Shown here: one piece after another, positions 1 to 64,000 of the stretch
How positions within the stretch are numbered: the first letter of the stretch is position 1
Layout of the letters: every line of letters begins with the position of its first letter
Origin: Armatimonadota bacterium
GTDB lineage: Bacteria > Armatimonadota > Fimbriimonadia > Fimbriimonadales > Fimbriimonadaceae
Assembly: GCA_018268355.1 (NCBI GenBank)
Contig: JAFDWR010000004.1
Span: forward strand, 434,404-498,403
Direction of reading: 5' to 3'
Length of the DNA stretch: 64,000 bases
Translations under genes and position numbers: made by a program
The notes under the pieces: generated by a model
Told to the model about the DNA's origin: nothing
The model's database searches: none
Seen by the model: the letters and a program-made list of their open reading frames with translations, nothing else

Positions 1-2443
1 TGAACCACGTCTGATAGGCCTCGCTGTATCGCTTCAGGTAGGTCACCGCTTCGGCCTTGGTGTCCGAAGGGGTGCCGCTGAAGACGCCAGGGCCGGTCGT
101 GTAGATTCGCGGACCGATCGAGCTTCCACTTTCAATGCTGTCGGCGAACTCATAGATGCCGGTGCTTCCCGATTGAGGGTCGCGGTTGGTGGTGACGCCA
201 AAGGCGAGGTTGGCGAGGTAGCCCCAGCTTTGCGGATAGCCCAGGGCGTCGTTGCCAAACCAGTGGCTGTGGACGTCGACGTAGCCCGGCGAGATCGTCT
301 TCCCGCGCATGTCCATCACGGTGGTGCCTTCAGGGACGGCAAACGAACCCTGGGCTCCGACCGCTTGGACGCGGTTGTTGACGACGAGGATGTCGCCCTT
401 TTCGATGACCTGGTCACCCTTCATCGTGATGACGCGAGCGCCGCGAAGGAGCAGGTTGCCCTTGGCCACCGCGCGGGGCTGTTCGATCGTGATGTCCCAG
501 ACCTTTGGCTTCTCCTCGTTCAGCGCTTGGCGGAAGAGCTTGGAGCCTTGCGTCCAGTAGATCGCGTCGCCCTGGGCGGACCATTGCGGCGAATCGTTGC
601 CTTCGGCGGTGATCACCTTGCTGGAGAAGGGGCCGTAGTCGGTCGCGAGCGGGGTCGGACCACCAACCAGCGGTCGGTCGAGCACATAGAGCTTGCCGGT
701 GCCGGTTGCGGCAAGCACGTGGTTGCCGGTGGGCGAAAGAACGGGGAAGCTGCCGCCGAGCTGCACCTCTTCTCGCCGATCGTAGCCGTCAAGGCGCGCG
801 CTACCCACTCCCGAGAACGAAGAGTAGTAGAGGCGGTTCGAGCCCTTCACGAAGGTGAATTGTCCGGCGTCCTCAATCGCGATGTCCTGGGGGTCGCCGC
901 CATAGACCGACATGATCTTGGTTTCCGACGTCCCGATGGGGCCGCGGCCACCGATCTCGCGCAGGCGGTCGGCGAGCATCTCCTCGGGCGACTGCTCAAG
1001 GCACTTGTGGTTATCGATGTGGATGACGGTGTCGAGGCCGTCTTCCTTTGAGCCTTGGGTGAAGATGATCTGCTTGCCGTCGGGCGTGAAGGTCGGAGTG
1101 TTGAAAGTGCCGAGCGCCCAGGTGAGGCGGGTCGTTTCGCCGGTCTCCACATTGGCGCGGTAGATCGCGCCTCCGTTCGGGCCCCACGTTGCATAAGCGA
1201 GGGACTTTCCATCCGGGGACCAATTGGGCGAGAACTCCGTTTGGTCATCCTTCGTCACGCGCACGGGCTTTGCGCCGTCCTTCAGCTCCTGGGTCCAGAG
1301 CCGACCAAAGGCGCGGAAGGCAACTCGGGTGCCGTCGGGGGAGACCACGGCATCGCGCAGGAATCGAGCGCGCACCATCGGCGACTCGTTCACCTTGTGC
1401 TCAAAGTAAACCGAGTCGTTGACGAGCTGGTTGACCTTCGCGCTGAACGGGATCGGCGTGTTTTGGCCCGTCGCGATGTCGATGCGCTGGATCTTGCCGT
1501 GCAGGTTGATGATCAGCGACTTGCCGTCCTTGGTGATCGCGTAGCCGGGGATAGTGTCGCGGGTTGCGCGGGACTCTTGGTCGTCGCGGTCGATCGGGAA
1601 GGCGAGCCAGCGCTCTTCGTTCGTCTTTAGGTCGCGAAGAACGAGGCCGGTTTGGGTCTTCTCGCGGGTGGCATAGATGAGCGACTTGCCGTCGGGCGTG
1701 ATCATCGGGCGCATCGCGCTACCGAGGGCACCCGTGATCGACTTCGACTTTCCGGTCGTGCGGTCGAGCTTGTACACCTGCCACATCGGGAACTGGGCAT
1801 CGTAGGTCCATGCTCCATCGCGCATCGCGAAGTAGATCGAATTGCCGTCGGGCGAGAAGGTCGCGCCCATGCTGTTGGTGCGACCCGAGGGCAGGCCGAT
1901 GGTGGTTCCGGGGCCGCCTTTCGTGTCGATGAAGACCAACTTGTAAATCGGAAGGTAGCCCGAACCCTTGCTCGCCACGACGTAGCGTCCGTCCGGACTC
2001 CAAGTGGGGCTGAGGAAGTGGGTGTTGCGGCCGGTGGTGAGGGCCTTCGCATTGCTGCCATCGGCGTCGACGGTCCATAGGTTGTCCGCGCCCGATCGGT
2101 CGCTGACAAAGAGGATCTTCTTGCCGTCGGGCGAGAATCGCGGCATCGAGTCGAAGCCCAAGCCGGTGACGATCGCCTTGGCTTCGCCACCCTCAATCGG
2201 CATCGTGTAGAGGTCGCCAAGGAGCTCGAAAACGACCGTCTTTTGATCGGGGCTGAGGTCGAGCGACATCCACGTGCCTTCCGTGGTGGTGAACTCGATC
2301 TTGCGCTTGGGTTTGATCGGCAAGGTATTGCCGTCTTTCGGGGCTTCGGGAGCCTTGGTGGCAGCCGGCGCAGGTGTGGGGGGTGGATCAGAGGACTGAT
2401 GGCGCAATGTTAGGGTCATTGCGCCCAAAATGAGAATTGACAT
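1..2443 (-). CDS. TolB-like propeller plus amidohydrolase (3' end outside window)
   Basis: The open frame runs leftwards from ATG at 2443 and has no stop before base 1, so about 814 codons are visible. The N-terminus is a short hydrophobic stretch followed by a Pro/Ala-rich linker. Many PD40/TolB-type blades follow, recognisable by the recurring words FSPDGKKI, WSPDGRYV and TPDGKSLI. Near the left edge the amidohydrolase metal-site signature begins (GYVDVHSHWFG), after the usual preceding strand (MRGKTISPG). In known families this architecture is a secreted or periplasmic metal-dependent hydrolase; the substrate is not predictable. The catalytic C-terminal half lies mostly outside the window. 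Confidence 0.88.
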   Translation of the reverse strand, partial: MSILILGAMTLTLRHQSSDPPPTPAPAATKAPEAPKDGNTLPIKPKRKIEFTTTEGTWMSLDLSPDQKTVVFELLGDLYTMPIEGGEAKAIVTGLGFDSMPRFSPDGKKILFVSDRSGADNLWTVDADGSNAKALTTGRNTHFLSPTWSPDGRYVVASKGSGYLPIYKLVFIDTKGGPGTTIGLPSGRTNSMGATFSPDGNSIYFAMRDGAWTYDAQFPMWQVYKLDRTTGKSKSITGALGSAMRPMITPDGKSLIYATREKTQTGLVLRDLKTNEERWLAFPIDRDDQESRATRDTIPGYAITKDGKSLIINLHGKIQRIDIATGQNTPIPFSAKVNQLVNDSVYFEHKVNESPMVRARFLRDAVVSPDGTRVAFRAFGRLWTQELKDGAKPVRVTKDDQTEFSPNWSPDGKSLAYATWGPNGGAIYRANVETGETTRLTWALGTFNTPTFTPDGKQIIFTQGSKEDGLDTVIHIDNHKCLEQSPEEMLADRLREIGGRGPIGTSETKIMSVYGGDPQDIAIEDAGQFTFVKGSNRLYYSSFSGVGSARLDGYDRREEVQLGGSFPVLSPTGNHVLAATGTGKLYVLDRPLVGGPTPLATDYGPFSSKVITAEGNDSPQWSAQGDAIYWTQGSKLFRQALNEEKPKVWDITIEQPRAVAKGNLLLRGARVITMKGDQVIEKGDILVVNNRVQAVGAQGSFAVPEGTTVMDMRGKTISPGYVDVHSHWFGNDALGYPQSWGYLANLAFGVTTNRDPQSGSTGIYEFADSIESGSSIGPRIYTTGPGVFSGTPSDTKAEAVTYLKRYSEAYQTWF

Positions 2444-2536
2444 ATCGAACCTTCCTGTACGAGAACCTCGCGAACGCAAGGTTTCAATCGATCACCGATC
2501 GAACTCTAGAATTAAGAAAAATCAAGAAACAATCAC

Positions 2537-3640
2537 ATGCTTTGGGTTCTCGTTGGGCTGTACGCACTATTCACATTTGTAAGTTTCTGCAACTTGGTGT
2601 TGATGCGGCGGCCCAAACCGAAGGCAGGCGCGACGGAGGCGATCTGCTTCCTCATTCCCGCTCGGAACGAAGTACACAACCTTGATCGGGTCGTGCGGCC
2701 GCTGCGCGCTCAAGGAGCAGAGGTGATCGTTTTTGACGACGACAGCAGCGACGGGACCGCGGAGATTGCGGCGGCGGCAGGCGCGAACGTGGTCCAAAAC
2801 CGGACGCCGCTCGAGGCAGGCTGGTCGGGCAAGAACCGCGCGTGCCATCAGCTCGCCCTCGCGGCGAGCGAGTCAAGTTCGGCGGATTGGTGGTGCTTCC
2901 TCGATGCTGACGTTGAACCGGGGCCTGAATTCGTAGGTTCACTCCAAGCGCTCGTCGCCGAACGCGGCCAAAAGGTGCCGATTTTCACGGGGTTCCCGAC
3001 GATCCTGCCTGGCCGTGGCATTGAGCCGCTCTTCCTCGCGTGGGTCGGTTGGTCGCTGCTCGCCGAAAACCCATTCGGACTCGTCGCCCGGACCGGCAAG
3101 GGCCACAACATGTTCACCAACGGCCAGCTGACGCTGTACCGCGCGGACGTCTACCGCGAGCACTGGCCGAACGAGGCGATGAAAGGGCGCATCCTCGAGG
3201 ACGTGGCGATTGGCCGCTACTTCGGCAAAAAGAAGGTGCCGATCGAGGTGGTGAACCTCACCCACGCGATCAAGGTGCGGATGTATGACCACTGGCGCGA
3301 GACCCTCGACGGGATGAGCAAGAACTCCTATGAAATTGCGGGCTCGGCGGTGGGGTCGGTGCTGCTCGCGGGGTGGTTTGCCGTGCTCGCGCTGGCCTGG
3401 GTGGCGGGATTCTTTCTCTCCGCGAGCCTGGGATGGCTGCCGCTGCTGCTCTTCACGCTGAGCGGGCTGTTTGTCGCACTCGCGGCGCGAACCCCGCTTT
3501 GGCCGATGCTCTTCATGCCAGTGAACCTGTTGATCGCCTCAGTCACGATCATTCGCTCGCTCATGTGGCGCAAGCAAGGGAAGACGACGTGGAAGGGTAG
3601 GGTCTATTCGAACCTACCCAGCGATCCCGAAAAGCCTTAG
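2537..3640 (+). CDS. Membrane glycosyltransferase family 2
   Basis: A 367-residue GT-A glycosyltransferase. An N-terminal membrane helix (about 1-22) precedes the GT2 core with IPARNE, FDDDSSDGT (nucleotide-sugar binding) and FLDADVEPG (the DXD-type metal site). An ILEDVAIGRYF motif is the usual ED acceptor-site signature. Two to three membrane helices occupy about 275-345. The layout resembles the CrtQ/HpnB-like group that glycosylates carotenoids or hopanoids, but the acceptor cannot be read from sequence. The ATG at 2537 was chosen because it places the first helix at the N-terminus. The 3' end overlaps the convergent gene by 4 bases. Confidence 0.85.
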   Translation: MLWVLVGLYALFTFVSFCNLVLMRRPKPKAGATEAICFLIPARNEVHNLDRVVRPLRAQGAEVIVFDDDSSDGTAEIAAAAGANVVQNRTPLEAGWSGKNRACHQLALAASESSSADWWCFLDADVEPGPEFVGSLQALVAERGQKVPIFTGFPTILPGRGIEPLFLAWVGWSLLAENPFGLVARTGKGHNMFTNGQLTLYRADVYREHWPNEAMKGRILEDVAIGRYFGKKKVPIEVVNLTHAIKVRMYDHWRETLDGMSKNSYEIAGSAVGSVLLAGWFAVLALAWVAGFFLSASLGWLPLLLFTLSGLFVALAARTPLWPMLFMPVNLLIASVTIIRSLMWRKQGKTTWKGRVYSNLPSDPEKP

Positions 3641-3957
3641 TGGGCGTGGTCGTCGTGGTGATCGTGGCCGTGAGCTTCGGCTTCCGCCTCTGCCTTCATG
3701 GCCGACCGTCGGATGGTCCACAGCGTCATGCCGAGGACAAGTCCGGCCGCAGCGCCGATACCGGCGGCGGGGATGCTCGCGTGGCCCTTGAGGGGCTCGC
3801 TGATGTCATTCGCCGTTCCCATGAAGACGGGGCCGAGCATAAAGCCGAGGCCTCCCATGAAAAGGGCAAGCGCGAAGGGCGCAGAAAGTGCGATGAGCTC
3901 GGTCCATTGCTCCTCGGAGGAGATGTTAGGAAACAGCTTGTCGAGCAACTTTTGCAT
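3637..3957 (-). CDS. Small membrane protein with histidine-rich tail
   Basis: A 106-residue protein of unrecognised family. Two hydrophobic segments (about 22-48 and 64-84) are separated by a short polar loop. The C-terminus ends in an Asp/His cluster (HGHDHHDDHAH) that could bind divalent metal; that role is inferred from composition only. It is the last gene of a leftward three-gene operon (VOC protein, tsaE, this gene) and begins 7 bases after the tsaE stop. Its stop overlaps the end of the convergent glycosyltransferase gene. Confidence 0.72.
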   Translation of the reverse strand: MQKLLDKLFPNISSEEQWTELIALSAPFALALFMGGLGFMLGPVFMGTANDISEPLKGHASIPAAGIGAAAGLVLGMTLWTIRRSAMKAEAEAEAHGHDHHDDHAH

Positions 3958-3964
3958 GACGCCC

Positions 3965-4381
3965 TTAGTTTAGCACCGGAGGACGGATCGTCACGCGTCG
4001 CCCTTCGCCTTCGAACTCGATCAACACCCACCAACAGGCATCGGGGTCGGCAAAACCCTCCAGGCGGTCGGGCCATTCCACGAATGAGATGCGGTGTTCG
4101 ACTTCGTCTTCGAGGCCCATCGACGACCATGTCGAGACGCGATAGAGGTCGGCGTGGAGGGTGGGCGGATCGGTGTCGTACAGGTGGACGAGGTTGAAGG
4201 TCGGGGACCGGACCTCGCCGGGGTGACCGGCAGCCTGAAGGATCCCGCGCACAAAGGTGGTTTTGCCCGCGCCGAGCGGGCCCTCCATGCAGACGATGTC
4301 GCCGACCTTCAGCCGGGGCCAGAGTCCGGCGGCGAGAACGGCCATCCCGGCGGGCGACTCGACGTGACTAATCTCGTTCAA
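3965..4381 (-). CDS. tsaE: tRNA threonylcarbamoyladenosine biosynthesis ATPase TsaE
   Basis: A 138-residue P-loop ATPase of the YjeE/TsaE family, which drives turnover of the TsaBD complex making t6A37 in tRNAs that read ANN codons. Walker A is GPLGAGKTTF. SPTFNLVHLY, LHADLYR and the SFVEWPDR block are characteristic of the family. The best start is TTG at 4381, because it gives the normal length and keeps the conserved segment before LKVGD; the ATG at 4345 would remove it. This start overlaps the end of the upstream VOC gene by 14 bases, implying translational coupling. tsaB and tsaD are not in the window. Confidence 0.9.
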   Translation of the reverse strand: MNEISHVESPAGMAVLAAGLWPRLKVGDIVCMEGPLGAGKTTFVRGILQAAGHPGEVRSPTFNLVHLYDTDPPTLHADLYRVSTWSSMGLEDEVEHRISFVEWPDRLEGFADPDACWWVLIEFEGEGRRVTIRPPVLN

Positions 4382-4712
4382 TCGCTTGGATGACGTTTCC
4401 GTCGGGGTCGCGGAACTCGGTGAGGCGGCCAGCGGGGACCTCGTGGACATCGCCGTGCGGGACCCCGAGATTGGCGAGGTGGTCCATGAACGCCTTGAGT
4501 TCGGGCACGCGGAAGATGACCACGATGCCTCCGCCGGGGTTGGGTCCGCCTTCGTAGGGGTGGTGGAGGGCGAGGGTGACTCCGCCGAGGTCAAAGCTGG
4601 TCCAATGGGTCGATGCGTATTGCGGGGCCTTGCCGAGAATGGCTTCGTAAAACCGCGCGGACCGCTCCATCTCGGTCGGCACGACCATGATCGTATCGAA
4701 CCCGGTGACCAT
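4368..4712 (-). CDS. VOC (glyoxalase/bleomycin-resistance fold) protein
   Basis: A 114-residue single VOC module. It starts with a typical first strand (FDTIMVVPTEMERSARFYEAILG) and ends with the family signature DPDGNVIQAIE, whose Glu is a usual metal ligand. FDLGGVTLALH supplies the central strand. Proteins of this size usually work as dimers, as metal-dependent lyases or dioxygenases or as binding proteins; the substrate is unknown. It is the first gene of the operon with tsaE and the His-rich membrane protein. Its divergent neighbour begins 30 bases away. Confidence 0.82.
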   Translation of the reverse strand: MVTGFDTIMVVPTEMERSARFYEAILGKAPQYASTHWTSFDLGGVTLALHHPYEGGPNPGGGIVVIFRVPELKAFMDHLANLGVPHGDVHEVPAGRLTEFRDPDGNVIQAIERD

Positions 4713-4742
4713 GGGCGGAAATTACCCGTAAACTAGAAGTCA

Positions 4743-4910
4743 ATGTGGACTTCACTGCTCGCCCAGGTCGGAGAGAAGGATCCGAGCTTTGACACCCCGC
4801 TCAAGCAAAAGCTCTGGACGATCGGGGTGCCGATTCTCTTGCTCGTGATCATCTTTGGCGGTGGATACCTCTTTATGCTCGCCGAGCGTAACGCAAAAAA
4901 GAAGAAGTAA
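4743..4910 (+). CDS. Small single-span membrane protein
   Basis: A 55-codon frame starting ATG at 4743, MWTSLLAQVGEKDPSFDTP, with one strongly hydrophobic helix (about 27-46) and a lysine-rich tail (RNAKKKK). This is typical of a small single-pass protein with its C-terminus in the cytoplasm. No family is recognised. It lies between a divergent operon and a lipoprotein gene 38 bases downstream on the same strand, so the two may be co-transcribed. Support comes from the membrane profile and from filling an otherwise empty gap. Confidence 0.6.
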   Translation: MWTSLLAQVGEKDPSFDTPLKQKLWTIGVPILLLVIIFGGGYLFMLAERNAKKKK

Positions 4911-4948
4911 GGTCTCCAAAATCGTTCAACTTTGATACTCTTGTAGGC

Positions 4949-5617
4949 ATGGAGAAGCGAAGTTTGATCCTCTTGGGTCTTGTTGCACTGGTTGGATGTG
5001 CCAAGCCCCTGTCCACTCTCAAAGAAGCGGGACCCGCGTCGGTTCCTAACGGCTGGACGACGGAAACGAGCCTTGATGGGGAAGTCACCCTCGGCGTGCC
5101 CACCGGTTACACCCGAAAGCTCATGACCCAGTCGCTGAGCGACATGGGCATCGGCAGCAATGAGCCAGGCGCAGGCGCGGCTCAGGCCGAAATGGACAAG
5201 ATGACCGGCGGAATGGACAACGAGCGGGAGGAGGAGCAGCTCAAGAAGGGAATCAAGCTCCGGCTCTACGTGACCGGCACCAAGCCCATCGTCGGCGAGG
5301 TTCCCACCGGATTCTATGTCAAGAAGGAAACCCAGGCGGGCTATCTCTCGCTGGAAGAGGCGGGCAAGCAAGCCAAGTCGGGAACCGTTGGACTCGGCAC
5401 CGGACGACCGGTGGACCTACCGATCGGAAAGGCCCTGCTTTATGAAGGCGAGGCGGAGATGAAGGACGGCACCAAGAAGTACGAGGCGATGTACGTGATG
5501 ATGCACAACAAGGACCTCTACAAGCTGTGCTTTGTCACCCAGGCCGATCCCACTCAACTGAAGGCGATCCACGCCGACGTCGCGAAGACGCTTCGGTTGA
5601 AGCTCTCCGCGAAGTAG
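4949..5617 (+). CDS. Putative lipoprotein of unknown function
   Basis: A 222-residue protein with a lipoprotein signal: MEKR, a hydrophobic core, then the lipobox LVGC with Cys17 as the acylation site. The mature part contains a Gly/Ala/Met-rich segment (about 65-90) followed by an alpha/beta region. No known domain is recognised. The C-terminal pattern (FVTQADPTQLKAIHADVAKTL) resembles the end of small secreted proteins with a PsbP- or DcrB-like fold, but only weakly. It ends 9 bases before the convergent pspA stop. Confidence 0.7.
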   Translation: MEKRSLILLGLVALVGCAKPLSTLKEAGPASVPNGWTTETSLDGEVTLGVPTGYTRKLMTQSLSDMGIGSNEPGAGAAQAEMDKMTGGMDNEREEEQLKKGIKLRLYVTGTKPIVGEVPTGFYVKKETQAGYLSLEEAGKQAKSGTVGLGTGRPVDLPIGKALLYEGEAEMKDGTKKYEAMYVMMHNKDLYKLCFVTQADPTQLKAIHADVAKTLRLKLSAK

Positions 5618-5626
5618 GCGCTGATC

Positions 5627-6442
5627 TTAGTTTCCGAGCCGCTTCTCCAACTCTTCGAGTTGGCGGGCGGCTTCGCTTTGTAGGGTCGCCTCTTGGGCGG
5701 CATCGAGGGTCGGAGCGACCGGTGCCGGTGCGCCGCCATCAGCGACTTGCACGGTTCCTGCGGTGGCCTCGGCCATGGTTGCACCCGCTCCGAGGCGTGC
5801 CTCGAGCTTGGCGAGTTCTTCTTCGGCGGCGGCGTCCTTGGTGGAGTCCTCAAGTTCGAGCAGCTTGCCGCTGATCGAGGTGCCGAGCATCTCCTGGCGA
5901 GCCGATGCCTCGGCCTGCTTCTCGCGGATCTTCTCTTGGGCTGCGCCAAAGCCTTCGAACTGGTTTTCGAAGGTGAGACCTTCGAGGGCCTTGCTGATCG
6001 ACGATTGAATTTGGGCTTGCTTCCACTGAGCCTTGAGCGCGAGGGCTTCGGCGGTCTTCTTGCGGACCTCTTCCTCCTGACGCTTGATCGCGAGCTTGAC
6101 CTGTTCGACGGTGACATTGGCCTGCTCGTAGCTCTCGCGAAGGGTGGTGACGGTGGCGTCACTGTTCATCTTTTCGCGCATGAGCTGGAGCGCAAGGTCG
6201 CGCTTGCCCTGCTTCAGCGCCATCGTGGCCTGCGATTCGAGGGTTTGTGCCTTCTTCTCGGCCTCCTCCATCATGTTCTGGAGGCGGTTGCGCTGCGTAA
6301 TGGCCTGGACGGCCTTCTCGCGGTTCGAGACGAGGGCCTGCTGCATATCTCGCTTGGCCTGATCCAGCATGATGTCCGGATCTTCAAGTTTGTCCATGCC
6401 CCGGTTAAAGAGGGCCTTAAGCCAGTTCCAAAAGCGCTTCAT
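5627..6442 (-). CDS. pspA: PspA/IM30 family membrane-stress protein
   Basis: A 271-residue, almost entirely helical coiled-coil protein that aligns by eye with PspA/Vipp1. It begins with an amphipathic helix (MKRFWNWLKALFNRGMDKLE) and the DPDIMLDQAKRDMQQAL block typical of the family, then a long Glu/Lys/Gln-rich coiled coil to about residue 200. A Pro/Ala linker leads to a short C-terminal helix. PspA proteins bind stressed inner membranes and form ESCRT-III-like rods. The Ala/Pro-linked C-terminal extension makes it longer than the enterobacterial form (about 222 residues). No pspF or pspBC lies nearby. Confidence 0.85.
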   Translation of the reverse strand: MKRFWNWLKALFNRGMDKLEDPDIMLDQAKRDMQQALVSNREKAVQAITQRNRLQNMMEEAEKKAQTLESQATMALKQGKRDLALQLMREKMNSDATVTTLRESYEQANVTVEQVKLAIKRQEEEVRKKTAEALALKAQWKQAQIQSSISKALEGLTFENQFEGFGAAQEKIREKQAEASARQEMLGTSISGKLLELEDSTKDAAAEEELAKLEARLGAGATMAEATAGTVQVADGGAPAPVAPTLDAAQEATLQSEAARQLEELEKRLGN

Positions 6443-6564
6443 GCTGTGTTGATGCCGCCCTGCGGCGACGAAAGTATATCACGGAGCGTCAAATCCTCCC
6501 GTTTTCAGTTCGGGGACAAAGTCCCGGTGCGAACTTTTCGCGGGCCTTCCTCGTTCGGTTGTGT

Positions 6565-7713
6565 ATGAGAGCGAGAGCGGTTTTGGGAGTTCTGGTCGGG
6601 CTGGTTTCGTTGTCCCGGGCCTGCATGTGGGACTACGACACCTTTGCCGAAGAGGCTCGGGGCCGCGACGACACGGTCGGGACCCTGCTGGGCATCTACC
6701 GGCCGTATCCGCCGTTCTACTACGAGAAGCGGATCGAGATCATGCGGTCGAAGATCGCCGCGAACCCCAAGGACGCGGATGCCTATGACAACATGGCGGT
6801 TGCCTATGCACGGCTGAACCGTCCAGATGAGGCCTTGGCCGCGATTGAGTCGAAGAAGACGGCCATTGGTGCCACCCCCGGCACGACGCCCGACTGGTAC
6901 CGGTTCTATTCCAACCGCGGCAGCTTCTATCTGATGAAGTGGGCGGGTAGCTCTGATAAGAAGGCCGCTCTGCCGATCCTGGACAAGGGGATCAGCGACA
7001 TCGAGAACGCGCTGAAGATCGATGTCAACGCGCACTTCGGGCGGGAGAAGTATCAGCTCTTCTACATGCAGTGGCTCCGGAAGTGGGTGGTGACTCCGGA
7101 GAAGATGGCAAAGCCAGAATTCTCAACTTTGCCAACCACTTTCTCGACTTACATTCAGGAACAAAACCTCGGCGATGGCAAGACGAGGGAGGTGGCCCTC
7201 GCCGGACTCATCCGGCTAGGGACGGCCTGGGATAACGTTGACATCGTGCATGCTCTTGAAGGCGCTCTGGCAGGACGGCGTAATGCCTCGATTGCGGCAT
7301 TGGCCAGGCGTAGATTGGAGGCTATTGAGCGCGAGCACCCAAAGACTTCAATGACGGGACAGAGTCTGGTGTCGGAGTTTGGGGGCAGAGCAGCTTCGAT
7401 CACGGCGGGCACGCTCGACAAGTTGATCCCCCAAGCAGAGGCCTACGTTCGGACGCGGGACGAGTGGGTTCTCCAACAGCTTAAGGCCGGCAAACACCCA
7501 GACACGGATCCGAACTTCTGGAGTGGCTTACCTGAACCCAAACTTGACTACGGTCCGGGCGGATTCTGGTACCGGCTAATGCGCCCCCAATCGTGGCATC
7601 CGGCTCTCATGATGTTCACGGCACTTTGCATGGTTGTTCTGGGTCCCATTGGGCTCATGAAAGGACTCCGCTGGATATTCCGCCGATGGCAGAGCCGAAG
7701 GGCTGCTTCCTAG
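6565..7713 (+). CDS. TPR-containing membrane-anchored protein, copy 1 of a tandem pair
   Basis: A 382-residue protein from ATG at 6565; the TTG two codons upstream is less likely, since the paralogue also starts at MRARAV. An N-terminal hydrophobic segment (about 3-19) is a signal or anchor. A TPR-like unit follows (NPKDADAYDNMAVAYARLNRPDEALAAIE, about 68-96, given here only as position and pattern). A C-terminal membrane helix (about 345-367) ends in a basic tail. Function is unknown. The first ~185 residues are nearly identical to the next gene, and the middle is not. Confidence 0.78.
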   Translation: MRARAVLGVLVGLVSLSRACMWDYDTFAEEARGRDDTVGTLLGIYRPYPPFYYEKRIEIMRSKIAANPKDADAYDNMAVAYARLNRPDEALAAIESKKTAIGATPGTTPDWYRFYSNRGSFYLMKWAGSSDKKAALPILDKGISDIENALKIDVNAHFGREKYQLFYMQWLRKWVVTPEKMAKPEFSTLPTTFSTYIQEQNLGDGKTREVALAGLIRLGTAWDNVDIVHALEGALAGRRNASIAALARRRLEAIEREHPKTSMTGQSLVSEFGGRAASITAGTLDKLIPQAEAYVRTRDEWVLQQLKAGKHPDTDPNFWSGLPEPKLDYGPGGFWYRLMRPQSWHPALMMFTALCMVVLGPIGLMKGLRWIFRRWQSRRAAS

Positions 7714-7775
7714 TACACGGCCGTTCGGTAAAGCGACCTTCGAACTTTCCAGGCTCTGGCCTCGTTCAATTCGAT

Positions 7776-8933
7776 ATGAGAGCGAGAGCGGTTTTGGGAA
7801 TTCTGATCGGGCTGGTTTCATTGTCCCGGGGCTGCATGTGGGACTACGACACCTTTGCCGAGGAGGCTCGAGGGCGCGATGACACGGTGGGGACCCTGCT
7901 CGGGATCTACCGGCCGTATCCGCCGCTCTACTACGAAAAGCGGATCGAGATCATGCGATCGAAGATCGCCGCGAACCCCGAGGACGCGGACGCCTACGAC
8001 AACATGGCGGTTGCCTATGCACGGCTGAATCGCCCTGATGAGGCCTTGGCCGCGATCGAGTCGAAGAAGACCGCCATTGGCGCAACCCCGGGGACAACGC
8101 CCGATTGGTACCGGTTCTATTCCAACCGGGGCAGCTTCTACCTGATGAAGTGGGCGGGTTCAAAGGACCGAAAGGCGGCCCTTCCGGTTCTCGACAAGGG
8201 CATCAGCGACATTGAAAACGCGCTGAAGATCGATGTCAACGCGCACTTCGGGCGGGAGAGATTTCAGTTGGCCTACATGAAGTGGTTGAGGGAGAGAACT
8301 CTGAAACCCAGTCCGCCCTCGCAGAGCCCCGAGTTCAAGGAGACTCTCTTCAGTCGGTGGCTCGAAGACCATGGGTCGGGAACGAGGCTGGAGACTGAAA
8401 TTGCACTTGCCGGATTGATCCGGCTCGGAACAGCATGGGAAAACGCCGACATTGCTGAGGCCTTGCATGAGACTATCATCGACGACAAGCTGAACTCAAT
8501 CGCGGAGCTTTCCCGGTCTCGCCTTTACGATATCCAGGCGATCAATCCGAAATCGTCATACACAGGCTCTAAGCTCGTAGCGGAGGGAGTGGGTATCCCA
8601 CCGGACGGGACGCTTCAACTTGTGCGAGACCTGCAGCGCGAGGCCATGACCTACCTGATAAGTCGCGACCAGTTCATCACGAGTCAGATCAAGGCTGGAA
8701 AGCATCCCGACACTGACGAGAAGTTTTGGGAGCGTGCGCCAGCCGCGAAGTTCGACTATGGACCCGACGGCAGGCTGATGCGCTTCGTGAGGATCGATTC
8801 CTGGAACGCTACGTACGTTGTCCTTGCCGTTATTGGATTGCTGCATCTCGCATGGGTGATCCTGTTCAAGTTGGGCCGCTTCATTCATCGGCGAATCAAT
8901 CGCCGTCGAATCCCGCCGATCGTCACCCCCTAA
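7776..8933 (+). CDS. TPR-containing membrane-anchored protein, copy 2 of a tandem pair
   Basis: A 385-residue paralogue of the preceding gene, starting at the matching ATG (7776). The frame is open further upstream to 7593, but that stretch overlaps copy 1 and is unsupported. Residues 1 to about 185 match copy 1 almost exactly, covering the signal segment, WDYDTFAEEARGRDDT and the TPR block. Residues 190-320 diverge strongly, with short islands such as ALAGLIRLGTAW retained. The C-terminus has its own membrane helix and Arg-rich tail. The pair probably arose by tandem duplication. It is followed by a strong hairpin. Confidence 0.78.
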   Translation: MRARAVLGILIGLVSLSRGCMWDYDTFAEEARGRDDTVGTLLGIYRPYPPLYYEKRIEIMRSKIAANPEDADAYDNMAVAYARLNRPDEALAAIESKKTAIGATPGTTPDWYRFYSNRGSFYLMKWAGSKDRKAALPVLDKGISDIENALKIDVNAHFGRERFQLAYMKWLRERTLKPSPPSQSPEFKETLFSRWLEDHGSGTRLETEIALAGLIRLGTAWENADIAEALHETIIDDKLNSIAELSRSRLYDIQAINPKSSYTGSKLVAEGVGIPPDGTLQLVRDLQREAMTYLISRDQFITSQIKAGKHPDTDEKFWERAPAAKFDYGPDGRLMRFVRIDSWNATYVVLAVIGLLHLAWVILFKLGRFIHRRINRRRIPPIVTP

Positions 8934-8967
8934 AACCACTTCGGGCCAGGGAGAACCCTGGCCCGAA
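8934..8967 (-). terminator. Intrinsic terminator for hmgA
   Basis: A perfect 12-bp stem (8940-8951 with 8956-8967) and an AGAA loop lie between two convergent genes. Read on the minus strand, the stem is followed by a short T run (the AAAA at 8934-8937), so it fits termination of the leftward dioxygenase gene. It may also slow transcription arriving from the left. Confidence 0.6.
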
Positions 8968-8974
8968 CGGTGAA

Positions 8975-10177
8975 CTAGTCGCCCGTGGTGTGGGGCGTTC
9001 CTGGCGGCGCCTGAATCGGCGTCACTCCCGTCTTCCAGCTCTCCCAATACTTCGGATCCTCGATCTCGAAGGCGTTCTTTGTGAGGTGGAACGGCCGGTG
9101 GGTATCGACCATCACCGCAAGCTCCTCGGTGCGCGTCGCGCCGATGGAGGCCTCGGTTGCGCCAGGCTGCGGTCCGTGGGGAATGCCGAGCGGGTGGAGG
9201 GTGATCGACCCTTCCTCAATGCCCTTTCGCGAGCCGAACTTATCGTTGCAGTAGTACAACACCTCGTCGGAGTCGACGTTCGAGTGGTTGTAAGGCACGA
9301 CAATCGCGTCGGGGTGGTAGTCGAGCAGGCGCGGGCAGAACGAGCACACGACAAAGCCCGGACCATCAAAGGTTTGGTGGATGGGCGGCGGCATGTGGAT
9401 CTTGCCCGTGATCGGCTGGAAGTCGTGGATGCTGAACGCGTAGGGGTACACGTAGCCATCCCAACCGACGATGTCGAACGGGTGGAACGGGAAGGTGTAC
9501 ATCGTCAGCCGGTGTCGGGCGCGAATGAGGACCTGGTGCTCCTCACGCTTGTCGATCGTGATCAGCTCAGACGGCGGCCGGAAGTCTCGCTCCTTAAACG
9601 GGGCGTGCTCGAGGAACTGGCCGTAGTTGTTGCGGTAGCGCTTGGGGGTGGTGACCTCGCCATAGGCGACGAGGGCGATCATGCGCACTGGAAGCGAGTC
9701 GAAGACGAGGCGGTAGATCGTGGCGCGCGGGATGACCAGGTAGTCGCCCGGCTTGAACGGCACGTTGCCATACATCGACTCGAGAACGCCCGAGCCGTCG
9801 TGGATGAACAGGATTTCGTCGCCGTCAGCGTTCTTGTAGTAGGTCGGCATCTGCTCGGCGACGTGGACCTGGTGCCATTCGACGTCTGAGTTGCCCATCA
9901 AGGGGAATCGACCCGAAACTGCATCGCCGCGAGGGGGCATCTGCTTGGTCTTGAGGTGGCGGTGCCGCAGCTCGGCATCTTCAACGTATTCCACCTTCAC
10001 CGACCCGCGGTCTTCCCAGCCGACGACTTCGGTGGGCTGGTTGATGTGATAGGTCGTCGACATCGGTCCCGAAAAACCGTAGGTCGAAATCAGCTGTTCG
10101 GTGTAAAGTCCACCGTCGGGCTTGCGGAACTGGATATGATGCTTCTTGGGCAGTCGGCCAAGGGCGTGGTATCGCAT
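8975..10177 (-). CDS. hmgA: Homogentisate 1,2-dioxygenase
   Basis: A 400-residue cupin-type dioxygenase that opens the homogentisate ring to maleylacetoacetate in tyrosine/phenylalanine catabolism. Family features by eye are the N-terminal YHALGRLPKKHHIQFRKPDG, the cupin strand around GDYLVIPRATIYRL, and the C-terminal iron-site region with PPPIHQTFDG, VPYNHSNVDSDEVLYYC and HPLGIPHGPQPG. Length matches the shorter bacterial form. No hydroxyphenylpyruvate dioxygenase or fumarylacetoacetase gene is beside it, so here it is a stand-alone gene. It has its own hairpin terminator. Confidence 0.88.
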   Translation of the reverse strand: MRYHALGRLPKKHHIQFRKPDGGLYTEQLISTYGFSGPMSTTYHINQPTEVVGWEDRGSVKVEYVEDAELRHRHLKTKQMPPRGDAVSGRFPLMGNSDVEWHQVHVAEQMPTYYKNADGDEILFIHDGSGVLESMYGNVPFKPGDYLVIPRATIYRLVFDSLPVRMIALVAYGEVTTPKRYRNNYGQFLEHAPFKERDFRPPSELITIDKREEHQVLIRARHRLTMYTFPFHPFDIVGWDGYVYPYAFSIHDFQPITGKIHMPPPIHQTFDGPGFVVCSFCPRLLDYHPDAIVVPYNHSNVDSDEVLYYCNDKFGSRKGIEEGSITLHPLGIPHGPQPGATEASIGATRTEELAVMVDTHRPFHLTKNAFEIEDPKYWESWKTGVTPIQAPPGTPHTTGD

Positions 10178-10360
10178 GGTTGGGAACTCCTGTGTTCTCT
10201 CCTCAGTTTACCGATGGCACCGTCGAATGATGGGGTCGGGAATCTGGAAGTGCGGTCGCCCCAACGCACCTTTACGAGTTTTTTGAAAATTTTTTCGGAA
10301 AACCCTGAGGAACGGTTAGAAAGTTGCCGACGTCCCTAATAAGTCGGCTCGGAAACGGGC
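10178..10360. other. Non-coding leader region upstream of the flgM riboswitch
   Basis: This 183-base gap between the divergent hmgA start and the riboswitch holds no credible gene. It contains an A/T-rich patch (about 10271-10300) that is a plausible place for promoters. I could not identify a convincing sigma-70, sigma-28 or sigma-54 promoter pair. Confidence 0.5.
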
Positions 10361-10460
10361 CAGGCAGAAAAAGGCACGACAGGGGCGACCCTGCTCACGC
10401 AAAGCCCATGGGTCTTCGGGCGCTGGAGAATGGCGGGAAGACAGCCGGGTTACCTGTCTG
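10361..10460 (+). ncRNA. Cyclic-di-GMP-I (GEMM-I) riboswitch aptamer
   Basis: The segment carries the conserved blocks of this aptamer in order. A GGCA element (10373-10376) is followed by a 5-bp hairpin with a GCGA (GNRA) loop (10380-10393). The invariant ACGCAAAGC follows at 10397-10405. A second hairpin pairs GTCTTC (10412-10417) with GAAGAC (10437-10442), and AGCCGGGTTACC closes the core (10443-10454). The closing stem P1 pairs CAGGCA (10361-10366) with TGTCTG (10455-10460). The base equivalent to G20 of the Vibrio Vc2 aptamer is G, which fits c-di-GMP rather than cGAMP. The flgM ribosome-binding site GGAGGG lies 7 bases downstream, suggesting control of translation. The mechanism is inferred. 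Confidence 0.85.
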
Positions 10461-10480
10461 AATCGGCGGAGGGAACTCAA

Positions 10481-10750
10481 ATGCGGATTTCAGACATCGA
10501 AGTAAGCAAGGTTCGCGAGATTTCTCGCGAACCCCAAGATCAATTGACCGACGTCGAGACGCCGGTCTACGACCCAGCCCAGGACCGCGAGCTCGTCCAA
10601 CAAGTGACGCAAAGCATCAGCGAAATGGGTGACCGCGAAGACATGATCGCCTCGCTCAAGGCGCGCATCGAAGCCGGTGAATATAACCCGAGCGGCGACG
10701 ACATCGCCGACACCATGATCCGACGCGCGATTGCCGATCGGATTCGATAA
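10481..10750 (+). CDS. flgM: Anti-sigma-28 factor FlgM
   Basis: An 89-residue protein with the FlgM C-terminal signature. The helix RELVQQVTQSISEMGDREDMI leads into SLKARIEAGEYNPSGDDIADTMIRRAI, matching the usual V..lk..I..GtY.pd...iA..ml pattern (given as two short motifs at about 38-58 and 60-84). FlgM binds FliA (sigma 28) and blocks late flagellar genes until it is exported through the hook-basal body. The start at ATG 10481 is fixed by GGAGGG at 10468-10473. The gene stands alone directly behind the c-di-GMP riboswitch and is followed by an intrinsic terminator, so it is probably monocistronic. Confidence 0.86.
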   Translation: MRISDIEVSKVREISREPQDQLTDVETPVYDPAQDRELVQQVTQSISEMGDREDMIASLKARIEAGEYNPSGDDIADTMIRRAIADRIR

Positions 10751-10768
10751 GGACCTGTCACTCACTGC

Positions 10769-10816
10769 GGCCCTTGCATCTCGACCGGGAGTTCCCCCGA
10801 GATTCAGGGGCCTTTT
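10769..10816 (+). terminator. Intrinsic terminator of flgM
   Basis: A 15-bp stem (10769-10783 with 10798-10812; one mismatch and one G-U) encloses a 14-base loop and is followed by TTTT. It starts 18 bases after the flgM stop. Confidence 0.75.
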
Positions 10817-10824
10817 CTCTGGGT

Positions 10825-11121
10825 TCAGGCCGACTTTGCGCCGTCGAGGAGCTCTTGGGCCAGGGTGGCATCGACCACGCCGACGTACCAGGTGCCATCG
10901 AGATGCGGGTCTGGATCGTGCCAGTCGTACAGGTAGCCCTCGCAAAGGCTCTCATGGGGTAGCCGTCCGCGCAGTCCCACCTTGGGGAGCCAGGTCTCCT
11001 TCAGCACCGGATAGAGGTCGTTCGGCAGCGGGTGCTGCATCGTCCGGTAGTCGTCCGAAACGTCGATCACGAGGACGCGGGTGAGGTTGAACTTCCAGAG
11101 CGGTGCGCCGAGGGTTGCCAC
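10825..11121 (-). CDS. Hypothetical protein
   Basis: A 98-residue frame from GTG at 11121. It has no signal peptide or membrane segment and is rich in Asp, Trp and Pro; WHDPDPHLDGTWYVGVVDA and LPNDLYPVLKETWLPK are the most distinctive stretches. The family is not recognised. The gene faces flgM and stops 9 bases beyond its terminator. The codon pattern (G/C at third positions) agrees with a real gene, but the start is uncertain because no clear ribosome-binding site precedes it. Confidence 0.55.
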   Translation of the reverse strand: MATLGAPLWKFNLTRVLVIDVSDDYRTMQHPLPNDLYPVLKETWLPKVGLRGRLPHESLCEGYLYDWHDPDPHLDGTWYVGVVDATLAQELLDGAKSA

Positions 11122-11228
11122 TATTCTCAGCGACGAAACAGGACCGAGATTTGCACCTAATCAACGGCGATTGGCTCAATTTCTGCTCATTGGTGAGGAA
11201 CTGAGGATTTTTCGCGTTAGAATCAACG

Positions 11229-11259
11229 TTGACCGGTTCAACCCGGACATTCCTATATT
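11229..11259 (+). promoter_or_regulatory. Possible sigma-70-type promoter for the pseudopilin gene
   Basis: TTGACC (11229-11234) and TATATT (11254-11259) are separated by 19 bases, slightly long for a housekeeping promoter, and lie 36 bases before the start codon. A GAGG ribosome-binding site sits at 11286-11289. This is pattern evidence only. Confidence 0.4.
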
Positions 11260-11294
11260 TTTTTGCACTTATCTCTATTTGAGTTGAGGACACC

Positions 11295-12224
11295 ATGCAA
11301 CGGAACAAAGCATTTACACTCATCGAGCTCCTCGTGGTAATCGCGATCATCGCGATTCTCGCCGCGATTCTCTTCCCCGTCTTCGCCCAAGCCAAGGAAG
11401 CTGCAAAGAAAGCCTCGGCCATCTCGAGCGCCAAGCAGACCGGCACCGGCATCATCCTTTACACCGCTGACTTCGACGACTTCTTCCCGACCGGAAGCGT
11501 CCCGAACTCGAGCGCCCTCCCGACCATCCGCTACTATCCGGATGACGACTCGGTCCAGAATCCGGCCGGCTGGTTCGCCAGCGTCCCCATGCAGAACGAG
11601 CATGCGGTGGTCTGGAACAACACGGTTCAGCCGTACCTGAAGAACTGGCAGATCCTGGACGTCCCCGCCTTCGAGCGACGACGCATCAACGCTGCTGCTT
11701 GGACCGCCGGTTACGCTGCTCCGCTGCGACAGCCCGAGGGTGCTCACTTCACGTTCAATGGCTTCCTCCAGAACTACTCGACCACCGGCGTTGCCGCTCC
11801 GTCGACCCTCCCGTTGATCTGGGAAGGCATGGGCAAGATCTCGCGACTCGGCGCGTCGATGTCGAACCCCCGACTGAACTGTAACGGCACCGGCCCCTGC
11901 GTGTACAACCCCGCAGGTCAGCCCCAGCCCGACGCGACCGGCGGTGGCATGTACCGCGTGACCTATCCGATGCGCACGGTCGGTGGTCCTTCGTTCTGGA
12001 CCTTCAGCCAGGGCAGCATCTTCGTCGCGACGGACACGTCGGCGCGAATGGTGAACCTTGGAAACGGCAACCGAATGTCGTTCCCGGCGAGCACGAACAC
12101 GGTCAACTTCTTCAACTCGCTGGATAGCCAGGGCTACATCGACCTCTTCGCCATCCGAGGCCGATTCGTCAATGGCATCCTCTTCATCGCGGCGTTCAGC
12201 CCGGACAACACCTTCCAAAACTGA
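11295..12224 (+). CDS. Prepilin-type (type II pseudopilin-like) protein
   Basis: A 309-residue protein with a short basic leader (MQRNKA) and then the class III cleavage/methylation signal FTLIELLVVIAIIAILAAIL. The prepilin peptidase would cut before Phe7, with Glu5 of the mature protein conserved. The region just after the helix (FPVFAQAKEAAKKAS) is typical of Armatimonadota and Planctomycetes H-X9-DG-like pseudopilins. The large C-terminal domain is probably extracytoplasmic and of unknown role. The stop overlaps the start of the following lipoprotein gene (TGATG), so the two are probably translated together. Confidence 0.88.
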   Translation: MQRNKAFTLIELLVVIAIIAILAAILFPVFAQAKEAAKKASAISSAKQTGTGIILYTADFDDFFPTGSVPNSSALPTIRYYPDDDSVQNPAGWFASVPMQNEHAVVWNNTVQPYLKNWQILDVPAFERRRINAAAWTAGYAAPLRQPEGAHFTFNGFLQNYSTTGVAAPSTLPLIWEGMGKISRLGASMSNPRLNCNGTGPCVYNPAGQPQPDATGGGMYRVTYPMRTVGGPSFWTFSQGSIFVATDTSARMVNLGNGNRMSFPASTNTVNFFNSLDSQGYIDLFAIRGRFVNGILFIAAFSPDNTFQN

Positions 12225-12448
12225 TGAAATTCACTCTTGGAATCGTGATTGCCAGTCTGCTTCTCGTCGGATGCGGATCGAAGGACAAGGACCAGGGTTC
12301 GAACGCGGATAAGCAAGCCGCGATGTCGGGCTCGACGCCCGCGGCGAGCATGGACCCGTCCAAGCCGACCGCACGTCCGGACGGCGCGACGAACATGGGT
12401 CTGCGCAACGCAGGTCCGGATCAACCCGGCGACCGCTCGGGCAACTAA
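12224..12448 (+). CDS. Small lipoprotein coupled to the pseudopilin gene
   Basis: A 74-residue product with a lipoprotein signal (MKFTLGIVIASLLLVGCGSK; Cys17 acylated). It continues as a low-complexity hydrophilic chain rich in Asp, Gly, Pro, Ala and Asn with no visible fold. Its ATG shares a base with the pseudopilin stop. Many Armatimonadota and Planctomycetes pseudopilin genes are followed by such small lipoproteins; a joint role is inferred from this arrangement only. Confidence 0.75.
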   Translation: MKFTLGIVIASLLLVGCGSKDKDQGSNADKQAAMSGSTPAASMDPSKPTARPDGATNMGLRNAGPDQPGDRSGN

Positions 12449-12464
12449 GCCCCGCGCAAAGCCA

Positions 12465-12510
12465 AACGAGGCCCCTGCCGATCTTCGGCAGGGGCCTCGT
12501 TCTTTGTTTT
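12465..12510. terminator. Strong bidirectional terminator between pseudopilin operon and motB
   Basis: A 16-17-bp perfect stem (12465-12481 with 12485-12501) with a 3-base TCT loop is followed on the plus strand by a T-rich tail. It lies between convergent genes. On the minus strand the stem is preceded by AAA at 12464-12466, which gives a short T tail in that direction. Confidence 0.8.
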
Positions 12511-12517
12511 GGGGACC

Positions 12518-13390
12518 TTACTTGTCGAGGTCGGGGGCGATTTCGAACTTGTCCTTGCGGAACGCGCCTTGAATCTCGTTCTTGAGCATGTCGGCGGGGA
12601 GTCCGTCCTTGGCGGCCTTGGGGTCCTGAGTCGGGATGAGCAAGGTCACGCGTCGGTTCACAAAGCTGTAGGGCTGCGATGGGTCGCGCAGGTTGGTGTC
12701 GCCGAGGCCGCGCAGGGCGCGGAACTGGCCGAGCGGCACGCCATAGCGGGAGAGAATCTGTCGCATCGCCCGCGCACGGTCGGTCGAAAGGTCGAGGTTG
12801 GTGTACTCGTTCGAGGCGTACGGCTTGGCGTCGGTATGACCTTCGATGATCATGCCGCGCTTGGTCTTGGCGAGAATCGGGGCGAGCCGCTTCACGAGCT
12901 GCTCGGCATTGGTTCGAATGTGCGATGAACCGCTGTCAAAGAAGACCGCGCCCGCGCCTTCGACGAATTCGATGCGAAGCCCTTCTTTGGTGAGCTCCAT
13001 CGTGACGTACTGTTTGATCGTCGCGAGTTCGGGCGTTTGTTCGACGACGTGCTTGATCTCGTCGCGCAGGCCCTTCAGCTTCTTTTCTTCGAGCGTCGTC
13101 GGGTCTTTGCCTCGGCTCTTCGTGTTGCCGGGGCTGCCTTCGGGCATGCCCTTGGTGTCGATCACGTGGGACTCCTTCGGCATCGTCTTCACGAAGCCAA
13201 ACGGATCCTTGAAGTAGCCCGCGACCGAAGCCTTGGTCTCGTCGGAAAGGCCCATGATCCACATGACCATGAAGAAGGCCATCATAGCGGTGACGAAGTC
13301 GGCATAGGCCACCTTCCACGAGCCGCCATGGTGGGCGTGACCGTGGGCCTTCTTCTTCTTGATGATGATAGGCTGGGAGTCCATTGCCAT
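12518..13390 (-). CDS. motB: Flagellar stator protein MotB
   Basis: A 290-residue stator subunit. A basic N-terminus with a His patch precedes the single membrane helix, which begins WKVAYADFVTAMMAFFMVMW; Asp31 is the expected proton-carrying residue. A linker leads to a C-terminal OmpA-like peptidoglycan-binding domain (about 140-275), with IEGHTDAKPY and LSTDRARAMRQIL as its signatures. MotB anchors MotA to the cell wall to drive flagellar rotation. It is the last gene in motA - small gene - motB. The start at 13390 has GGAAGAG upstream; the next Met is two codons in. Confidence 0.93.
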   Translation of the reverse strand: MAMDSQPIIIKKKKAHGHAHHGGSWKVAYADFVTAMMAFFMVMWIMGLSDETKASVAGYFKDPFGFVKTMPKESHVIDTKGMPEGSPGNTKSRGKDPTTLEEKKLKGLRDEIKHVVEQTPELATIKQYVTMELTKEGLRIEFVEGAGAVFFDSGSSHIRTNAEQLVKRLAPILAKTKRGMIIEGHTDAKPYASNEYTNLDLSTDRARAMRQILSRYGVPLGQFRALRGLGDTNLRDPSQPYSFVNRRVTLLIPTQDPKAAKDGLPADMLKNEIQGAFRKDKFEIAPDLDK

Positions 13391-13415
13391 GGGCTAGCTC
13401 TTCCGAGAAATCGGG

Positions 13416-13568
13416 TTAGGGGATCGGGCGCCAGGGGCCGGGCAGCATCGCGATCAACGTGGTGACCTCGACGTCGGCCTTGTTGACCGCGCGGTTGCGC
13501 TTTTCGTGTTGCTTTTGAACGACAATTTGGCGGAGTGTCCGCCGTTTGAGTCGGAGGGTTCTTTTCAT
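13416..13568 (-). CDS. 50-residue basic protein between motA and motB
   Basis: A short frame starting ATG at 13568. The start is fused to the motA stop as TAATG, and the stop is 25 bases before motB. The product is strongly basic at the N-terminus (MKRTLRLKRRTLRQIVVQK) and ends LIAMLPGPWRPIP. It has no membrane helix and is not recognisable as FlbD, FliL or another small flagellar protein. The start-stop overlap argues for translation, and position alone suggests a motility-related role. Confidence 0.6.
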   Translation of the reverse strand: MKRTLRLKRRTLRQIVVQKQHEKRNRAVNKADVEVTTLIAMLPGPWRPIP

Positions 13569-14425
13569 TAGGCGGCTTTATCCTTGACCGCGGCTTCCAT
13601 TTCGGCATAGCCGGGTCGAACAGACATTGCGATGTTGCGGCGAGCAAACTCGACGCAGGTGATCGGGGATTCACCCCGAGCAAAGCTAAACAATGCGTAG
13701 CGAATGCAGTTCATGTACTGACCTTCGCTTTCCAGGCGACTCTTGATCGCGGTGGCCATCGGCGAGAAGATGCCGTAGGCCATGAGAATTCCAAGGAACG
13801 TACCGACAAGTGCGGCAGCGACGGACTGACCGATGACGGCGGCGCCTTCGTCCATCTTTCCCATCGTGATGATAACGCCAAGGACGGCGGCAACAATACC
13901 AAAGCCCGGCATTGCGTCGCCGGTGGTTTGAATCGAATCGGCCGGGATCGCCGCTTCTTTGTGGGCGATCTCGAGGTCGAGCTCCATCATCTCCGAAAGG
14001 TCATGCGGGCTGACCGCGCCGGTGAGGATGACCTTCATCGTGTCGCAGAAGAAGTCGGTCGCGTGGTGGTTGGCAAGGAACGACGGGAACTTGCTGATGA
14101 TGTCGCTGTCCTTCGGGTTTTCGATGTGCTTTTCGAGTCCGAGGAGGCCTTCCTTTCGGGCTACGTTGAAGAGCTGGTACATCATCTTCAACAGGTCCGA
14201 GAAGGTGCCCTTGGTGTAGGGGTCCGGCTTGAGGAGGCCCAGAACAGACTTGATCGCGGCGGTAAAGCCGGACATTCCGTTGGCGGCGATCATCGACCCG
14301 ACGGCGCAACCGACGAGAATGACGATTTCGTTGATCTGGATCAACACGCCAATATTTCCGTGGTGCATGACGTAGCCCACAAGGACCGCGACAACCACGA
14401 CGACGATTCCGATCAGAACAAACAT
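13568..14425 (-). CDS. motA: Flagellar stator protein MotA
   Basis: A 285-residue proton-channel subunit. Four membrane helices are visible (about 2-20, 32-50, 170-195 and 200-222), with the large cytoplasmic loop between helices 2 and 3 that contacts FliG. The conserved GDAMPGFGIVAAVLGVI segment contains the functionally important proline, and GTFLGILMAYG forms the last helix. It is the first gene of the stator operon and is fused by TAATG to the small gene that follows. The C-terminal ARRNIAMSVRPGYAEME block is also typical. Confidence 0.93.
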   Translation of the reverse strand: MFVLIGIVVVVVAVLVGYVMHHGNIGVLIQINEIVILVGCAVGSMIAANGMSGFTAAIKSVLGLLKPDPYTKGTFSDLLKMMYQLFNVARKEGLLGLEKHIENPKDSDIISKFPSFLANHHATDFFCDTMKVILTGAVSPHDLSEMMELDLEIAHKEAAIPADSIQTTGDAMPGFGIVAAVLGVIITMGKMDEGAAVIGQSVAAALVGTFLGILMAYGIFSPMATAIKSRLESEGQYMNCIRYALFSFARGESPITCVEFARRNIAMSVRPGYAEMEAAVKDKAA

Positions 14426-14550
14426 TGTCTACCCGTTTCCAGCATGTCGGCCTCGTTGCACCCAACGAGCGACACCTTGCCTCTTGAATCATCGGCTGAT
14501 CCCAGCAAATCCTCCATGCCCTTTGGCATCGATTCGTCCACAATGGATCG

Positions 14551-16329
14551 GTGGAATCGCGAATCCGCGCTCTTGACGGCCACACCGTAAACCAGATTGC
14601 CGCTGGTGAGGTCGTCGAACGCCCGAGCAGCGTGGTGAAGGAACTCGTCGAGAATTCCCTCGATGCCGGCGCGACTCGCATTGAAGTTCACGTTGAACAG
14701 GCGGGCCGTTCGCTCATTCGCGTGGTGGATAACGGCATCGGCATGAGCCCGATCGACGCCAAGCTCGCCTTTGAGCGCCACGCGACAAGCAAAATTCAGT
14801 CCGTCGATGACCTTCAGGCCCTCCACAGCCTCGGATTTCGTGGGGAAGCGGTCCCCTCGATCGCGTCGGTTTCGCGGATGACGCTCAAGACTGCGACCGA
14901 GGATGGACCCCGGACGGTCATCGCCTCGGAAGGCGGCCAACTCCGCGAACTGCGCCCCGAGAGCGGCCCGAAAGGAACCGAGTTCACGGTCGAGGACCTG
15001 TTTTTCAACACCCCCGCCCGGTTGAAGTTTTTGAAGTCCGACACCACCGAACTAGGGCAGATGGTCGATGTGGTGGGCCGCTACGCGATGGCCTATCCGG
15101 ACGTGAGCTTCCTCCTCACCCACAACGGCCAGGAGGCGATCCGTACCACCGGGGACGGCGACACCCTGAATGCGATTGCCGAAGTTTGGGGCCGCGACCT
15201 TGCCCGCGCGCTCGCCGAAGTCCGCACCGAGCTGGGTGGCCTCCACGTAACCGGATTCATCAGTCCGCCCCACGTCACTAAGCCGAACCGGTCCTACCAG
15301 ACCGTGTTCGTCAACGGACGCCCTGTCCGCACCCGCACCCTCACCACCGCGCTCGACGTCGCTTATCGCGACATCACGCCCGAGCGTCGCTATCCAGTTT
15401 TGTTCTTGAAGATTGAGATCGACCCCGACCTCGTCGACGTGAACGTTTCGCCCACCAAGACCGAAGTGAAGTTCCAGCGCGAGGGGGCCGCGTTTGAGGC
15501 CCTTCGAATCGCGATCAAGCAGTCGCTCCTCGAGCACGGCATGATGCCCTCGGTCCGCGCAGTCTCGGACACCAACGAGGCGATCCGACAATCGGAAGCG
15601 GCGATGGCCCAGGCTTGGGCGCCAACCCTGCTACAAGCGCCATTGCCTGCGAGCGGGGCGGTCGCCGACCTTGGGCTGGTGATGGCGACGGACGACCCGT
15701 TTGTCACCGCGCCCTCGATCAACACGTCGCGGTTTCCGTTTGCCGACCTACTGCGCGGGCTCAAGGTGATTGGTCAGGCGATGAACACCTACATCGTTGC
15801 CGAAACCGAGCGCGGGATCGTCCTCATCGACCAGCACGTTGCCCACGAGCGCATCCTCTACGAATACCTGTGCGGCCTCAAGCGGTCGTCGCTCGTGGAG
15901 AAGCAGCCGCTTCTTGTGCCGCTCCAACTCACCCTCGACAAGCGGGCGGCGATCCTCATCCGTGACCGCCTTGACGAGCTGGAGGCCGTCGGGTTTGACC
16001 TTGAGCCGTTTGGCGGCGAGAGCTACGTCGTCCGTGCGGTTCCCGCCGCGGTTCGGTCGCGCGACCCTCTGCGAATCTTGCGCGACATGATCGACGAGCT
16101 GGTTGAATCGAGTGTCGCACGGCGGCTAGTGCCGACCCGGGAGCAGATCTGGATCACGACGTCGTGCAAGCTCGCGGTGAAGGCGGGCGACCCCCTCGGC
16201 ATGGCGGAAATGGAGCGGCTCATCGTGGACCTCGCGGAGACCGAGAACCCCTACCTTTGCCCCCACGGACGGCCGATCACGCTCACCTTTACCAACGATG
16301 AACTCCTGCGGCGGTTCAAGCGAACATGA
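14551..16329 (+). CDS. mutL: DNA mismatch repair protein MutL
   Basis: A 592-residue protein starting at GTG 14551. The GHKL ATPase domain (1 to about 330) shows IAAGEVVERP, ELVENSLDAGAT, VVDNGIGM, HATSKI and GFRGEA. The C-terminal dimerisation domain carries the endonuclease motif DQHVAHERILYE, in which the usual Ala after His is Val, and the CPHGRP metal-site motif. It therefore probably has the nicking activity of mutH-less systems. The ruvC start overlaps its stop (ATGA), giving a repair/recombination pair. mutS is not in the window. Confidence 0.95.
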   Translation: MESRIRALDGHTVNQIAAGEVVERPSSVVKELVENSLDAGATRIEVHVEQAGRSLIRVVDNGIGMSPIDAKLAFERHATSKIQSVDDLQALHSLGFRGEAVPSIASVSRMTLKTATEDGPRTVIASEGGQLRELRPESGPKGTEFTVEDLFFNTPARLKFLKSDTTELGQMVDVVGRYAMAYPDVSFLLTHNGQEAIRTTGDGDTLNAIAEVWGRDLARALAEVRTELGGLHVTGFISPPHVTKPNRSYQTVFVNGRPVRTRTLTTALDVAYRDITPERRYPVLFLKIEIDPDLVDVNVSPTKTEVKFQREGAAFEALRIAIKQSLLEHGMMPSVRAVSDTNEAIRQSEAAMAQAWAPTLLQAPLPASGAVADLGLVMATDDPFVTAPSINTSRFPFADLLRGLKVIGQAMNTYIVAETERGIVLIDQHVAHERILYEYLCGLKRSSLVEKQPLLVPLQLTLDKRAAILIRDRLDELEAVGFDLEPFGGESYVVRAVPAAVRSRDPLRILRDMIDELVESSVARRLVPTREQIWITTSCKLAVKAGDPLGMAEMERLIVDLAETENPYLCPHGRPITLTFTNDELLRRFKRT

Positions 16330-16796
16330 TCGTGCTTGGCGTCGACCCCGGCATTGAGCGGATCGGTTGGGCGGTGATCGAAAAGGTTGGCTCGAAGCTC
16401 ACGCCAATCCGATTTGGACTGATCAAGACCCCGCGCATCCCCACTCCCGCGCGGCTGCTCTTGATTCGCCAGGAGTTCACGGCGGTCCTCCACGAGTTCA
16501 AACCCGACGAGTTTGCGACCGAACAGCAGGTTTTCGCCGCCAACAAGACCACCGCGCTCGACGTCGCCAAGGCGCTGGGCGTGATGCTCGCGGTCTCCGC
16601 CGAGCTGGACTTGCCTTGGGCGGAGTACTCGCCGCCCGAAGTGAAAAAGGCGGTGACCGGCGTTGGACAGGCGGAAAAGCACCAAGTCCAGTTCATGGTG
16701 CAGAAGATCCTGGGCCTCACCGAGCCGGTGAAGCCCGACGACGTGGCCGACGCGCTCGCAATCGCGGTCTGCCACGCCCTCAAGACTCGCGGTTAG
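16326..16796 (+). CDS. ruvC: Holliday junction resolvase RuvC
   Basis: A 156-residue endonuclease of the RNase H fold. The catalytic acids are visible in context: Asp7 in VDPGIERIGW, Glu in FATEQQVF, and the C-terminal pair in KPDDVADALAIAVCH. RuvC cuts Holliday junctions bound by RuvAB. It overlaps mutL by ATGA upstream and the convergent hydrolase gene by 4 bases downstream. ruvA and ruvB are not in the window. Confidence 0.95.
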   Translation: MIVLGVDPGIERIGWAVIEKVGSKLTPIRFGLIKTPRIPTPARLLLIRQEFTAVLHEFKPDEFATEQQVFAANKTTALDVAKALGVMLAVSAELDLPWAEYSPPEVKKAVTGVGQAEKHQVQFMVQKILGLTEPVKPDDVADALAIAVCHALKTRG

Positions 16797-19081
16797 CGCG
16801 GGACAACCCAGAACTTGATCGAGGCGGGTCGGGCGAGGTCGTGATAGACCGTGTTCACGGCCGTGCGCATCTTTGTTGCGGTGAGCGGCGATTCGCCAAA
16901 GCCGAGGCTCCGGTTGAACGAAGGGAAGTTGTCCGAGCTGAGCAGGAGTACCAGTCGACTGCCTTTGGCAAAGGTGTGGGCGAACCACCACGGCGTTAGG
17001 TTCACCGTGTAAGCCTTGCCGGGCTGGAGCAGCGGGGCCCCCTTGGCGATCCAACCGATCCGCATCGCGTCGGGGAGGCCGACGAAGCGCATCTCACCCT
17101 TCTCGTTCTCTTCGGCGATGATCGCCGAGAGCTGGGCCTCGGTGGCGGTGGAGCTGGCCTGGAGCTTGACCTCAATCGAACCCGAAACCGTCATCGGCTG
17201 GGCGAGGATCGGGCCTCGGAAGACCAGATTTCCTTGCTCGTTTCGGGCGAAGTCGAGCTTGGTCGTGGCCCCGCTCATCGACGTGTCCTGGTCACGGATG
17301 AGGGTGTCGGCGGGGTTGTAAAAGATCTGGCTTGGCTCACTGGCGGTGGGCTTTTCGACAAGGCGACCCATCGAGCGGCGACCGTTGGTCGGTCCGTTCG
17401 ACGAGAGGTACCAGGTCGTCGGCTTCCACGATTTACCCGGCATATCGTCGGCGTCGATCCACTCGTTGGTGCCTGAGACGAAGAGGTGGACCCGCGGCCG
17501 CTTGGTCCACGAGACGTCCTTGCCCTTGAGGTAAGTGTCGAAGAACCGCAGGTAGACCGAATCGAGGTCGATGACCGCGTCCTGGCCGTAGTCAACGTCG
17601 CCGAACTTGGTCTTGGCGTTAAAGCCGTGCTCCCAAGGGCCAAAGACGACCCACTGGTTGGTGTGGCCCTCGCGTTGGCGGGCCTCCCAGTTCAGCCGGG
17701 TACCGATGCCGTCGCCGTCCCAGAACCCGCTGATCGCGAGGACGGGAATCTTCACCTTGGCAACTTCGCTCATCTGGAACGAGGTCCATTGGTCGGGTTG
17801 CGGCCTGCCGAGCCACTTGTCGAAGAACGGGACCGACTTCGTGAAGACGGCGTCGTCGACCTTGTTGAGCGGAAGAACATCGAGGTTCTTCGCTCCCGGT
17901 ACCTGGCCCATCGACGAGAAGTCGGCGTTCTTGCCGGTCACGATCTTGGACCACCACACGTTGCCCGCGAGGAGGAACAGCCCCTTGTTCCACGGGATGT
18001 TGTAAGCCGGGTTGGGCGGGCTGACCTGGGGGATAATCGCCTTGAGTGCAGGGTGTTTTTCGACTGCTGCGCACCATTGGACGAACCCGAGGTAGCTGCC
18101 GCCGATCATCCCGACATTGCCGTCGCACCACGGCTGCTTGCTGATCCAGTCAATAGTGTCGTAGCCGTCCTTGCGCTCATTCATGAGCGGATCCCAGTCG
18201 CCGTCGGAGTCGCCTCGACCCCGGACGTCCTGGGAGATGAAGATGTAACCGCGCGAGGCCCAGAAGCTGGCCTCCGCCATGTTGGGGACGCGGCCGTAGG
18301 GCGTGCGGCTGAGGATGACGGGGAACTTGGCGTCGGCGGGTGCCTTCGGTCGAGCGATTTCAGCGACCAGCTTGACCTTATCGCGCATCGGGATCGCGAC
18401 CTTCGACATCGTGACGACCTCGAACTTCGTCTGGCTGAGCTCGGGGAACTTGGCCATCGGGTCTTGGCCGAGCTCATCCCAGCCCTCAACGAGCTGGCGG
18501 AACTTTTGCGACGGCACTTCGAGGAGCAACAGCAGGCCCTGGTCGTGAACCATCTTGAAGCTGAGTCCAGCGAGGCTGCCACTGATGGTCTGGAGCGTTT
18601 TGCCCTTGGCGGTGACGGGCTTACCCGCCGCGAGTTCGCAGGGGACAAGAACGCCGCTGTCGAGGATGAGAATCTGATAACTTCCCGGCTTCGCGCTGAG
18701 GAGGTTCGCGGTGACCTGGGGATGGAAGTTCGAAAAGAGCAGGCCCGAATCCACATTGACCGACTTGCCCGCCGCTGCACCGTTCACAAAGATTTGCGAT
18801 GAGCCTTCCTTGTAGCGGACTTCGACGGTGGTGGTGGGGTTGGGCTTGGCGTTGATCGTGGCCTCGACGATTCTCCCATCCTTCATCGCGCCTTTGATCG
18901 TCGAGCTGATGTCGGTGCCGTTGATCTTGCCCACCGTGGTGCTGGTGAAGCCGCCGTCTGCCGCGACGTCAAACGTGTTGTCGGCGATGGATGTGCCGCC
19001 GAGGGAAAGACGCGATTTGATCGGTGCGCCCTGAGCCAGGGCGGCAAGCAAAAGGAGCGGCAAAAGCGCGACGCGACGCAT
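16793..19081 (-). CDS. Secreted CocE/NonD (peptidase S15) family hydrolase
   Basis: A 762-residue protein with a signal peptide (MRRVALLPLLLLAALAQGA). An extra N-terminal domain of about 210 residues has no recognised family. The alpha/beta-hydrolase core starts at VILSRTPYGR and has the nucleophile in GGSYLGF, the catalytic acid near SGFWDGDG and the His in FGPWEHGF. A C-terminal jelly-roll domain carries SGSIEVKLQASS. The family includes X-Pro dipeptidyl peptidases and cocaine esterases; the substrate is not predictable. Confidence 0.88.
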   Translation of the reverse strand: MRRVALLPLLLLAALAQGAPIKSRLSLGGTSIADNTFDVAADGGFTSTTVGKINGTDISSTIKGAMKDGRIVEATINAKPNPTTTVEVRYKEGSSQIFVNGAAAGKSVNVDSGLLFSNFHPQVTANLLSAKPGSYQILILDSGVLVPCELAAGKPVTAKGKTLQTISGSLAGLSFKMVHDQGLLLLLEVPSQKFRQLVEGWDELGQDPMAKFPELSQTKFEVVTMSKVAIPMRDKVKLVAEIARPKAPADAKFPVILSRTPYGRVPNMAEASFWASRGYIFISQDVRGRGDSDGDWDPLMNERKDGYDTIDWISKQPWCDGNVGMIGGSYLGFVQWCAAVEKHPALKAIIPQVSPPNPAYNIPWNKGLFLLAGNVWWSKIVTGKNADFSSMGQVPGAKNLDVLPLNKVDDAVFTKSVPFFDKWLGRPQPDQWTSFQMSEVAKVKIPVLAISGFWDGDGIGTRLNWEARQREGHTNQWVVFGPWEHGFNAKTKFGDVDYGQDAVIDLDSVYLRFFDTYLKGKDVSWTKRPRVHLFVSGTNEWIDADDMPGKSWKPTTWYLSSNGPTNGRRSMGRLVEKPTASEPSQIFYNPADTLIRDQDTSMSGATTKLDFARNEQGNLVFRGPILAQPMTVSGSIEVKLQASSTATEAQLSAIIAEENEKGEMRFVGLPDAMRIGWIAKGAPLLQPGKAYTVNLTPWWFAHTFAKGSRLVLLLSSDNFPSFNRSLGFGESPLTATKMRTAVNTVYHDLARPASIKFWVVPR

Positions 19082-19190
19082 GGTTCAAGTGTACAAGTTC
19101 TGCCCTCGCGGTTCAGGGACCTAAGCTCCATTTGGAGATTTAACAATTCTCCGCTACACTGCACGACATAAGCCCTGGGGTGCTGATGCT

Positions 19191-19616
19191 ATGTCCATTA
19201 CGTTGTCTCGAAAAATTGAACCGGAGGTGATGAAGGAGTTTTTGGATGCGGAAGTGAAGGCTGCATCCGAGTCCCGAACGCCGATCTCCCGGCGAACGCT
19301 CACCGACTTGGTCACCGCCAAGTTCCACCTTCCTTTCGCGGAAGCGTGGGAAGAGGTTGACGGCTACTGCAACGAGTCCGCGCCGCACGTTCCGGCTTAT
19401 CTGAGCGAAGAGATTGGCCTGCACTGGCCAAAGGTGATTGGTGCCTTGCTCGCGGTGGGCGGTATCGCGCTGGTCCCGGTTGGGATTTCCAGCAAGAATG
19501 GCCCGCTCTGGTACACCGTCGCCACGCTGCTCGTGGGTGTGGGTGCGTTCTTGTTTGTGCGGAGCCTGGAGTCGTTCCAGGAGTATTCCAAGCGCAAGAA
19601 GGCCGGCCGCGCCTAA
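19191..19616 (+). CDS. Hypothetical two-helix membrane protein
   Basis: A 141-residue protein. Its N-terminal half is soluble and helical, with TPISRRTLTDLVTAKFHLPFAEAW resembling a small helix-turn-helix-like module (positions about 34-57). Two membrane helices follow (about 82-102 and 106-126), then a short basic tail ending KKAGRA. The family is not recognised. Divergent from the S15 hydrolase gene; its end overlaps cutC by 4 bases. Confidence 0.65.
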   Translation: MSITLSRKIEPEVMKEFLDAEVKAASESRTPISRRTLTDLVTAKFHLPFAEAWEEVDGYCNESAPHVPAYLSEEIGLHWPKVIGALLAVGGIALVPVGISSKNGPLWYTVATLLVGVGAFLFVRSLESFQEYSKRKKAGRA

Positions 19617-20332
19617 CTCATCGCCGCGCGCATCGCGCGGACGACCCCTGCGGAAACCCGCTTCACTTCCGACTCGGGAGGACTGCCTTCGCTGCCATAG
19701 CGTAGGTGGGGTGCACCTTGGGTCGAGGTGTCGGTGACGGTTTCAAAGGCGGTTCCGTGAAGGTGGCTGATGCCGGTCGCGGCCATGAACTCGCGGATGG
19801 TGTGGGGTCGAAGGCCTCCGCCGGCTAGAACGGCGTTGGGTTGCAGGGCGCCCATCTTGGTGAGATTCGCGCGGCCCTCCCAGGCAGTGGATGCTCCGCC
19901 GCTGCTCAGAACGCGCGTGAAACCGATCTCGAGGGCACTTTCGAAGGACCGAACGGGGTCAGTGGTGGCGTCGACCGCCCGGTGGAGCACGCAGGGAAGC
20001 GGGCTCGATTCGATGAGTCGCCGACAGCGGTCGAGATCGAGCTCGCCGGAAGGAGTGAGCACGCCAAAGACGACAGATTCGGCCCCGCAGTCCGCCGCGA
20101 ACTTTATATCGCGAATCATGGAACCGATTTCGGCCTCTCCATAGTCGAAACCTCCCGGTCTCGGACGAATCATCACTGCGGAAGGCAGAAGAGGACAAAC
20201 CTCGTCGACCAGGCCGTGGGACGGCGTGAGGCCGCCAAGGAAGATCGCGCTGACAAGCTCGACGCGGTCGGCACCGCCCAGACGTGCTTGGTGGGCGTCG
20301 TAGACGGATTGGGCGATGACTTCAAGGGTCAT
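19613..20332 (-). CDS. cutC: CutC family protein (copper homeostasis)
   Basis: A TIM-barrel protein of 239 residues from ATG 20332. The frame extends ten codons further, but the family begins at the MTLEVIAQSVYDA position. Family blocks are GGADRVELVSAIFLGGLTPS, MIRPRPGGFDY, VFGVLTPSGELD, LHRAVDAT, RVLSSGGA and the C-terminal HLHGTA. CutC has been linked to copper tolerance, but its biochemical role is unsettled. No other copper genes are adjacent. Divergent from the SARP-type regulator. Confidence 0.9.
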   Translation of the reverse strand: MTLEVIAQSVYDAHQARLGGADRVELVSAIFLGGLTPSHGLVDEVCPLLPSAVMIRPRPGGFDYGEAEIGSMIRDIKFAADCGAESVVFGVLTPSGELDLDRCRRLIESSPLPCVLHRAVDATTDPVRSFESALEIGFTRVLSSGGASTAWEGRANLTKMGALQPNAVLAGGGLRPHTIREFMAATGISHLHGTAFETVTDTSTQGAPHLRYGSEGSPPESEVKRVSAGVVRAMRAAMS

Positions 20333-20399
20333 GAGTGGATTGGGGAACGGAACCGGCAGCACGACTGTCGTCGTGTATTGTTAAGGCGAAGAGCGGAAG

Positions 20400-23180
20400 T
20401 TGAAAGAGAAGGATACTAGGTTAGCGGAAGATCAGAAGCCGATTCGCATTGAGGCGTTCGGCGGCCTGCGCGCGGTCCTGCCGGACCGGGTGCTCACCCA
20501 TTTTCAGACCCAAAAGACCGGGACCTTGCTGGGCATGCTCGCCACCCGGATCGGGACCAACTTCCAGCGAGAGGAGCTCGCGGAAGCGCTCTGGCCCGAA
20601 GCCCCCCTCGACATCTCTCGCCACCGGCTCAACCAAGCCGTTTCTTGGCTACGCCGAAACCTTGAGCCAACTCCAGATCTGGCAGGAAAGGTGATCCGCT
20701 CCGATCTCCGCACGCTGACGTTGCTACCGACGTGCATCCAGACCGACACCGCTGAGTTTGAGCACAACATGGCCTATGCCATCCACGCCACCGAAACCCC
20801 CGAGCGACTCACGTATCTCGAGGCAGCCTGCCGCGGGTATCAGGGCAAGCTCCTGGTCGGATTTGCGAAAGGTTGGCTGCTTTCTGAGCAAGAGCGCTTC
20901 CAAGACCTTTTCGGCTCGGCTCTCACGGATTGGGTTGCGCTTTTGGTCGAGCTTGGCCGCCAAGACGAAGCGCTCGCCGTCGCAGAGCTTGCGCTTCGCG
21001 ATCCCGAGCTGGCTCCGCTCCATCGTGAGTTAAGGGGCCTCGCCACCGGCCAGGTTGTGCCAATCGCCTCTCCGGTTCCTCTGTCCGAGCATTCAGGAAT
21101 CCCACGGGTTCCGGCGGAAGATGGCGACGGCCGGGCGGATGAGCTGAATCGGATTCTCAAGGCCTACGAGGATCGTGAGCGAGGCGTCATCATCACGGGT
21201 CCGGTGGGCATAGGAAAGACGTGGCTGTTGCTTCGAGCGCAAAGCCTCTTTTCCAATGCCGGAGTGCAAATCGCGCTCGATCCGGCGGAGGCTACGTCTC
21301 GATCGGTTGTCATCATCGACCGCGAAGAGTCGATGGATGACCTTGAATTGGAGAAGCTTTCAGCGGTTTTGGCATCGCGCGATGCGTTCCTTCTTGCCGT
21401 CATGCCTGCGCTCCCGCATCCAATAGGGTTCGTGGAGGTCGCGCTGGGTGGTCTTCGGTTGCCTGATGTCCCGACCCTGGCAAGCGTGCGGTCGCACCCT
21501 GCTTCCGCCTTGCTTCTGCGACGGCTAAGCCTGCTTCGTCCGGACGCGCGCGTGGATGACGAAGTGGCCGCGCCGATCTACGAGATTTGTCGCCGGGTGG
21601 GCGGTAATCCCCAGGTGCTTGAACTGATTTCGTCGTGGTTCAAGTTCTGGCCCGCCGCCGAGGTGCTCAACCGTTTGGAGTCGCAGGAATTGCTGCTCGA
21701 GCTGGAGCGTCCCGACTTGCCCGACTCGATTCGCCGCATGCGTGCCGCAGTGGACTCGGCGATTGCGATGACCGACCCGGTGGACCTTGAGCTCCTTGTG
21801 CAGCTCACCGTCTTCCCTGGCACCTTCAGCATGGAGGCCGCGGGGTTGCTCAGCACGGTGGAGGCGATCCCCAGCCGGCTTCGGCGGCTGATCCAGGTCG
21901 GCCTCGTTGAAATCGAAGAGCGGCCGGGCGAAGCGCGAACGTTGATGCGCATTCCGCGCCTGACCGTCGAGGCTATCTATGGTCAAATTGCCCCCGACCA
22001 CGCCGCCCTTACCAAGAATCAGCTCGCCCGACGACTCCGGGAGCGACTGGAGCAGATTGAGCGCACCCACGATCACGACGGAAGGGTGAAGGCTTGGCTC
22101 CAGCTCAACCGCGAAGCCGACACGATCCAGACTGCCCTGAATTGGCTTGCGCAAACCGGACAAGCTGAGCAAGCGGCCGAGATTATCTGCCTCCTTGTGC
22201 CGCACTGGTCCCTCACCGGTCGGCCCGAGGTCGGCCTTGCCTGGCTGGACCGCATGCCCGCGAAGTCCCCGACGGTGCAGATGAAGGCGAGAATTGCCCG
22301 AGCGGACCTCCTTCTTGAGGCGGGAATGATGAACGCGGCGATTCAGCTTTACGACGATATCCGCCGGAACGACCAGCCCAGTGCGCGCGACCTCGTGATG
22401 GCCCTTTGCCGTGAAAGCTTGGCCTTGCGGAAGAAGGGTCGGCTCGACCAGGCCGCCGAAGTGGCCCAGGCCGCGATTCTCATTGCTGAGCAGAAGGGCT
22501 ACCGATGCCGCGTGATCCACTGCCTTTGTAAGGTTGCCGCCGTCCACGCCCTTCGGGGGCGGATCCACCGGGCGGAGCGCGACCTGGAGCGCGCCCTATC
22601 CCTGGCGCGAAAGCTGGACTCGAAGGTGCTGGAGGCGCTCGTCCTCGGCCACCTTGGCCGCTGCTATCTCATGCAGGACATGCCCGACCAGGCAGAAGAA
22701 GTGCTCGAACTCGGCATCGGGGTGATGGGCGAGCTTGTCGGTGACACCTTCTTGAGCTCGATGTTCTCAAACCTTTCTTGGACGAAGCGTTTGCTCGGCA
22801 AGCCCGACGATGCTTATGCGGCCTACCTGGGCGGTTCGTCCATGGTTCGGTCTGCAATCGTCGAACTGGAATGGATGTGCGAGGCCGCGCACCACCTCGC
22901 GGCCCGCGAGGCCTGGGCGGCGGCAGGATCGGCGATCGGCGTCTATGACGCCCGCATGAGCGCGATGGGCCTCACCACGGGCTCGATCAGGTCGAGCTGC
23001 ATGCACAAGCTCCGAACTCTCGTTTCCGAGCGGCTCGGAGCCGAGGCGGAGTCAGCTTTTCGACGCGGCAGGACGATGCACGAAGACGAAGTTCACGTGC
23101 TGCTCGTCGATCCTTTGGGCTTCCACCAAATCTCGCCTTCGACGTCCGGCGTCGGCGATTCGACGGTCAGCAGAACCTGA
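20400..23180 (+). CDS. SARP/BTAD-type transcriptional regulator with ATPase and TPR domains
   Basis: A 926-residue protein from a TTG start. The N-terminus is an OmpR/SARP-like DNA-binding domain (RIEAFGGLRAVLPD, then TRIGTNFQREELAEALWP). A bacterial transcriptional activation domain follows (to about 220). A STAND-type P-loop is GPVGIGKT at 267-274. The C-terminal half (about 560-900) is a TPR array. Proteins of this AfsR-like build are usually single-component regulators switched by ATP and an unknown ligand. The last 88 bases overlap the convergent hexosaminidase gene, so the true C-terminus may simply run into it. Confidence 0.8.
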   Translation: MKEKDTRLAEDQKPIRIEAFGGLRAVLPDRVLTHFQTQKTGTLLGMLATRIGTNFQREELAEALWPEAPLDISRHRLNQAVSWLRRNLEPTPDLAGKVIRSDLRTLTLLPTCIQTDTAEFEHNMAYAIHATETPERLTYLEAACRGYQGKLLVGFAKGWLLSEQERFQDLFGSALTDWVALLVELGRQDEALAVAELALRDPELAPLHRELRGLATGQVVPIASPVPLSEHSGIPRVPAEDGDGRADELNRILKAYEDRERGVIITGPVGIGKTWLLLRAQSLFSNAGVQIALDPAEATSRSVVIIDREESMDDLELEKLSAVLASRDAFLLAVMPALPHPIGFVEVALGGLRLPDVPTLASVRSHPASALLLRRLSLLRPDARVDDEVAAPIYEICRRVGGNPQVLELISSWFKFWPAAEVLNRLESQELLLELERPDLPDSIRRMRAAVDSAIAMTDPVDLELLVQLTVFPGTFSMEAAGLLSTVEAIPSRLRRLIQVGLVEIEERPGEARTLMRIPRLTVEAIYGQIAPDHAALTKNQLARRLRERLEQIERTHDHDGRVKAWLQLNREADTIQTALNWLAQTGQAEQAAEIICLLVPHWSLTGRPEVGLAWLDRMPAKSPTVQMKARIARADLLLEAGMMNAAIQLYDDIRRNDQPSARDLVMALCRESLALRKKGRLDQAAEVAQAAILIAEQKGYRCRVIHCLCKVAAVHALRGRIHRAERDLERALSLARKLDSKVLEALVLGHLGRCYLMQDMPDQAEEVLELGIGVMGELVGDTFLSSMFSNLSWTKRLLGKPDDAYAAYLGGSSMVRSAIVELEWMCEAAHHLAAREAWAAAGSAIGVYDARMSAMGLTTGSIRSSCMHKLRTLVSERLGAEAESAFRRGRTMHEDEVHVLLVDPLGFHQISPSTSGVGDSTVSRT

Positions 23181-24952
23181 AGCGACCGTGCATCGGCGAG
23201 GTCCTTGATCGGAATCACGACCTCGAACTTGCCGTCTGCGGTTGCCTCCGCCTTTTCGTAAAGGACCGATTCGGCCGGACCGAGGACCCTCAGGTTTCGG
23301 ACCTTCACCGCGCCCTTGCCGCGCGTCCGCGCGACGCTGAGCTTCCAATCTCCGACCGAATTGGTCATGCGAGAAAGGTCGAGCTTGAGCGTTTCGTTTC
23401 CGATCCATCGCCCCGCCACTGAGATGCCGGGGTCGCCGTCGAGCGGGTGGTAGGCAACATCCATCATGTGGAGCCGCTCCAGGTGGATCTTCAGCCGGAC
23501 GAGGAAGTCATCAAACGAGCGCTTGGTCGCGGCGGGAATCCACAGCACCTCGGAAAGGGCACAGAGGCGCGGGAAGGCGCGCCGTTCGACGAGTTTCCAG
23601 TGGGTGAGGTATTCGGACCAGAGCTGACCCTGGGCGCCAAGGATATGCTTGGCCTCGTCGGCGTTGAGCTCGGCGGGAACCGGCTCGAACTGGTAGACCC
23701 GGTGGAGCGGCGTGTAGCCGCCAATCGCAAGCGGCTCAGCCTCGGTGTCGCCGGTGGCATAGAAGTCGAGGTACGTGTGGGTCCCAGGGGCCATGACGAC
23801 GTCGTGGCGCTGTCGGGCCGCTTCAATGCCGCCCTGGATGCCGCGCCAGCTCATGACGGCGGCCTTTTCGGCGAGGCCACCTTCAAGGATTTCATCCCAG
23901 CCGATCAGGCGGCGACCTTTTGACGACAGGTAGCGGTCGAAGTGGCGGATGAACCAGCTTTGGAGCTCTTCCTCGTTCTTCAGGCCCTGCTCCTTCATGC
24001 GGGCTTGGGCGCGCGGCGACTGCTTCCATTGCACCTTCGGGCATTCATCGCCGCCGACATGGATGAACGGGCCGGGGAAGACATCGAGCACTTCGTCGAG
24101 AACGTCCTCAAGGAATTTGAGGGTGCCGTCTTCGACGTTGTAGACGTCGTCAAAAACGCCCCACTGCTTGGCAACCTGGATCGGCTTGCCGGTGTTGCCG
24201 AGCTCGGGATAGCTGGCGACGGCTGCGCTTGCGTGGCCCGGCATCTCGATCTCGGGCACGACGTTGATGTGCCGCTGGGCAGCATAGGCGACGATCTCGC
24301 GGAGGTCGTCTTGGGTGTAAAAGCCGCCGTGGCGGAGGCCGTCGAACTTCCCGGTGTTGCGGCCGATCACGGTCTCATTGCGCCAGCCGCCAACCTCGGT
24401 GAGGCGCGGATACTTCTTGATCTCCATGCGCCAACCCTGGTCATCGCAAAGGTGAATGTGGAGCGAGCTCATCTTCTGGAGCGCGAGGAGGTCGATGAAC
24501 TTGAGCACGTCCTCTTTCGGCCAGAAGTGCCGACACGGGTCGAGCATCGCGCCGCGCCATGGGAAGCGTGGGGCATCGCAAATCTCGGCGCAATCGATCG
24601 ACCACTTCACGCCTGAGACAAGGATCTTGCGGAGGGCGGCGGCAGGCAGCATCTGGACGAGGCTGACGAGGCCATAGAAAACGCCCGCCCGGTGTCCGGC
24701 AATCGTGATCGTCTTCGGTGTGATAGAAAGGCGGTAGCCGTCGGTTCCGACTTCCGACTCCGCAGCCTCGCGCAAGACGATTGACCTGGCGGCGCGCCCA
24801 ACGCCGATTTCGAAGCCAAATGCCCGACTGACGGTCTCGTTCCACCATTCGCGTTCGGAGGCAAAGGCGTTCGAGGCAAACTTGACCCCGGAGTCAAAGG
24901 TGAACTGGCCCTTGGAAGGCTCATACGAAAGCGGCTTGGGAAAGAGACGCAT
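23093..24952 (-). CDS. Beta-N-acetylhexosaminidase, GH20
   Basis: A 619-residue glycoside hydrolase from ATG 24952; the upstream in-frame Met codons would extend past the usual start. An N-terminal GH20b domain (about 1-120) precedes the catalytic barrel, with WRGAMLDPCRHF, VPEIEMPGHASA and the Asp-Glu catalytic pair in IHVGGDECPKVQW. A C-terminal region of about 130 residues may be carbohydrate-binding. It releases terminal GlcNAc or GalNAc from chitin fragments, peptidoglycan or glycans. No signal peptide is obvious. The 3' end overlaps the SARP regulator gene by 88 bases. Confidence 0.9.
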   Translation of the reverse strand: MRLFPKPLSYEPSKGQFTFDSGVKFASNAFASEREWWNETVSRAFGFEIGVGRAARSIVLREAAESEVGTDGYRLSITPKTITIAGHRAGVFYGLVSLVQMLPAAALRKILVSGVKWSIDCAEICDAPRFPWRGAMLDPCRHFWPKEDVLKFIDLLALQKMSSLHIHLCDDQGWRMEIKKYPRLTEVGGWRNETVIGRNTGKFDGLRHGGFYTQDDLREIVAYAAQRHINVVPEIEMPGHASAAVASYPELGNTGKPIQVAKQWGVFDDVYNVEDGTLKFLEDVLDEVLDVFPGPFIHVGGDECPKVQWKQSPRAQARMKEQGLKNEEELQSWFIRHFDRYLSSKGRRLIGWDEILEGGLAEKAAVMSWRGIQGGIEAARQRHDVVMAPGTHTYLDFYATGDTEAEPLAIGGYTPLHRVYQFEPVPAELNADEAKHILGAQGQLWSEYLTHWKLVERRAFPRLCALSEVLWIPAATKRSFDDFLVRLKIHLERLHMMDVAYHPLDGDPGISVAGRWIGNETLKLDLSRMTNSVGDWKLSVARTRGKGAVKVRNLRVLGPAESVLYEKAEATADGKFEVVIPIKDLADARSLQVLLTVESPTPDVEGEIWWKPKGSTSST

Positions 24953-25007
24953 TTGAGCGAAGCATAGCCGAAGAAGTGGACTTTCTTGGTAGAGTGAGGG
25001 GCAGCCC

Positions 25008-25835
25008 ATGGACGAAATCACGGCGGATTATTCGGTTGAGCAGCTTCTTCCCCCGGTCGAACTGAAGGTACGGGTGGACGTTCGCGTTGCCGCCAAGACG
25101 GACCTTGGCCGCGTGCGCGAGAACAACGAAGACAAGTTTGAGTTCTTCATTCCGTCGGACGACGGCACCCTCGCCCGGAAAGGGCAGGTCTTTGTCGTCT
25201 GTGACGGCATGGGCGGCCACGCCGCTGGTCAGATCGCGAGCGAGCTCGCGACCAAGACGTTTATTGACGTTTATCTCAACCATCCTTCCGAGGACCCAAC
25301 CGCCGCGATGCAAGGCGCGGTGGGCGCGGCAAACCGGTACGTCAACAATGTTTCCATCGCAGTGCCGAGTCGGCGCGGCATGGGCACTACGCTCAGCGCG
25401 CTCGTCTTGCTCCAGGGTCAGGGCTACATCGCGCAGGTGGGCGACTCTCGCGTTTACCGCGTGCGGGACGGCCAAGTGGAGCAGCTGACCGTTGACCACA
25501 CGTGGGTGGAGGAAGCCGTTCGTTCGGGCTTGATCACCCGCGAGGAAGGCGAGAACCACCCCTATCAGCACGTGATCACGCGGGCGATTGGCACCTCGGC
25601 TGACGTCGTACCCGACATCATCCCGTGTGACATCGCAGCGGGCGACACCTATGTGCTTTGTTCGGATGGCCTCACGAACCACGTTTCGGATGGCGAGCTT
25701 CTAGGTCTCGTCCAAGCCAACGGTCCTTCGGAAGCGGCGTGGAAACTCGTCGCGGCTGCGCTCCAAGATGGCGGTAGCGACAACACGACCGTCCTTGTTG
25801 TTCGCATCGATGCGATCGATTCGCTTGGCTCTTAG
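25008..25835 (+). CDS. PP2C-type serine/threonine phosphatase
   Basis: A 275-residue PPM phosphatase. Metal-site motifs are in order: RVRENNEDKFE, DGMGGHAAG, GTTLSALVL, GDSRVYRVRDGQ, CSDGLTNHV and GGSDNTTVLVV. Such proteins (Stp/PrpC) reverse Hanks-type kinase phosphorylation; no kinase gene lies in the window. A 25-residue N-terminal lead precedes the core. GAGGGGC sits just before the ATG. Followed 23 bases later by the TrmB-type regulator. Confidence 0.92.
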   Translation: MDEITADYSVEQLLPPVELKVRVDVRVAAKTDLGRVRENNEDKFEFFIPSDDGTLARKGQVFVVCDGMGGHAAGQIASELATKTFIDVYLNHPSEDPTAAMQGAVGAANRYVNNVSIAVPSRRGMGTTLSALVLLQGQGYIAQVGDSRVYRVRDGQVEQLTVDHTWVEEAVRSGLITREEGENHPYQHVITRAIGTSADVVPDIIPCDIAAGDTYVLCSDGLTNHVSDGELLGLVQANGPSEAAWKLVAAALQDGGSDNTTVLVVRIDAIDSLGS

Positions 25836-25858
25836 TAGTTTGTGCACATAATAAAGGC

Positions 25859-26671
25859 ATGAGCGCGCACGACGTCCTTGTGCCTTTTGGTTTCACGGCT
25901 TTGGAATCCCAGGTCTATGGATTCCTCATCACCGAATCGCCTGCCACCGGCTACCGGATTGCGCAGGGCATCGGAAAGCCGGTCGCGAATGTCTATAAGG
26001 CGATTCAGTCGCTCGCCGAGAAGAACGCGCTTGTCGTGGAATCCGCGGAGAGCCGCCTCGTCCATCCCGTCCCGCCTGAAGAACTCCTCGCCAGGCTGAC
26101 GCGCGAGTTTGACGCCCGCAAGAAAGCGGCGGAAGCTGCTTTTGCCGAAGCAAGCGTCGCCGGGGCAAAGGACCGCATCCAGACGATCAAGTCGCTTGAG
26201 CAGAGCCTCGACACGGCGACCGAACTGGTCCGAGCGGCCACCCATTCGATCCTCTTCAGCGGCACCAAGGCGTCGGTGGAAGCCTTGGAGTCCGAGTTGC
26301 GAGCGGCGAGTGCGCGCGGGATCAGCGTTTCGATCAAGACCGCCGCACCTTGCCGGGTCGAAGGCGCGGAGATCGTCGCTCCTCTGCGCGACGAAGACCT
26401 CTGGGCGCAGTGGCCCGAGGAGGGCATGGTCGTTTGCGTGGACGGCGGTGCCATTCTCGCCGCCCAATGGACAGCGAAGGGCGTGGTGAAGTCGGCGATC
26501 TTTGCCCAGAGCACGCTGCTCGGCACGGTTCTCTATCAAGGCATGAGCGCGGACCACTGCATCACCGAAATTGAAGAGCGACTCGAGGACGGCGCGGGAC
26601 CCAAGCGAGTGCTCCGCACGATCGCGAGCATGCGGTCGGCGACGGGCACACCTGCCTTTCAGAAGGGCTAG
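25859..26671 (+). CDS. TrmB family transcriptional regulator
   Basis: A 270-residue protein. It has an N-terminal winged helix of the TrmB/sugar-regulator type (GFTALESQVYGFLITESPATGYRIAQ, about 12-37, with VYKAIQSLAEKNALV as the recognition part). A coiled-coil linker (about 75-120) and a C-terminal ligand-type domain resembling the PLD-like fold of TrmB proteins follow. A palindrome, TGTGCACA at 25841-25848, lies 10 bases before the start and could be its own operator. The end overlaps the PagL-like gene by 4 bases. Confidence 0.82.
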   Translation: MSAHDVLVPFGFTALESQVYGFLITESPATGYRIAQGIGKPVANVYKAIQSLAEKNALVVESAESRLVHPVPPEELLARLTREFDARKKAAEAAFAEASVAGAKDRIQTIKSLEQSLDTATELVRAATHSILFSGTKASVEALESELRAASARGISVSIKTAAPCRVEGAEIVAPLRDEDLWAQWPEEGMVVCVDGGAILAAQWTAKGVVKSAIFAQSTLLGTVLYQGMSADHCITEIEERLEDGAGPKRVLRTIASMRSATGTPAFQKG

Positions 26672-27225
26672 AACCGGACATTCAGCGCGAGGCCGATAAA
26701 GTTCTGACCGCGGTTTGAACCGTTGGTTCCGCCGTTGCTGACGTGCAGATATTGGAGGCCGACCAGGATCTCGCCTTGAGGCTGGGGGATGCGGATGCCG
26801 AGGCCGAGGTACGGCGTCGAGTTCACATTCGAGTCGAGGTCGCGGGCAAGCCGGTCCACGTATTGCAATCCCCATCCGATGTCGGCATAGACGCCGATGC
26901 GATCGGGCGCCCCGAACCGGTAGCGACCAAAAACGAGTAGCCCGAGGCCGTTGGCGTTCTCAACCGGCCTTGGCGAAAGGCCCGCACTTTGGGTGCTGAT
27001 GTAGTAGCCCTGAATCACCAGCTGGCTTGGAATCTTGAAAAGGCTGATCTTTGGATCTCGGCGGGCATAGCCGAAATTCACCATTCGCGCGACGACCTTT
27101 TCGCTTGAGCCAAGGATCTTTGCATTCTCCATGTAGGAGATGCCCATGTACCATCCGTACCTTTGTTCCTGGGCGGCCGCGAGCCCCGCGAGGAGAATTG
27201 AAGCGAAAATGGCGGTGGGTTTCAT
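26668..27225 (-). CDS. PagL-like outer-membrane beta-barrel (acyloxyacyl hydrolase family)
   Basis: A 185-residue protein with a signal peptide (MKPTAIFASILLAGLAAAQ) and alternating strands ending in a C-terminal Phe, as expected for a small outer-membrane barrel. The C-terminal LHVSNGGTNGSNRG matches the PagL active-site region: His161 and Ser163 sit at the His-x-Ser positions. The usual acidic partner after NxGx appears to be Asn175, so deacylase activity is uncertain. The family removes 3-O acyl chains from lipid A in the outer membrane. Divergent from der by 27 bases. Confidence 0.65.
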   Translation of the reverse strand: MKPTAIFASILLAGLAAAQEQRYGWYMGISYMENAKILGSSEKVVARMVNFGYARRDPKISLFKIPSQLVIQGYYISTQSAGLSPRPVENANGLGLLVFGRYRFGAPDRIGVYADIGWGLQYVDRLARDLDSNVNSTPYLGLGIRIPQPQGEILVGLQYLHVSNGGTNGSNRGQNFIGLALNVRF

Positions 27226-27252
27226 TGAGAACGGTAATATTTACCTCTTCCC

Positions 27253-28701
27253 ATGACTTCGCGACTTCCTGTTCTCGTGATTGTCGGGCGTCCCAACGTC
27301 GGCAAATCCACCCTATTTAACCGAATCATCAAGTCGCGCGTCGCGGTGGTGGAGGACGAACCGGGCATCACCCGCGATCGACTCTATGCTGAAGGCGAGT
27401 GGCGAGGCAAACGATTCCAGATTGTCGACACCGGTGGAATCGTCTTTGACGAGAACGACCCCTTTGCCGAGCAGATTCGAATCCAGGTGAACGTTGCCCT
27501 CGAAGAGGCGGACGCAATCCTTTTTGTCACCGATGCGATTGATGGGGCTAACCCCGACGACATGGAGCTTGCCAACGCCATGCGCATGGTGAAGAAGCCC
27601 ACCTTCGTCGTTGCGAACAAGGCGGACAACGCCAACCGAGAGGCCTATGCCAACGAGTTTTATCGCCTTGGGCTTGGCGAGATCTGGCCCGTGTCTAGCT
27701 TGCACGGGCGCGGCGTCGCCGACTTGCTCGATGAGGTGGTCGCCATCCTCCCCGACGCGGGCAAGAAGGTGGACGAAGAGCGCGAGGAGATTCGCGTTGC
27801 CATCGTGGGGCGGCCCAACGTTGGTAAGTCGTCGCTGATCAACGCCTTCACTGGCGAGCAGCGGATGATCGTCAGCAACGTGGCGGGCACCACTCGCGAT
27901 GCGGTCGACACCCAGCTTGAATATGCGGGCGAGAAGTTCCGCCTTGTGGATACCGCCGGAATTCGCCGACGCGGAAAGATCCAAGGCACCGTCGAGTACT
28001 ACATGGTCGACCGTGCGGTTCGCGCGATGGAGCGGGCCGACTGCGCGATGATCATTGTCGACGGCTCAGAAGGGCTGACGGACGGTGACAAGCGAGTCGC
28101 CAAGGCTGCGCACGACGCCGGTCGCGCGGTGGTTTGGGTGATCAACAAGTGGGACACGAAGGAGCCGCCGGACGGTCAGCCGCGCATGAAGTCGCAGCTG
28201 AAGAAGGACTTCCTGAAGATCCTGCGCGACGAGGTGCCGGAGCTGGCCTATGCGCCGGTGGTCTTCACGTCGGCGATTGAGAGTGCGGGCCTTGAGCCGG
28301 CCCTCGACCGCGTCATCACGTCGGTGGAGAACTTCAGCTTCCGCATCGCCACCGGCCCGCTTAACCGCCTGGTCCAGGATGCCTGCTTCCGACGGCCCTA
28401 CACGACCAAGGGTCGCCCGCTGAAGGTGTATTACACGACCCAGGTGAGCACTCGGCCGCCGACCTTCCTACTCTTTGTGAACGATCCCGAGATCTTGCAC
28501 TTCAGCTACGAGCGCTACCTCTTGAACGAGATTCGCAAGCAGTATCCGCTGGAGGGGACGCCGATTCGGCTGCGCAACAAGAGCTCGCACGGCAAGGGCG
28601 ATGACGAAGTGAAGCCGAAGGGCCGCGGCGCGAAGCGCGACGCAACGACCCGCGACGTCATGGGCCGTTCGAAGCCGAAGCGAGACGACGCGAAGGATTA
28701 A
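27253..28701 (+). CDS. der: Ribosome biogenesis GTPase Der (EngA)
   Basis: A 482-residue tandem-GTPase protein for 50S ribosome assembly. The first G domain has GRPNVGKSTLFNR, DTGG and NKAD; the second has GRPNVGKSSLIN, DTAGIRRRGK and NKWD. Both are followed by the C-terminal KH-like domain (about 360-445). A basic C-terminal tail of about 35 residues rich in Lys, Arg and Asp is longer than usual. The end overlaps the convergent coiled-coil gene by 4 bases. Confidence 0.96.
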   Translation: MTSRLPVLVIVGRPNVGKSTLFNRIIKSRVAVVEDEPGITRDRLYAEGEWRGKRFQIVDTGGIVFDENDPFAEQIRIQVNVALEEADAILFVTDAIDGANPDDMELANAMRMVKKPTFVVANKADNANREAYANEFYRLGLGEIWPVSSLHGRGVADLLDEVVAILPDAGKKVDEEREEIRVAIVGRPNVGKSSLINAFTGEQRMIVSNVAGTTRDAVDTQLEYAGEKFRLVDTAGIRRRGKIQGTVEYYMVDRAVRAMERADCAMIIVDGSEGLTDGDKRVAKAAHDAGRAVVWVINKWDTKEPPDGQPRMKSQLKKDFLKILRDEVPELAYAPVVFTSAIESAGLEPALDRVITSVENFSFRIATGPLNRLVQDACFRRPYTTKGRPLKVYYTTQVSTRPPTFLLFVNDPEILHFSYERYLLNEIRKQYPLEGTPIRLRNKSSHGKGDDEVKPKGRGAKRDATTRDVMGRSKPKRDDAKD

Positions 28702-29237
28702 AGAACGCGGGCTCGGTCCTTTGAGGTCGGCTCTGGTTGGAGCTCGGCTTTGGACCGCTCGATGTTGTTCATGACCTTGCCCACCGCTCCTTCGAGCTTG
28801 GTAAGCACCTCAAAGGCGTAGTCTTCGGCTCCGCGGCGAGTTTGGAGTGCCTCCTGGTTGGCGGCGGCTCGAATCTCGTCGCTTTGGGCCTTGCTGAGCT
28901 TCAGGATTTCGCTTTCGGCGACGAGCTGGGCTTGGCGGAGCTTGGCTTGCTCGATGATGCGGTCGGCTTCGAGCTGGGCTTCGATGACGATGCGCTCGGC
29001 TTCCTTTCGGGCCCCTTCAACGGTCATCCCGGCCTCTTCGCGAGCGGTTTCGACGATGCGCTCCGACTCGCGGATGGTGGAGGCGGCCTGCTTGATGTCG
29101 GTGGGGAGGCTGGCGCGCGCCTTCGAGATGAGCAGACGCAGCTCGTCCTGGTCAAGCCCAAAGGTCATCCCCACGAAGCGCCGGGGACGCTCAATCGATT
29201 GATATTCGATCTGTTCGAGAATGCGCATGATGTCCAT
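28698..29237 (-). CDS. DivIVA-like coiled-coil protein
   Basis: A 179-residue protein. A short N-terminal part (MDIMRILEQIEYQSIERPRR) precedes a long coiled coil (about 45-140) rich in Ala, Glu and Arg, with RKEAERIVIEAQLEADRIIEQA resembling both DivIVA/GpsB and ATP-synthase-b-type helices (positions about 84-105). It could be a scaffold for cell division or envelope processes, but there is no decisive motif. ATG 29237 is used; a second Met three codons later is equally possible. Confidence 0.65.
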   Translation of the reverse strand: MDIMRILEQIEYQSIERPRRFVGMTFGLDQDELRLLISKARASLPTDIKQAASTIRESERIVETAREEAGMTVEGARKEAERIVIEAQLEADRIIEQAKLRQAQLVAESEILKLSKAQSDEIRAAANQEALQTRRGAEDYAFEVLTKLEGAVGKVMNNIERSKAELQPEPTSKDRARVL

Positions 29238-29342
29238 GGGAAGTTTGTGCCTCGTACGAAAAGTTAGGACGTTCGTCGACGACCTATTGTGGCGCAGACC
29301 GGGGTGGGTTGCCCCGGTCTTTTGGCGAGGATTCGGATTGGA

Positions 29343-29813
29343 CTAGAGCGATTTGTCGCCGTAGAGGGTTTGGATGTAGCAGATCTGGCCCCGGTGGTAC
29401 TCCATGTTCATGAGGTGATAGCTCGCGATGTCGGCGATCGGTCGGGGGTCGGGCCGCATGAGATAGACCGTTCGCGCCATCTCCTCGTCGGTGAGGGCTT
29501 CGATGCGGGAGGCGAGGGCTTCGGATTGGGTTCGGACTTCTGCGACCGCCTTTTCGAGGGTGTCGAGCTTGGCGCAATCGGCGAAGTACATGTTCATGAT
29601 CTCTTCCGTCATCTCGCGGATGCCTTCAAAGGTGGTGAGGGTGCCGAGGAGGTAGCGGGGGAGGGTTCCGCACTCTTGGACCATCGAGAGGACGGTCCGA
29701 CCTTCGTCGAGGGGTGACCATTCGAGCTTGTCGGCGGGGACTTTTTCGACCTCCTTGAGGAAGGCGGCCATTGTGGCGCGAGTGGACGCAGCAAGGTGCA
29801 TTTGAAGGGTCAT
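29343..29813 (-). CDS. DinB-like four-helix protein
   Basis: A 156-residue DinB/YfiT-type fold. It is helical, with the three-His metal-site logic visible as His7 in the first helix (MTLQMHLAAS), then HLMNMEYHRGQICYIQTLYG near the C-terminus. The family includes thiol-dependent transferases and many proteins of unknown substrate. A second DinB-type gene lies at 50996. A short GC-rich hairpin (29297-29319) lies downstream but lacks a T run on this strand. Confidence 0.78.
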   Translation of the reverse strand: MTLQMHLAASTRATMAAFLKEVEKVPADKLEWSPLDEGRTVLSMVQECGTLPRYLLGTLTTFEGIREMTEEIMNMYFADCAKLDTLEKAVAEVRTQSEALASRIEALTDEEMARTVYLMRPDPRPIADIASYHLMNMEYHRGQICYIQTLYGDKSL

Positions 29814-29839
29814 GTCGGGGGAGAGCTTACTCGGGTGGG

Positions 29840-29932
29840 TCGAGTGCTCGTCTCGCCGACCGAGGGCGGGGGAGCGAAGCGACCGGGTGAGGCCTCGGGC
29901 CGGTCGGCGACCGCGATCGAATCCGAGTAACC
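29840..29932. repeat. GC-rich intergenic repeat-family segment (R1)
   Basis: A non-coding stretch with the word GGAGCGAAGCGAC and a trailing block CTCGGGCCGGTCGGCGACCG. The same words recur in the gaps near 57.9 kb and 61.3-61.7 kb. CGGTCGGCGACCG can form a small hairpin. Confidence 0.5.
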
Positions 29933-29941
29933 TAGACCCCG

Positions 29942-30952
29942 ATGGGCCGCGACATCAGCCTCTTCTCGGGCTACGACCAAAAGGAGAACCGAACCACCAA
30001 CTACTGCTTGCTCATGCTGCGGCAGGTTTATGAGGCGTCGCCGAGGCTGCTCGCCGACGTTCTCACCCAGCTCTGCGGCGAAGACTTCGGCGGATCGGTG
30101 GGCGTCCGGTTTCGACAGCAGGAAAGGGCGGGGCTCAGCGTTCCCGACGGGCGAATCTCCCAGGCGAGCTTCACGGTCTACGTTGAGACGAAGCTGAAGG
30201 ACTGGTTCCAATGGGAGCAGATTCGCGACCACCTCGTCGCGCTCCAGGCCGAACCGGCGGGGGTGAAGGCGCTCCTTGCGCTCTCGAAATTCGACGTAGA
30301 CCAAGAGGAGCGACTCAGCGAGCTCCAAACCCGGGCCCACGACGAATTTGGCGACAGCGTCCTCTTCCTTACCGCGTCGTTTGAGGAACTCCTCGATGCG
30401 CTGGAAAAGGTGGACCTGCCGCTCTACCTGCGAGCCTCGGTGGAAGAGCTGCGCGCCTACTTTGACCAGCAGTTCTTGTTGCCGACCTGGAAGACGAAGC
30501 TCGAGGTTGTGAATTGCGTGACGACGATGCACGAGATTGAGGCTGGGGGCTACCTCTGCCCGGCGACGGGCGGATCGTATAGCCACGCTCGGGCGCGCTA
30601 CTTTGGGCCGTACCGACTTAAGAGGGTGGACCGAATCTGCGAGATCCTCGGCGTGGTCGATGTGGGCGAGGCGAGCCAGGAGGGGCGGGTGCTCTGGAAC
30701 AATTCGAGCCTTGCGATCAGCGATTTGGTGAAGCGGGCCGACGCACTCGTCAACCGCTTCCGGCCCGAACAGCGGTCGGAAGGGGTGCGGGTTCTCGTGC
30801 TCGGCGAACCGTTCGAGACCGTGTTCCGGAAGGATTCGAAGGGCGGGATGCTGGGGACGAAGCGCTACTTCGAGGTCCCGGACTTGGGGCCGCGCGAGCT
30901 CGCGGCGTACCTTTATGGCAAGGATTGGACGACGCTGAGGGAGTCTAGGTAG
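29942..30952 (+). CDS. Candidate PD-(D/E)XK nuclease-fold protein
   Basis: A 336-residue protein without a signal peptide or membrane segments. Near the N-terminus, ENRTTNYCLLML forms a helix with Glu15. A textbook spacing follows: Pro68-Asp69 in VPDG, a strand turn, then Glu82-Thr83-Lys84 in VYVETKLKDWF. This matches the PD-(D/E)XK metal-nuclease core. The rest (about 110-336) is not recognised. It lies beside a toxin-antitoxin pair and GC-rich repeats, so a mobile or defence role is possible but inferred. It could also be a housekeeping nuclease. Confidence 0.6.
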   Translation: MGRDISLFSGYDQKENRTTNYCLLMLRQVYEASPRLLADVLTQLCGEDFGGSVGVRFRQQERAGLSVPDGRISQASFTVYVETKLKDWFQWEQIRDHLVALQAEPAGVKALLALSKFDVDQEERLSELQTRAHDEFGDSVLFLTASFEELLDALEKVDLPLYLRASVEELRAYFDQQFLLPTWKTKLEVVNCVTTMHEIEAGGYLCPATGGSYSHARARYFGPYRLKRVDRICEILGVVDVGEASQEGRVLWNNSSLAISDLVKRADALVNRFRPEQRSEGVRVLVLGEPFETVFRKDSKGGMLGTKRYFEVPDLGPRELAAYLYGKDWTTLRESR

Positions 30953-31198
30953 GGCCCGCCGGCCCGCCGCCACTCCCGGCTTGGGACCCCGGCGCTCCGC
31001 GCCGCCCAAGCCACGCCCCGGCGGGGGACAAGCCAGCCATCCATTGACAGCAGGACCCAGACCCGGCGACGCTCTGCCAGTCGAAACTGGGCACCGGATT
31101 CCCACAGCATCCTCGCCCCGGGGAAGAGGCACTTTTCACATCAAAACTCCCCATTTGGGAAACGGCAACGCCGAAAAGTCGTCAATAATGTAGGAATG
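30953..31198. repeat. GC-rich intergenic repeat (R2) with 33-bp hairpin
   Basis: A gene-free stretch. At 30979-31011 it holds a hairpin: a 7-bp outer stem GCTTGGG/CCCAAGC, a 4-base 5' bulge, a 6-bp inner stem and a TCC loop. A second copy lies at 57776-57808 with one compensatory pair change. The rest (about 31020-31130) is GC-rich and unrecognised. The last 60 bases become A/T-richer towards the toxin-antitoxin genes. Confidence 0.6.
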
Positions 31199-31227
31199 GG
31201 AATTCCCCATAAATGGAGTAATTTCTG

Positions 31228-31247
31228 AATAGGGAGAACACTATTCT
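31228..31247 (+). promoter_or_regulatory. Inverted repeat upstream of the toxin-antitoxin pair
   Basis: GAATAG (31228-31233) and CTATTC (31242-31247) form an inverted repeat with an 8-base spacer, 26 bases before the antitoxin start. A second palindrome, GGGAATTCCC, lies just upstream (31199-31208). Antitoxins normally repress their own promoter through such sites; that use is inferred. Confidence 0.35.
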
Positions 31248-31273
31248 CAAACCAAAGAGAAGGACAAGATTCA

Positions 31274-31570
31274 ATGGCAAGCAAGGATTCTAGGTTCCTG
31301 GGGCACGAGCTCCGAAAGCCCGACGCCCAAGGTCGCATCATCATCGGCAAAGAGCATGCCGACGATACCTTCGCCATCGAGAGGCTGGACAATGGCGACA
31401 TCTTGCTGAGGCCGGTCGTCGTGATCCACAAACAGGAGGCATGGCTCTTTGCCAATCCGGAGGCGATGGAGTCCGTCAAGAGAGGGCTACAGCAGGCCGC
31501 GGAGGGCAACGTTTCCAGCCTCGGCTCGTTTGCCGAGTTCGCAACGGACGAGGACTCTGAAGAGGACTAG
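31274..31570 (+). CDS. Probable type II antitoxin
   Basis: A 98-residue acidic protein directly in front of a RelE/ParE-like toxin gene (6-base gap). The central strand-rich part (about 14-50: RKPDAQGRIIIGKE, then NGDILLRPVVVI) resembles the AbrB/SpoVT swapped-hairpin DNA-binding fold. The C-terminal half is helical and very acidic (ATDEDSEED), as expected of a toxin-neutralising tail. The DNA-binding fold is a tentative reading; operon position is the stronger evidence. AGAAGG precedes the ATG. Confidence 0.62.
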   Translation: MASKDSRFLGHELRKPDAQGRIIIGKEHADDTFAIERLDNGDILLRPVVVIHKQEAWLFANPEAMESVKRGLQQAAEGNVSSLGSFAEFATDEDSEED

Positions 31571-31576
31571 AGCTGA

Positions 31577-31864
31577 ATGGCCTTTCAGCTCCTGTTCACG
31601 GAAGAGGCATCGAGGCAGCTCCATGCCCTCGAAATTGATGAGAAGAAGCTGCGCAAGGTTCGACGCTGCTTGGGTCTTCTGGAGATTGACCCAAAACACC
31701 CTGGGTTGAACTCACACAAGTACGCTTCGATCAAGGCTCCTGAGGGGCGAGACCTCTGGGAGTCCTACGTAGAGAACCGAACCCCTTCCGCGTGGCGGGT
31801 GTTTTGGTTTTACGGGCCTAGCAAGAACACGATTACGATCGTCGCTATTACCCCGCATCCGTGA
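31577..31864 (+). CDS. RelE/ParE-superfamily toxin
   Basis: A 95-residue protein with the compact RelE/ParE layout. An N-terminal strand (FQLLFTEEASRQLHAL) and two helices are followed by strands LWESYVEN, WRVFWFYG and ITIVAITPHP. The WRVFWFY strand with Arg and the final TPHP match the active-site side of the fold. Toxins of this type cleave ribosome-bound mRNA or inhibit gyrase; which one cannot be decided. It follows the antitoxin gene by 6 bases. Confidence 0.68.
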   Translation: MAFQLLFTEEASRQLHALEIDEKKLRKVRRCLGLLEIDPKHPGLNSHKYASIKAPEGRDLWESYVENRTPSAWRVFWFYGPSKNTITIVAITPHP

Positions 31865-31908
31865 GGCTTCTAGTTGACGATCAAGGCTGCACCCGGTGGG
31901 GACGAAAC

Positions 31909-31983
31909 TGGAGCGGGCGACGAGATTCGAACTCGCGACTTGCTGCTTGGGAAGCAGCCACTCTACCACTGAGTTACGCCCGC
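31909..31983 (-). tRNA. tRNA-Gly (CCC)
   Basis: A complete cloverleaf on the minus strand. The acceptor GCGGGCG (31983-31977) pairs with CGCCCGC (31919-31913). The anticodon stem closes the loop TTCCCAA, giving anticodon CCC. The T arm carries GTTCGAATC. The discriminator is T at 31912 and the 3' CCA is encoded at 31911-31909. It reads GGG glycine codons. Confidence 0.95.
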
Positions 31984-32101
31984 ACGAGGGTCCGAAGGTC
32001 AGTGTAACACGACCCCATTCGATGGGGGAAGTCCGGCCTCGCAAGCCCACCGGGCACCCCCGACGGGGGACATCAATTTCCATGGATTTCGGCCCGAAGA
32101 C

Positions 32102-32131
32102 TCGACTTTCGAGGGGGCAAACCTGTATCAT
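32102..32131 (+). promoter_or_regulatory. Possible promoter of the DnaJ-WD40 gene
   Basis: TCGACT (32102-32107; four of six matches to the -35 consensus) and TATCAT (32126-32131; five of six to the -10) are 18 bases apart, about 40 bases before the TTG start. Pattern evidence only. Confidence 0.35.
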
Positions 32132-32171
32132 GGAGCTTCCTTAGGGGCAGGATGCTCGGGGGCAGTCACCT

Positions 32172-33344
32172 TTGAAAACGCTGGTTTCTTTTTACGAATT
32201 GTTCGGAGTTCGACCAGACGCCGACACCGACACGATTCGACGTGCGTACCGCCTTCTTGCCCGAAAATTTCACCCCGACGTCAGCAACGAGACCAACGCC
32301 CACGAGACCATGGCGAGGCTCAACGAGGCGTTCAAGACCCTCAGCGACCCCGATCGACGCGCCGAATATGACGCGATGCTCGCGGGAGGCGGCGGCCCGA
32401 TCTCGACGAGCAGCCCCACCTCGGGAACGGCAAAGCCGAGCAAGCCGGTTGTGGTTAAGCTGCGCCACCGACTCCACGCCCACAAGACGCCGATCTATGC
32501 GGTTAGCTTTGCGCCCGATTCCCAGAACCTCATCACGAGCGGATTTGACAACGAAATCCTCTGGTGGCACGAGGACAACGTTGTGCAGCGCGCTAAGCTC
32601 GACAGTGGCGTGATCTCGGTCATGAAGGCCTTCCCCGAAGGTCGACTCGTCGCGGCGGGCGCGGCCGAAAGCCAAATTCTCTTCTGGCACCTAAATGGTC
32701 CGATGATCGACAGCTGGAAGTCGGCGGGCGAAGAGTGGGTTTCGTGCCTTGCGATCAGCGCAGACGGCAAGAACCTCGCGACAGGCTCGCTCCACCGCAC
32801 GCTTGCGGTCAACGACACCTGGAACGGCAAGAGCGTTTACCGAAAGCAGGAGCACGAGGACGCGGTCACCGCGATTGCCTACTCGAACGATGGAAAGTAC
32901 ATCGCGAGCGGCTCGGCGGATGCCACGGTAAAGCTGTTCGATGCCCAAACCGGCGCGCTCATCCACACCTTCCGCCAGGTTCGAACCACGGTCACCTCGG
33001 TCGCCTTCTCGCCCGACAATCGCTTCCTTGCGGTGGCGGCGGTCGATCTTTCGATTCGCGTCTTTAGCCTCCAAACGGGTTCGCTTGAAAAGATGATGTT
33101 CGGCCACACGAAGCCGATTGAGTCGATGGCGTTCCACCCGAACAGCTGGTTGCTCGCCTCCGGTTCGCGCGATGGCACCCTCGGCCTCTGGAATGCGGCC
33201 AAGGGAATCGGCAACGTCCGGATGGAAGTCTCGCCAAAGCCGCTCGCCTGCGTCACGTTCTCGATGGACGGTCGAAGGCTCGCCGCCGGTGGTCAAGACA
33301 AGATCGTCCGCATCTGGGACGTCCAAGCGAAAGAAACCGCCTAA
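32172..33344 (+). CDS. J-domain protein fused to a WD40 propeller
   Basis: A 390-residue protein from TTG 32172. Residues 1 to about 68 form a J domain: YELFGVRPDADTDTIRRAYR, HPD at 34-36, then LNEAFKTLSDPDRRAEYD. A Gly/Ser-rich linker (about 72-90) leads to about seven WD40 blades (95-390), with HAHKTPIYAVSFAPD, SGSADATVKLFDAQTG, SGSRDGTLGLWNAAKG and DKIVRIWDVQ. J domains stimulate DnaK ATPase and the propeller would select the client. Standard DnaJ zinc and CTD domains are absent. The client is unknown. Confidence 0.88.
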   Translation: MKTLVSFYELFGVRPDADTDTIRRAYRLLARKFHPDVSNETNAHETMARLNEAFKTLSDPDRRAEYDAMLAGGGGPISTSSPTSGTAKPSKPVVVKLRHRLHAHKTPIYAVSFAPDSQNLITSGFDNEILWWHEDNVVQRAKLDSGVISVMKAFPEGRLVAAGAAESQILFWHLNGPMIDSWKSAGEEWVSCLAISADGKNLATGSLHRTLAVNDTWNGKSVYRKQEHEDAVTAIAYSNDGKYIASGSADATVKLFDAQTGALIHTFRQVRTTVTSVAFSPDNRFLAVAAVDLSIRVFSLQTGSLEKMMFGHTKPIESMAFHPNSWLLASGSRDGTLGLWNAAKGIGNVRMEVSPKPLACVTFSMDGRRLAAGGQDKIVRIWDVQAKETA

Positions 33345-33390
33345 GCGCGGCCCGGTTGCCTTTCTTGGCGAATCGGGCTAAGCTTCGCCC

Positions 33391-33678
33391 ATGCGCGAAC
33401 GCAGCCCCGAAGAGCTTGAGTCGTTGTTAAGCCGACTGGTGAAGCAACAAGCCAAGCTCGCCTTGCAAGTCGCCACCGTCTTTGTCGGTCTTCTGCTCCT
33501 TATCCCTCTGGCCAACCTCCTCGCGCCCAAGGTCGCGGGTCAAAACGTCATTGGGTTCACCGCCACGTGGCTGCTGCTCGGCGTGCTCTTCTATCCCATC
33601 ATCTGGTGGCTGAGCGGCCGGTTCATCACCGCCTCAGACCAGCTTGAGCTCGAAGAAGAGCGCGAGGTGGAGGGTTGA
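33391..33678 (+). CDS. DUF485-like two-helix membrane protein
   Basis: A 95-residue protein with an N-terminal amphipathic helix (RSPEELESLLSRLVKQQAKLA, positions 4-24), two membrane helices (about 26-46 and 55-74) and an acidic tail. Its size and its position immediately before a sodium/solute symporter mirror the yjcH-actP (DUF485-acetate permease) pair. The identification rests on this context more than on residues. The symporter TTG start overlaps its stop. Confidence 0.65.
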   Translation: MRERSPEELESLLSRLVKQQAKLALQVATVFVGLLLLIPLANLLAPKVAGQNVIGFTATWLLLGVLFYPIIWWLSGRFITASDQLELEEEREVEG

Positions 33679-35654
33679 TCCCGCTCATCGCGGTCATCTT
33701 GATCGTCGTTGCGACGATTTACATGGGCATCGCTTCGACCAAAAAAGCGCAAACCGCGGCCGACTTCTTCGTTGCTGGTCGGTCGGTCGGCGCCTGGATG
33801 AACGCGGCAGCGATCTCGGGCGAGTATCTCAGCGCGGCATCCTTCATGGGCGTGGCTGGCCTCGTCATGAAGAACGGCTACGACGCCCTTTGGTATCCGG
33901 TGGGCTATGCCACGGGCTACCTGTTCCTGCTGCTGTTCATCGCGGGTCCACTGCGCCGCTTTGGGGCTTATACGATCCCTGATTTTGCCGAAGGGCGGTT
34001 CGATTCCCCCGCGTTCCGAAAGGTCGCGGTGATCTTCGTGCTCTTCATCGGCTTCTTTTACACGATGCCCCAGATGAAGGGCGCAGGCGTGACGATGAAG
34101 GCGATCCTCGACTGGCCCTATTGGGTCGGCATCGTCGTTGTCGGTGCGGCGATCACCCTGAACGTCGTGCTCGGCGGCATGAAGGGAATCACCCTTGTCC
34201 AGGCCTTCCAATATTGGGCAAAGGTGTTCGCGATCTCACTTCCGATCTTTGCGTTGATCGGGGTCTATGGGTTCTATAGCAAGCCGCTGCAGGCGGCAGC
34301 CGCCGCGCCTGGCGAATCGCCCCGGCTCGCCCAAGGAGCCACGATCAAGGTCAAAGGGGCCGACGCCGCACCCAACAATGTGCTCGCCTTCAGCGCCTCC
34401 GAGCCAACCTATGTGACGTTCATCAATGGCGCGGAGCTGAGCAAAATTGGCCCCGCCCGAAAGCCGGAACCGGGCGAAGATCCGTTCCCGGTGGAACAGG
34501 CCGTGGTCCAAGCGCGACGCCGGGCGGACGAGCGCAGGGCACCGATGGGGCTCTCGATTCCGGCAAAGACCGGGTTCCTCATCCAGCCGGTGCCGGTGAC
34601 CAAGGGGGGCCAACCCGTGATGAAAGACGGCAAGCCGGTGATGACGGCGGCCAAGTTTGAATTCAAGGCCGCGACCGAGGTCCAGCTCACCGCTCCCGAT
34701 GGCAAGCCCGGCCCGATTGCACCGAACGCGCCGACGAACGGAAAGTGGGTGAACCCCTATGGTCCGATGACCTCGAAGTGGGGCTTCCCGTTCCTGACCA
34801 CGATCAGCATCATCGTCGCGCTCGTTTGCGGGACGGCAGGCTTGCCCCACATCCTCGTTCGCTTCTACACGAACCCCGACGGCAAGTCGGCGCGCAAGAC
34901 CACGTTCTGGGTGATGATCATGCTCGGGGCGTTTTATGTCTTCACGCCGGTTTGGGGCGTTCTTGGCCGGACCGGGGCTCCAGAGCTCTATTCCAGCAAC
35001 ACGACCGACATGGTGGTCATCAAGCTGCCGCAGATCGCCTTCCCCGGCGTGTGGGGCGAGCTGCTGAGCGCGATCACCAGCGCGGGCGCGTTTGCGGCCT
35101 TCATGTCGACCTTCTCCGGACTGCTGGTCTCGATGTCGGGCGCGTTTGCCCATGACATCTATGGCAAGATCCTCCGGCCCGAATCCAAGCCCGAAGATCG
35201 ACTCCGCGCGTTCAAAATTGCGGCGGTCGTCGTGGGCCTCGTCTCGATGGGGCTGGGCGTGCTTGTCGAGTCATTCGACATCGCGACGATGGTCGGCTGG
35301 GCGTTTGCAATTGGCGCGGCGTCGTACTTCCCGCTCCTGCTGCTTGGCGCGTGGTGGCGCAACCTCACCGCGAAGGGCGCGGCGACGGGAATGCTCGTCG
35401 GCGGACTCCTTTCCCTCACCGCGATTATCTGCCACATGCTCCTCGACAAGAAGGTGCTGACTTGGGACCTGCCGCCGCTTGTGCGCGCGCTCATGGAGCA
35501 ACCCGCGATCTGGGGCGTGCCGCTCTCCGTCACCCTCATGGTCCTCGTCTCGCGGGCGACCGCGAACACGGTGCCGAAGGATGCGATGGAGAAAATGCTC
35601 CGACTCCATGCCCCCGAAAAGCTCGGCCTCAGCAAGAACTACATCGAACACTAA
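33675..35654 (+). CDS. Sodium/solute symporter (SSS family, ActP-like)
   Basis: A 659-residue membrane transporter starting at TTG 33675, overlapping the upstream stop. Family features are ADFFVAGRSVGAWMNAAAISGEYLSAASFMG (an SSS signature, about 33-63), PLRRFGAYTIPDFAEGRF and LPHILVRFYTNPDGK. An insertion of about 155 residues (about 208-365), rich in Pro, Gly, Lys and Ala and without membrane helices, separates helices that are normally adjacent; typical ActP is about 550 residues. Acetate or another small acid is the likely substrate, driven by sodium. Confidence 0.85.
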   Translation: MIPLIAVILIVVATIYMGIASTKKAQTAADFFVAGRSVGAWMNAAAISGEYLSAASFMGVAGLVMKNGYDALWYPVGYATGYLFLLLFIAGPLRRFGAYTIPDFAEGRFDSPAFRKVAVIFVLFIGFFYTMPQMKGAGVTMKAILDWPYWVGIVVVGAAITLNVVLGGMKGITLVQAFQYWAKVFAISLPIFALIGVYGFYSKPLQAAAAAPGESPRLAQGATIKVKGADAAPNNVLAFSASEPTYVTFINGAELSKIGPARKPEPGEDPFPVEQAVVQARRRADERRAPMGLSIPAKTGFLIQPVPVTKGGQPVMKDGKPVMTAAKFEFKAATEVQLTAPDGKPGPIAPNAPTNGKWVNPYGPMTSKWGFPFLTTISIIVALVCGTAGLPHILVRFYTNPDGKSARKTTFWVMIMLGAFYVFTPVWGVLGRTGAPELYSSNTTDMVVIKLPQIAFPGVWGELLSAITSAGAFAAFMSTFSGLLVSMSGAFAHDIYGKILRPESKPEDRLRAFKIAAVVVGLVSMGLGVLVESFDIATMVGWAFAIGAASYFPLLLLGAWWRNLTAKGAATGMLVGGLLSLTAIICHMLLDKKVLTWDLPPLVRALMEQPAIWGVPLSVTLMVLVSRATANTVPKDAMEKMLRLHAPEKLGLSKNYIEH

Positions 35655-35659
35655 CCGCT

Positions 35660-36034
35660 ATGAAATCGCTCAAAGACTTCGTCCAAGCCGCCCTCGAGCA
35701 TGTGCCCGAGGTGACCCCCGAGGAGACCCTGGCGCGGCTCAGCGAGCCGAACCTGCTCCTCCTCGACGTTCGCGAGCCCGACGAGTTTGAAGCCGGGCAC
35801 CTGCCGGGCGCGGTGAACCTACCGCGAGGCTGGGTGGAGGTCAAGGTTGATCTCGAACACCCGAAGCGAGACCCTGCCCTTGCCGACCGCGAGCGGCCGG
35901 TCATCTGCTACTGCGGCGGCGGCCACCGGAGCGCGCTTGCCGCGCGGGCGATGCAAGAAATGGGGTTCACGAACGTGGTGAGCATGGCAGAAGGCTGGAC
36001 CGGGTGGACGAAGCGCGGCTTCCCCACGGCGTAG
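35660..36034 (+). CDS. Rhodanese-domain sulfurtransferase
   Basis: A 124-residue single rhodanese domain. The CH2A-like block is LLLDVREPDEFEAGHLPGAVNLPR (about 33-56), and the active-site loop is CYCGGGHRSALAA with the second Cys as catalytic residue. It probably transfers sulfane sulfur to an acceptor such as thiosulfate, cyanide or a thiol protein. It lies 6 bases after the symporter stop and 8 before hisG, so the four genes may share a transcript. Confidence 0.9.
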   Translation: MKSLKDFVQAALEHVPEVTPEETLARLSEPNLLLLDVREPDEFEAGHLPGAVNLPRGWVEVKVDLEHPKRDPALADRERPVICYCGGGHRSALAARAMQEMGFTNVVSMAEGWTGWTKRGFPTA

Positions 36035-36042
36035 AATAGGGT

Positions 36043-36915
36043 GTGTCCCAATTGAAACTGGGGATTCCCAAGGGGAGTCTCCAAGAGCCTACTTTTGCCC
36101 TTTTTGCCCGCGCGGGCTTCCACTTCAAGATTTCCAGCCGGAGCTATCAGCCGGTCGTCGACGACCCTGAACTCCTGCCCATCCTGCTTCGACCCCAGGA
36201 GATCCCGATTTACTTGGCGCAGGGCGCGATTGACGCGGGCCTGACCGGTGCGGACTGGGTCGCGGATACCGGCGTTGAACTCCACGAAGTCTGTGAACTG
36301 CGCTATAGCAAGTTGACGAACAACCCAATTCGCATCGTCCTTGCCGCGCATGAGGATTCGCCGATCCAGTCGGTGAAGGACCTGGAAGGCAAGCACGTCG
36401 CGACCGAGTACGTGCGGCTCACCGAGCGCTACCTCAAGGCAAACCAGGTCAATGCCAGCGTGGAATTCAGCTGGGGCGCGTGTGAGGTGAAGGTGCCCAC
36501 CCTCGCCGATGCGATTGTCGTCAACACCGAGACCGGCAATTCGCTCCGCGCGCACAACCTGCGCATCGTTGAGACCTTGATGACGAGCACGACCCGGTTC
36601 GTTTGTAACCAGGCCGCCCTCGACGACGAGTTCAAGCGGGCGAAGATTGAGTCGCTGGAAATCCTGCTCACGGGCGCGATGAACGCATCGCGACTGGTGG
36701 GGCTGAAGATGAACCTGCCGAAGGCGCAGCAGGATCACATTCTTGGATTGCTGCCTTCACTGAAGCAGCCGACGCTCTCGCCGCTCGCTGATCCCGACTG
36801 GCTTGCCGCCGAAGTCATCCTCAGCGAAACCGAAGTGCGCACGCTGATCCCTGAGCTCAAGCGAGCAGGGGCGACGGGCCTCGTCGAGTACCCGCTCAAC
36901 AAGGTCATTTACTAA
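36043..36915 (+). CDS. hisG: ATP phosphoribosyltransferase, long form
   Basis: A 290-residue HisG from GTG 36043, catalysing the first step of histidine synthesis (ATP + PRPP). Core motifs are [24 protein letters not shown] and [15 protein letters not shown] (PRPP loop region). The C-terminal regulatory domain (about 215-290), ending [12 protein letters not shown], identifies the long form that normally works without HisZ and is inhibited by histidine. Other his genes are absent from the window. The end overlaps ribE by 11 bases. Confidence 0.94.
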
Positions 36916-37489
36916 ACGCGCTCAGTCGCTCGACGATCTTCACCACGTGGTCGTACTCAACGTTGAGTCGGTCACCCGGTTGGAGGTCGCCGAGCGACGT
37001 TGCTTTCAGGGTGTGGGGGATGACCCAAACCTCGAATTCCTGGTCGGTGGGGTCGACGACGGTGAGGGAGACGCCGTTCAGGCAGATCGAGCCTTTCGGG
37101 ACGAGGTACTTGCCCGCGCCTTCGGGCACCCGGAACCGCATCACGACCGAATTGCCCTCCTCGCGCGATCCGACGAAGGTCGCGGTGGCGTCGACGTGAC
37201 CCTGAACAATGTGGCCGCCAAATCGGCCATCGGCGCGCATCGCCCGTTCGAGGTTCACCCTCGATCCCGCCGAAAGTCCACCGAGCGCGGTGCGCGAAAG
37301 GGTCTCGGGACTGAGGTCGAATCGAAGCGGGCTCGTGGTCGTGAGCGTGGTAAGGCAACAGCCATTCACCGCGACGCTCTCGCCGGTCTGGATCGGGTCG
37401 GGCCATGCTCCGGGGTCAACCTCAATGAGGAGGACGCCATCCTCCAATGAGCGAAGGGTCCCGACAGTCTCAATCAGTCCGGTGAACAT
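36905..37489 (-). CDS. ribE: Riboflavin synthase alpha subunit
   Basis: A 194-residue protein of two lumazine-binding repeats. Repeat 1 starts [15 protein letters not shown] and contains [12 protein letters not shown]. Repeat 2 contains [13 protein letters not shown] and [14 protein letters not shown]. It converts two 6,7-dimethyl-8-ribityllumazine molecules to riboflavin and works as a trimer. No FMN riboswitch precedes it; only 25 bases separate it from the ABC operon upstream, so it is probably the operon's last gene. Confidence 0.95.
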
Positions 37490-37514
37490 AGCCTTAACTG
37501 CTTACGCTGGAAGA

Positions 37515-38291
37515 TCACTCAGCGTCTTCGCGCGGCATGTACTCAAAGTGGGTGAACCAGGCCATACAGAGCCCGATCGCGACCACGGAGACGATCAACA
37601 GCACGGGAATCGATACCTTACCGGTGAGCAAGTTCGACGACGATTGTCCGGTGAGGATGCTGACCGTCCGGTTGCTCGACCCGCTCGTCATCGCATGCTG
37701 GGAGATGCCTTGCATGTGGGCCATGATCGAAGCGTAGTAGCTCTCGCCGGGCAGGTTGCCGGTAGCGGTCTCGTAGCCGAAGGTGTAGAGGATGCAAAAG
37801 AGCATCGCGCGGTTCACGAGCAGCGAGATGAGCAGGAAGACCGCCATGTAGGCTGCCGAGCCGATCGCGATCGCGAGGAGATCTCGGTAGAACACGCCTT
37901 GGCTGAGGACGTTCGGGCCATAGGCGCCGAGGCCGGTGCAGAACTGCATGAACATGCCGAGCAGGGCGACCACAACCACGCCGCCGACGTAGCGCGAGAA
38001 GATGATCGTCGCGCGGGAGGTTGGCCGGGTCAGGAGGTAGACGATGGTCTTTTGCTCGACTTCTTGGCTGACGATGGTCGCGCTAAACACCGCGGCGGCA
38101 AGCGCAACCGCTCGGTAAACCATCATGAGGGTCACATTGGTGTACCGGTCGTCGGGGGTCATGTTGCCGCCAAGCGAGGCCAGCAGCGCGGCGATGCCCG
38201 CCATGAAGAAGCCAGCGAGGATCCACGGCAGCAGCCGGTTGAACCGAGCATTCTGCCGAACGGCATGGGTGAACAAGAACGAGGCGAACAT
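37515..38291 (-). CDS. ABC-2 type transporter permease
   Basis: A 258-residue permease with about six membrane helices: one near residues 20-40 and others at about 60-80, 95-120, 140-165, 170-190 and 225-248. The segment SQEVEQKTIVYLLTRPTSRATIIFSRY is the conserved cytoplasmic coupling region of ABC-2 permeases (about 80-106). It is the last of four leftward transporter genes and its ATG shares its first base with the stop of the ATPase gene before it. Confidence 0.85.
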   Translation of the reverse strand: MFASFLFTHAVRQNARFNRLLPWILAGFFMAGIAALLASLGGNMTPDDRYTNVTLMMVYRAVALAAAVFSATIVSQEVEQKTIVYLLTRPTSRATIIFSRYVGGVVVVALLGMFMQFCTGLGAYGPNVLSQGVFYRDLLAIAIGSAAYMAVFLLISLLVNRAMLFCILYTFGYETATGNLPGESYYASIMAHMQGISQHAMTSGSSNRTVSILTGQSSSNLLTGKVSIPVLLIVSVVAIGLCMAWFTHFEYMPREDAE

Positions 38292-39202
38292 CAGGTTTGC
38301 ACCAGGTAGTGGAAGACGGACTCCAGGTTGTTGTCGGGCGACGAGAACGCGGTGATCTGGAGGTTTTGTTCGATGATGAGCCGGCCAAACTCGGCATAGA
38401 AGGCGTCGGGGTCGCGCACTTGGATTTCAAGGCCCAGGCGGTTGAATTCAACGCTGACGATGTAGGCGAGGGCGGTGAGGTGCGAGGCCACGCGGCGCGG
38501 CTCTTCGGTCTCGATGCGCACCCGGTGGGGGTACTTGTCGAGCAGCGAGCGGATGACGCGCAGGTCGCCGGTGGCGAGGAGCCGACCCCGATGGAGCAGG
38601 ATGAGCGACTTTGTCATCTGCTCGACCTCGTAGAGGATGTGCGAGCTGACGAGGATCGCCTTGCCTTGCTCGGAAAGCTGGTGGAGTAGGGTGAGATACT
38701 CGTGGCGACCGACAGGGTCGAGGCCATTGAGCGGCTCGTCGAGGAGGATGATCTGCGGGTCGTGGATCATCGCCTGGGCGAGCTTGATGCGCTGGCGCAT
38801 GCCCTTTGAATAGCCGCGAATCTTCTTGTCGCATCGGTCGGCCATCCCGACAAGCTCGATCTTCTCGTCTGCCTTGCGATTGGCTTCGGGGGCCGACATC
38901 CCTGCGAGGCGTCCGATGAACCGCACGAACTCACGGCCGGTCATCGTCTCGTAGAAGTTGTCGATCTCCGGGCAATAGCCCATGATCTTGAAGACCTCGG
39001 GGTTGGCGAACGGCTCGTGGCCGCCGACGGTCACCATGCCGGTGGTGGGCCGGATCTGGCCGGTCACGAGGCGCATGAGCGTTGTCTTGCCTGCGCCGTT
39101 CATGCCGAGCAGGGCAGTGATGCCAGGGCCGATCGTGCAGGTGACGTCGTTAAGGCCGATGACCTGGCCGTACCAGCGGCTCGCGTTGACCAACTCGATC
39201 AT
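38291..39202 (-). CDS. ABC transporter ATP-binding protein
   Basis: A 303-residue ATPase. Walker A is GMNGAGKTTLM; the signature is YSKGMRQRIKLAQAM (the canonical LSGGQ is replaced by YSKGM, common in ABC-2 exporters); Walker B is IILLDEPLNGLDP; the switch His follows in SSHILYEVEQ. The C-terminal ~80 residues form the accessory domain typical of drug, antibiotic or polysaccharide exporters. Start-stop overlaps tie it to both neighbouring permease genes. Confidence 0.92.
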   Translation of the reverse strand: MIELVNASRWYGQVIGLNDVTCTIGPGITALLGMNGAGKTTLMRLVTGQIRPTTGMVTVGGHEPFANPEVFKIMGYCPEIDNFYETMTGREFVRFIGRLAGMSAPEANRKADEKIELVGMADRCDKKIRGYSKGMRQRIKLAQAMIHDPQIILLDEPLNGLDPVGRHEYLTLLHQLSEQGKAILVSSHILYEVEQMTKSLILLHRGRLLATGDLRVIRSLLDKYPHRVRIETEEPRRVASHLTALAYIVSVEFNRLGLEIQVRDPDAFYAEFGRLIIEQNLQITAFSSPDNNLESVFHYLVQT

Positions 39203-40134
39203 CGGACAACCTCAACGGCCTTGATTCGGCGCACGGCGAGCAACACCCCGACCACACAGACAAAGAGGAATCCGAAGAGCACGAGGCCCGATTCCATTGC
39301 GGGGACGGTGAAGTCACGCTGGTTGGCCTGAGCGGGGAAGAGCATCGACCCGTTCGTGCCCATCACGAACTTCGACCATGCGATCTGGATGCCGTCCACC
39401 GAGCAGTAATAGAACCGGCGGACGAGGTCGGTGCCTTTATCCTGGCGGCTACCGATGAGCCAAAGGATCTGCATCAGCTTGGTGAAGAAAAGCCCTGCAA
39501 AGTAGATCGCCGCATAGGCCGCGCCCGCATTTCGACCCTGGTTCGAACGAGACGAGATGCCGACCGCAAGGCTCGCGTGAATCGCGGCGGGGGCAAGGCA
39601 CATCAGCGGGATCTTGAAGAACAGCCAGGGGTCTTGGGTGAGGAATCCCGACGACCGGAAGCTCAGCGCGCCATAGACAAAGAACACGAGCGCAGGCACC
39701 CAGGCGACGAGAAAGAGCGGGATCGCGATGCCGAGCCATTTGCCGATCAGGTAGTCCGACTTCGTACACGGCTTCCCGAGATACACGAGCAAGGCGTTGG
39801 CCCGGTTGTCGTTCGCAATCGACCCGATTCCGATCATCAGGGCGAGGATGAAGTAGATCAGCTGGCCAATCGAGAACGCATTGACGAACTGGTCCTTCCA
39901 CTGGATCACCGACAGGACGCGTTCCGTGAACCGGGGATCCAAGAGGTCGGTGAAGTAGAAGATCACGATCAGCAGCAGGTACCAGTAGCCGCTGAGCGCG
40001 GCGAGGGTCCAGAAGAACTTCTTCTTCACGCCCAGGCGCATCGTCATCTTGGCGATGGACCACCAGCGAGCCACGTTATTCAGCAGCGGGCCGTCGTAGT
40101 GGCGATAGCTCAGGTCGAGAATGGGGGAGCTCAT
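39199..40134 (-). CDS. ABC-2 type transporter permease
   Basis: A 311-residue permease from ATG 40134. MSSPILDLSYRHYDGPLLN is a conserved cytoplasmic start in Armatimonadota- and Planctomycetes-type ABC-2 permeases. At least six membrane helices follow. IANDNRANALLVYLGKPCTKSDYLIGKWLG is the coupling segment (about 125-154). It is flanked by two ATPase genes, each overlapping it by 4 bases, so each ATPase/permease pair may form half of one exporter or two related exporters. Confidence 0.85.
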   Translation of the reverse strand: MSSPILDLSYRHYDGPLLNNVARWWSIAKMTMRLGVKKKFFWTLAALSGYWYLLLIVIFYFTDLLDPRFTERVLSVIQWKDQFVNAFSIGQLIYFILALMIGIGSIANDNRANALLVYLGKPCTKSDYLIGKWLGIAIPLFLVAWVPALVFFVYGALSFRSSGFLTQDPWLFFKIPLMCLAPAAIHASLAVGISSRSNQGRNAGAAYAAIYFAGLFFTKLMQILWLIGSRQDKGTDLVRRFYYCSVDGIQIAWSKFVMGTNGSMLFPAQANQRDFTVPAMESGLVLFGFLFVCVVGVLLAVRRIKAVEVVR

Positions 40135-41051
40135 GAAACGTTCACCGCCTGGAGGAAGGCTTCCTCGAGCGAGCGTTGGGCATACGCGATTCCGCGGACT
40201 TGGGCGCCGGATTGGGCGGCGAGGCCGATCAATCGCGGCCCCATCGCCTCCACGCGGTCGTGACCGGCGACGCGAACGAAGTTCGACCACGTGGTCAGCA
40301 CCGTGATGCCGTTGTCGGCGAGGCACTTAACATAGGCGGGCGAGTCTTCGCGCAGTTCGATGTCGATGGGTTGGCCTTCAATCTTCTTGAGGTCTTTGAT
40401 CGTCCCGCTCGCGCGGACCTCGCCGCGGAACATGACGATGACCCGGTCGCAGACGCGCTCGATGTCGGGCAGGAGGTGCGAGCAGAGGAGGACGTTGACC
40501 CCCTTGGCCTTAGAAACGTTGTGGATCAGCTCGAGCATCTCGTCGCGGCCGCGGGGGTCGAGGCCGTTGGTCGGCTCGTCGAGGAGCAGGAGCTTGGGAC
40601 CGTGGATGAGCGCCTGGGCGAGCTTGATGCGCTGCTTCATGCCGGTCGAGAAGGTCTCGACGTTTCGGTAGCGGGCCTCGCCGAGTCCGGAGTATTCGAG
40701 GACCTCGTGGGCGCGCCGCAGGGCTTGGTCGGGCGGCATTCCTGCCAGTTCGCCTGCGTAGGCGACAAAGGCGACCGCGCTCATTCCGGGGATGTGGCAG
40801 TCTTGTTCGGGCATGTAGCCGATCGCCTGGCGCACGAGCCGCGATTCGGTGGCGACGTTGTGTCCTCCGACCGACGCCGATCCGGTGACGGGCTGGATGA
40901 ACCCGAGAAGGGTCTTCAAGAGGGTGGTTTTTCCCGCACCGTTGGGGCCGAGGAGCCCGGTCGCACCTTCCTCGATGTCCAGACTCAGATTCTGTACTGC
41001 CGTGAAGGCGCCGTATTGAACGGTGAGATTGCGGACTTCGGCAACTGGCAC
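40131..41051 (-). CDS. ABC transporter ATP-binding protein
   Basis: A 306-residue ATPase, first gene of the exporter operon. Walker A is GPNGAGKTTLLKT, the signature FSTGMKQRIKLAQAL, and Walker B LLLLDEPTNGLDP with the switch in CSHLLPDIERV. A C-terminal domain of about 80 residues matches that of the other ATPase here. The start is either GTG 41051, giving MPVAEVRNLTVQYG, or GTG 41060; the frame stays open far upstream, but only as a shadow of genes on the other strand. Confidence 0.92.
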   Translation of the reverse strand: MPVAEVRNLTVQYGAFTAVQNLSLDIEEGATGLLGPNGAGKTTLLKTLLGFIQPVTGSASVGGHNVATESRLVRQAIGYMPEQDCHIPGMSAVAFVAYAGELAGMPPDQALRRAHEVLEYSGLGEARYRNVETFSTGMKQRIKLAQALIHGPKLLLLDEPTNGLDPRGRDEMLELIHNVSKAKGVNVLLCSHLLPDIERVCDRVIVMFRGEVRASGTIKDLKKIEGQPIDIELREDSPAYVKCLADNGITVLTTWSNFVRVAGHDRVEAMGPRLIGLAAQSGAQVRGIAYAQRSLEEAFLQAVNVS

Positions 41052-41135
41052 AAGAATCACTTTACACGCGGGAACCTTTCGCCTGCCGCAAGCCTCGACT
41101 AAAGGCCCAGCGGGTAACCTAGTGAGCGACGATTT

Positions 41136-41546
41136 ATGGAAACCACTCTTGTTTTGATTAAGCCCGGCGGAGTTCAGCGCAACCTGATCGGTGAGATCAC
41201 TCGCCGCATCGAAGCACGCAACCTTAAGGTTGTCGGCATGAAGCTCATCCACGCCGAACGAGCCACCGTGGAGGCGCACTACGCCGAGCACAAGGAGCGA
41301 CCGTTCTTCAAGGACGTTTGCGACTACCTGACCAGCGGACCGGTCGTGGCGATGGCCATCCAAGGCACCAACGCGGTCAAGGCGATCCGCGCGATGATGG
41401 GTGCGACCAACCCGCTCGAAGCGACCCCCGGCACCGTCCGAGGCGACTTCGCACTCACGATTGACGACAACCTCACCCACAGCAGCAGCGACCCCGAAGC
41501 GGCCGCTCGCGAGCTTGGTCTTTGGTTCCCGGAAGGCACGGTCTAA
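41136..41546 (+). CDS. ndk: Nucleoside diphosphate kinase
   Basis: A 136-residue enzyme that balances NTP pools by a phospho-His intermediate. It starts METTLVLIKPGGVQRN. The phosphate-binding GATNPLEATPGTVRGDF is intact, and His115 in NLTHSSSD is the catalytic residue. The usual HGSD is HSSS, a mild change just after the catalytic His. It is followed by a strong hairpin terminator. Confidence 0.96.
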   Translation: METTLVLIKPGGVQRNLIGEITRRIEARNLKVVGMKLIHAERATVEAHYAEHKERPFFKDVCDYLTSGPVVAMAIQGTNAVKAIRAMMGATNPLEATPGTVRGDFALTIDDNLTHSSSDPEAAARELGLWFPEGTV

Positions 41547-41565
41547 GCCGTCCTTTCTTGAAATG

Positions 41566-41603
41566 AAGTGCGGGGTTGGCCGATGGCCGACCCCGCACTT
41601 GTC
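41566..41603 (+). terminator. Intrinsic terminator of ndk
   Basis: A 16-bp stem (41566-41581 with 41585-41600; one G-U) with a GAT loop lies 20 bases after the ndk stop and before the glcD start. The T tail is weak (GTCGTTT). Its position argues against glcD start codons inside the stem. Confidence 0.7.
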
Positions 41604-41609
41604 GTTTGG

Positions 41610-43043
41610 ATGGGCCAAACTGAGGGAGTGAGTTCGCTCGCCGCCGATCTGGCCCGAATCCTTGGGGAAAACGCGGTCCTGCACGAGGACGCCGCCCTCC
41701 GTGCCTACGACTGCGATGCCTACACGGTGGATCGGAGCAAGCCGCAGGCGGTGGTGCTCCCGAGTTCGACCGAAGAGGTCGCGAAGATCGTCCGCTACTG
41801 CGTTGGAGCGGGCGTGCCGTACACCGTTCGCGGAGCAGGCACCGGCTTGAGCGGCGGTGCGCTTGCCGCGCTCGGCGGGGTGACCCTTTCCACCAAGCGG
41901 CTCAACAAGATCCTTTCGGTTGACCCCGAGAATCGACGACTCACCGCCGAAGCGGGAGTCGCGAACAAGCGGATCAGCGACGTCGTCCGGCCTTACGGCT
42001 TGCACTTTGCCCCCGACCCGAGCTCGCAGACGGTTTCCACCCTGGGTGGCAACATCGCCGAGAATTCCGGCGGACCCCACACGCTCAAGATGGGCGTGAC
42101 CGTGCAGCACATCCACGCGCTGAAGATGGTCACCGTGGACGGCGAGATTGAGGAGTTCGCGCTGCGCGGCGACGGACTCGATTTCCTCGGGGTGATCGTT
42201 GGCTCGGAGGGGACGATGGGGGTGGTGACCGAGGCGACGGTGCGGCTGACGCCAAGCCCGAAGCACGTGATCACTGCGCTTGCCTCATTTGCGAACGTGC
42301 GCGATGCGACGGAGTCCGTGGCGGCGATCATCGCTTCGGGGACATTGCCCGCTGCACTCGAGATGATGGACAAGGGCGTGCTCGGCGCGCTGAAGGCGGC
42401 ATTCGGGCTGGAATACCACCCTGCGGCGGCCGCGTTGCTCCTCGTGGAGTGCGACGGCGACGACGCCCAAGCGGTTGAGGCAGAGATGCAGGCGGTGCGC
42501 CAGGCGTTCGGCCGCCATGCCGCGCTCGAAGTGCAGATCGCAGAAGACGACGCGGCGCGGGCCAAGCTCTGGGTCGCGCGCAAGAAGGGCGTCGGTGCGA
42601 TGGGGCGGCTCGCGCCGTCGATCGTCACCCATGACGGGGTCATCCCGCGCTCGGAACTGCCCGAGATGCTCGAATTCATTTATGCGGAGGCGTCGGCAGC
42701 TGGGCTCGGCGTCGCCAACCTGTTCCACGCGGGCGACGGCAACCTCCACCCCTGTTTCTACTTCGACGATCGCGACCCCGGGCAGGTCGAGCGGGTGATC
42801 GAGACCGGCGAGCGGATCATGCGGCGATGCCTCGAGCTGGGCGGCTCGGTGACCGGCGAACACGGCATTGGGGTGGAAAAGATTGACCTGATGAGCGAGA
42901 TGTTCTCGCCCGCCGACCTCGCCGTGCAGGGCCTCGTGAAGTCGATCTTCAACCCCGGCGACCTGTGCAATCCGTGCAAGGTCTTGCCCAACCAGAAGTC
43001 GTGCGCTGAGCACCGGAAGCGGTGGCGCGGGGTGGCTTGGTGA
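41610..43043 (+). CDS. glcD: Glycolate oxidase subunit GlcD-like FAD-linked oxidase
   Basis: A 477-residue FAD-dependent 2-hydroxyacid oxidase. The FAD-binding PCMH region shows VVLPSSTEEVAKIVRYC, RGAGTGLSGGALA, GLHFAPDPSSQ and GGNIAENSGGPHTLKMG. The C-terminal FAD-oxidase domain has NLFHAGDGNLHP and GGSVTGEHGIGVEK. The start is ATG 41610, just past the ndk terminator; GTG 41628 is also possible. GlcD works with GlcE and usually GlcF to oxidise glycolate to glyoxylate. glcE follows with a GTGA overlap and glcF is absent here. Confidence 0.92.
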   Translation: MGQTEGVSSLAADLARILGENAVLHEDAALRAYDCDAYTVDRSKPQAVVLPSSTEEVAKIVRYCVGAGVPYTVRGAGTGLSGGALAALGGVTLSTKRLNKILSVDPENRRLTAEAGVANKRISDVVRPYGLHFAPDPSSQTVSTLGGNIAENSGGPHTLKMGVTVQHIHALKMVTVDGEIEEFALRGDGLDFLGVIVGSEGTMGVVTEATVRLTPSPKHVITALASFANVRDATESVAAIIASGTLPAALEMMDKGVLGALKAAFGLEYHPAAAALLLVECDGDDAQAVEAEMQAVRQAFGRHAALEVQIAEDDAARAKLWVARKKGVGAMGRLAPSIVTHDGVIPRSELPEMLEFIYAEASAAGLGVANLFHAGDGNLHPCFYFDDRDPGQVERVIETGERIMRRCLELGGSVTGEHGIGVEKIDLMSEMFSPADLAVQGLVKSIFNPGDLCNPCKVLPNQKSCAEHRKRWRGVAW

Positions 43044-43795
43044 AGTCCATTGCCGAGCTTGCCGAGCGGGTGCGGCTCACGGATCGGGTGCAGACCCATC
43101 CTATGGGTTCGCGGTTCCTGGAAGGCAGCCCCGAAGCCTGGGATTTCAGTGCTTTGCCCACCGTTTTGATCGCCTATCCCGCCGACCAGGTGGTCACCGT
43201 CAGCACCCACCTCTCGCTCGACGAGATTCAGTCCGAACTGAACCGAACCGGGCAGTGGATCCCGTTCGTGCCCGGGGTCGCGACCGGCTTGCCCGACCAC
43301 GCGAGCCTGCGCGGGTTCCTGGATACGCGACTGCCACATCCGGCGGTTGGCACCTTCGGCAGTTGGCGCGACTGGGTGCTCGGGGCGACGGTGGTCCTGG
43401 CGAGCGGCGAGGTGGTGAAGAGCGGGTGCCGTGCGGTGAAAAGCGTGGCCGGGTTTGACCTCCACAAGCTGGTCCTCGGGGCGCGGGGCAAGCTGGGGAT
43501 CATCACCGAGGTCCACCTGCGAACCTGGCCCCTCGCGAGCCGCGTTGAAGGCGAATCCCGTACCGCGCCCCACGGCCTTTGGGTGGCGCAGTGCCCCTTT
43601 TCGCGGGTTGATGCGTGGCGCGAGGCTCTTGGCGACCGCTGCCTTGAGCACGACGCGCTGTCGGGGCAGTTTTGGGGCACGGGCGAGGTGCCGGCGGGCG
43701 CAGATTGGGTTTGGCACGAGGGTCAGCCGCTGCCCGAAGACCGCTGGACGAGGCGCGCCCTGGAGCTGTTCGATCCAACGGGCAAGCTGAACTAG
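43040..43795 (+). CDS. glcE: GlcE-like FAD-binding subunit
   Basis: A 251-residue FAD-binding PCMH domain protein from GTG 43040, fused to the glcD stop as GTGA. It shows TVLIAYPADQVVTVSTHL, FVPGVATGLPDHASLRGFLD and WRDWVLGATVVLASGEVVKSG (about 107-129). KSVAGFDLHKLVLGARGKLGIITEV is the diagnostic block (about 135-159). It is shorter than E. coli GlcE (about 350), mainly through a reduced C-terminus. The iron-sulfur subunit GlcF is missing from this locus. Confidence 0.85.
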   Translation: MKSIAELAERVRLTDRVQTHPMGSRFLEGSPEAWDFSALPTVLIAYPADQVVTVSTHLSLDEIQSELNRTGQWIPFVPGVATGLPDHASLRGFLDTRLPHPAVGTFGSWRDWVLGATVVLASGEVVKSGCRAVKSVAGFDLHKLVLGARGKLGIITEVHLRTWPLASRVEGESRTAPHGLWVAQCPFSRVDAWREALGDRCLEHDALSGQFWGTGEVPAGADWVWHEGQPLPEDRWTRRALELFDPTGKLN

Positions 43796-44562
43796 CCGCG
43801 ATCCCGTTCGAGGATGCGCTGCCAGATCGCGTCGATGGCCTTTTGCAGCTCGGGCTTCGACTGGGCTCGAATCCAATCGAGGTACGGCTTGCACGCCCGC
43901 CCCATGATCAGGATGTCCTGTTCGGCCATGCGCCGGACGATGGGATCGGGATCGAGGAGCTTGGTTGCTTGGCAGATCGGCCGGACGCCAGGGGTGAGCA
44001 GGTGGCCGCGGTCAAAGGTGTAGAGCTTCCAGTTCTTGCCTACGGGTTCGAAGACCAGCGAGACTTCGACCCAGCCACTATCGCCGCCCTTCGGCTTCAC
44101 CGGGCTGCGGAGGGTGAATCGCTTCTTGTTGCCCTCGGCCTTGACCTTGATTTCGCCCGGGCTGAAGGCAAACATGCCGTCGGTGACGAGCTCCTGGGTG
44201 AATTGCAAAGCGAGCTTGGTGGCAACGGGCAGCCGCGAGCTGGGGATGTTCTGGACTGCCTTGCCGAGCCAATAGCGCATCGCGTCGAGGCCGTTGAGCA
44301 TTGCGACCTTGCCCGCCTTGTTGACGAGCATGATGTTGTTCTGGCCGAGCGGGGGGACGGGCTGGCGCTGCATCGGATACTTTTGGAAGTTGAGCCGGAA
44401 GGCCTCGACGCCGGGCTGGATCGTCTTCAGCTCGGGGCAATTCAGGGGCGCCGCCAGCGGCAACATGGCCGCCTGATCCTTGAACTGGCCCTTCAACCAA
44501 GCGTTGAGGGTGTCTTGGCTGGTGGGACCGAGCAAGAGGGTCGAGAACGCGAAAGCAAGCAT
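43792..44562 (-). CDS. Hypothetical secreted protein
   Basis: A 256-residue protein with a signal-like N-terminus (MLAFAFSTLLLGPTSQ). The mature part mixes helices and a strand-rich centre (RFTLRSPVKPKGGDSGWVEVSLVFEP, about 165-190). The helical C-terminus contains DPDPIVRRMAEQDILIMGRACKPYLDW, reminiscent of HEAT-like repeats (about 205-231). No family is recognised. Convergent with glcE (4-base overlap) and divergent from ileS. Confidence 0.65.
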   Translation of the reverse strand: MLAFAFSTLLLGPTSQDTLNAWLKGQFKDQAAMLPLAAPLNCPELKTIQPGVEAFRLNFQKYPMQRQPVPPLGQNNIMLVNKAGKVAMLNGLDAMRYWLGKAVQNIPSSRLPVATKLALQFTQELVTDGMFAFSPGEIKVKAEGNKKRFTLRSPVKPKGGDSGWVEVSLVFEPVGKNWKLYTFDRGHLLTPGVRPICQATKLLDPDPIVRRMAEQDILIMGRACKPYLDWIRAQSKPELQKAIDAIWQRILERDRG

Positions 44563-44629
44563 GGCCTAACCTACAGACGGGCGGGACTCGGGTTCGGCAC
44601 GAGGCCGGGGGGTAAAATGCGGTTCTCCC

Positions 44630-47425
44630 ATGGACTTCCGCGCGACTCTGAACCTGCCGGACCCTAATTTTGGCCTCCCTATGCGGGCCAACCTGCCCAC
44701 GCTTGAACCCAAGATTCAAGAGGGTTGGAACAAGGCGTCCACCTACAAGCGCATCCAGTCCATTCGAGGTTCTTCGCCGAGGTTCCTGCTTCACGACGGC
44801 CCGCCTTACACGAACTCGGCGATCCACATCGGCACCGCGCTCAACAAGATGCTCAAGGACTTCACGGTCAAGAGCCGCCTGTTGATGGGTTACCGAACGC
44901 CGTACGTCCCCGGTTTTGACAACCACGGACTGCCGATCGAGCAGTCGGTGATGAAGAAATTTGCCGAGAAGAAGATCCGGCCGACGACGGTTGAGCTGCG
45001 CCAGGCTTGCCGCGCCCATGCCCAGGAGTTCATCGAGCTCCAATCCAAGCAGTTCCAGCGCCTAGGCGTCTTCGGTCACTGGGATCAGCCCTACCGAACG
45101 ATGGACTACCGTTTCGAGGCCGAGATCCTGCGCGTCTTTAAGGCCCTCGTCGAGGGTGGCTACATCTACAAGGGTCTGCGCCCGACGCTTTGGTCGCCGA
45201 CGAGCCAGACCGCGCTTGCCGACACCGAGATCATCTACCACGAGGTCACGAGCAAGGCGATCCACGTCCGGTTCCCGCTGCGCGAGGCCAAGCACCATTG
45301 GGACCGCGGGCTCGAGAACGTTTACACGATCATCTGGACGACGACCCCCTGGACGATCCCCGCGAACCTCGCGGTGGCCTTCCACCCTGAAGCAACCTAC
45401 GCGGTGGTTCGGGTCGGTGGTGACCACTACGTCATCGCCAAGGACCTCGTCGAGAAGGTCGGCGCGACCCTCGGTTGGACGAACGCCGAAATCGTTGCCG
45501 AGCACCCGGGCAAGACCTTTGAGCACAGCCGATTTGGCCACCCGATCTTCGATCGCGATAGCCTTGGCGTCGTTGCCGACTACGTGACGATGGAAGACGG
45601 CACCGGAGTCGTTCACACCGCTCCCGGACATGGCCGCGACGACTTCTACACCGGTCAGCGATACGACCTGCCGGTGCTCACGCCGGTGGATGCGCGAGGC
45701 GTCCTCACCAACGACGCGGGCGAGTTCGCGGGCGTTTCGTACAAGGAGTGCGACACCGTGGTCGTGAATCGACTGCGCGAGGTCGGTGCGCTCCTCCACG
45801 AAGCCGACTTCCTGCACAAGTATCCCCACGCCGAGCGCGACGACAAGCCGGTCATCTTCCGCGCCACCGAGCAATGGTTCTTTGGCCTTGACCGCCACGG
45901 CCTGCGCGAGAGCATCCTCAACCAGATCCCCGAGGTCACGTGGCTGCCGGAATCGGGTCAGGCGCGCATCGAGTCGATGATCCGCAATCGGCCCGACTGG
46001 TGCATCTCGCGTCAGCGCCCATGGGGCGTTGGCATCCCGATCTTCTATGGCAAGAAATCGCGCGTGCCTGTGCTTGATCCGGTTGCGATTGAGTGCGTGG
46101 CCAACCTCGTGGAGCACGAGGGCTCGGACGCGTGGTTCGAGGCCGACCCGGCCGACATCCTGCCGCATGGCTACGTTCACCCCGACACGGGCGAAACCGA
46201 GTTCGAGAAGGAAACCGACGTCCTCGACGTCTGGTTCGACAGCGGTTCGACGTGGTACGTCGTGCTTGCGAGCGGGGCCAACTCCATTTGGACCGAAGAG
46301 GTGCCTGCCGACCTCTATCTGGAAGGTTCGGACCAACACCGTGGCTGGTTCAACTCGTCGCTGCTGATCTCATCGGCGATGACCGGCAACCCGCCCTACA
46401 AGGCGGTCCTCACCCACGGCTTTATCACCGACGAGAAGGGCCAGAAGATGAGCAAGCGGCTCGGTAACGTCGTCGATCCGGTGGTCGCTTCGGACCAACA
46501 TGGCGCCGACGTCATTCGCTACTGGGCGTCGACGATCGACTACACCAACGATGCGCCTTGCTCGGAGTCGCTGATTAAGAACGCGGGTGACCACTATCGC
46601 CGCGTTCGCAACACCCTGCGGTTCCTCATGGCGAACGTTGAGGGCTTTTCGGGCGACTTCAGCGTGGCCGGTGTGCGCGCGGGCGGGCTGTTGCCAATCG
46701 ACGAATGGCTCGTCGAGCAGGTCGACATGCTCGCGGTGGACGTTGCCGACGCCTATGGCCGGTACGACTTCGACCAGGCACTGCGGTCGGTCCATGACTT
46801 CTGCGTCAACGAGCTTTCCAAGTTCTACATTGATGCGATCAAGGACCGGATGTATTGCAACGCGAAGGACGATCCGTCGCGGCGGTCGGGTCAGCTCGCC
46901 TGCCTTTTCGCCCTTGTCCAGCTCACCAAACTCGTCGCGCCGGTGCTTTGTCACACGGCAGAAGAGGTTTGGGACTTGATGGTCCAAAACGGGTTTGTCC
47001 GCGACAATGAAGCGCATTCGATCTTCGCGGAGACGTTTGACCTGCCGGATGATGACCGGATGGAGTCGATCCGGGCGAGCGCGCTGCAGACCTCGTTTGC
47101 GACCCTTCTCGGGGTGCGGTCGAACATCTTTGCCGCGTTCGAGGCATGGAAGGCCGAGGCCGACGTGAAGGACAGCCAAGACGTTTGCGTGACGATCTAC
47201 GAGGACCAAGCAACGGTGGATGAGCTCAGCCGCTTTGACCCGTATGAGCTCGCCAATTTCCTCAAGATGAGCTGGTTTGAGTTACGCGTGGCCGATGAGG
47301 ATGCGTATACCTTTGAAAAGAGTGAGTTTTTGAAGTGCGAGCGGAGCCGACTCCGCCGCCCCGACGTTGAAATGGTCGGCGAACACGCACTCTCGCGGCG
47401 CGATCGAGCCGTTTTGAACCTCTGA
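44630..47425 (+). CDS. ileS: Isoleucyl-tRNA synthetase
   Basis: A 931-residue class Ia synthetase. The HIGH motif appears as HIGT at 66-69 and KMSKS as KMSKR at 606-610. The CP1 editing domain contains IIWTTTPWTIPANLAV and GTGVVHTAPGHGRDDF; WFDSGSTWY lies before the second motif. The anticodon-binding helices follow. The C-terminal zinc module that ends many bacterial IleRS proteins is degenerate: only one Cys remains in KCERSRLRRPD. The stop overlaps the lspA start (TGATG). Confidence 0.97.
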   Translation: MDFRATLNLPDPNFGLPMRANLPTLEPKIQEGWNKASTYKRIQSIRGSSPRFLLHDGPPYTNSAIHIGTALNKMLKDFTVKSRLLMGYRTPYVPGFDNHGLPIEQSVMKKFAEKKIRPTTVELRQACRAHAQEFIELQSKQFQRLGVFGHWDQPYRTMDYRFEAEILRVFKALVEGGYIYKGLRPTLWSPTSQTALADTEIIYHEVTSKAIHVRFPLREAKHHWDRGLENVYTIIWTTTPWTIPANLAVAFHPEATYAVVRVGGDHYVIAKDLVEKVGATLGWTNAEIVAEHPGKTFEHSRFGHPIFDRDSLGVVADYVTMEDGTGVVHTAPGHGRDDFYTGQRYDLPVLTPVDARGVLTNDAGEFAGVSYKECDTVVVNRLREVGALLHEADFLHKYPHAERDDKPVIFRATEQWFFGLDRHGLRESILNQIPEVTWLPESGQARIESMIRNRPDWCISRQRPWGVGIPIFYGKKSRVPVLDPVAIECVANLVEHEGSDAWFEADPADILPHGYVHPDTGETEFEKETDVLDVWFDSGSTWYVVLASGANSIWTEEVPADLYLEGSDQHRGWFNSSLLISSAMTGNPPYKAVLTHGFITDEKGQKMSKRLGNVVDPVVASDQHGADVIRYWASTIDYTNDAPCSESLIKNAGDHYRRVRNTLRFLMANVEGFSGDFSVAGVRAGGLLPIDEWLVEQVDMLAVDVADAYGRYDFDQALRSVHDFCVNELSKFYIDAIKDRMYCNAKDDPSRRSGQLACLFALVQLTKLVAPVLCHTAEEVWDLMVQNGFVRDNEAHSIFAETFDLPDDDRMESIRASALQTSFATLLGVRSNIFAAFEAWKAEADVKDSQDVCVTIYEDQATVDELSRFDPYELANFLKMSWFELRVADEDAYTFEKSEFLKCERSRLRRPDVEMVGEHALSRRDRAVLNL

Positions 47426-47928
47426 TGAATCGACGACTGCTCTTCTGGAGCCTCTTTCTCGGTGGCGTTCTGCTCGACCAGATCATCAAGATCTGGGCGC
47501 GTGGGGCAATGCCTCCGGGTGGCTCGCTCGGCGGGAAGCCGTTCCCTGGCTTCTTTGAATTCACGCTTGTCTTCAACGAGGGCGTCGCTTTTGGCCGGAT
47601 GCAGGGCTACGGCTACCTGATGGCCCCGATCGCGATTGCGATTGCCGGCGTTGCCGCTTGGTGGAGCTGGAAGAACCCTCAGGACCCGAAATGGCACCAC
47701 ACGACGGCGGCCCTTTTGGCGGCGGGTGCGGTGGGCAATCTTATCGACCGGCTGCTGTTCAAGAAGGTGACCGACATGTTCCACGCGCGGTTCATCAACT
47801 TCCCGGTGTTCAACCTCGCGGACGTGTTGATTTCGGTCGCGGCGGGAATGCTCTTTCTCACCTGGTTGCTCGAGGCGATCCGCGAGCGAAAGGCGGCGGT
47901 GAACCCCGACTCTGCGCCCGAAGTTTAG
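47425..47928 (+). CDS. lspA: Lipoprotein signal peptidase (signal peptidase II)
   Basis: A 167-residue inner-membrane aspartyl protease that cuts prolipoproteins before the lipid-modified Cys. Four membrane helices are visible. The catalytic Asp residues sit in GAVGNLIDRLLF and VFNLADVLIS, and FNEGVAFGRM is the conserved first loop. Co-translated with ileS (TGATG overlap), a classic arrangement. The window encodes several lipoproteins it could process (4949, 12224, 52624 and 60427 genes). Confidence 0.96.
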   Translation: MNRRLLFWSLFLGGVLLDQIIKIWARGAMPPGGSLGGKPFPGFFEFTLVFNEGVAFGRMQGYGYLMAPIAIAIAGVAAWWSWKNPQDPKWHHTTAALLAAGAVGNLIDRLLFKKVTDMFHARFINFPVFNLADVLISVAAGMLFLTWLLEAIRERKAAVNPDSAPEV

Positions 47929-48587
47929 TTGACCTCGGCGGGCTGGACTCGCCGGATCGTGCAGAGCACGCGCACCCCTTCAGGGGTTTCCACTGCGTTC
48001 AAGGTGGCGGCGATCAAGAACTCATTGCCCTCGGCATCGAGGGCAACCGTTCCGACGTGTCCCCCCATCGCCTTGCGTTCGGGGTGGGCAAAGTAGTCGT
48101 TGCGGTGCATCGAGTGCTTCACTCGGTAGCGCTCCGGCATGAGGTCGGTGACCTGGAGCCGGGTGAGGATCTGGCTTTCATAGCCAAAGAGGTCGATCGC
48201 GGCAGTGTTGCCGAGCAGGATCCGGCCCGTCCGGTCCACCACGATCATGGGGTCGGGCGCGGCATCGATGAGGGTTTGAAAGAGTTTGCGGTCGCTTTCG
48301 ACCTCGTCTAGCCTTGCCCGAAGGGCCACGTTGGCTTCTTGAAGGTCGGCGAGGGTTTGGTCCGATTCCGCGCGCAGGTAGTTCGCCACGAGCTCGGTTC
48401 GGTTGAGGGGCCCGAGCTTCACGCGAATTCGGCCCCAATAGGTCCCGACCGTCGCGAGGCTGATCGCGAGTCGGTGTGAGATCGCGTTATCGGTCAGACC
48501 TTGGGCAGCAAGGCGAATGATCTGCTCCTCGCGCGTGCTCAGCGGCTGAGGCATGCGGGTTTGGGGATAGAACTCGGCCACGGTCAT
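47925..48587 (-). CDS. LuxR-type HTH protein with C-terminal PAS domain
   Basis: A 220-residue regulator with an unusual order. The LuxR-type helix-turn-helix is at the N-terminus (PLSTREEQIIRLAAQGLTDNAISHRL, then SLATVGTYWGRIRVKLG, about 14-58). A short coiled coil (about 70-98) follows. A PAS domain occupies about 100-215 (LIDAAPDPMIVVDRTGRILLGNTAA). It lacks a receiver domain. The first 52 codons lie inside the 271-bp repeat copy A, and a truncated second copy of the gene sits 2,376 bases to the right. Confidence 0.85.
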   Translation of the reverse strand: MTVAEFYPQTRMPQPLSTREEQIIRLAAQGLTDNAISHRLAISLATVGTYWGRIRVKLGPLNRTELVANYLRAESDQTLADLQEANVALRARLDEVESDRKLFQTLIDAAPDPMIVVDRTGRILLGNTAAIDLFGYESQILTRLQVTDLMPERYRVKHSMHRNDYFAHPERKAMGGHVGTVALDAEGNEFLIAATLNAVETPEGVRVLCTIRRVQPAEVN

Positions 48588-48701
48588 CTCTATGATATCG
48601 TTTTACCGAGATCTCCATCATGCACCCCTATCTGATTCCCGGCTTGTCTAGCGGACCCGCTGTTCTTCGGCACCTGGTGGCCCTTGTCTCTCCCGACCAA
48701 C
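48431..48701. repeat. 271-bp direct repeat, copy A
   Basis: Identical by eye to 50807-51077 except at four bases. It spans the first 52 codons of the luxR-type gene, the 32-bp divergent gap and the first 27 codons of a dinB-type gene. Copy A keeps the intact luxR start; its dinB part is cut off. The two copies bracket a 2,105-bp segment (48702-50806). Confidence 0.92.
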
Positions 48702-48724
48702 AGTCCTTTCATCCTGGAAAGTAG
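48620..48724 (+). pseudogene. Truncated 5' copy of the dinB-like gene
   Basis: The first 27 codons match the DinB-like gene at 50996 (MHPYLIPGLSSGPAVLRHL and onward). The frame then leaves the repeat and stops after 34 residues. A C replaces G in the upstream GGAG, weakening the ribosome-binding site. This is a broken remnant created by the duplication and insertion. Confidence 0.85.
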
Positions 48725-49055
48725 GCCTCGAGGTCGGTTCAGCCTTGACGGTCGCCTGTTTGGCCCAAGAGGTAGTCAAGACGCTCCAGATCAAATGCAC
48801 CAACTTGGGGGACGAAACCGTTGAACTTCTCTACCGCAAGAGATTGGTACACCGGGTTCGAAAATTCCAGTAGGCGCACCGGACGCGGTCTACACGACTT
48901 GGTCGTTCGACGACGATGGGATGGGATTTTGTCGCTACCGACAGATAAGGACGGCAGAATAGAAATTCCATCTGGTCGCAAGGAAGTAGGGGGGGGCGCG
49001 GATCTCTTTGGTAGGGAACAAACTCCGCCGGCCCCCACGTACGCTTTGCGAACAC
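48702..49055. other. Left non-coding part of the inserted segment
   Basis: 354 bases between the repeat end and the peptidase start. A G9 run (about 48989-48998) precedes CGCGG. It contains no gene I can support and no transposase remnant, terminal inverted repeat or attachment core that I recognise. It probably carries the peptidase promoter. Confidence 0.55.
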
Positions 49056-50738
49056 ATGAGCCTCGCCTATCTTGCAATCGCGTTCGTGGGGCAAAGCGCA
49101 GCCCCAACAGATTCATACGAATACACCGTTCGGCCCGGACCCAACGGCGCGTTGCACGTTCGGCTGGCGTTTCGCGGGTCTGCAAGCGGAAAGACCGTAC
49201 TTGAACTCCCGGACGGATATGGCGACGCCCAGGAGTTTTACAAAGGGATCCAGCGCCTAGAAGTTGGCGAAGCCAAGGTCGAATCTAGCCCCCAAACTCC
49301 CGCCCAAAGGGTTCTCGTGCACGCTCCAAAAGCCCAACTGGTGGTCGAGTACGACCTCGTCCAATCGGCCCCCGGTGACCCAGATGCTGCAGCACGTTAC
49401 CAGTTCACCTACCAACCGACCTACTTGCATTCGTTGGGCTATGCGATGTGGGTTCATCCAAAGTGGACCGGCACGTCGAAAGCGCAATTCACAATTCGTT
49501 GGGAAGCCTTCCCAACTGGTTGGCAAATTGCAAACAGTCATGGCGAGGGCAAAGCGGTTCAGTCCTTTCGCTGTCCGCCGGACGAATTGCTCCACGGGAT
49601 CTACGTCGGCGGCGACTTCCGAATCCATCGGCTCCCTTCAAATGGAGGCACAATCATCGTCGCCACGAGGGGCCAGTGGGGGTTTTCAGACCCTGATTTC
49701 GCCACCCGCATAAGAAAAACGATCGAAGCGACCCGCAAGTTTTGGAACGACTACAGCGCTCCCTACTACCTCGTCTCGATCCTCCCGTTGAAAACGGATC
49801 CGAACAGCAGCACTTTGGGTGGAACGGGATTGACGAACTCGTTCTCTTTGATGGGCACGACGAACATGGACATTGATTCGATGACCAATATTGTCTCCCA
49901 CGATTACTTTCACAACTGGAATACGCCCAAGCTCGGAACGCTGCCGGAGCCCCAGATCGAGATGTATTGGTTCTCCGAGGGATTCACAGACTTTTTCTGC
50001 CGCTGGATCGCGCTTAAAGAGGGGAATCTATCGCTATCGGCTTACATGCACGGTTGGAACGACTTTGCAAAGTCCTACTACCTCTCGCCGAAGAAAAACC
50101 TAAACGGCGCACAGGTCGAGAAGGATTTTTGGGAAGACTATGAAACCCAGCGCCAGCCGTACCTTCGAGGCTATCTCCTCGCTTCGATCTGGAACGACGA
50201 AATTGTTCGACGCACCAACGGCGCGCAGAACCTGGGAAGTGTGATGCTTCGACTTCGTGACCGCAATGCGAACGGTCAGGCAAGGCTAGATGTCGGCGCA
50301 GTCGATCGACTTATGAAGCCGCTCCTGGGTCGAAGCATCCTGCCCGAGATCCAGTCGATCATTCGAGACGGGAAGAACATCGTCCTGCCGCAGACGTTCC
50401 AGCTCTCGGTCGCGAAGATCACCCGGTCTCCAGCAAATCGTTACGACCTTGGCTTCGACTTCGCCGCCACCAAGAAGGACAAAAAGATTTCAGGACTCGA
50501 CCCAAACTCCAATGCGTATGCTGCAGGCTTGCGGGAAGGTCAGGTGGTCGTGAGTCGCAAACCGATCTGGGTCGGTAACCCAGACAAAGAAGTGGAGCTC
50601 ATGGTCGAAGTCGGGACGGAGCAAAAGACGATCAAGTTCTTCCCTGCCAAGCCGACCGGCGAATTCTATCCGCAGCTCCAGTGGAACGAAAGCGATAAGC
50701 AGAAGATTTTGCGCCGAATATTGGGGTCAAAGGCCTGA
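49056..50738 (+). CDS. M61-type (glycyl aminopeptidase-like) peptidase with PDZ domain
   Basis: A 560-residue secreted protein from ATG 49056; the signal is MSLAYLAIAFVGQSAA. An N-terminal beta-domain precedes the metallopeptidase core. The zinc motif is SHDYFHNWN (His282, His286) and the third ligand Glu308 is in WFSEGFTDFF. The catalytic Glu of HExxH is Asp283, so activity may be weak or absent. A C-terminal PDZ-like domain (about 450-550) includes SGLDPNSNAYAAGLREGQVVV. The gene fills the 2.1-kb insertion between the 271-bp repeats. No relatives are adjacent. Confidence 0.8.
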   Translation: MSLAYLAIAFVGQSAAPTDSYEYTVRPGPNGALHVRLAFRGSASGKTVLELPDGYGDAQEFYKGIQRLEVGEAKVESSPQTPAQRVLVHAPKAQLVVEYDLVQSAPGDPDAAARYQFTYQPTYLHSLGYAMWVHPKWTGTSKAQFTIRWEAFPTGWQIANSHGEGKAVQSFRCPPDELLHGIYVGGDFRIHRLPSNGGTIIVATRGQWGFSDPDFATRIRKTIEATRKFWNDYSAPYYLVSILPLKTDPNSSTLGGTGLTNSFSLMGTTNMDIDSMTNIVSHDYFHNWNTPKLGTLPEPQIEMYWFSEGFTDFFCRWIALKEGNLSLSAYMHGWNDFAKSYYLSPKKNLNGAQVEKDFWEDYETQRQPYLRGYLLASIWNDEIVRRTNGAQNLGSVMLRLRDRNANGQARLDVGAVDRLMKPLLGRSILPEIQSIIRDGKNIVLPQTFQLSVAKITRSPANRYDLGFDFAATKKDKKISGLDPNSNAYAAGLREGQVVVSRKPIWVGNPDKEVELMVEVGTEQKTIKFFPAKPTGEFYPQLQWNESDKQKILRRILGSKA

Positions 50739-50957
50739 GGATTCAAGCATTCGATGGGCGGCGCTTGCGGCTTGCCTAAACCTTCGTGATGATCCGCTTC
50801 TCGAGTGGCCCCAATAGGTCCCGACCGTCGCGAGGCTGATCGCGAGTCGGTGTGAGATCGCGTTATCGGTCAGTCCTTGGGCAGCAAGGCGAATGATCTG
50901 CTCCTCGCGCGTGCTCAGCGGCTGAGGCATGCGGGTTTGGGGATAGAACTCGGCCAC
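50727..50957 (-). pseudogene. Truncated copy of the luxR-type gene
   Basis: Matches the first 50 or so residues of the luxR/PAS gene up to VGTYWG, then runs into unrelated sequence, losing the end of the recognition helix and the whole PAS domain. The original start codon, equivalent to 50963, is changed from ATG to ACG, so only an in-frame GTG at 50957 remains. Its end overlaps the peptidase stop region. Confidence 0.85.
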
Positions 50958-51077
50958 GGTCGTCTCTATGATATCGTTTTACGGAGATCTCCATCATGCA
51001 CCCCTATCTGATTCCCGGCTTGTCGAGCGGACCCGCTGTTCTTCGGCACCTGGTGGCCCTTGTCTCTCCCGACCAAC
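50807..51077. repeat. 271-bp direct repeat, copy B
   Basis: Second copy of the repeat at 48431-48701, same orientation, offset 2,376 bases. Copy B keeps the intact dinB start, while its luxR part is truncated and start-less. A palindrome GGAGATCTCC (50986-50995) just before the dinB ATG contains its ribosome-binding site; copy A has CGAGATCTCC. Confidence 0.92.
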
Positions 51078-51478
51078 TCGACGTTCCGACCCATCCCGGC
51101 CGGTTCACGGTGCGGGAGGTGGTGGCGCACCTTGCGGACTGGGAGCCGATCCTTCGCGCCCGGGTGGAAGGGAGCGCAGAGGTGGATGGCTTCGCGGTGG
51201 TCCCGCTTGATGAAGAGGTGCGCGCAGCCGAGCAGCGGTATGGTGAGTGGGACGTCGACGAAGCGCTTGCAAAGTTCGCGCGCGAACGTGCGGTAACGCT
51301 GGAAAGGCTCCAACAAATTCCCGAACCGGCATGGTCCCACGTGGCGAATCACCCCGAGCGAGGCCCCCTCTCCACCGCCGATCTTGCCTGGGTGATCGTC
51401 GGTCACGACAACTACCACCTAGTTCAAATGGCCCAGTTCCTCGATTTGATCGAAGTGGCCCCGACCGCGACCCGTTAA
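50996..51478 (+). CDS. DinB-like four-helix protein
   Basis: A 160-residue DinB/YfiT-type protein. The metal-ligand histidines fit the family: one in VREVVAHLADWEPIL (helix 2) and two near VIVGHDNYHLVQMAQFLDLI (C-terminal helix). Enzymatic role is unknown; relatives are thiol transferases or hydrolases. Its first 27 codons lie in repeat copy B. GGAG in the upstream palindrome gives the ribosome-binding site. Followed 7 bases later by the solenoid protein gene. Confidence 0.82.
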   Translation: MHPYLIPGLSSGPAVLRHLVALVSPDQLDVPTHPGRFTVREVVAHLADWEPILRARVEGSAEVDGFAVVPLDEEVRAAEQRYGEWDVDEALAKFARERAVTLERLQQIPEPAWSHVANHPERGPLSTADLAWVIVGHDNYHLVQMAQFLDLIEVAPTATR

Positions 51479-51485
51479 GACCAAC

Positions 51486-52622
51486 ATGCAACTCCTTCCC
51501 ACTCTTTTGACCACTCTCATCGCTTTGCAGGGCCCCCCGGCCCCGGCGAAGAAGCCCCAGGCGCCTACCTGGCTCAAGCCGCTCATGGAGCAGGCCCTCA
51601 AGTCGGACGCGGCGAGCAAGGGGAATCGAAGCGAGGCTGATTTCGACATTTCCGCCACGTTTGCCTACTACGGCATGAAGTCGGAGGCGAAGGCTTGCCT
51701 CGACCACGCAAAGAAGCTCAACGGCGGCAGCGCGGGCGGCTGGAACTACTACCTTCCGCGGGAGCTCGGTCTGCTCGTCATGAATGAGCGGCCGGATTCG
51801 GTCATTCGCGCGATTCGGGGCACCTTCGGCGACGGACCCGAGGCGGAGAGCCCGCGGTCGGAGGCCTACTTTTGGGCCGGGATCTACTCGGGGATGAAGG
51901 GCGACGCTGAAGGCGTCGTCAGCATCGTTCGCGCTTCCGAAGGTAGCTCGATGCAGGTCAACACGATCATCTCGTCGAGCCTCCACCTGATGGATCGAAA
52001 CGACCGTTCGGGCGTGGTCAAGGCCTTAAATCTGATTCCAGCCAGTGGATTGGACCGGTTCACGACCTCGGACTTCTATCGGCTCGTGATTCGGTGCGGT
52101 CAAAAGGATGACGTCCTCGGCGCGATTGCATCGGAGACTGATCCGAAAGAGAAGCTCTCTCAGCAAAAGGCAATCGTTCACGCCCTCGCAAAGATGAGCC
52201 TGAAGAAGGAGCTCCTCGCGATCGTCGATGGCACGAAGGACAACGAGACCAAGGCGGAGGCCTACTATGCGCTCTCGTCGATCTCGCTCCGAATGAAGAA
52301 CCTCAAGGAAGCCAGCGCCTATATCGCGAAGGGGGACATCTTTGCCACCCTCGCCCCGAAGTCGCAGTCCTATCTAGACCGCGTTGCCCTGCGGGTCGAA
52401 GTGGAAGTGGACCAGGCCGCCGCGATGAAGCGGCTGAAGCGAATGCCGGACGACTATCAGATGCCGGCGGGGCTGGCGACGATTGCGGGTTGGCAGCTCA
52501 GCAAGGGCGACCTGAAGGGCGCACAGGCGACCCTCGCCGCTCGACCGAAGTTCTTGCCTCAGGCTGTGGCACTGATGTTCGTATCCCAGATGACCACGGG
52601 GTCACCGAAGCAGTCGGGCTAG
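51486..52622 (+). CDS. Secreted helical-repeat (TPR-like solenoid) protein
   Basis: A 378-residue protein with a signal peptide (MQLLPTLLTTLIALQ) and a Pro-rich linker (GPPAPAKKPQAP). A chain of paired helices follows: AYYGMKSEAKACLDHAKKL, YYALSSISLRMKNLKEASAYI and AGWQLSKGDLKGAQATLAA are TPR-like. No enzyme motif is visible. It is probably a periplasmic scaffold. The gene begins 7 bases after the dinB stop and converges with the propeller lipoprotein gene. Confidence 0.68.
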   Translation: MQLLPTLLTTLIALQGPPAPAKKPQAPTWLKPLMEQALKSDAASKGNRSEADFDISATFAYYGMKSEAKACLDHAKKLNGGSAGGWNYYLPRELGLLVMNERPDSVIRAIRGTFGDGPEAESPRSEAYFWAGIYSGMKGDAEGVVSIVRASEGSSMQVNTIISSSLHLMDRNDRSGVVKALNLIPASGLDRFTTSDFYRLVIRCGQKDDVLGAIASETDPKEKLSQQKAIVHALAKMSLKKELLAIVDGTKDNETKAEAYYALSSISLRMKNLKEASAYIAKGDIFATLAPKSQSYLDRVALRVEVEVDQAAAMKRLKRMPDDYQMPAGLATIAGWQLSKGDLKGAQATLAARPKFLPQAVALMFVSQMTTGSPKQSG

Positions 52623-52623
52623 C

Positions 52624-53706
52624 CTAGTTCGCGACTCGGGGGCGGCTGACCGCCTGCGATTCCGTGGTGATCACGCTGGCCACTCCGGTGGCCAGCACCA
52701 CCTTCCAGACCTGAGTGACGCCTTGGTCGGTGCGGACGAAGTACACCTCGGTGCCATCCTTGCTCGCGACGGGCTCGTTATCGTTCACCGTGCCGGTGGT
52801 GACGGCGGAGATCGAGCCGCTTGGATACGGGATCTTGTAGATCAGGCCGTTGGGCGTGATGCCGCCGCCGTCGGTGACAAAGAAAATGGATTGGCCGTTC
52901 GAAGCCCAAGTCGGCGCGTAGTCGGGGTCAGGCGACGTCACGAGTGCGCTGGCATTCGTTCCGTTCGCGTTCATGACCCAGATGTCGTCGGACGTATCGC
53001 CCGCGACAAACGCGATCTTGGTGCCATCGGGGCTCCAGCGAGGCGACCGCGCTCCAAAGCTGAAGTTGGCAAAGGTGGTGAGCTGGACGACGTTGCTTCC
53101 GTCCGCGTTCATCACAAAAATCTGGTTGAGACCGCCGTCGCGTGAGCTAACAAAGGCGATCTTGGTTCCGTCGGGGCTGTAGTCGGGTTCCGTGTTATCG
53201 GCGTTCGACCCGCTCGTGAGGTTGGTGACGCCACTCGTCGTCGCGACATAGATGTCGGCGAAGAGGTCGAAGTGGACAAAGGCGATGCGTGAGCGGGCGG
53301 CGTCAACGGACGGCTGTTCGGCGGTCAGTCCACCGGTCGCGACCGCGGTTCGGCTGGTTCCGTCGCTGTTGATCGCAAAGAGGTTCGAGCTCAGCGGGTC
53401 GCCGACCACATAGACGAGCGGGGTGACGGTTCCGCCGTTGCCCGCGTTGTTGCCGGCATTGTTTCCGGCGTTATTGCCTGCGTTGTTGCCCGCATTGTTC
53501 CCGGCGTTATTGCCTGCGTTGTTTCCGGCGTTGTTGCCCGCGTTATTACCGGCGTTGTTTCCCGCGTTATTGCCCGCGTTGTTGCCTGCGTTCGCGTTCG
53601 AGCCGTTGTCGCCACCGCTCGACGAACCGCCGCCTCCACACCCGATCAGGATGAGAACCGCCAAGCAGAAAGCATGGATCCAGGACGCACGGCGCAGCAA
53701 ACGCAT
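52624..53706 (-). CDS. TolB-propeller lipoprotein with GNNA repeat tract
   Basis: A 360-residue protein from ATG 53706. A lipoprotein signal ends ILIGCGGGG. A Gly/Ser stretch and then about thirteen copies of the tetrapeptide GNNA (about residues 40-92) form a flexible stalk. The remainder is a TolB/PD40 propeller (SPDGTKIAFVSSRDGGLNQIF is one blade; others show WSPDGTKIAFVAG and WASNGQSIFFV). It is probably tethered to the outer membrane and displays the propeller. The function of the propeller is unknown. Confidence 0.82.
   Translation of the reverse strand: MRLLRRASWIHAFCLAVLILIGCGGGGSSSGGDNGSNANAGNNAGNNAGNNAGNNAGNNAGNNAGNNAGNNAGNNAGNNAGNNAGNNAGNGGTVTPLVYVVGDPLSSNLFAINSDGTSRTAVATGGLTAEQPSVDAARSRIAFVHFDLFADIYVATTSGVTNLTSGSNADNTEPDYSPDGTKIAFVSSRDGGLNQIFVMNADGSNVVQLTTFANFSFGARSPRWSPDGTKIAFVAGDTSDDIWVMNANGTNASALVTSPDPDYAPTWASNGQSIFFVTDGGGITPNGLIYKIPYPSGSISAVTTGTVNDNEPVASKDGTEVYFVRTDQGVTQVWKVVLATGVASVITTESQAVSRPRVAN
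53433..53592. repeat. 12-bp coding microsatellite (GNNA repeat)
   Basis: About thirteen imperfect copies of a 12-base unit (consensus GCCGGCGTTGTT on the plus strand) encode the GNNA stalk of the propeller lipoprotein on the minus strand. Third-base variation between units shows that it is not a fresh expansion. Confidence 0.85.
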
Positions 53707-53764
53707 AAGAAAAGTATCGGCACAACCCCATCCGAATCCCAGCGAAATGACGAGGATTGGTAAG

Positions 53765-56653
53765 ATGTCCCCGATGAGTGGACGGTATTTCAGCGTGGCG
53801 ATGTTCGCGGGACTCGTTGCAATTGCCTTTGCACAAGACGGTCGCATGACCAAGGACGAGGAACGGACGAAGTTTCATCCCGGAATCATTCGTGCGACCC
53901 CGGCAAGCGAGCGGATGGCGGGCTATCGACAACGGCTTCAACTCGAGGCGGCTTCGCCATTCGAAGGCATCAAGTGGCGACCGATTGGCCCGACCAACAA
54001 CAGCGGCCGTGTCATGGCGATCACCTCGCCCAAGGACAACCCGCAGGCGGTCTATGTCGCCTACGCGACGGGCGGCCTATACCGAACGGAAGACGATGGC
54101 ATCACGTGGACCTCGCTCTTTGATCGCGAGGCGGCTTTTGGCATCGGCGACGTGGCGGTCTCAAGGGACGGAAAGACGATTTGGGTCGGCAGCGGCGAGG
54201 CAAACTCGCAGCGCACGAGCTATGCGGGAATGGGGATGTTCAAGTCCACCGACTCCGGCAAGACTTGGACCCACATGGGCCTGGAGGGCACCCACCATAT
54301 CGGCAAGGTCGTCATCGACCCGAAGGATGAGAACACCGTCTGGGTCGCCTCGATGGGCGGCCTCTATTCCCAGGATCGCGACCGCGGCGTCTATAAGACC
54401 AACGACGGCGGCAAGACCTGGCGTCAGATGCTCTTTATCGACGAGTTCACCGGTTGCATCGACCTCGCGGTGAACCCGAAGAACCCGAAGGAGATCTATG
54501 CCGCGATGTGGGATCGCGACCGACGCGCCTGGAACTTCCGCGAGTCAGGCAAGGGCAGCGCGCTCTACAAGTCGAGCGATGGCGGGGCAACCTGGTCCAA
54601 GCTCGGCGGATTGCCCACCGGCAACGACGCCGGCCGCATCGGCATCGCGCTCTGCGACTCCAAGCCAAACACGGTCTATGCCTACTATGACAATCAAGGC
54701 GACGACCAGAGCTTTGAGCTCCAGGACGAGCGAAAGCCCACCGGCGAGATCACGCGCAACCGATTCCTGCTCCTCGACGAGACCTCGTTCCTTGCCGCTG
54801 ACCCGAAGGCGATGACCACCTTCCTCAAGGCGACGCTGCCGACTTCGGAGAACCCCGAAGAGGTCATCAAGGCGGTCAAGGATGGCAAGCTGAAGGTCGT
54901 CGACGTGAAGGCGAAAATTGAGAAGCGATTCCCGGATTACTTCCGCGGTGCGATGGTCGCAGACCAGATGTTCCGCACCGACGACGGTGGCAAGACCTGG
55001 CGCGAGACCGACACCGGTCGGCTTGGCTCGATGGGCGGCTACTACTGGGGACGTGCGTTCGTCAACCCGCGCGATCCCGAAGACGTGTATGTCTGCAACC
55101 TCCTCCTGCTGGGCAGCAAGGACGGCGGTCGAAGCTGGAAGCCGCGGGCTCGCGAGGCCCACGTGGACTACCACGCGGTCTACTTTGACCCCCGAAACGG
55201 CCAAATTTGGGTTGGAAATGACGGCGGTGCCTACATCGTGGGTCAGGACGACACCATCCGCCACCTGAACAACCTGCAAGTCGCTCAGACCACCACCCTG
55301 GCGGTTTCGACGGGTTCGTTCTACCGCGTCGCGGTGGGCATGCAGGACAACGGCACCCAGATCGGCTCGGGACGATCCTTCATCCTTCCGAACCAAGTCG
55401 TCACGTGGGACGAGATCGGCGGCGGCGACGGCAGTGCGGTTCAGATCGACCCCCGCAACAACGGCCAGATCTACGTCGCGTCACAGTTCGGCGCGTTTAG
55501 CGCCCTGAACGAGAAAACCGGTGAGCGCTACGGCCTGCGGCCGACCGCCCCTGCCGGTGCTCGCCTGCGCTGGAACTGGATTGCCCCGCTCATCATTTCG
55601 AACTTCCACAACGACATCATCTATGTCGGAAGCCAGTTCGTCCACCGCTCGTTCAACCAGGGCCGAACCTTCGAAGTCATTTCGCCCGATCTGACCAAGA
55701 ATCGACCCCAGGGCGACGTCCCGCACTCCACGATCAAGGACATCAGCGAGAGCCCGCTTCAGTTCGGCCTGATGATCGTCGGGACTGACGATGGCAACGT
55801 GTGGATGACGCCGGATGGCGGCGTCGAGTGGCGCGCGATCAACACGCCGGTGGACAAGTGGGTCTGCCGCGTCATCGCGAGCAAGTGGGACAAGAAGGTC
55901 ATGTATGTGGCCCAAACCGGCTACCGCGAGGACGACTTCAAGCCCTACCTGTGGCGCTCGGACGACCAAGGCAAGACGTGGAAGTCGATCGCCGGAAACT
56001 TGCCGATGGAGTCGATCAACGTCGTCCGTGAGGACCCGACGCGGGCCGATATCCTCTATGTCGGCACCGACATGGGCGTCTTTGTGACGTTCGATGGCGG
56101 CACGAACTGGGTTCCGCTCGCGGGCGGTTTGCCCCACCTTCCGGTCCACGACCTCCTGGTTCAGCCGACAGCGGGCGACCTCGTCATTGCGACGCACGCT
56201 CGCGGTGCATGGGTTATGCCGCTCAAGCAGGTCTATGGCCTCACGCCGGAGCTGAAGGCCACCGCTCTGAGGGTTCTGAACGTCGACGTGCCTCGCCGCG
56301 CGAACTGGGAATACCAGGCTCGACCGTCGTATGATGTCGAGGACACTAAGCCCCAGATCGCGGTCGACTTCTGGTCGCAAACCGCAGGTAAGGCGGTGAT
56401 TCGACTCAAGACCAAGGACGGTAAGGTCGTCGTTGAGAAGACGGTGGATGCCCACGTCGGTTACAACTCGATGAGCCTCGAGCTTCTACTCTCGCCGAGC
56501 AAGGTGGGACCGAAGGTGAAGGGTTCGAAGACCGATCCGCTCAAAGACCCTTATGAGGACCGCCGAGCGAAGTACGTGGCGGCGGGTTCGTACGTGCTGC
56601 AGCTTGAAGTTGGCACGACGAACGTGACCCAAGACGTCAGCCTCGCCAAGTAA
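53765..56653 (+). CDS. Large secreted BNR/sortilin-like propeller protein
   Basis: A 962-residue protein from ATG 53765, preceded by GAGG at a good distance; the frame is open further upstream across the other gene and should not be used. The signal segment is YFSVAMFAGLVAIAFAQ. Repeated BNR/VPS10-type blades follow, each with a DGGKTW-like motif (STDSGKTWTHMG, TNDGGKTWRQM, TDDGGKTWRETD, SDDQGKTWKSIAG). The family is annotated as glycosyl-hydrolase- or sortilin-related, but catalytic residues are not evident. A C-terminal beta-domain (about 820-960) may anchor or bind. Confidence 0.85.
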   Translation: MSPMSGRYFSVAMFAGLVAIAFAQDGRMTKDEERTKFHPGIIRATPASERMAGYRQRLQLEAASPFEGIKWRPIGPTNNSGRVMAITSPKDNPQAVYVAYATGGLYRTEDDGITWTSLFDREAAFGIGDVAVSRDGKTIWVGSGEANSQRTSYAGMGMFKSTDSGKTWTHMGLEGTHHIGKVVIDPKDENTVWVASMGGLYSQDRDRGVYKTNDGGKTWRQMLFIDEFTGCIDLAVNPKNPKEIYAAMWDRDRRAWNFRESGKGSALYKSSDGGATWSKLGGLPTGNDAGRIGIALCDSKPNTVYAYYDNQGDDQSFELQDERKPTGEITRNRFLLLDETSFLAADPKAMTTFLKATLPTSENPEEVIKAVKDGKLKVVDVKAKIEKRFPDYFRGAMVADQMFRTDDGGKTWRETDTGRLGSMGGYYWGRAFVNPRDPEDVYVCNLLLLGSKDGGRSWKPRAREAHVDYHAVYFDPRNGQIWVGNDGGAYIVGQDDTIRHLNNLQVAQTTTLAVSTGSFYRVAVGMQDNGTQIGSGRSFILPNQVVTWDEIGGGDGSAVQIDPRNNGQIYVASQFGAFSALNEKTGERYGLRPTAPAGARLRWNWIAPLIISNFHNDIIYVGSQFVHRSFNQGRTFEVISPDLTKNRPQGDVPHSTIKDISESPLQFGLMIVGTDDGNVWMTPDGGVEWRAINTPVDKWVCRVIASKWDKKVMYVAQTGYREDDFKPYLWRSDDQGKTWKSIAGNLPMESINVVREDPTRADILYVGTDMGVFVTFDGGTNWVPLAGGLPHLPVHDLLVQPTAGDLVIATHARGAWVMPLKQVYGLTPELKATALRVLNVDVPRRANWEYQARPSYDVEDTKPQIAVDFWSQTAGKAVIRLKTKDGKVVVEKTVDAHVGYNSMSLELLLSPSKVGPKVKGSKTDPLKDPYEDRRAKYVAAGSYVLQLEVGTTNVTQDVSLAK

Positions 56654-56665
56654 GAGAAAACAAAA

Positions 56666-56724
56666 AGAGAGAAGGCCGTCGATCCCCCAGGAGGAAACCA
56701 GGGAACGCAGCCTTCTCTCTTTCT
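56666..56724. terminator. Bidirectional terminator after the BNR protein gene
   Basis: An 11-bp stem (AGAGAGAAGGC 56666-56676 with 56710-56720), a 33-base loop and TTCTTT on the plus side. On the minus side the stem is followed by T-rich sequence from AAAACAAAA (56657-56665), suiting both convergent genes. Confidence 0.7.
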
Positions 56725-56732
56725 TTACGCCC

Positions 56733-57602
56733 TTAGTGGCCGACGATATCCTTCTTCGTGCCGATGATCGCGCCGAGGATTTCCTTCTGCTCGCGGGCGG
56801 GCACCTTGTACTTGTTGAGCACTTGGATGAGGAGCTTCGCGCTCGCGTCCCACTCCTTTTCGGTGATCATGAGGCCCTTGTGCGAGCTCGCCATGGATCG
56901 GCCCGAGTAGGTGAACGGTCCGCCTGCGGCGGCGCAGAGCTGCTCCGTGACGAGGTACTTCAGCCCGGCGGCAGAGACGTGGCCATCGGTGAGCGCCTTG
57001 ACGGTGCGGCTGTTGCTGAGGACGGTCTTGTCGGTGGCGAGGAGGTTGACGAAGTCGTTGACCACCATGCTGATTGGGGCGAATCCACCGAGCCGCGCGT
57101 AGAGCGAATCCTTGCTCATGAACGGTTCGGGCATGAGTTCAACTGGCTCGGCGTCCATGACCGACTTGGTGTGCCAGGCGAGGAATTCCTCTGCGGTGGC
57201 GTCGTCGATCTTCATGTCGCGGAGGATCTTGCGGTCGAGGTCGTCGCACATCTTCCACTCTTCGGGGCTGAGCATGAACCCCTTTTCGATGCGGGAGACG
57301 TCGAGGAGGCTGTACTTCTGAGGTCCGCCGATCTTGGAGCAGGTGAAGCCGATGCTGACGAACATTGCGGCGGGGGCGGGGAACATCTTCATTGCGCTCA
57401 TGAGGCGCGGGTTCATCTTAACCAGGTTCGACTTCATCATGGTCGAGAAGTGGCGGTCGAAGAAGTCGGCGATCTTGTGGATACCACCGAGTCGCTGGTA
57501 GAGGGTGGGCTTGCCCATCGGCATGGGATCGGTCTGGGCGGCGCCAAGGGACGCAAGGGCGATGCCTGCGAGGACGAGAGAAGCCAACAAGCTCTTTTTC
57601 AT
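56733..57602 (-). CDS. Secreted tandem truncated haemoglobin (two group-1 domains)
   Basis: A 289-residue protein from ATG 57602. The signal peptide is MKKSLLASLVLAGIALASLGAAQ. Two group-1 truncated globin domains follow, each opening LYxRLGG: domain 1 about 34-148 and domain 2 about 167-289. Domain 2 has GGPFTYSGRSMASSHKGL with the proximal haem ligand His241. At the same place domain 1 has GGPQKYSLLDVSRIEKGF with Glu106 instead, so it probably cannot bind haem normally. Export of a truncated haemoglobin and this doubled form are both uncommon. It may handle NO or oxygen in the periplasm. Confidence 0.85.
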   Translation of the reverse strand: MKKSLLASLVLAGIALASLGAAQTDPMPMGKPTLYQRLGGIHKIADFFDRHFSTMMKSNLVKMNPRLMSAMKMFPAPAAMFVSIGFTCSKIGGPQKYSLLDVSRIEKGFMLSPEEWKMCDDLDRKILRDMKIDDATAEEFLAWHTKSVMDAEPVELMPEPFMSKDSLYARLGGFAPISMVVNDFVNLLATDKTVLSNSRTVKALTDGHVSAAGLKYLVTEQLCAAAGGPFTYSGRSMASSHKGLMITEKEWDASAKLLIQVLNKYKVPAREQKEILGAIIGTKKDIVGH

Positions 57603-57679
57603 AACGGAGTTATTGAAGAGCGGGAATCTGAATGGATGATGAACGGTCGGCTTAACGGGCAATGAATTTATCATTTTTG

Positions 57680-58105
57680 GGGTTGGCCCGCCGGCCCTGG
57701 GCTGTCCCCGAGGTTTTGGCTTCGTTCAAGCGTGCTTTGGGGCAGAGCGTGCCCGCCGGCCCTGGGCCACGCCCCGCTTGGGACCCCGACGCTCCGCGTC
57801 GCCCAAGCTTCGCCCCGGCGGGATTCTCTCCACGTGGAGCTGGCCAGGGTTCCAACCGGTGAGCGGGTGGACTTCGCCCTGAACTCGGCAGATTCGCTGC
57901 CGAGAAACTCCCCCGCCCGGGGGCGGAGGAGCGAAGCGACGAGGGTGGGGCCCGGGCCGGGCGGGGGCATTGGCAGAACCAGGAGCCGCCTGCCCCATAG
58001 CACGCCATCGCGAAACCACCAACGTGGGGACAGCCTGCCCCATAGCACGCTTTGCCCTCATGACCAACACGGGGACAGCCCGGGCCGGGCGGGGGTCAAC
58101 TGCCC
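57680..58105. repeat. GC-rich intergenic repeat region (R3)
   Basis: A gene-free 426-base stretch packed with repeats. GCCCGCCGGCCCTGGGC occurs twice (near 57687 and 57750). CTGCCCCATAGCACGC occurs twice, with an inverted variant (near 57729, 57989 and 58030). GGGCCGGGCGGGGG occurs twice. The 33-bp hairpin shared with R2 is at 57776-57808, and GGAGCGAAGCGACGAGGG is near 57928. The words recur in R1, R2 and R4. No coding sequence is supported. Confidence 0.7.
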
Positions 58106-58118
58106 CAAGAGGCACCCA

Positions 58119-58802
58119 CTAAGCCTGCAACTTATAGCCAAACCCACGCAGGGTGTGGATCAGTTTGCCTGCCTGGTGCGCGTCCAGCTTCTGCCGTAGG
58201 CGATAGATCAACACCTCCAGCGAGTTGCTGCTGAACTCGATATCAAAGCCCCATACGTGCTCAAAGATCTGCTCCCGGCTGAGCGCGCGACCCGTATTCC
58301 GGGCAAGGTATTCGAGGATGCGAAACTCGGTGTCGGTGGTGACGATCGGATGGTCGTCCACCCGCGCCTCGCGCGCGATCAGGTCCAGCTGCAGCGGACC
58401 CACGGTGAGGACATCCTGTTCCGCCTGGTTCACCGCATACTCGGTGGACCGCCGCAACAGGGCACGGCATCGCGCCAAGAATTCGGGGGCCTCAAACGGC
58501 TTCGTCAGGTAGTCGTCCGCTCCCACCTCGAGCCCGACAACCTTGTCGATTGACGTACCCCGCGACGTGAGCATCAGGATCGGGAAGCGCCACTTGGTAC
58601 GAATCTTCCGGCACAGCGTCAGGCCGTCCTGATCAGGAAGCGAGAGGTCGAGGACCAGCAGATCGGGGGCTTCTTCATGGATTGACTGAATGCCGTCACC
58701 GCCGGAATGGGCCGTCCGGACCTGGAACCCGTGCGTGACAAGAAGCCGAGAGATCGACTCGGTCAGGAACTGGTCATCGTCGAGAAGGAGCACGCTGTTC
58801 AT
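58119..58802 (-). CDS. OmpR-family response regulator
   Basis: A 227-residue regulator. The receiver domain (1 to about 118) has LLDDDQFL, phospho-acceptor Asp in LLVLDLSLPDQDG and Lys in LTKPFEAPE. The winged-helix DNA-binding domain (about 130-227) has LTVGPLQLDLIAREARV, EFRILEYLARNTGRALSREQIFEHVWG and SLEVLIYRLRQKL. Partner of the kinase encoded just upstream, which overlaps it by 4 bases. It is the last gene of the ferritin-like/kinase/regulator operon. Confidence 0.95.
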   Translation of the reverse strand: MNSVLLLDDDQFLTESISRLLVTHGFQVRTAHSGGDGIQSIHEEAPDLLVLDLSLPDQDGLTLCRKIRTKWRFPILMLTSRGTSIDKVVGLEVGADDYLTKPFEAPEFLARCRALLRRSTEYAVNQAEQDVLTVGPLQLDLIAREARVDDHPIVTTDTEFRILEYLARNTGRALSREQIFEHVWGFDIEFSSNSLEVLIYRLRQKLDAHQAGKLIHTLRGFGYKLQA

Positions 58803-60427
58803 GGCAGAAGGGGGAGGCGAATCGTAAAGGTGGTGCCCTCGTTGGGGACGGAATCGACGCTGATTTGGCCGCCCGCCTCATCGACGATGCACTTGCAACT
58901 GTAGAGGCCGAGGCCAAAGCCACCGACCCGGTTCGAGGCAAACGGCTGGAAGAGGGCCGCGAGTTGGGGGGCGGTGAGGCCCTTTCCCGTATCGGTGACC
59001 GTCACGAGGGCCGCGTCGCCCTCGGCGGCGAGCCGGATCGTCAGCACGCCATGACGACCCATCGCCTGAATCGCGTTCATGAAGAGGTTGATGAACACGT
59101 GCTCGAAACGGTGCTCATCGCCGAGTACGGCAACCGGCTGATCTGGCCGGTCGAACCTGATTTCGATCCGACTCACGCGAAGGTGGCTGCTGAGGAGGTC
59201 GAGGACGCGGGCGGTGACTTCGCCGAGGTCGACCGGCGTTTGCGCAGTTTCCGCAGGGCGGGCGTAGCTCATCAAGCGGTGGGCGAGGACGGCGAATCGG
59301 TCCAGGTTCTGCTGCACGACGGGGATCGCTGAGGCGGGGTCGTCGGAGCGCATCTCGATCTCGAGGGCGATGGTGGCGAGGATGTTGCGGATGTCGTGGG
59401 CGATGGACGCGCTCAGGAGTCCGGTGACCGCGAGCTTCTCGCTCCGGATGAGGTCGCGCTGGACCTGGCGGAGCGATTCGTCGGCGTGGTGCAGGTCGCG
59501 GCGGAGGTCCTGGAGCTTGGACTCGCGGTCAAGTTCGTTGCTGATCTTCGAGGCGATCTGCTCCAGGAAGCTGAGGTCGTCGGGGCCAATCGGCTCATCG
59601 GAGCGAGCGTCGAGGATGCAGAGCGTGCCGATAAAGTGGCCGCTTGGCGTGCTGATCGGCACCCCGGCATAGCGGGTGAATCCCGCGCGCACCGGGAGCA
59701 GGTTGTCGTACTCCGGGTTCGTCGAGGCGTCCTGGATGGCGATCGGGCTCGCGGCACCGAGACAAAACTGGCAGTAAGAGTCGGAGAGGTCGTTGCCGGC
59801 CACGCCCTGCAGGATCTCGCTCGGCCCGCCCACCGCTCGGAACTCCATGAAGTCGCCGACGCGGACACTGAGGATGCTGAGCGAGCCATAGAACTCGCCG
59901 ACGATCTCGACGAGGCGTTGGTAGACCTCGCGCGGATCGACGCTCGCGACGCGGCTTGCCTCGATGAGTGAATCCTTCATCCGGCGCGCGCGGGCCTCGG
60001 CGGTGATGTCGAGGAAGGTCCAGAGGCGGCCAATCGGCGTCCCGTTTTCGTCCCGAACCGGCATCGTTGAGCGCCGAAGCGTTTGCTTCGGTTGGCTGAG
60101 CTCCAGCTCGTCGATTTGAATAGCTTCGGGATCGGAATAGACCACTTCGAGGTTTCTCATCCAGTGCTTCAGGTTGACAATTCGGCTGGCGACGGACTTT
60201 CGCACCGCGCGGACATCGTTGCGAACGACGGCGGACGGGTCGATGCCAAAGAGCCGTCCGAACTCGCCATTGCAGGCGAGGGCGACGTGGTCGAGGTCGG
60301 TGAGCAACATCCCGTAGTCGGTCGCGGTGAGAACCGCGCGGAGCATGCTGTCGAGCTCCGCACGGTTCGCGATCCGCACGACGAATCCGTCGTCGCGTAG
60401 GTCAGTTGCTTCGTCCATCCTCACCAT
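58799..60427 (-). CDS. Sensor histidine kinase with PAS and GAF domains
   Basis: A 542-residue soluble kinase with no membrane helices. An N-terminal PAS domain (about 15-140), a GAF domain (about 165-305; ISTPSGHFIGTLCILDARS) and a coiled coil precede the phospho-acceptor His in LLSASIAHDIRNILATIALE. The ATPase lobe has FINLFMNAIQAM (N box), DTGKGL (G1) and GGFGLGLYSCKCIVDEAGG (G2). The start ATG 60427 is fused as TAATG to the stop of the ferritin-like gene, which fixes the start by coupling. It signals to the response regulator next to it. Confidence 0.93.
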   Translation of the reverse strand: MVRMDEATDLRDDGFVVRIANRAELDSMLRAVLTATDYGMLLTDLDHVALACNGEFGRLFGIDPSAVVRNDVRAVRKSVASRIVNLKHWMRNLEVVYSDPEAIQIDELELSQPKQTLRRSTMPVRDENGTPIGRLWTFLDITAEARARRMKDSLIEASRVASVDPREVYQRLVEIVGEFYGSLSILSVRVGDFMEFRAVGGPSEILQGVAGNDLSDSYCQFCLGAASPIAIQDASTNPEYDNLLPVRAGFTRYAGVPISTPSGHFIGTLCILDARSDEPIGPDDLSFLEQIASKISNELDRESKLQDLRRDLHHADESLRQVQRDLIRSEKLAVTGLLSASIAHDIRNILATIALEIEMRSDDPASAIPVVQQNLDRFAVLAHRLMSYARPAETAQTPVDLGEVTARVLDLLSSHLRVSRIEIRFDRPDQPVAVLGDEHRFEHVFINLFMNAIQAMGRHGVLTIRLAAEGDAALVTVTDTGKGLTAPQLAALFQPFASNRVGGFGLGLYSCKCIVDEAGGQISVDSVPNEGTTFTIRLPLLP

Positions 60428-61167
60428 TATCCGTTAGCGGGGTTCGGATAGAGGTCGGTGTTGCTCGGAGCAAGGGCGGGATTGAAGGTCTTTTGGACGG
60501 TGTTGGTGCCGCTCGCAAGGAAGGGCGTCAGCGCGGTGACCACTTGGGAGATCTGGGTGAGGCCGTACGTCCGCTCATAGACGTTGTTGTTGGGCGGGTC
60601 CACGCTTTCCGGGCTGCCCGAGAGTCCGGTGATCGAGGAGAGTCCGAGGTCGTCGCCGATGATGCGGCCGAGGGTGCGGTGGTCGCTTTCGATGCCCATG
60701 ATTTGGGCGGCGAGGACGCGAAGGCTCGGGCTGGAGAGGTCCTTCACGCCGATCAGATAGGCGGCAATGAAGGCGTCTTCGAGGGTGACGAGCGTGTTGA
60801 TCGTCGTTTGCACGTTGGTGAACATGCCGGTGGGGAAGAAGTAGTTCAGCTGGGCGTCGGTGCCGCCGGTGGCCGCCTTCAGGAGGTCGTAGTGGAACTT
60901 CTCTTCGTCGCGGGCGGCGGTGATGTATGCCTGGTTAGCCGCGCTGAGGGTGGAGAAGAAGGGGGCATCGGTGATGATGCCAGTGTACATGGTGACGGCG
61001 AGGGCTTCGGCGATCTTGGCTGCGCCGAGTATTTGGGCGTCGAGAGTGCTGGAGCCGGAGATTCCGTCGCCACCGCAGCCGATGAGGGCCCCGGAGGCGA
61101 GGATGCCTGCTCCGGCGAGGGTTGCGTTGCGGAGGAGTTCGCGTCGAGAAGATGCGGATTGAATCAT
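60427..61167 (-). CDS. Ferritin-like protein with Tat lipoprotein signal
   Basis: A 246-residue protein. The N-terminus has a twin-arginine motif (SRRELLRNATLAGAG) and then a lipobox ending IGCGG, so it should be exported folded and lipid-anchored. The mature domain is a ferritin-like four-helix bundle (about 40-180), with Glu and His residues in EALAVTMYTG, ARDEEKFHYDLL, LEDAFIAAY and GIESDHRTLG at metal-ligand spacings. It is the first gene of the operon with the histidine kinase and regulator, coupled by TAATG. It might bind iron or manganese. Confidence 0.82.
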   Translation of the reverse strand: MIQSASSRRELLRNATLAGAGILASGALIGCGGDGISGSSTLDAQILGAAKIAEALAVTMYTGIITDAPFFSTLSAANQAYITAARDEEKFHYDLLKAATGGTDAQLNYFFPTGMFTNVQTTINTLVTLEDAFIAAYLIGVKDLSSPSLRVLAAQIMGIESDHRTLGRIIGDDLGLSSITGLSGSPESVDPPNNNVYERTYGLTQISQVVTALTPFLASGTNTVQKTFNPALAPSNTDLYPNPANG

Positions 61168-61249
61168 GACGGGTTCCAGTCTCCGGCGGGGAGTTGAACG
61201 GGAGATGAACGAGGGGTGGTGGGGAGGTGAAAACTGAGCTTTCCCTTTT

Positions 61250-61690
61250 CGTTGGGGGCAGCAGGCGACCCCCTGTCTCTGCCCGCCGTCCCCGAGATAG
61301 TCAGAGGGCTAAGGCGTGCTGTGGGGCAAGAGGACCCCCTGTCTCTGCCCGTCCTCGCCCTCGTCGCTTCGCTCCTTCGCCCAGAGACAGGGGGTGGGGG
61401 CGGCCGCCATCGACTGCGAGCTGGTCGTGAGTCCTTGGAGCAGCCTTGTTGGGGCCGGAAGGTCGGCTTTCGTATTCCCGCGCCGAGGCGCAGCCCGAGC
61501 GGAGCGAGGGAGGGTGTGGCCTCGGGGAGGCGCGGGGGACAAGCCGAGTGTTCGAAGAAAGGGCGTCGACTACGCCTACCTCGGACCCGGGTCGCCGACC
61601 GTGGGCGGAGGCGAGCGAAGCTCGCCGAGGGCGAGGCATCGGGCGCGGTCGGCGACATAAAGTGCCTCACCGACGCCGCCCAATACCAAC
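61250..61690. repeat. GC-rich intergenic repeat region (R4)
   Basis: A gene-free stretch. CCCCCTGTCTCTGCCCG occurs twice (near 61270 and 61329) and its reverse complement once (near 61381). GCGTGCTGTGGGGCA near 61315 matches words of R3. TCGTCGCTTCGCTCC (near 61362) is the reverse complement of the R3 GGAGCGAAGCGACGA word. The right part (about 61600-61660) resembles R1. Apparent long frames across it show no protein-like pattern. Confidence 0.65.
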
Positions 61691-61767
61691 AGAACATGCA
61701 GAACCGGGAACTTTGACCCCGCAAACGGATTAGACTAAATGTAGGGACTCTCCCACAGGAAAAGGAA

Positions 61768-62319
61768 ATGAAGAAAGCTTTGATTCTCGCCAGCTCGGTC
61801 GCGATTGCGGCCAGCGCACTCGCATTCAACTCGGGCCTCAACAAGGGTGAGCGCGTCTCGCCGTTCCACCCGACCCACGTCGCGGGCCCTCTCGCCAACA
61901 CCAGCAACTGCTTCCCCTGCACCTTCCAGAACCGACCGCAGGTCCAGGTTTGGGTCAATGGCGACGATGCCAAGAACGTCCTCGCGATCGCTAAGGCGCT
62001 CGACAAGGCTTCGGTCAAGCACGAGGGTAAGGAATTCAAGTCGATGATCGTTTGGATCACCGACCCCGCCAACATGGACGCCGCCAAGGCTGCTGCGACC
62101 AAGTTCGCCAAGCAGATCGGTAGCAACCGCGTCGACGTCTCGGTCATCGGTCGCAACGACTCGGCTGTCTCGCAGTACAAGATCAACCTCGATTCGGGCA
62201 TCAAGAACACCGTTTTCGCCTACCGCAACTGGACGGTCCGCGAGAAGATGGTGAACTTCAAGGCCGACAAGGCTGGCATCGAAGCCCTCAACGGCGCGAT
62301 CGACGCCCTCGCCAAGTAA
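61768..62319 (+). CDS. Secreted protein with thioredoxin-like CxxC motif
   Basis: A 183-residue protein with a signal peptide (MKKALILASSVAIAASALAF). The mature part begins with PFHPTHVAGP and then NCFPCTFQNRPQVQVWVNG. The Cys-Phe-Pro-Cys followed by a strand resembles a thioredoxin/peroxiredoxin-like start, and the rest alternates helices and strands (FKSMIVWITDP, DVSVIGRND). A thioredoxin-like fold is a reasonable guess but not certain. GGAAA precedes the ATG. A strong terminator follows. Confidence 0.72.
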   Translation: MKKALILASSVAIAASALAFNSGLNKGERVSPFHPTHVAGPLANTSNCFPCTFQNRPQVQVWVNGDDAKNVLAIAKALDKASVKHEGKEFKSMIVWITDPANMDAAKAAATKFAKQIGSNRVDVSVIGRNDSAVSQYKINLDSGIKNTVFAYRNWTVREKMVNFKADKAGIEALNGAIDALAK

Positions 62320-62337
62320 GCCTCGGCGAAAAGCAAC

Positions 62338-62374
62338 GTGGGGAGGGGTGCAAGGCACCCCTCCCCACTTTTTT
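62338..62374 (+). terminator. Intrinsic terminator of the CxxC protein gene
   Basis: A perfect 14-bp GC-rich stem (62338-62351 with 62355-62368), an AAG loop and six T. It starts 19 bases after the stop codon and is the clearest terminator in the window. Confidence 0.92.
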
Positions 62375-62389
62375 ACGCCGAGTCTATGG

Positions 62390-63691
62390 TCAGGCCTTTC
62401 GGCGACGACGCAGCAAACCAATCCCGCCAAGCCCCAGCGCGATCATCGTCGTGGGTTCGGGAACCGCCTGGAACGAGTTATTGAAAACCCAATCACCAGT
62501 GGCATAGCCCAGTTGTTGACCCTGAACATCGTCGAACGAGAAGTGAATGCCGCCATAAATGCGGCTCATCCCAGCCTCAAGCACGGCTCCCGTTAAGTTG
62601 TTAAACGAGCGGGTGTATCCGGCTTCCGTCAACGAGAAAGCAAGATCATCGGTGCCAAAAACACCGCGAAGGGTGGCGGCGGCGGCAGAGCTAAAGGAGC
62701 TGTGTCCGGAAACGCACGAGGGGTGGTTCGGCGTCTCGAGCAGCGGCTGCCAAGCGGGGTCGACCTGGGTGAGCGTATTCCCGTCTTGATCGGCATTTTG
62801 GATCGCGGTGATTGGTCGCCAGAAGTTCTGGTCATACTTGCAATTCCAAGCGGCGATCCCTGCGTCGGCCATCGCGACATTCATCGCGCCAAACATGCGG
62901 GCTCGATCGAGCATATTGAGCGAGCGATTGGTTGCGATCTGGTCCGCAATCTCGTTCCAAAGTCCGGGAGGGGTAACGGAGCCGCTTCCCGCCGCCCAGA
63001 AGTAAGCCATTTCGGTCTGATCTTGGGTTCGGAGCGTGCTGTTCTTCTCTCCGTAAGCCTTGACCTCATTGAAGGCGTGGGCATATTCGGCCGAGTTGAG
63101 GGCGGGGACACCGGCGGGGCGGAACTGCGTTGCCGAGTTGGTGACCCAGGTTTGCTGCTTGCCCCAGTTCGGGAGTGCGCCCGACTTGTAGCCACTGGGG
63201 GTCGGTCGCCATTGGCCGACCGCGGTGCTGCCGGTCCAGTTTCCGCCGGTGTCCGCGCCATCGCCCAGCCGCTTGGCCATGATCGCCTCGGCGGCGTTGT
63301 TACCGGCTCGGATGCCGGCGTCGCGACTGGCTTGGTCACCAATCGTGCTCAGGGTCGAGTTCAACTGATTGCGAAATTCGGGCTCGCGGCTCGCATAAAG
63401 GGTGGAGAGAATGCGGTAGCTGCTCTGAGCGGCGGCGGCGCGCTGGGAGGCGAAGGATTCGCTCACGCCGTTGAAGGCAAAGCCGCGGTAGCCGCCTTGG
63501 ATGGAGTTCAGCGCGTCAAATTGGGCGACGCTCAGCATGGCCAAGGCGCGGGTGGCGACGGGAGGAGCGGTCGACGTAGCCTGAATGGTGTTCAGCGCCG
63601 TGCGGTTCCACGACGAGATTTCGTCTTGGGCCATGGCGGTCGTGACCGCACCAAGGGCGGCAACGAGGAGACCGAGTCGCGAGAACTTCAT
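62390..63691 (-). CDS. Vanadium-haloperoxidase-like (PAP2) protein with PEP-CTERM
   Basis: A 433-residue exported protein with signal MKFSRLGLLVAALGAVTTAMAQ. The PAP2/vanadate-site motifs are all present in order: KYDQNFWRPITAI, HPSCVSGHSSFSSAA and SRIYGGIHFSFDD. It could bind vanadate (haloperoxidase) or act as an acid phosphatase. The C-terminus is a PEP-CTERM sorting signal: VPEP, a hydrophobic segment, then LLRRRRKA, implying processing by an exosortase that is not in the window. About 430 residues is typical for the family. Confidence 0.9.
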   Translation of the reverse strand: MKFSRLGLLVAALGAVTTAMAQDEISSWNRTALNTIQATSTAPPVATRALAMLSVAQFDALNSIQGGYRGFAFNGVSESFASQRAAAAQSSYRILSTLYASREPEFRNQLNSTLSTIGDQASRDAGIRAGNNAAEAIMAKRLGDGADTGGNWTGSTAVGQWRPTPSGYKSGALPNWGKQQTWVTNSATQFRPAGVPALNSAEYAHAFNEVKAYGEKNSTLRTQDQTEMAYFWAAGSGSVTPPGLWNEIADQIATNRSLNMLDRARMFGAMNVAMADAGIAAWNCKYDQNFWRPITAIQNADQDGNTLTQVDPAWQPLLETPNHPSCVSGHSSFSSAAAATLRGVFGTDDLAFSLTEAGYTRSFNNLTGAVLEAGMSRIYGGIHFSFDDVQGQQLGYATGDWVFNNSFQAVPEPTTMIALGLGGIGLLRRRRKA

Positions 63692-63750
63692 GCCGTTGGC
63701 GGTGGCAAGCCCCGGACCGTTCCAAAAGACTTGTGAAAATCCGGTCGGAC

Positions 63751-64000
63751 TACCGGGTCAGCCGCTCAAGGGTCGCCCGCATGATATCGGGCGTTTGTGC
63801 GCTCACCGAAAAGACAATCGCCTCTCGGTACACGCGCTGGGCGGGGTGATCCAGGCTGTTGGCGGCACCGCCCCACGCGACGACGGCGGCATGGGCGCAT
63901 CGCCCGGCGAGCTCAATTGCCCAGGCACGGGTGGCGAGACGGTCCGCCTTGGGGAGGTCGCTCTCGAAGAGCGCATCTGAGCAACGGTCGATCTCGGCTT
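63751..64000 (-). CDS. Acyl-CoA dehydrogenase-like protein (5' end outside window)
   Basis: The last 82 codons of a leftward gene that enters from the right edge and stops at 63751-63753. The visible part is helical (ELAGRCAHAAVVAWGGAANSL, about 30-50 of the visible segment; then HPAQRVYREAIVFSVSAQTPDIM), matching the C-terminal four-helix domain of acyl-CoA dehydrogenase and DszC-like flavoproteins. In that family the REA..F segment lies by the flavin. The enzyme class cannot be refined from this fragment. Confidence 0.7.

Follow-up and report, generated by a model that had tools for sequence, protein, structure and literature searches.

In the window, meaning the whole stretch of 64,000 nucleotides analysed, the leader of the monocistronic flgM gene carries a c-di-GMP class I riboswitch that is probably a translational ON switch, and FlgM production most likely rises when c-di-GMP is high. 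Computation shows the aptamer, its conserved place before flgM, and a pair of helices that exclude each other, one of which, the anti-P1 helix, covaries; the identity of the ligand, the direction of control, the promoter, and the effect on sigma-28 are what we infer. The parts of the aptamer are given below, with aptamer positions numbered after PMC3764141.

Positions 10363 to 10457, forward strand: c-di-GMP-I aptamer (RF01051), with G20 at 10373, A47 at 10401, and C92 at 10453.
Positions 10361 to 10367, forward strand: 5' strand of P1, CAGGCAG (inner five pairs 99% paired in 21 distinct leaders).
Positions 10385 to 10388, forward strand: GNRA tetraloop of P2 (GCGA), identified from the sequence.
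Positions 10454 to 10460, forward strand: 3' strand of P1, CUGUCUG, common to P1 and the anti-P1 helix.

The preliminary description had proposed a c-di-GMP-I aptamer before flgM, with a core that includes a GNRA loop, ACGCAAAGCC, and AGCCGGGTTACC, and had named scoring against RF01051 as a check. These three elements are present (the loop being GCGA at 10385-10388), and cmscan matches RF01051 over its full length at 10363-10457 of the forward strand with 35.1 bits, which is above the gathering score of 35 by which membership of c-di-GMP-I is decided. The E-values are 0.0038 (window against all Rfam) and 3.8e-5 (genome), and this is the sole RF01051 match in the 2.7 Mb genome. Scores before flgM are 30-46 bits in close relatives and reach 86 bits in other families. 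By itself the marginal score of 35.1 bits would be weak evidence; it is the conservation of the element before flgM in relatives that confirms the match, and for this reason a chance Rfam match was rejected.

The search of relatives covered 101 genomes from the window's family, order, and phylum, with RF01051 found in 77 and FlgM in 79. At the level of the order, 71 genomes have Pfam FlgM; a Rfam-level aptamer lies directly upstream on the same strand in 60 of these, and six more have the aptamer core before flgM under the search threshold. Retention of the core in close relatives that keep flgM had been a further check, and its outcome (66 of 71), together with the RF01051 match, supports the earlier reading of a predicted c-di-GMP-I riboswitch on flgM. 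The remaining five genomes belong to two genera. In three of genus g4 (L113, L114, L115) the aptamer is lost and flgM looks leaderless, because a TATAAT-like box stands a few bases before its start codon; in two of genus g29 (L119, L120) flgM is kept, the aptamer is lost, and the genomes are small (1.5 Mb). Nine more genomes, all of one genus, have the aptamer before a FlgM-like open reading frame (ORF) scoring under the Pfam threshold. In the phylum sample, an even draw of 81 genomes in which adjacency was counted by hand from coordinates, the aptamer is directly upstream of flgM in 26 of the 47 flgM-bearing genomes outside the order. These aptamers are mostly canonical (about 45-86 bits) and come from ten families, so the association looks old in the phylum. 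The 14 control genomes had no RF01051, and FlgM was found in three of them (E. coli, B. subtilis, and T. maritima).

In most close relatives the flgM switch is the only class I switch found. Three relatives (L006, L007, and L011) have a second canonical aptamer of 68-80 bits before non-flgM sequence, and in other Armatimonadota c-di-GMP-I aptamers occur as pairs in tandem, spaced by about 20 bases and not upstream of flgM (G099:C116:12661-12861, G099:C93:57369-57570, G107:C49, G120:C3, and G136:C175). The FlgM encoded in the record JADZEW010000031.1 (L145) is of the Fimbriimonadaceae type; the record's title, Methanoregulaceae archaeon, probably stems from mislabelling or misbinning.

All twelve scored pocket and core positions are present in the window (G20, G21, C22, A23, C44, G45, C46, A47-A49, C92, and C93), including the pocket bases G20, A47, A48, and C92 and the interhelical C44 expected of c-di-GMP-I. 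Over 73 leaders ten of the twelve are invariant, and G20 and C92 are each found in 72. An A at the G20 position is the mark of cGAMP-type class I aptamers (GEMM-Ib); the window has G at 10373, which argues for c-di-GMP over cGAMP as the predicted ligand. It is very unlikely that the aptamer senses another cyclic dinucleotide, for example 3',3'-cGAMP, given how nearly constant G20 and C92 are, although class I aptamers include cGAMP sensors, G20 is a selectivity factor in them and not an absolute filter (PMC9262584), and the relative G056 has A at this position. The G056 sequence (L015, G056:C32:9562-9636), which reads AGCAAACC and lies upstream of flgM, is the only leader with this A; its congener G044 has G.

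The architecture is shared with c-di-GMP-I (GEMM-Ia) aptamers such as Vc2 of Vibrio cholerae, including G20, A47, C92, the interhelical C44-G83 pair, and the P2 GNRA loop. Unlike the Vc2 type, the Fimbriimonadaceae-type sequences have a standard pair at position 25-42 in the P2 internal loop (G-C 35, U-A 7, C-G 1, mismatched 2), where other sequences mostly have A.G, and a plain helix stands in P3 in place of the 11-nt tetraloop receptor, where the P2 GNRA loop docks in this class; the GCGA loop on P2 is kept. The low RF01051 score is attributed to this lineage-specific remodelling of P2 and loss of the receptor. The same two changes, and a score a mere 0.1 bit over the gathering score, might be taken to indicate a decayed aptamer that does not bind ligand, with only RNA structure around the flgM start left. 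This is highly improbable, as ten of the twelve pocket and core positions stay invariant while the stems vary, position 25-42 changes as whole pairs, and P1 is preserved alongside a helix that excludes it. In five leaders of family f5 of the order (L063, L078, L089, L090, and L110) the P2 loop is non-GNRA and the P3 loop is GUGA, an apparent relocation of the GNRA-type loop, as though it and its receptor had been swapped.

The downstream gene, the elements proposed to control its translation, and the terminator-like hairpin after it are listed next.

Positions 10481 to 10750, forward strand: flgM, anti-sigma-28 factor, 89 aa (PF04316, 41.8 bits, cut-off 25).
Positions 10468 to 10472, forward strand: Shine-Dalgarno sequence GGAGG, 8 bases before the AUG.
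About 10769 to 10820, forward strand: hairpin and U-tract resembling an intrinsic terminator, downstream of flgM (80-nt fold, -37 kcal/mol, z -3.2).
Positions 10455 to 10462, forward strand: leader strand of the anti-P1 helix, UGUCUGAA (alignment, shuffles, and free fold).
Positions 10489 to 10496, forward strand: coding strand of the anti-P1 helix, UUCAGACA, in flgM codons 3-6 (alignment, shuffles, and free fold).

The gap of 7 bases between switch and ribosome-binding site described earlier agrees with these coordinates, P1 ending at 10460 and GGAGG starting at 10468. The claim that flgM is the sole apparent target also stands, as the hairpin and U-tract follow flgM and no other forward-strand gene precedes the hairpin; a terminator pattern scanner did not list this hairpin, probably owing to its loop limits. 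The preliminary description gave neither a direction of control nor an expression platform; the leader comparisons add both, pointing to a translational ON switch with the anti-P1 helix as its platform.

The anti-P1 alignment contained 26 leaders (21 distinct), chosen solely by family and an adjacent P1. The P1 consensus of this clade is GRCAG/CUGUY, extended in the window to CAGGCAG/CUGUCUG. Across the 26 leaders UGUCUGAAA pairs in constant register with UUUCAGACR in flgM codons 3 to 6, and sliding the register by 1-3 bases reduces the pairing to 23-47%. Pairing occupies 95.8% of cells against 91.6% with shuffled partners (0/500 as high), the covariation score is 0.334 against 0.249 (0/500), a separate row shuffle gave 181 of 189 cells paired against a maximum of 179 in 5000 shuffles, and the leaders' own duplexes beat permuted ones (0/5000); these permutation tests ignore relatedness, and related sequences inflate their significance. 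The third base of a Ser codon, a synonymous position, covaries with its leader partner (U-A 16, C-G 4, G-U 1). The helix encloses both the Shine-Dalgarno sequence and the AUG, and since it shares a strand with P1 the two are mutually exclusive. In the minimum-energy fold of the window's leader P1 is open and its 3' strand is paired with the flgM start.

With P1 forced, opening the start site costs on average 3.9 kcal/mol less, against 1.2 less in shuffled leaders, and the effect is above the leader's own shuffled mean in 24 of 24 leaders; for the window's leader alone the values are 3.9 and 2.2 +- 2.4, a difference that is not significant. A remnant hairpin of five pairs can still cover the start site in this state. 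A conserved, start-covering helix that excludes the ligand-stabilised helix is what characterises a translational riboswitch; the anti-P1 helix is of this kind, and an effect on translation is predicted from it. Sequestration of the Shine-Dalgarno sequence alone was rejected for this clade, its accessibility being 0.27 both free and with P1 forced and duplexes between the post-aptamer segment and the ribosome-binding site (RBS) being no better than permuted ones. The helix with the coding sequence accounts for the pattern in its place.

In the ligand-free state, UGUCUG of the P1 3' strand, together with AA, would pair with flgM codons 3-6 and trap the Shine-Dalgarno sequence and AUG in the hairpin loop; with c-di-GMP, a stabilised P1 would reclaim the strand and leave the start site open. 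Since the ligand stacks on P1 in class I aptamers (PMC3764141), c-di-GMP should open the start site, as in an ON switch. The same aptamer and target could also form an OFF switch, in which ligand-bound P1 beside the Shine-Dalgarno sequence blocks ribosomes and c-di-GMP lowers FlgM. P1 is indeed close, with 5 bases between its end and the 8-base Shine-Dalgarno window; Shine-Dalgarno accessibility is unchanged in the window's folds; in G034, which fits the ON scheme poorly, P1 overlaps the only Shine-Dalgarno-like sequence; and both ON and OFF switches are known in class I (PMC9262584). The OFF arrangement is nevertheless unlikely: it leaves without a role the conserved, covarying helices, excluding P1 and covering the start in two clades, that an ON switch needs, and it would raise sigma-28 activity with c-di-GMP, contrary to the usual effect of this messenger, which shuts down motility via many proteins.

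The second of these clades, a sister to that of the window, mostly has GUG starts and lacks a P1 immediately at the aptamer. The strand preceding the aptamer fits the segment just after it (-11.5 kcal/mol for own sequences and -8.6 for permuted, 0/5000) and also fits the RBS with the start codon (-14.0 and -12.1 kcal/mol, 1/5000), and the two pairings are mutually exclusive where the strands overlap. The sister clade would use another strand for the same exclusive ON logic. In a second family of the order P1 is long, with its own pairing better than permuted (0/5000); its 3' strand, CUGUCUCC, is complementary to the Shine-Dalgarno region, GGAGGCAG, a pairing too conserved for the permutation test. 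Some distant leaders carry U-runs, which suggest terminators. The platforms in the phylum would then comprise the 3' strand of P1 set against coding sequence or against the Shine-Dalgarno sequence, the 5' strand of P1 set against Shine-Dalgarno sequence and start codon, and possibly terminators in some families.

Transcription of flgM apparently starts at a sigma-28 promoter that precedes the aptamer.

Positions 10305 to 10333, forward strand: putative sigma-28 promoter, CTGAGGAA-N13-GCCGACGT (motif; predicted transcript start near 10340).

Upstream of the aptamer, the strict form of a CTAAAGAA-N13/14-GCCGATA-like motif occurs in 17 of 73 leaders, where 0.065 would be expected, and a loose sigma-28-like form in 40 of 73, where 0.58 would be expected, mostly 48-59 bases ahead of P1. 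In the window the motif falls short of the consensus. Some other families have TAAAGTTT-N11-GCCGATAA, which we take to be the sigma-28 consensus. The strict pattern had no match near the genome's four flagellin genes; one flagellin upstream region (L133) has a similar motif, seen by eye only. The inverted repeat GCCGAC/GTCGGC at 10326-10350 was set aside as a regulatory hairpin, as it overlaps the putative -10 element.

FlgM, the anti-sigma-28 factor, is the brake on late flagellar genes. The product of the window's gene belongs to this family by its PF04316 score (41.8 against 25 bits) and has a partner in the genome, which encodes one FliA above the family cut-off (235 against 189.6 bits). 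There are also four flagellin and seven GGDEF matches, so that the genome seems to have signal, anti-sigma factor, sigma factor, and target genes alike. The genes for MotB and MotA lie on the opposite strand, at a distance of about 2 kb. More FlgM would bind more FliA (sigma-28) and lower late flagellar transcription; sigma-28 would make the flgM message and c-di-GMP would set the share translated. With flgM apparently under a sigma-28 promoter, the riboswitch would determine the gain with which FlgM feeds back on sigma-28. Outside the window, the same genome has a 449-aa ORF (G000:C1:55750-56883; L138:1321-2670, forward strand) with sigma-70 regions 2, 3, and 4 fused to a GGDEF domain; it is FliA/WhiG-like (130.9 bits), has GKDGF instead of the GGDEF signature, and may be a sigma factor carrying a c-di-GMP-type sensor domain that is inactive. 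Within the window, two adjacent long ORFs on the forward strand (6559-7713 and 7593-8933) have near-identical N-terminal halves and form a tandem duplication.

Class I aptamers are known, whereas the expression platform, in which the P1 3' strand is set against flgM codons, is new here; a flgM target and an anti-P1 helix within coding sequence also separate this switch from the Vc2 type. The literature searched, which includes few subscription papers, described no c-di-GMP riboswitch on flgM, none in Armatimonadota, and no pairing of a P1 strand with flgM codons, though GEMM gene lists elsewhere could mention such a switch. In a 2020 study, c-di-GMP reportedly works through the anti-sigma factor that partners a FliA/WhiG-family sigma factor, targeting the complex of the proteins; here, RNA would instead control synthesis of the anti-sigma factor. 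In Clostridioides difficile, Cd1 precedes the early flagellar flgB operon, which includes sigD, and is a c-di-GMP-I transcriptional OFF switch (PMC6366702). At high c-di-GMP Cd1 lowers sigma-28-type activity in the operon of the sigma factor; the predicted translational ON switch would lower it through the anti-sigma gene. The E. coli small RNAs OmrA and OmrB repress flgM translation and change sigma-28 activity (PMC7549644), as post-transcriptional control of flgM is predicted to do here; unlike the riboswitch, they are trans-acting, repressing, and ligand-free.

A switch on an anti-sigma gene would join a second messenger and a flagellar checkpoint in one RNA that acts on feedback gain, a predicted direct link from the c-di-GMP signal to settle down to the instruction to stop making flagella. 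Since this is the only class I switch found in the genome and in most close relatives, it predicts a role for c-di-GMP in a phylum with little genetics. Homologous leaders with varied platforms and apparently one logic are natural material on the evolution of expression platforms, and the platform that uses flgM codons yields a testable claim on synonymous sites. Control of flgM by a c-di-GMP-I riboswitch may well be an ancient Armatimonadota trait by which the second messenger adjusts, via RNA, how strongly FlgM feeds back on sigma-28, its platform replaced several times with the ON logic kept and one form constraining synonymous positions in flgM codons.
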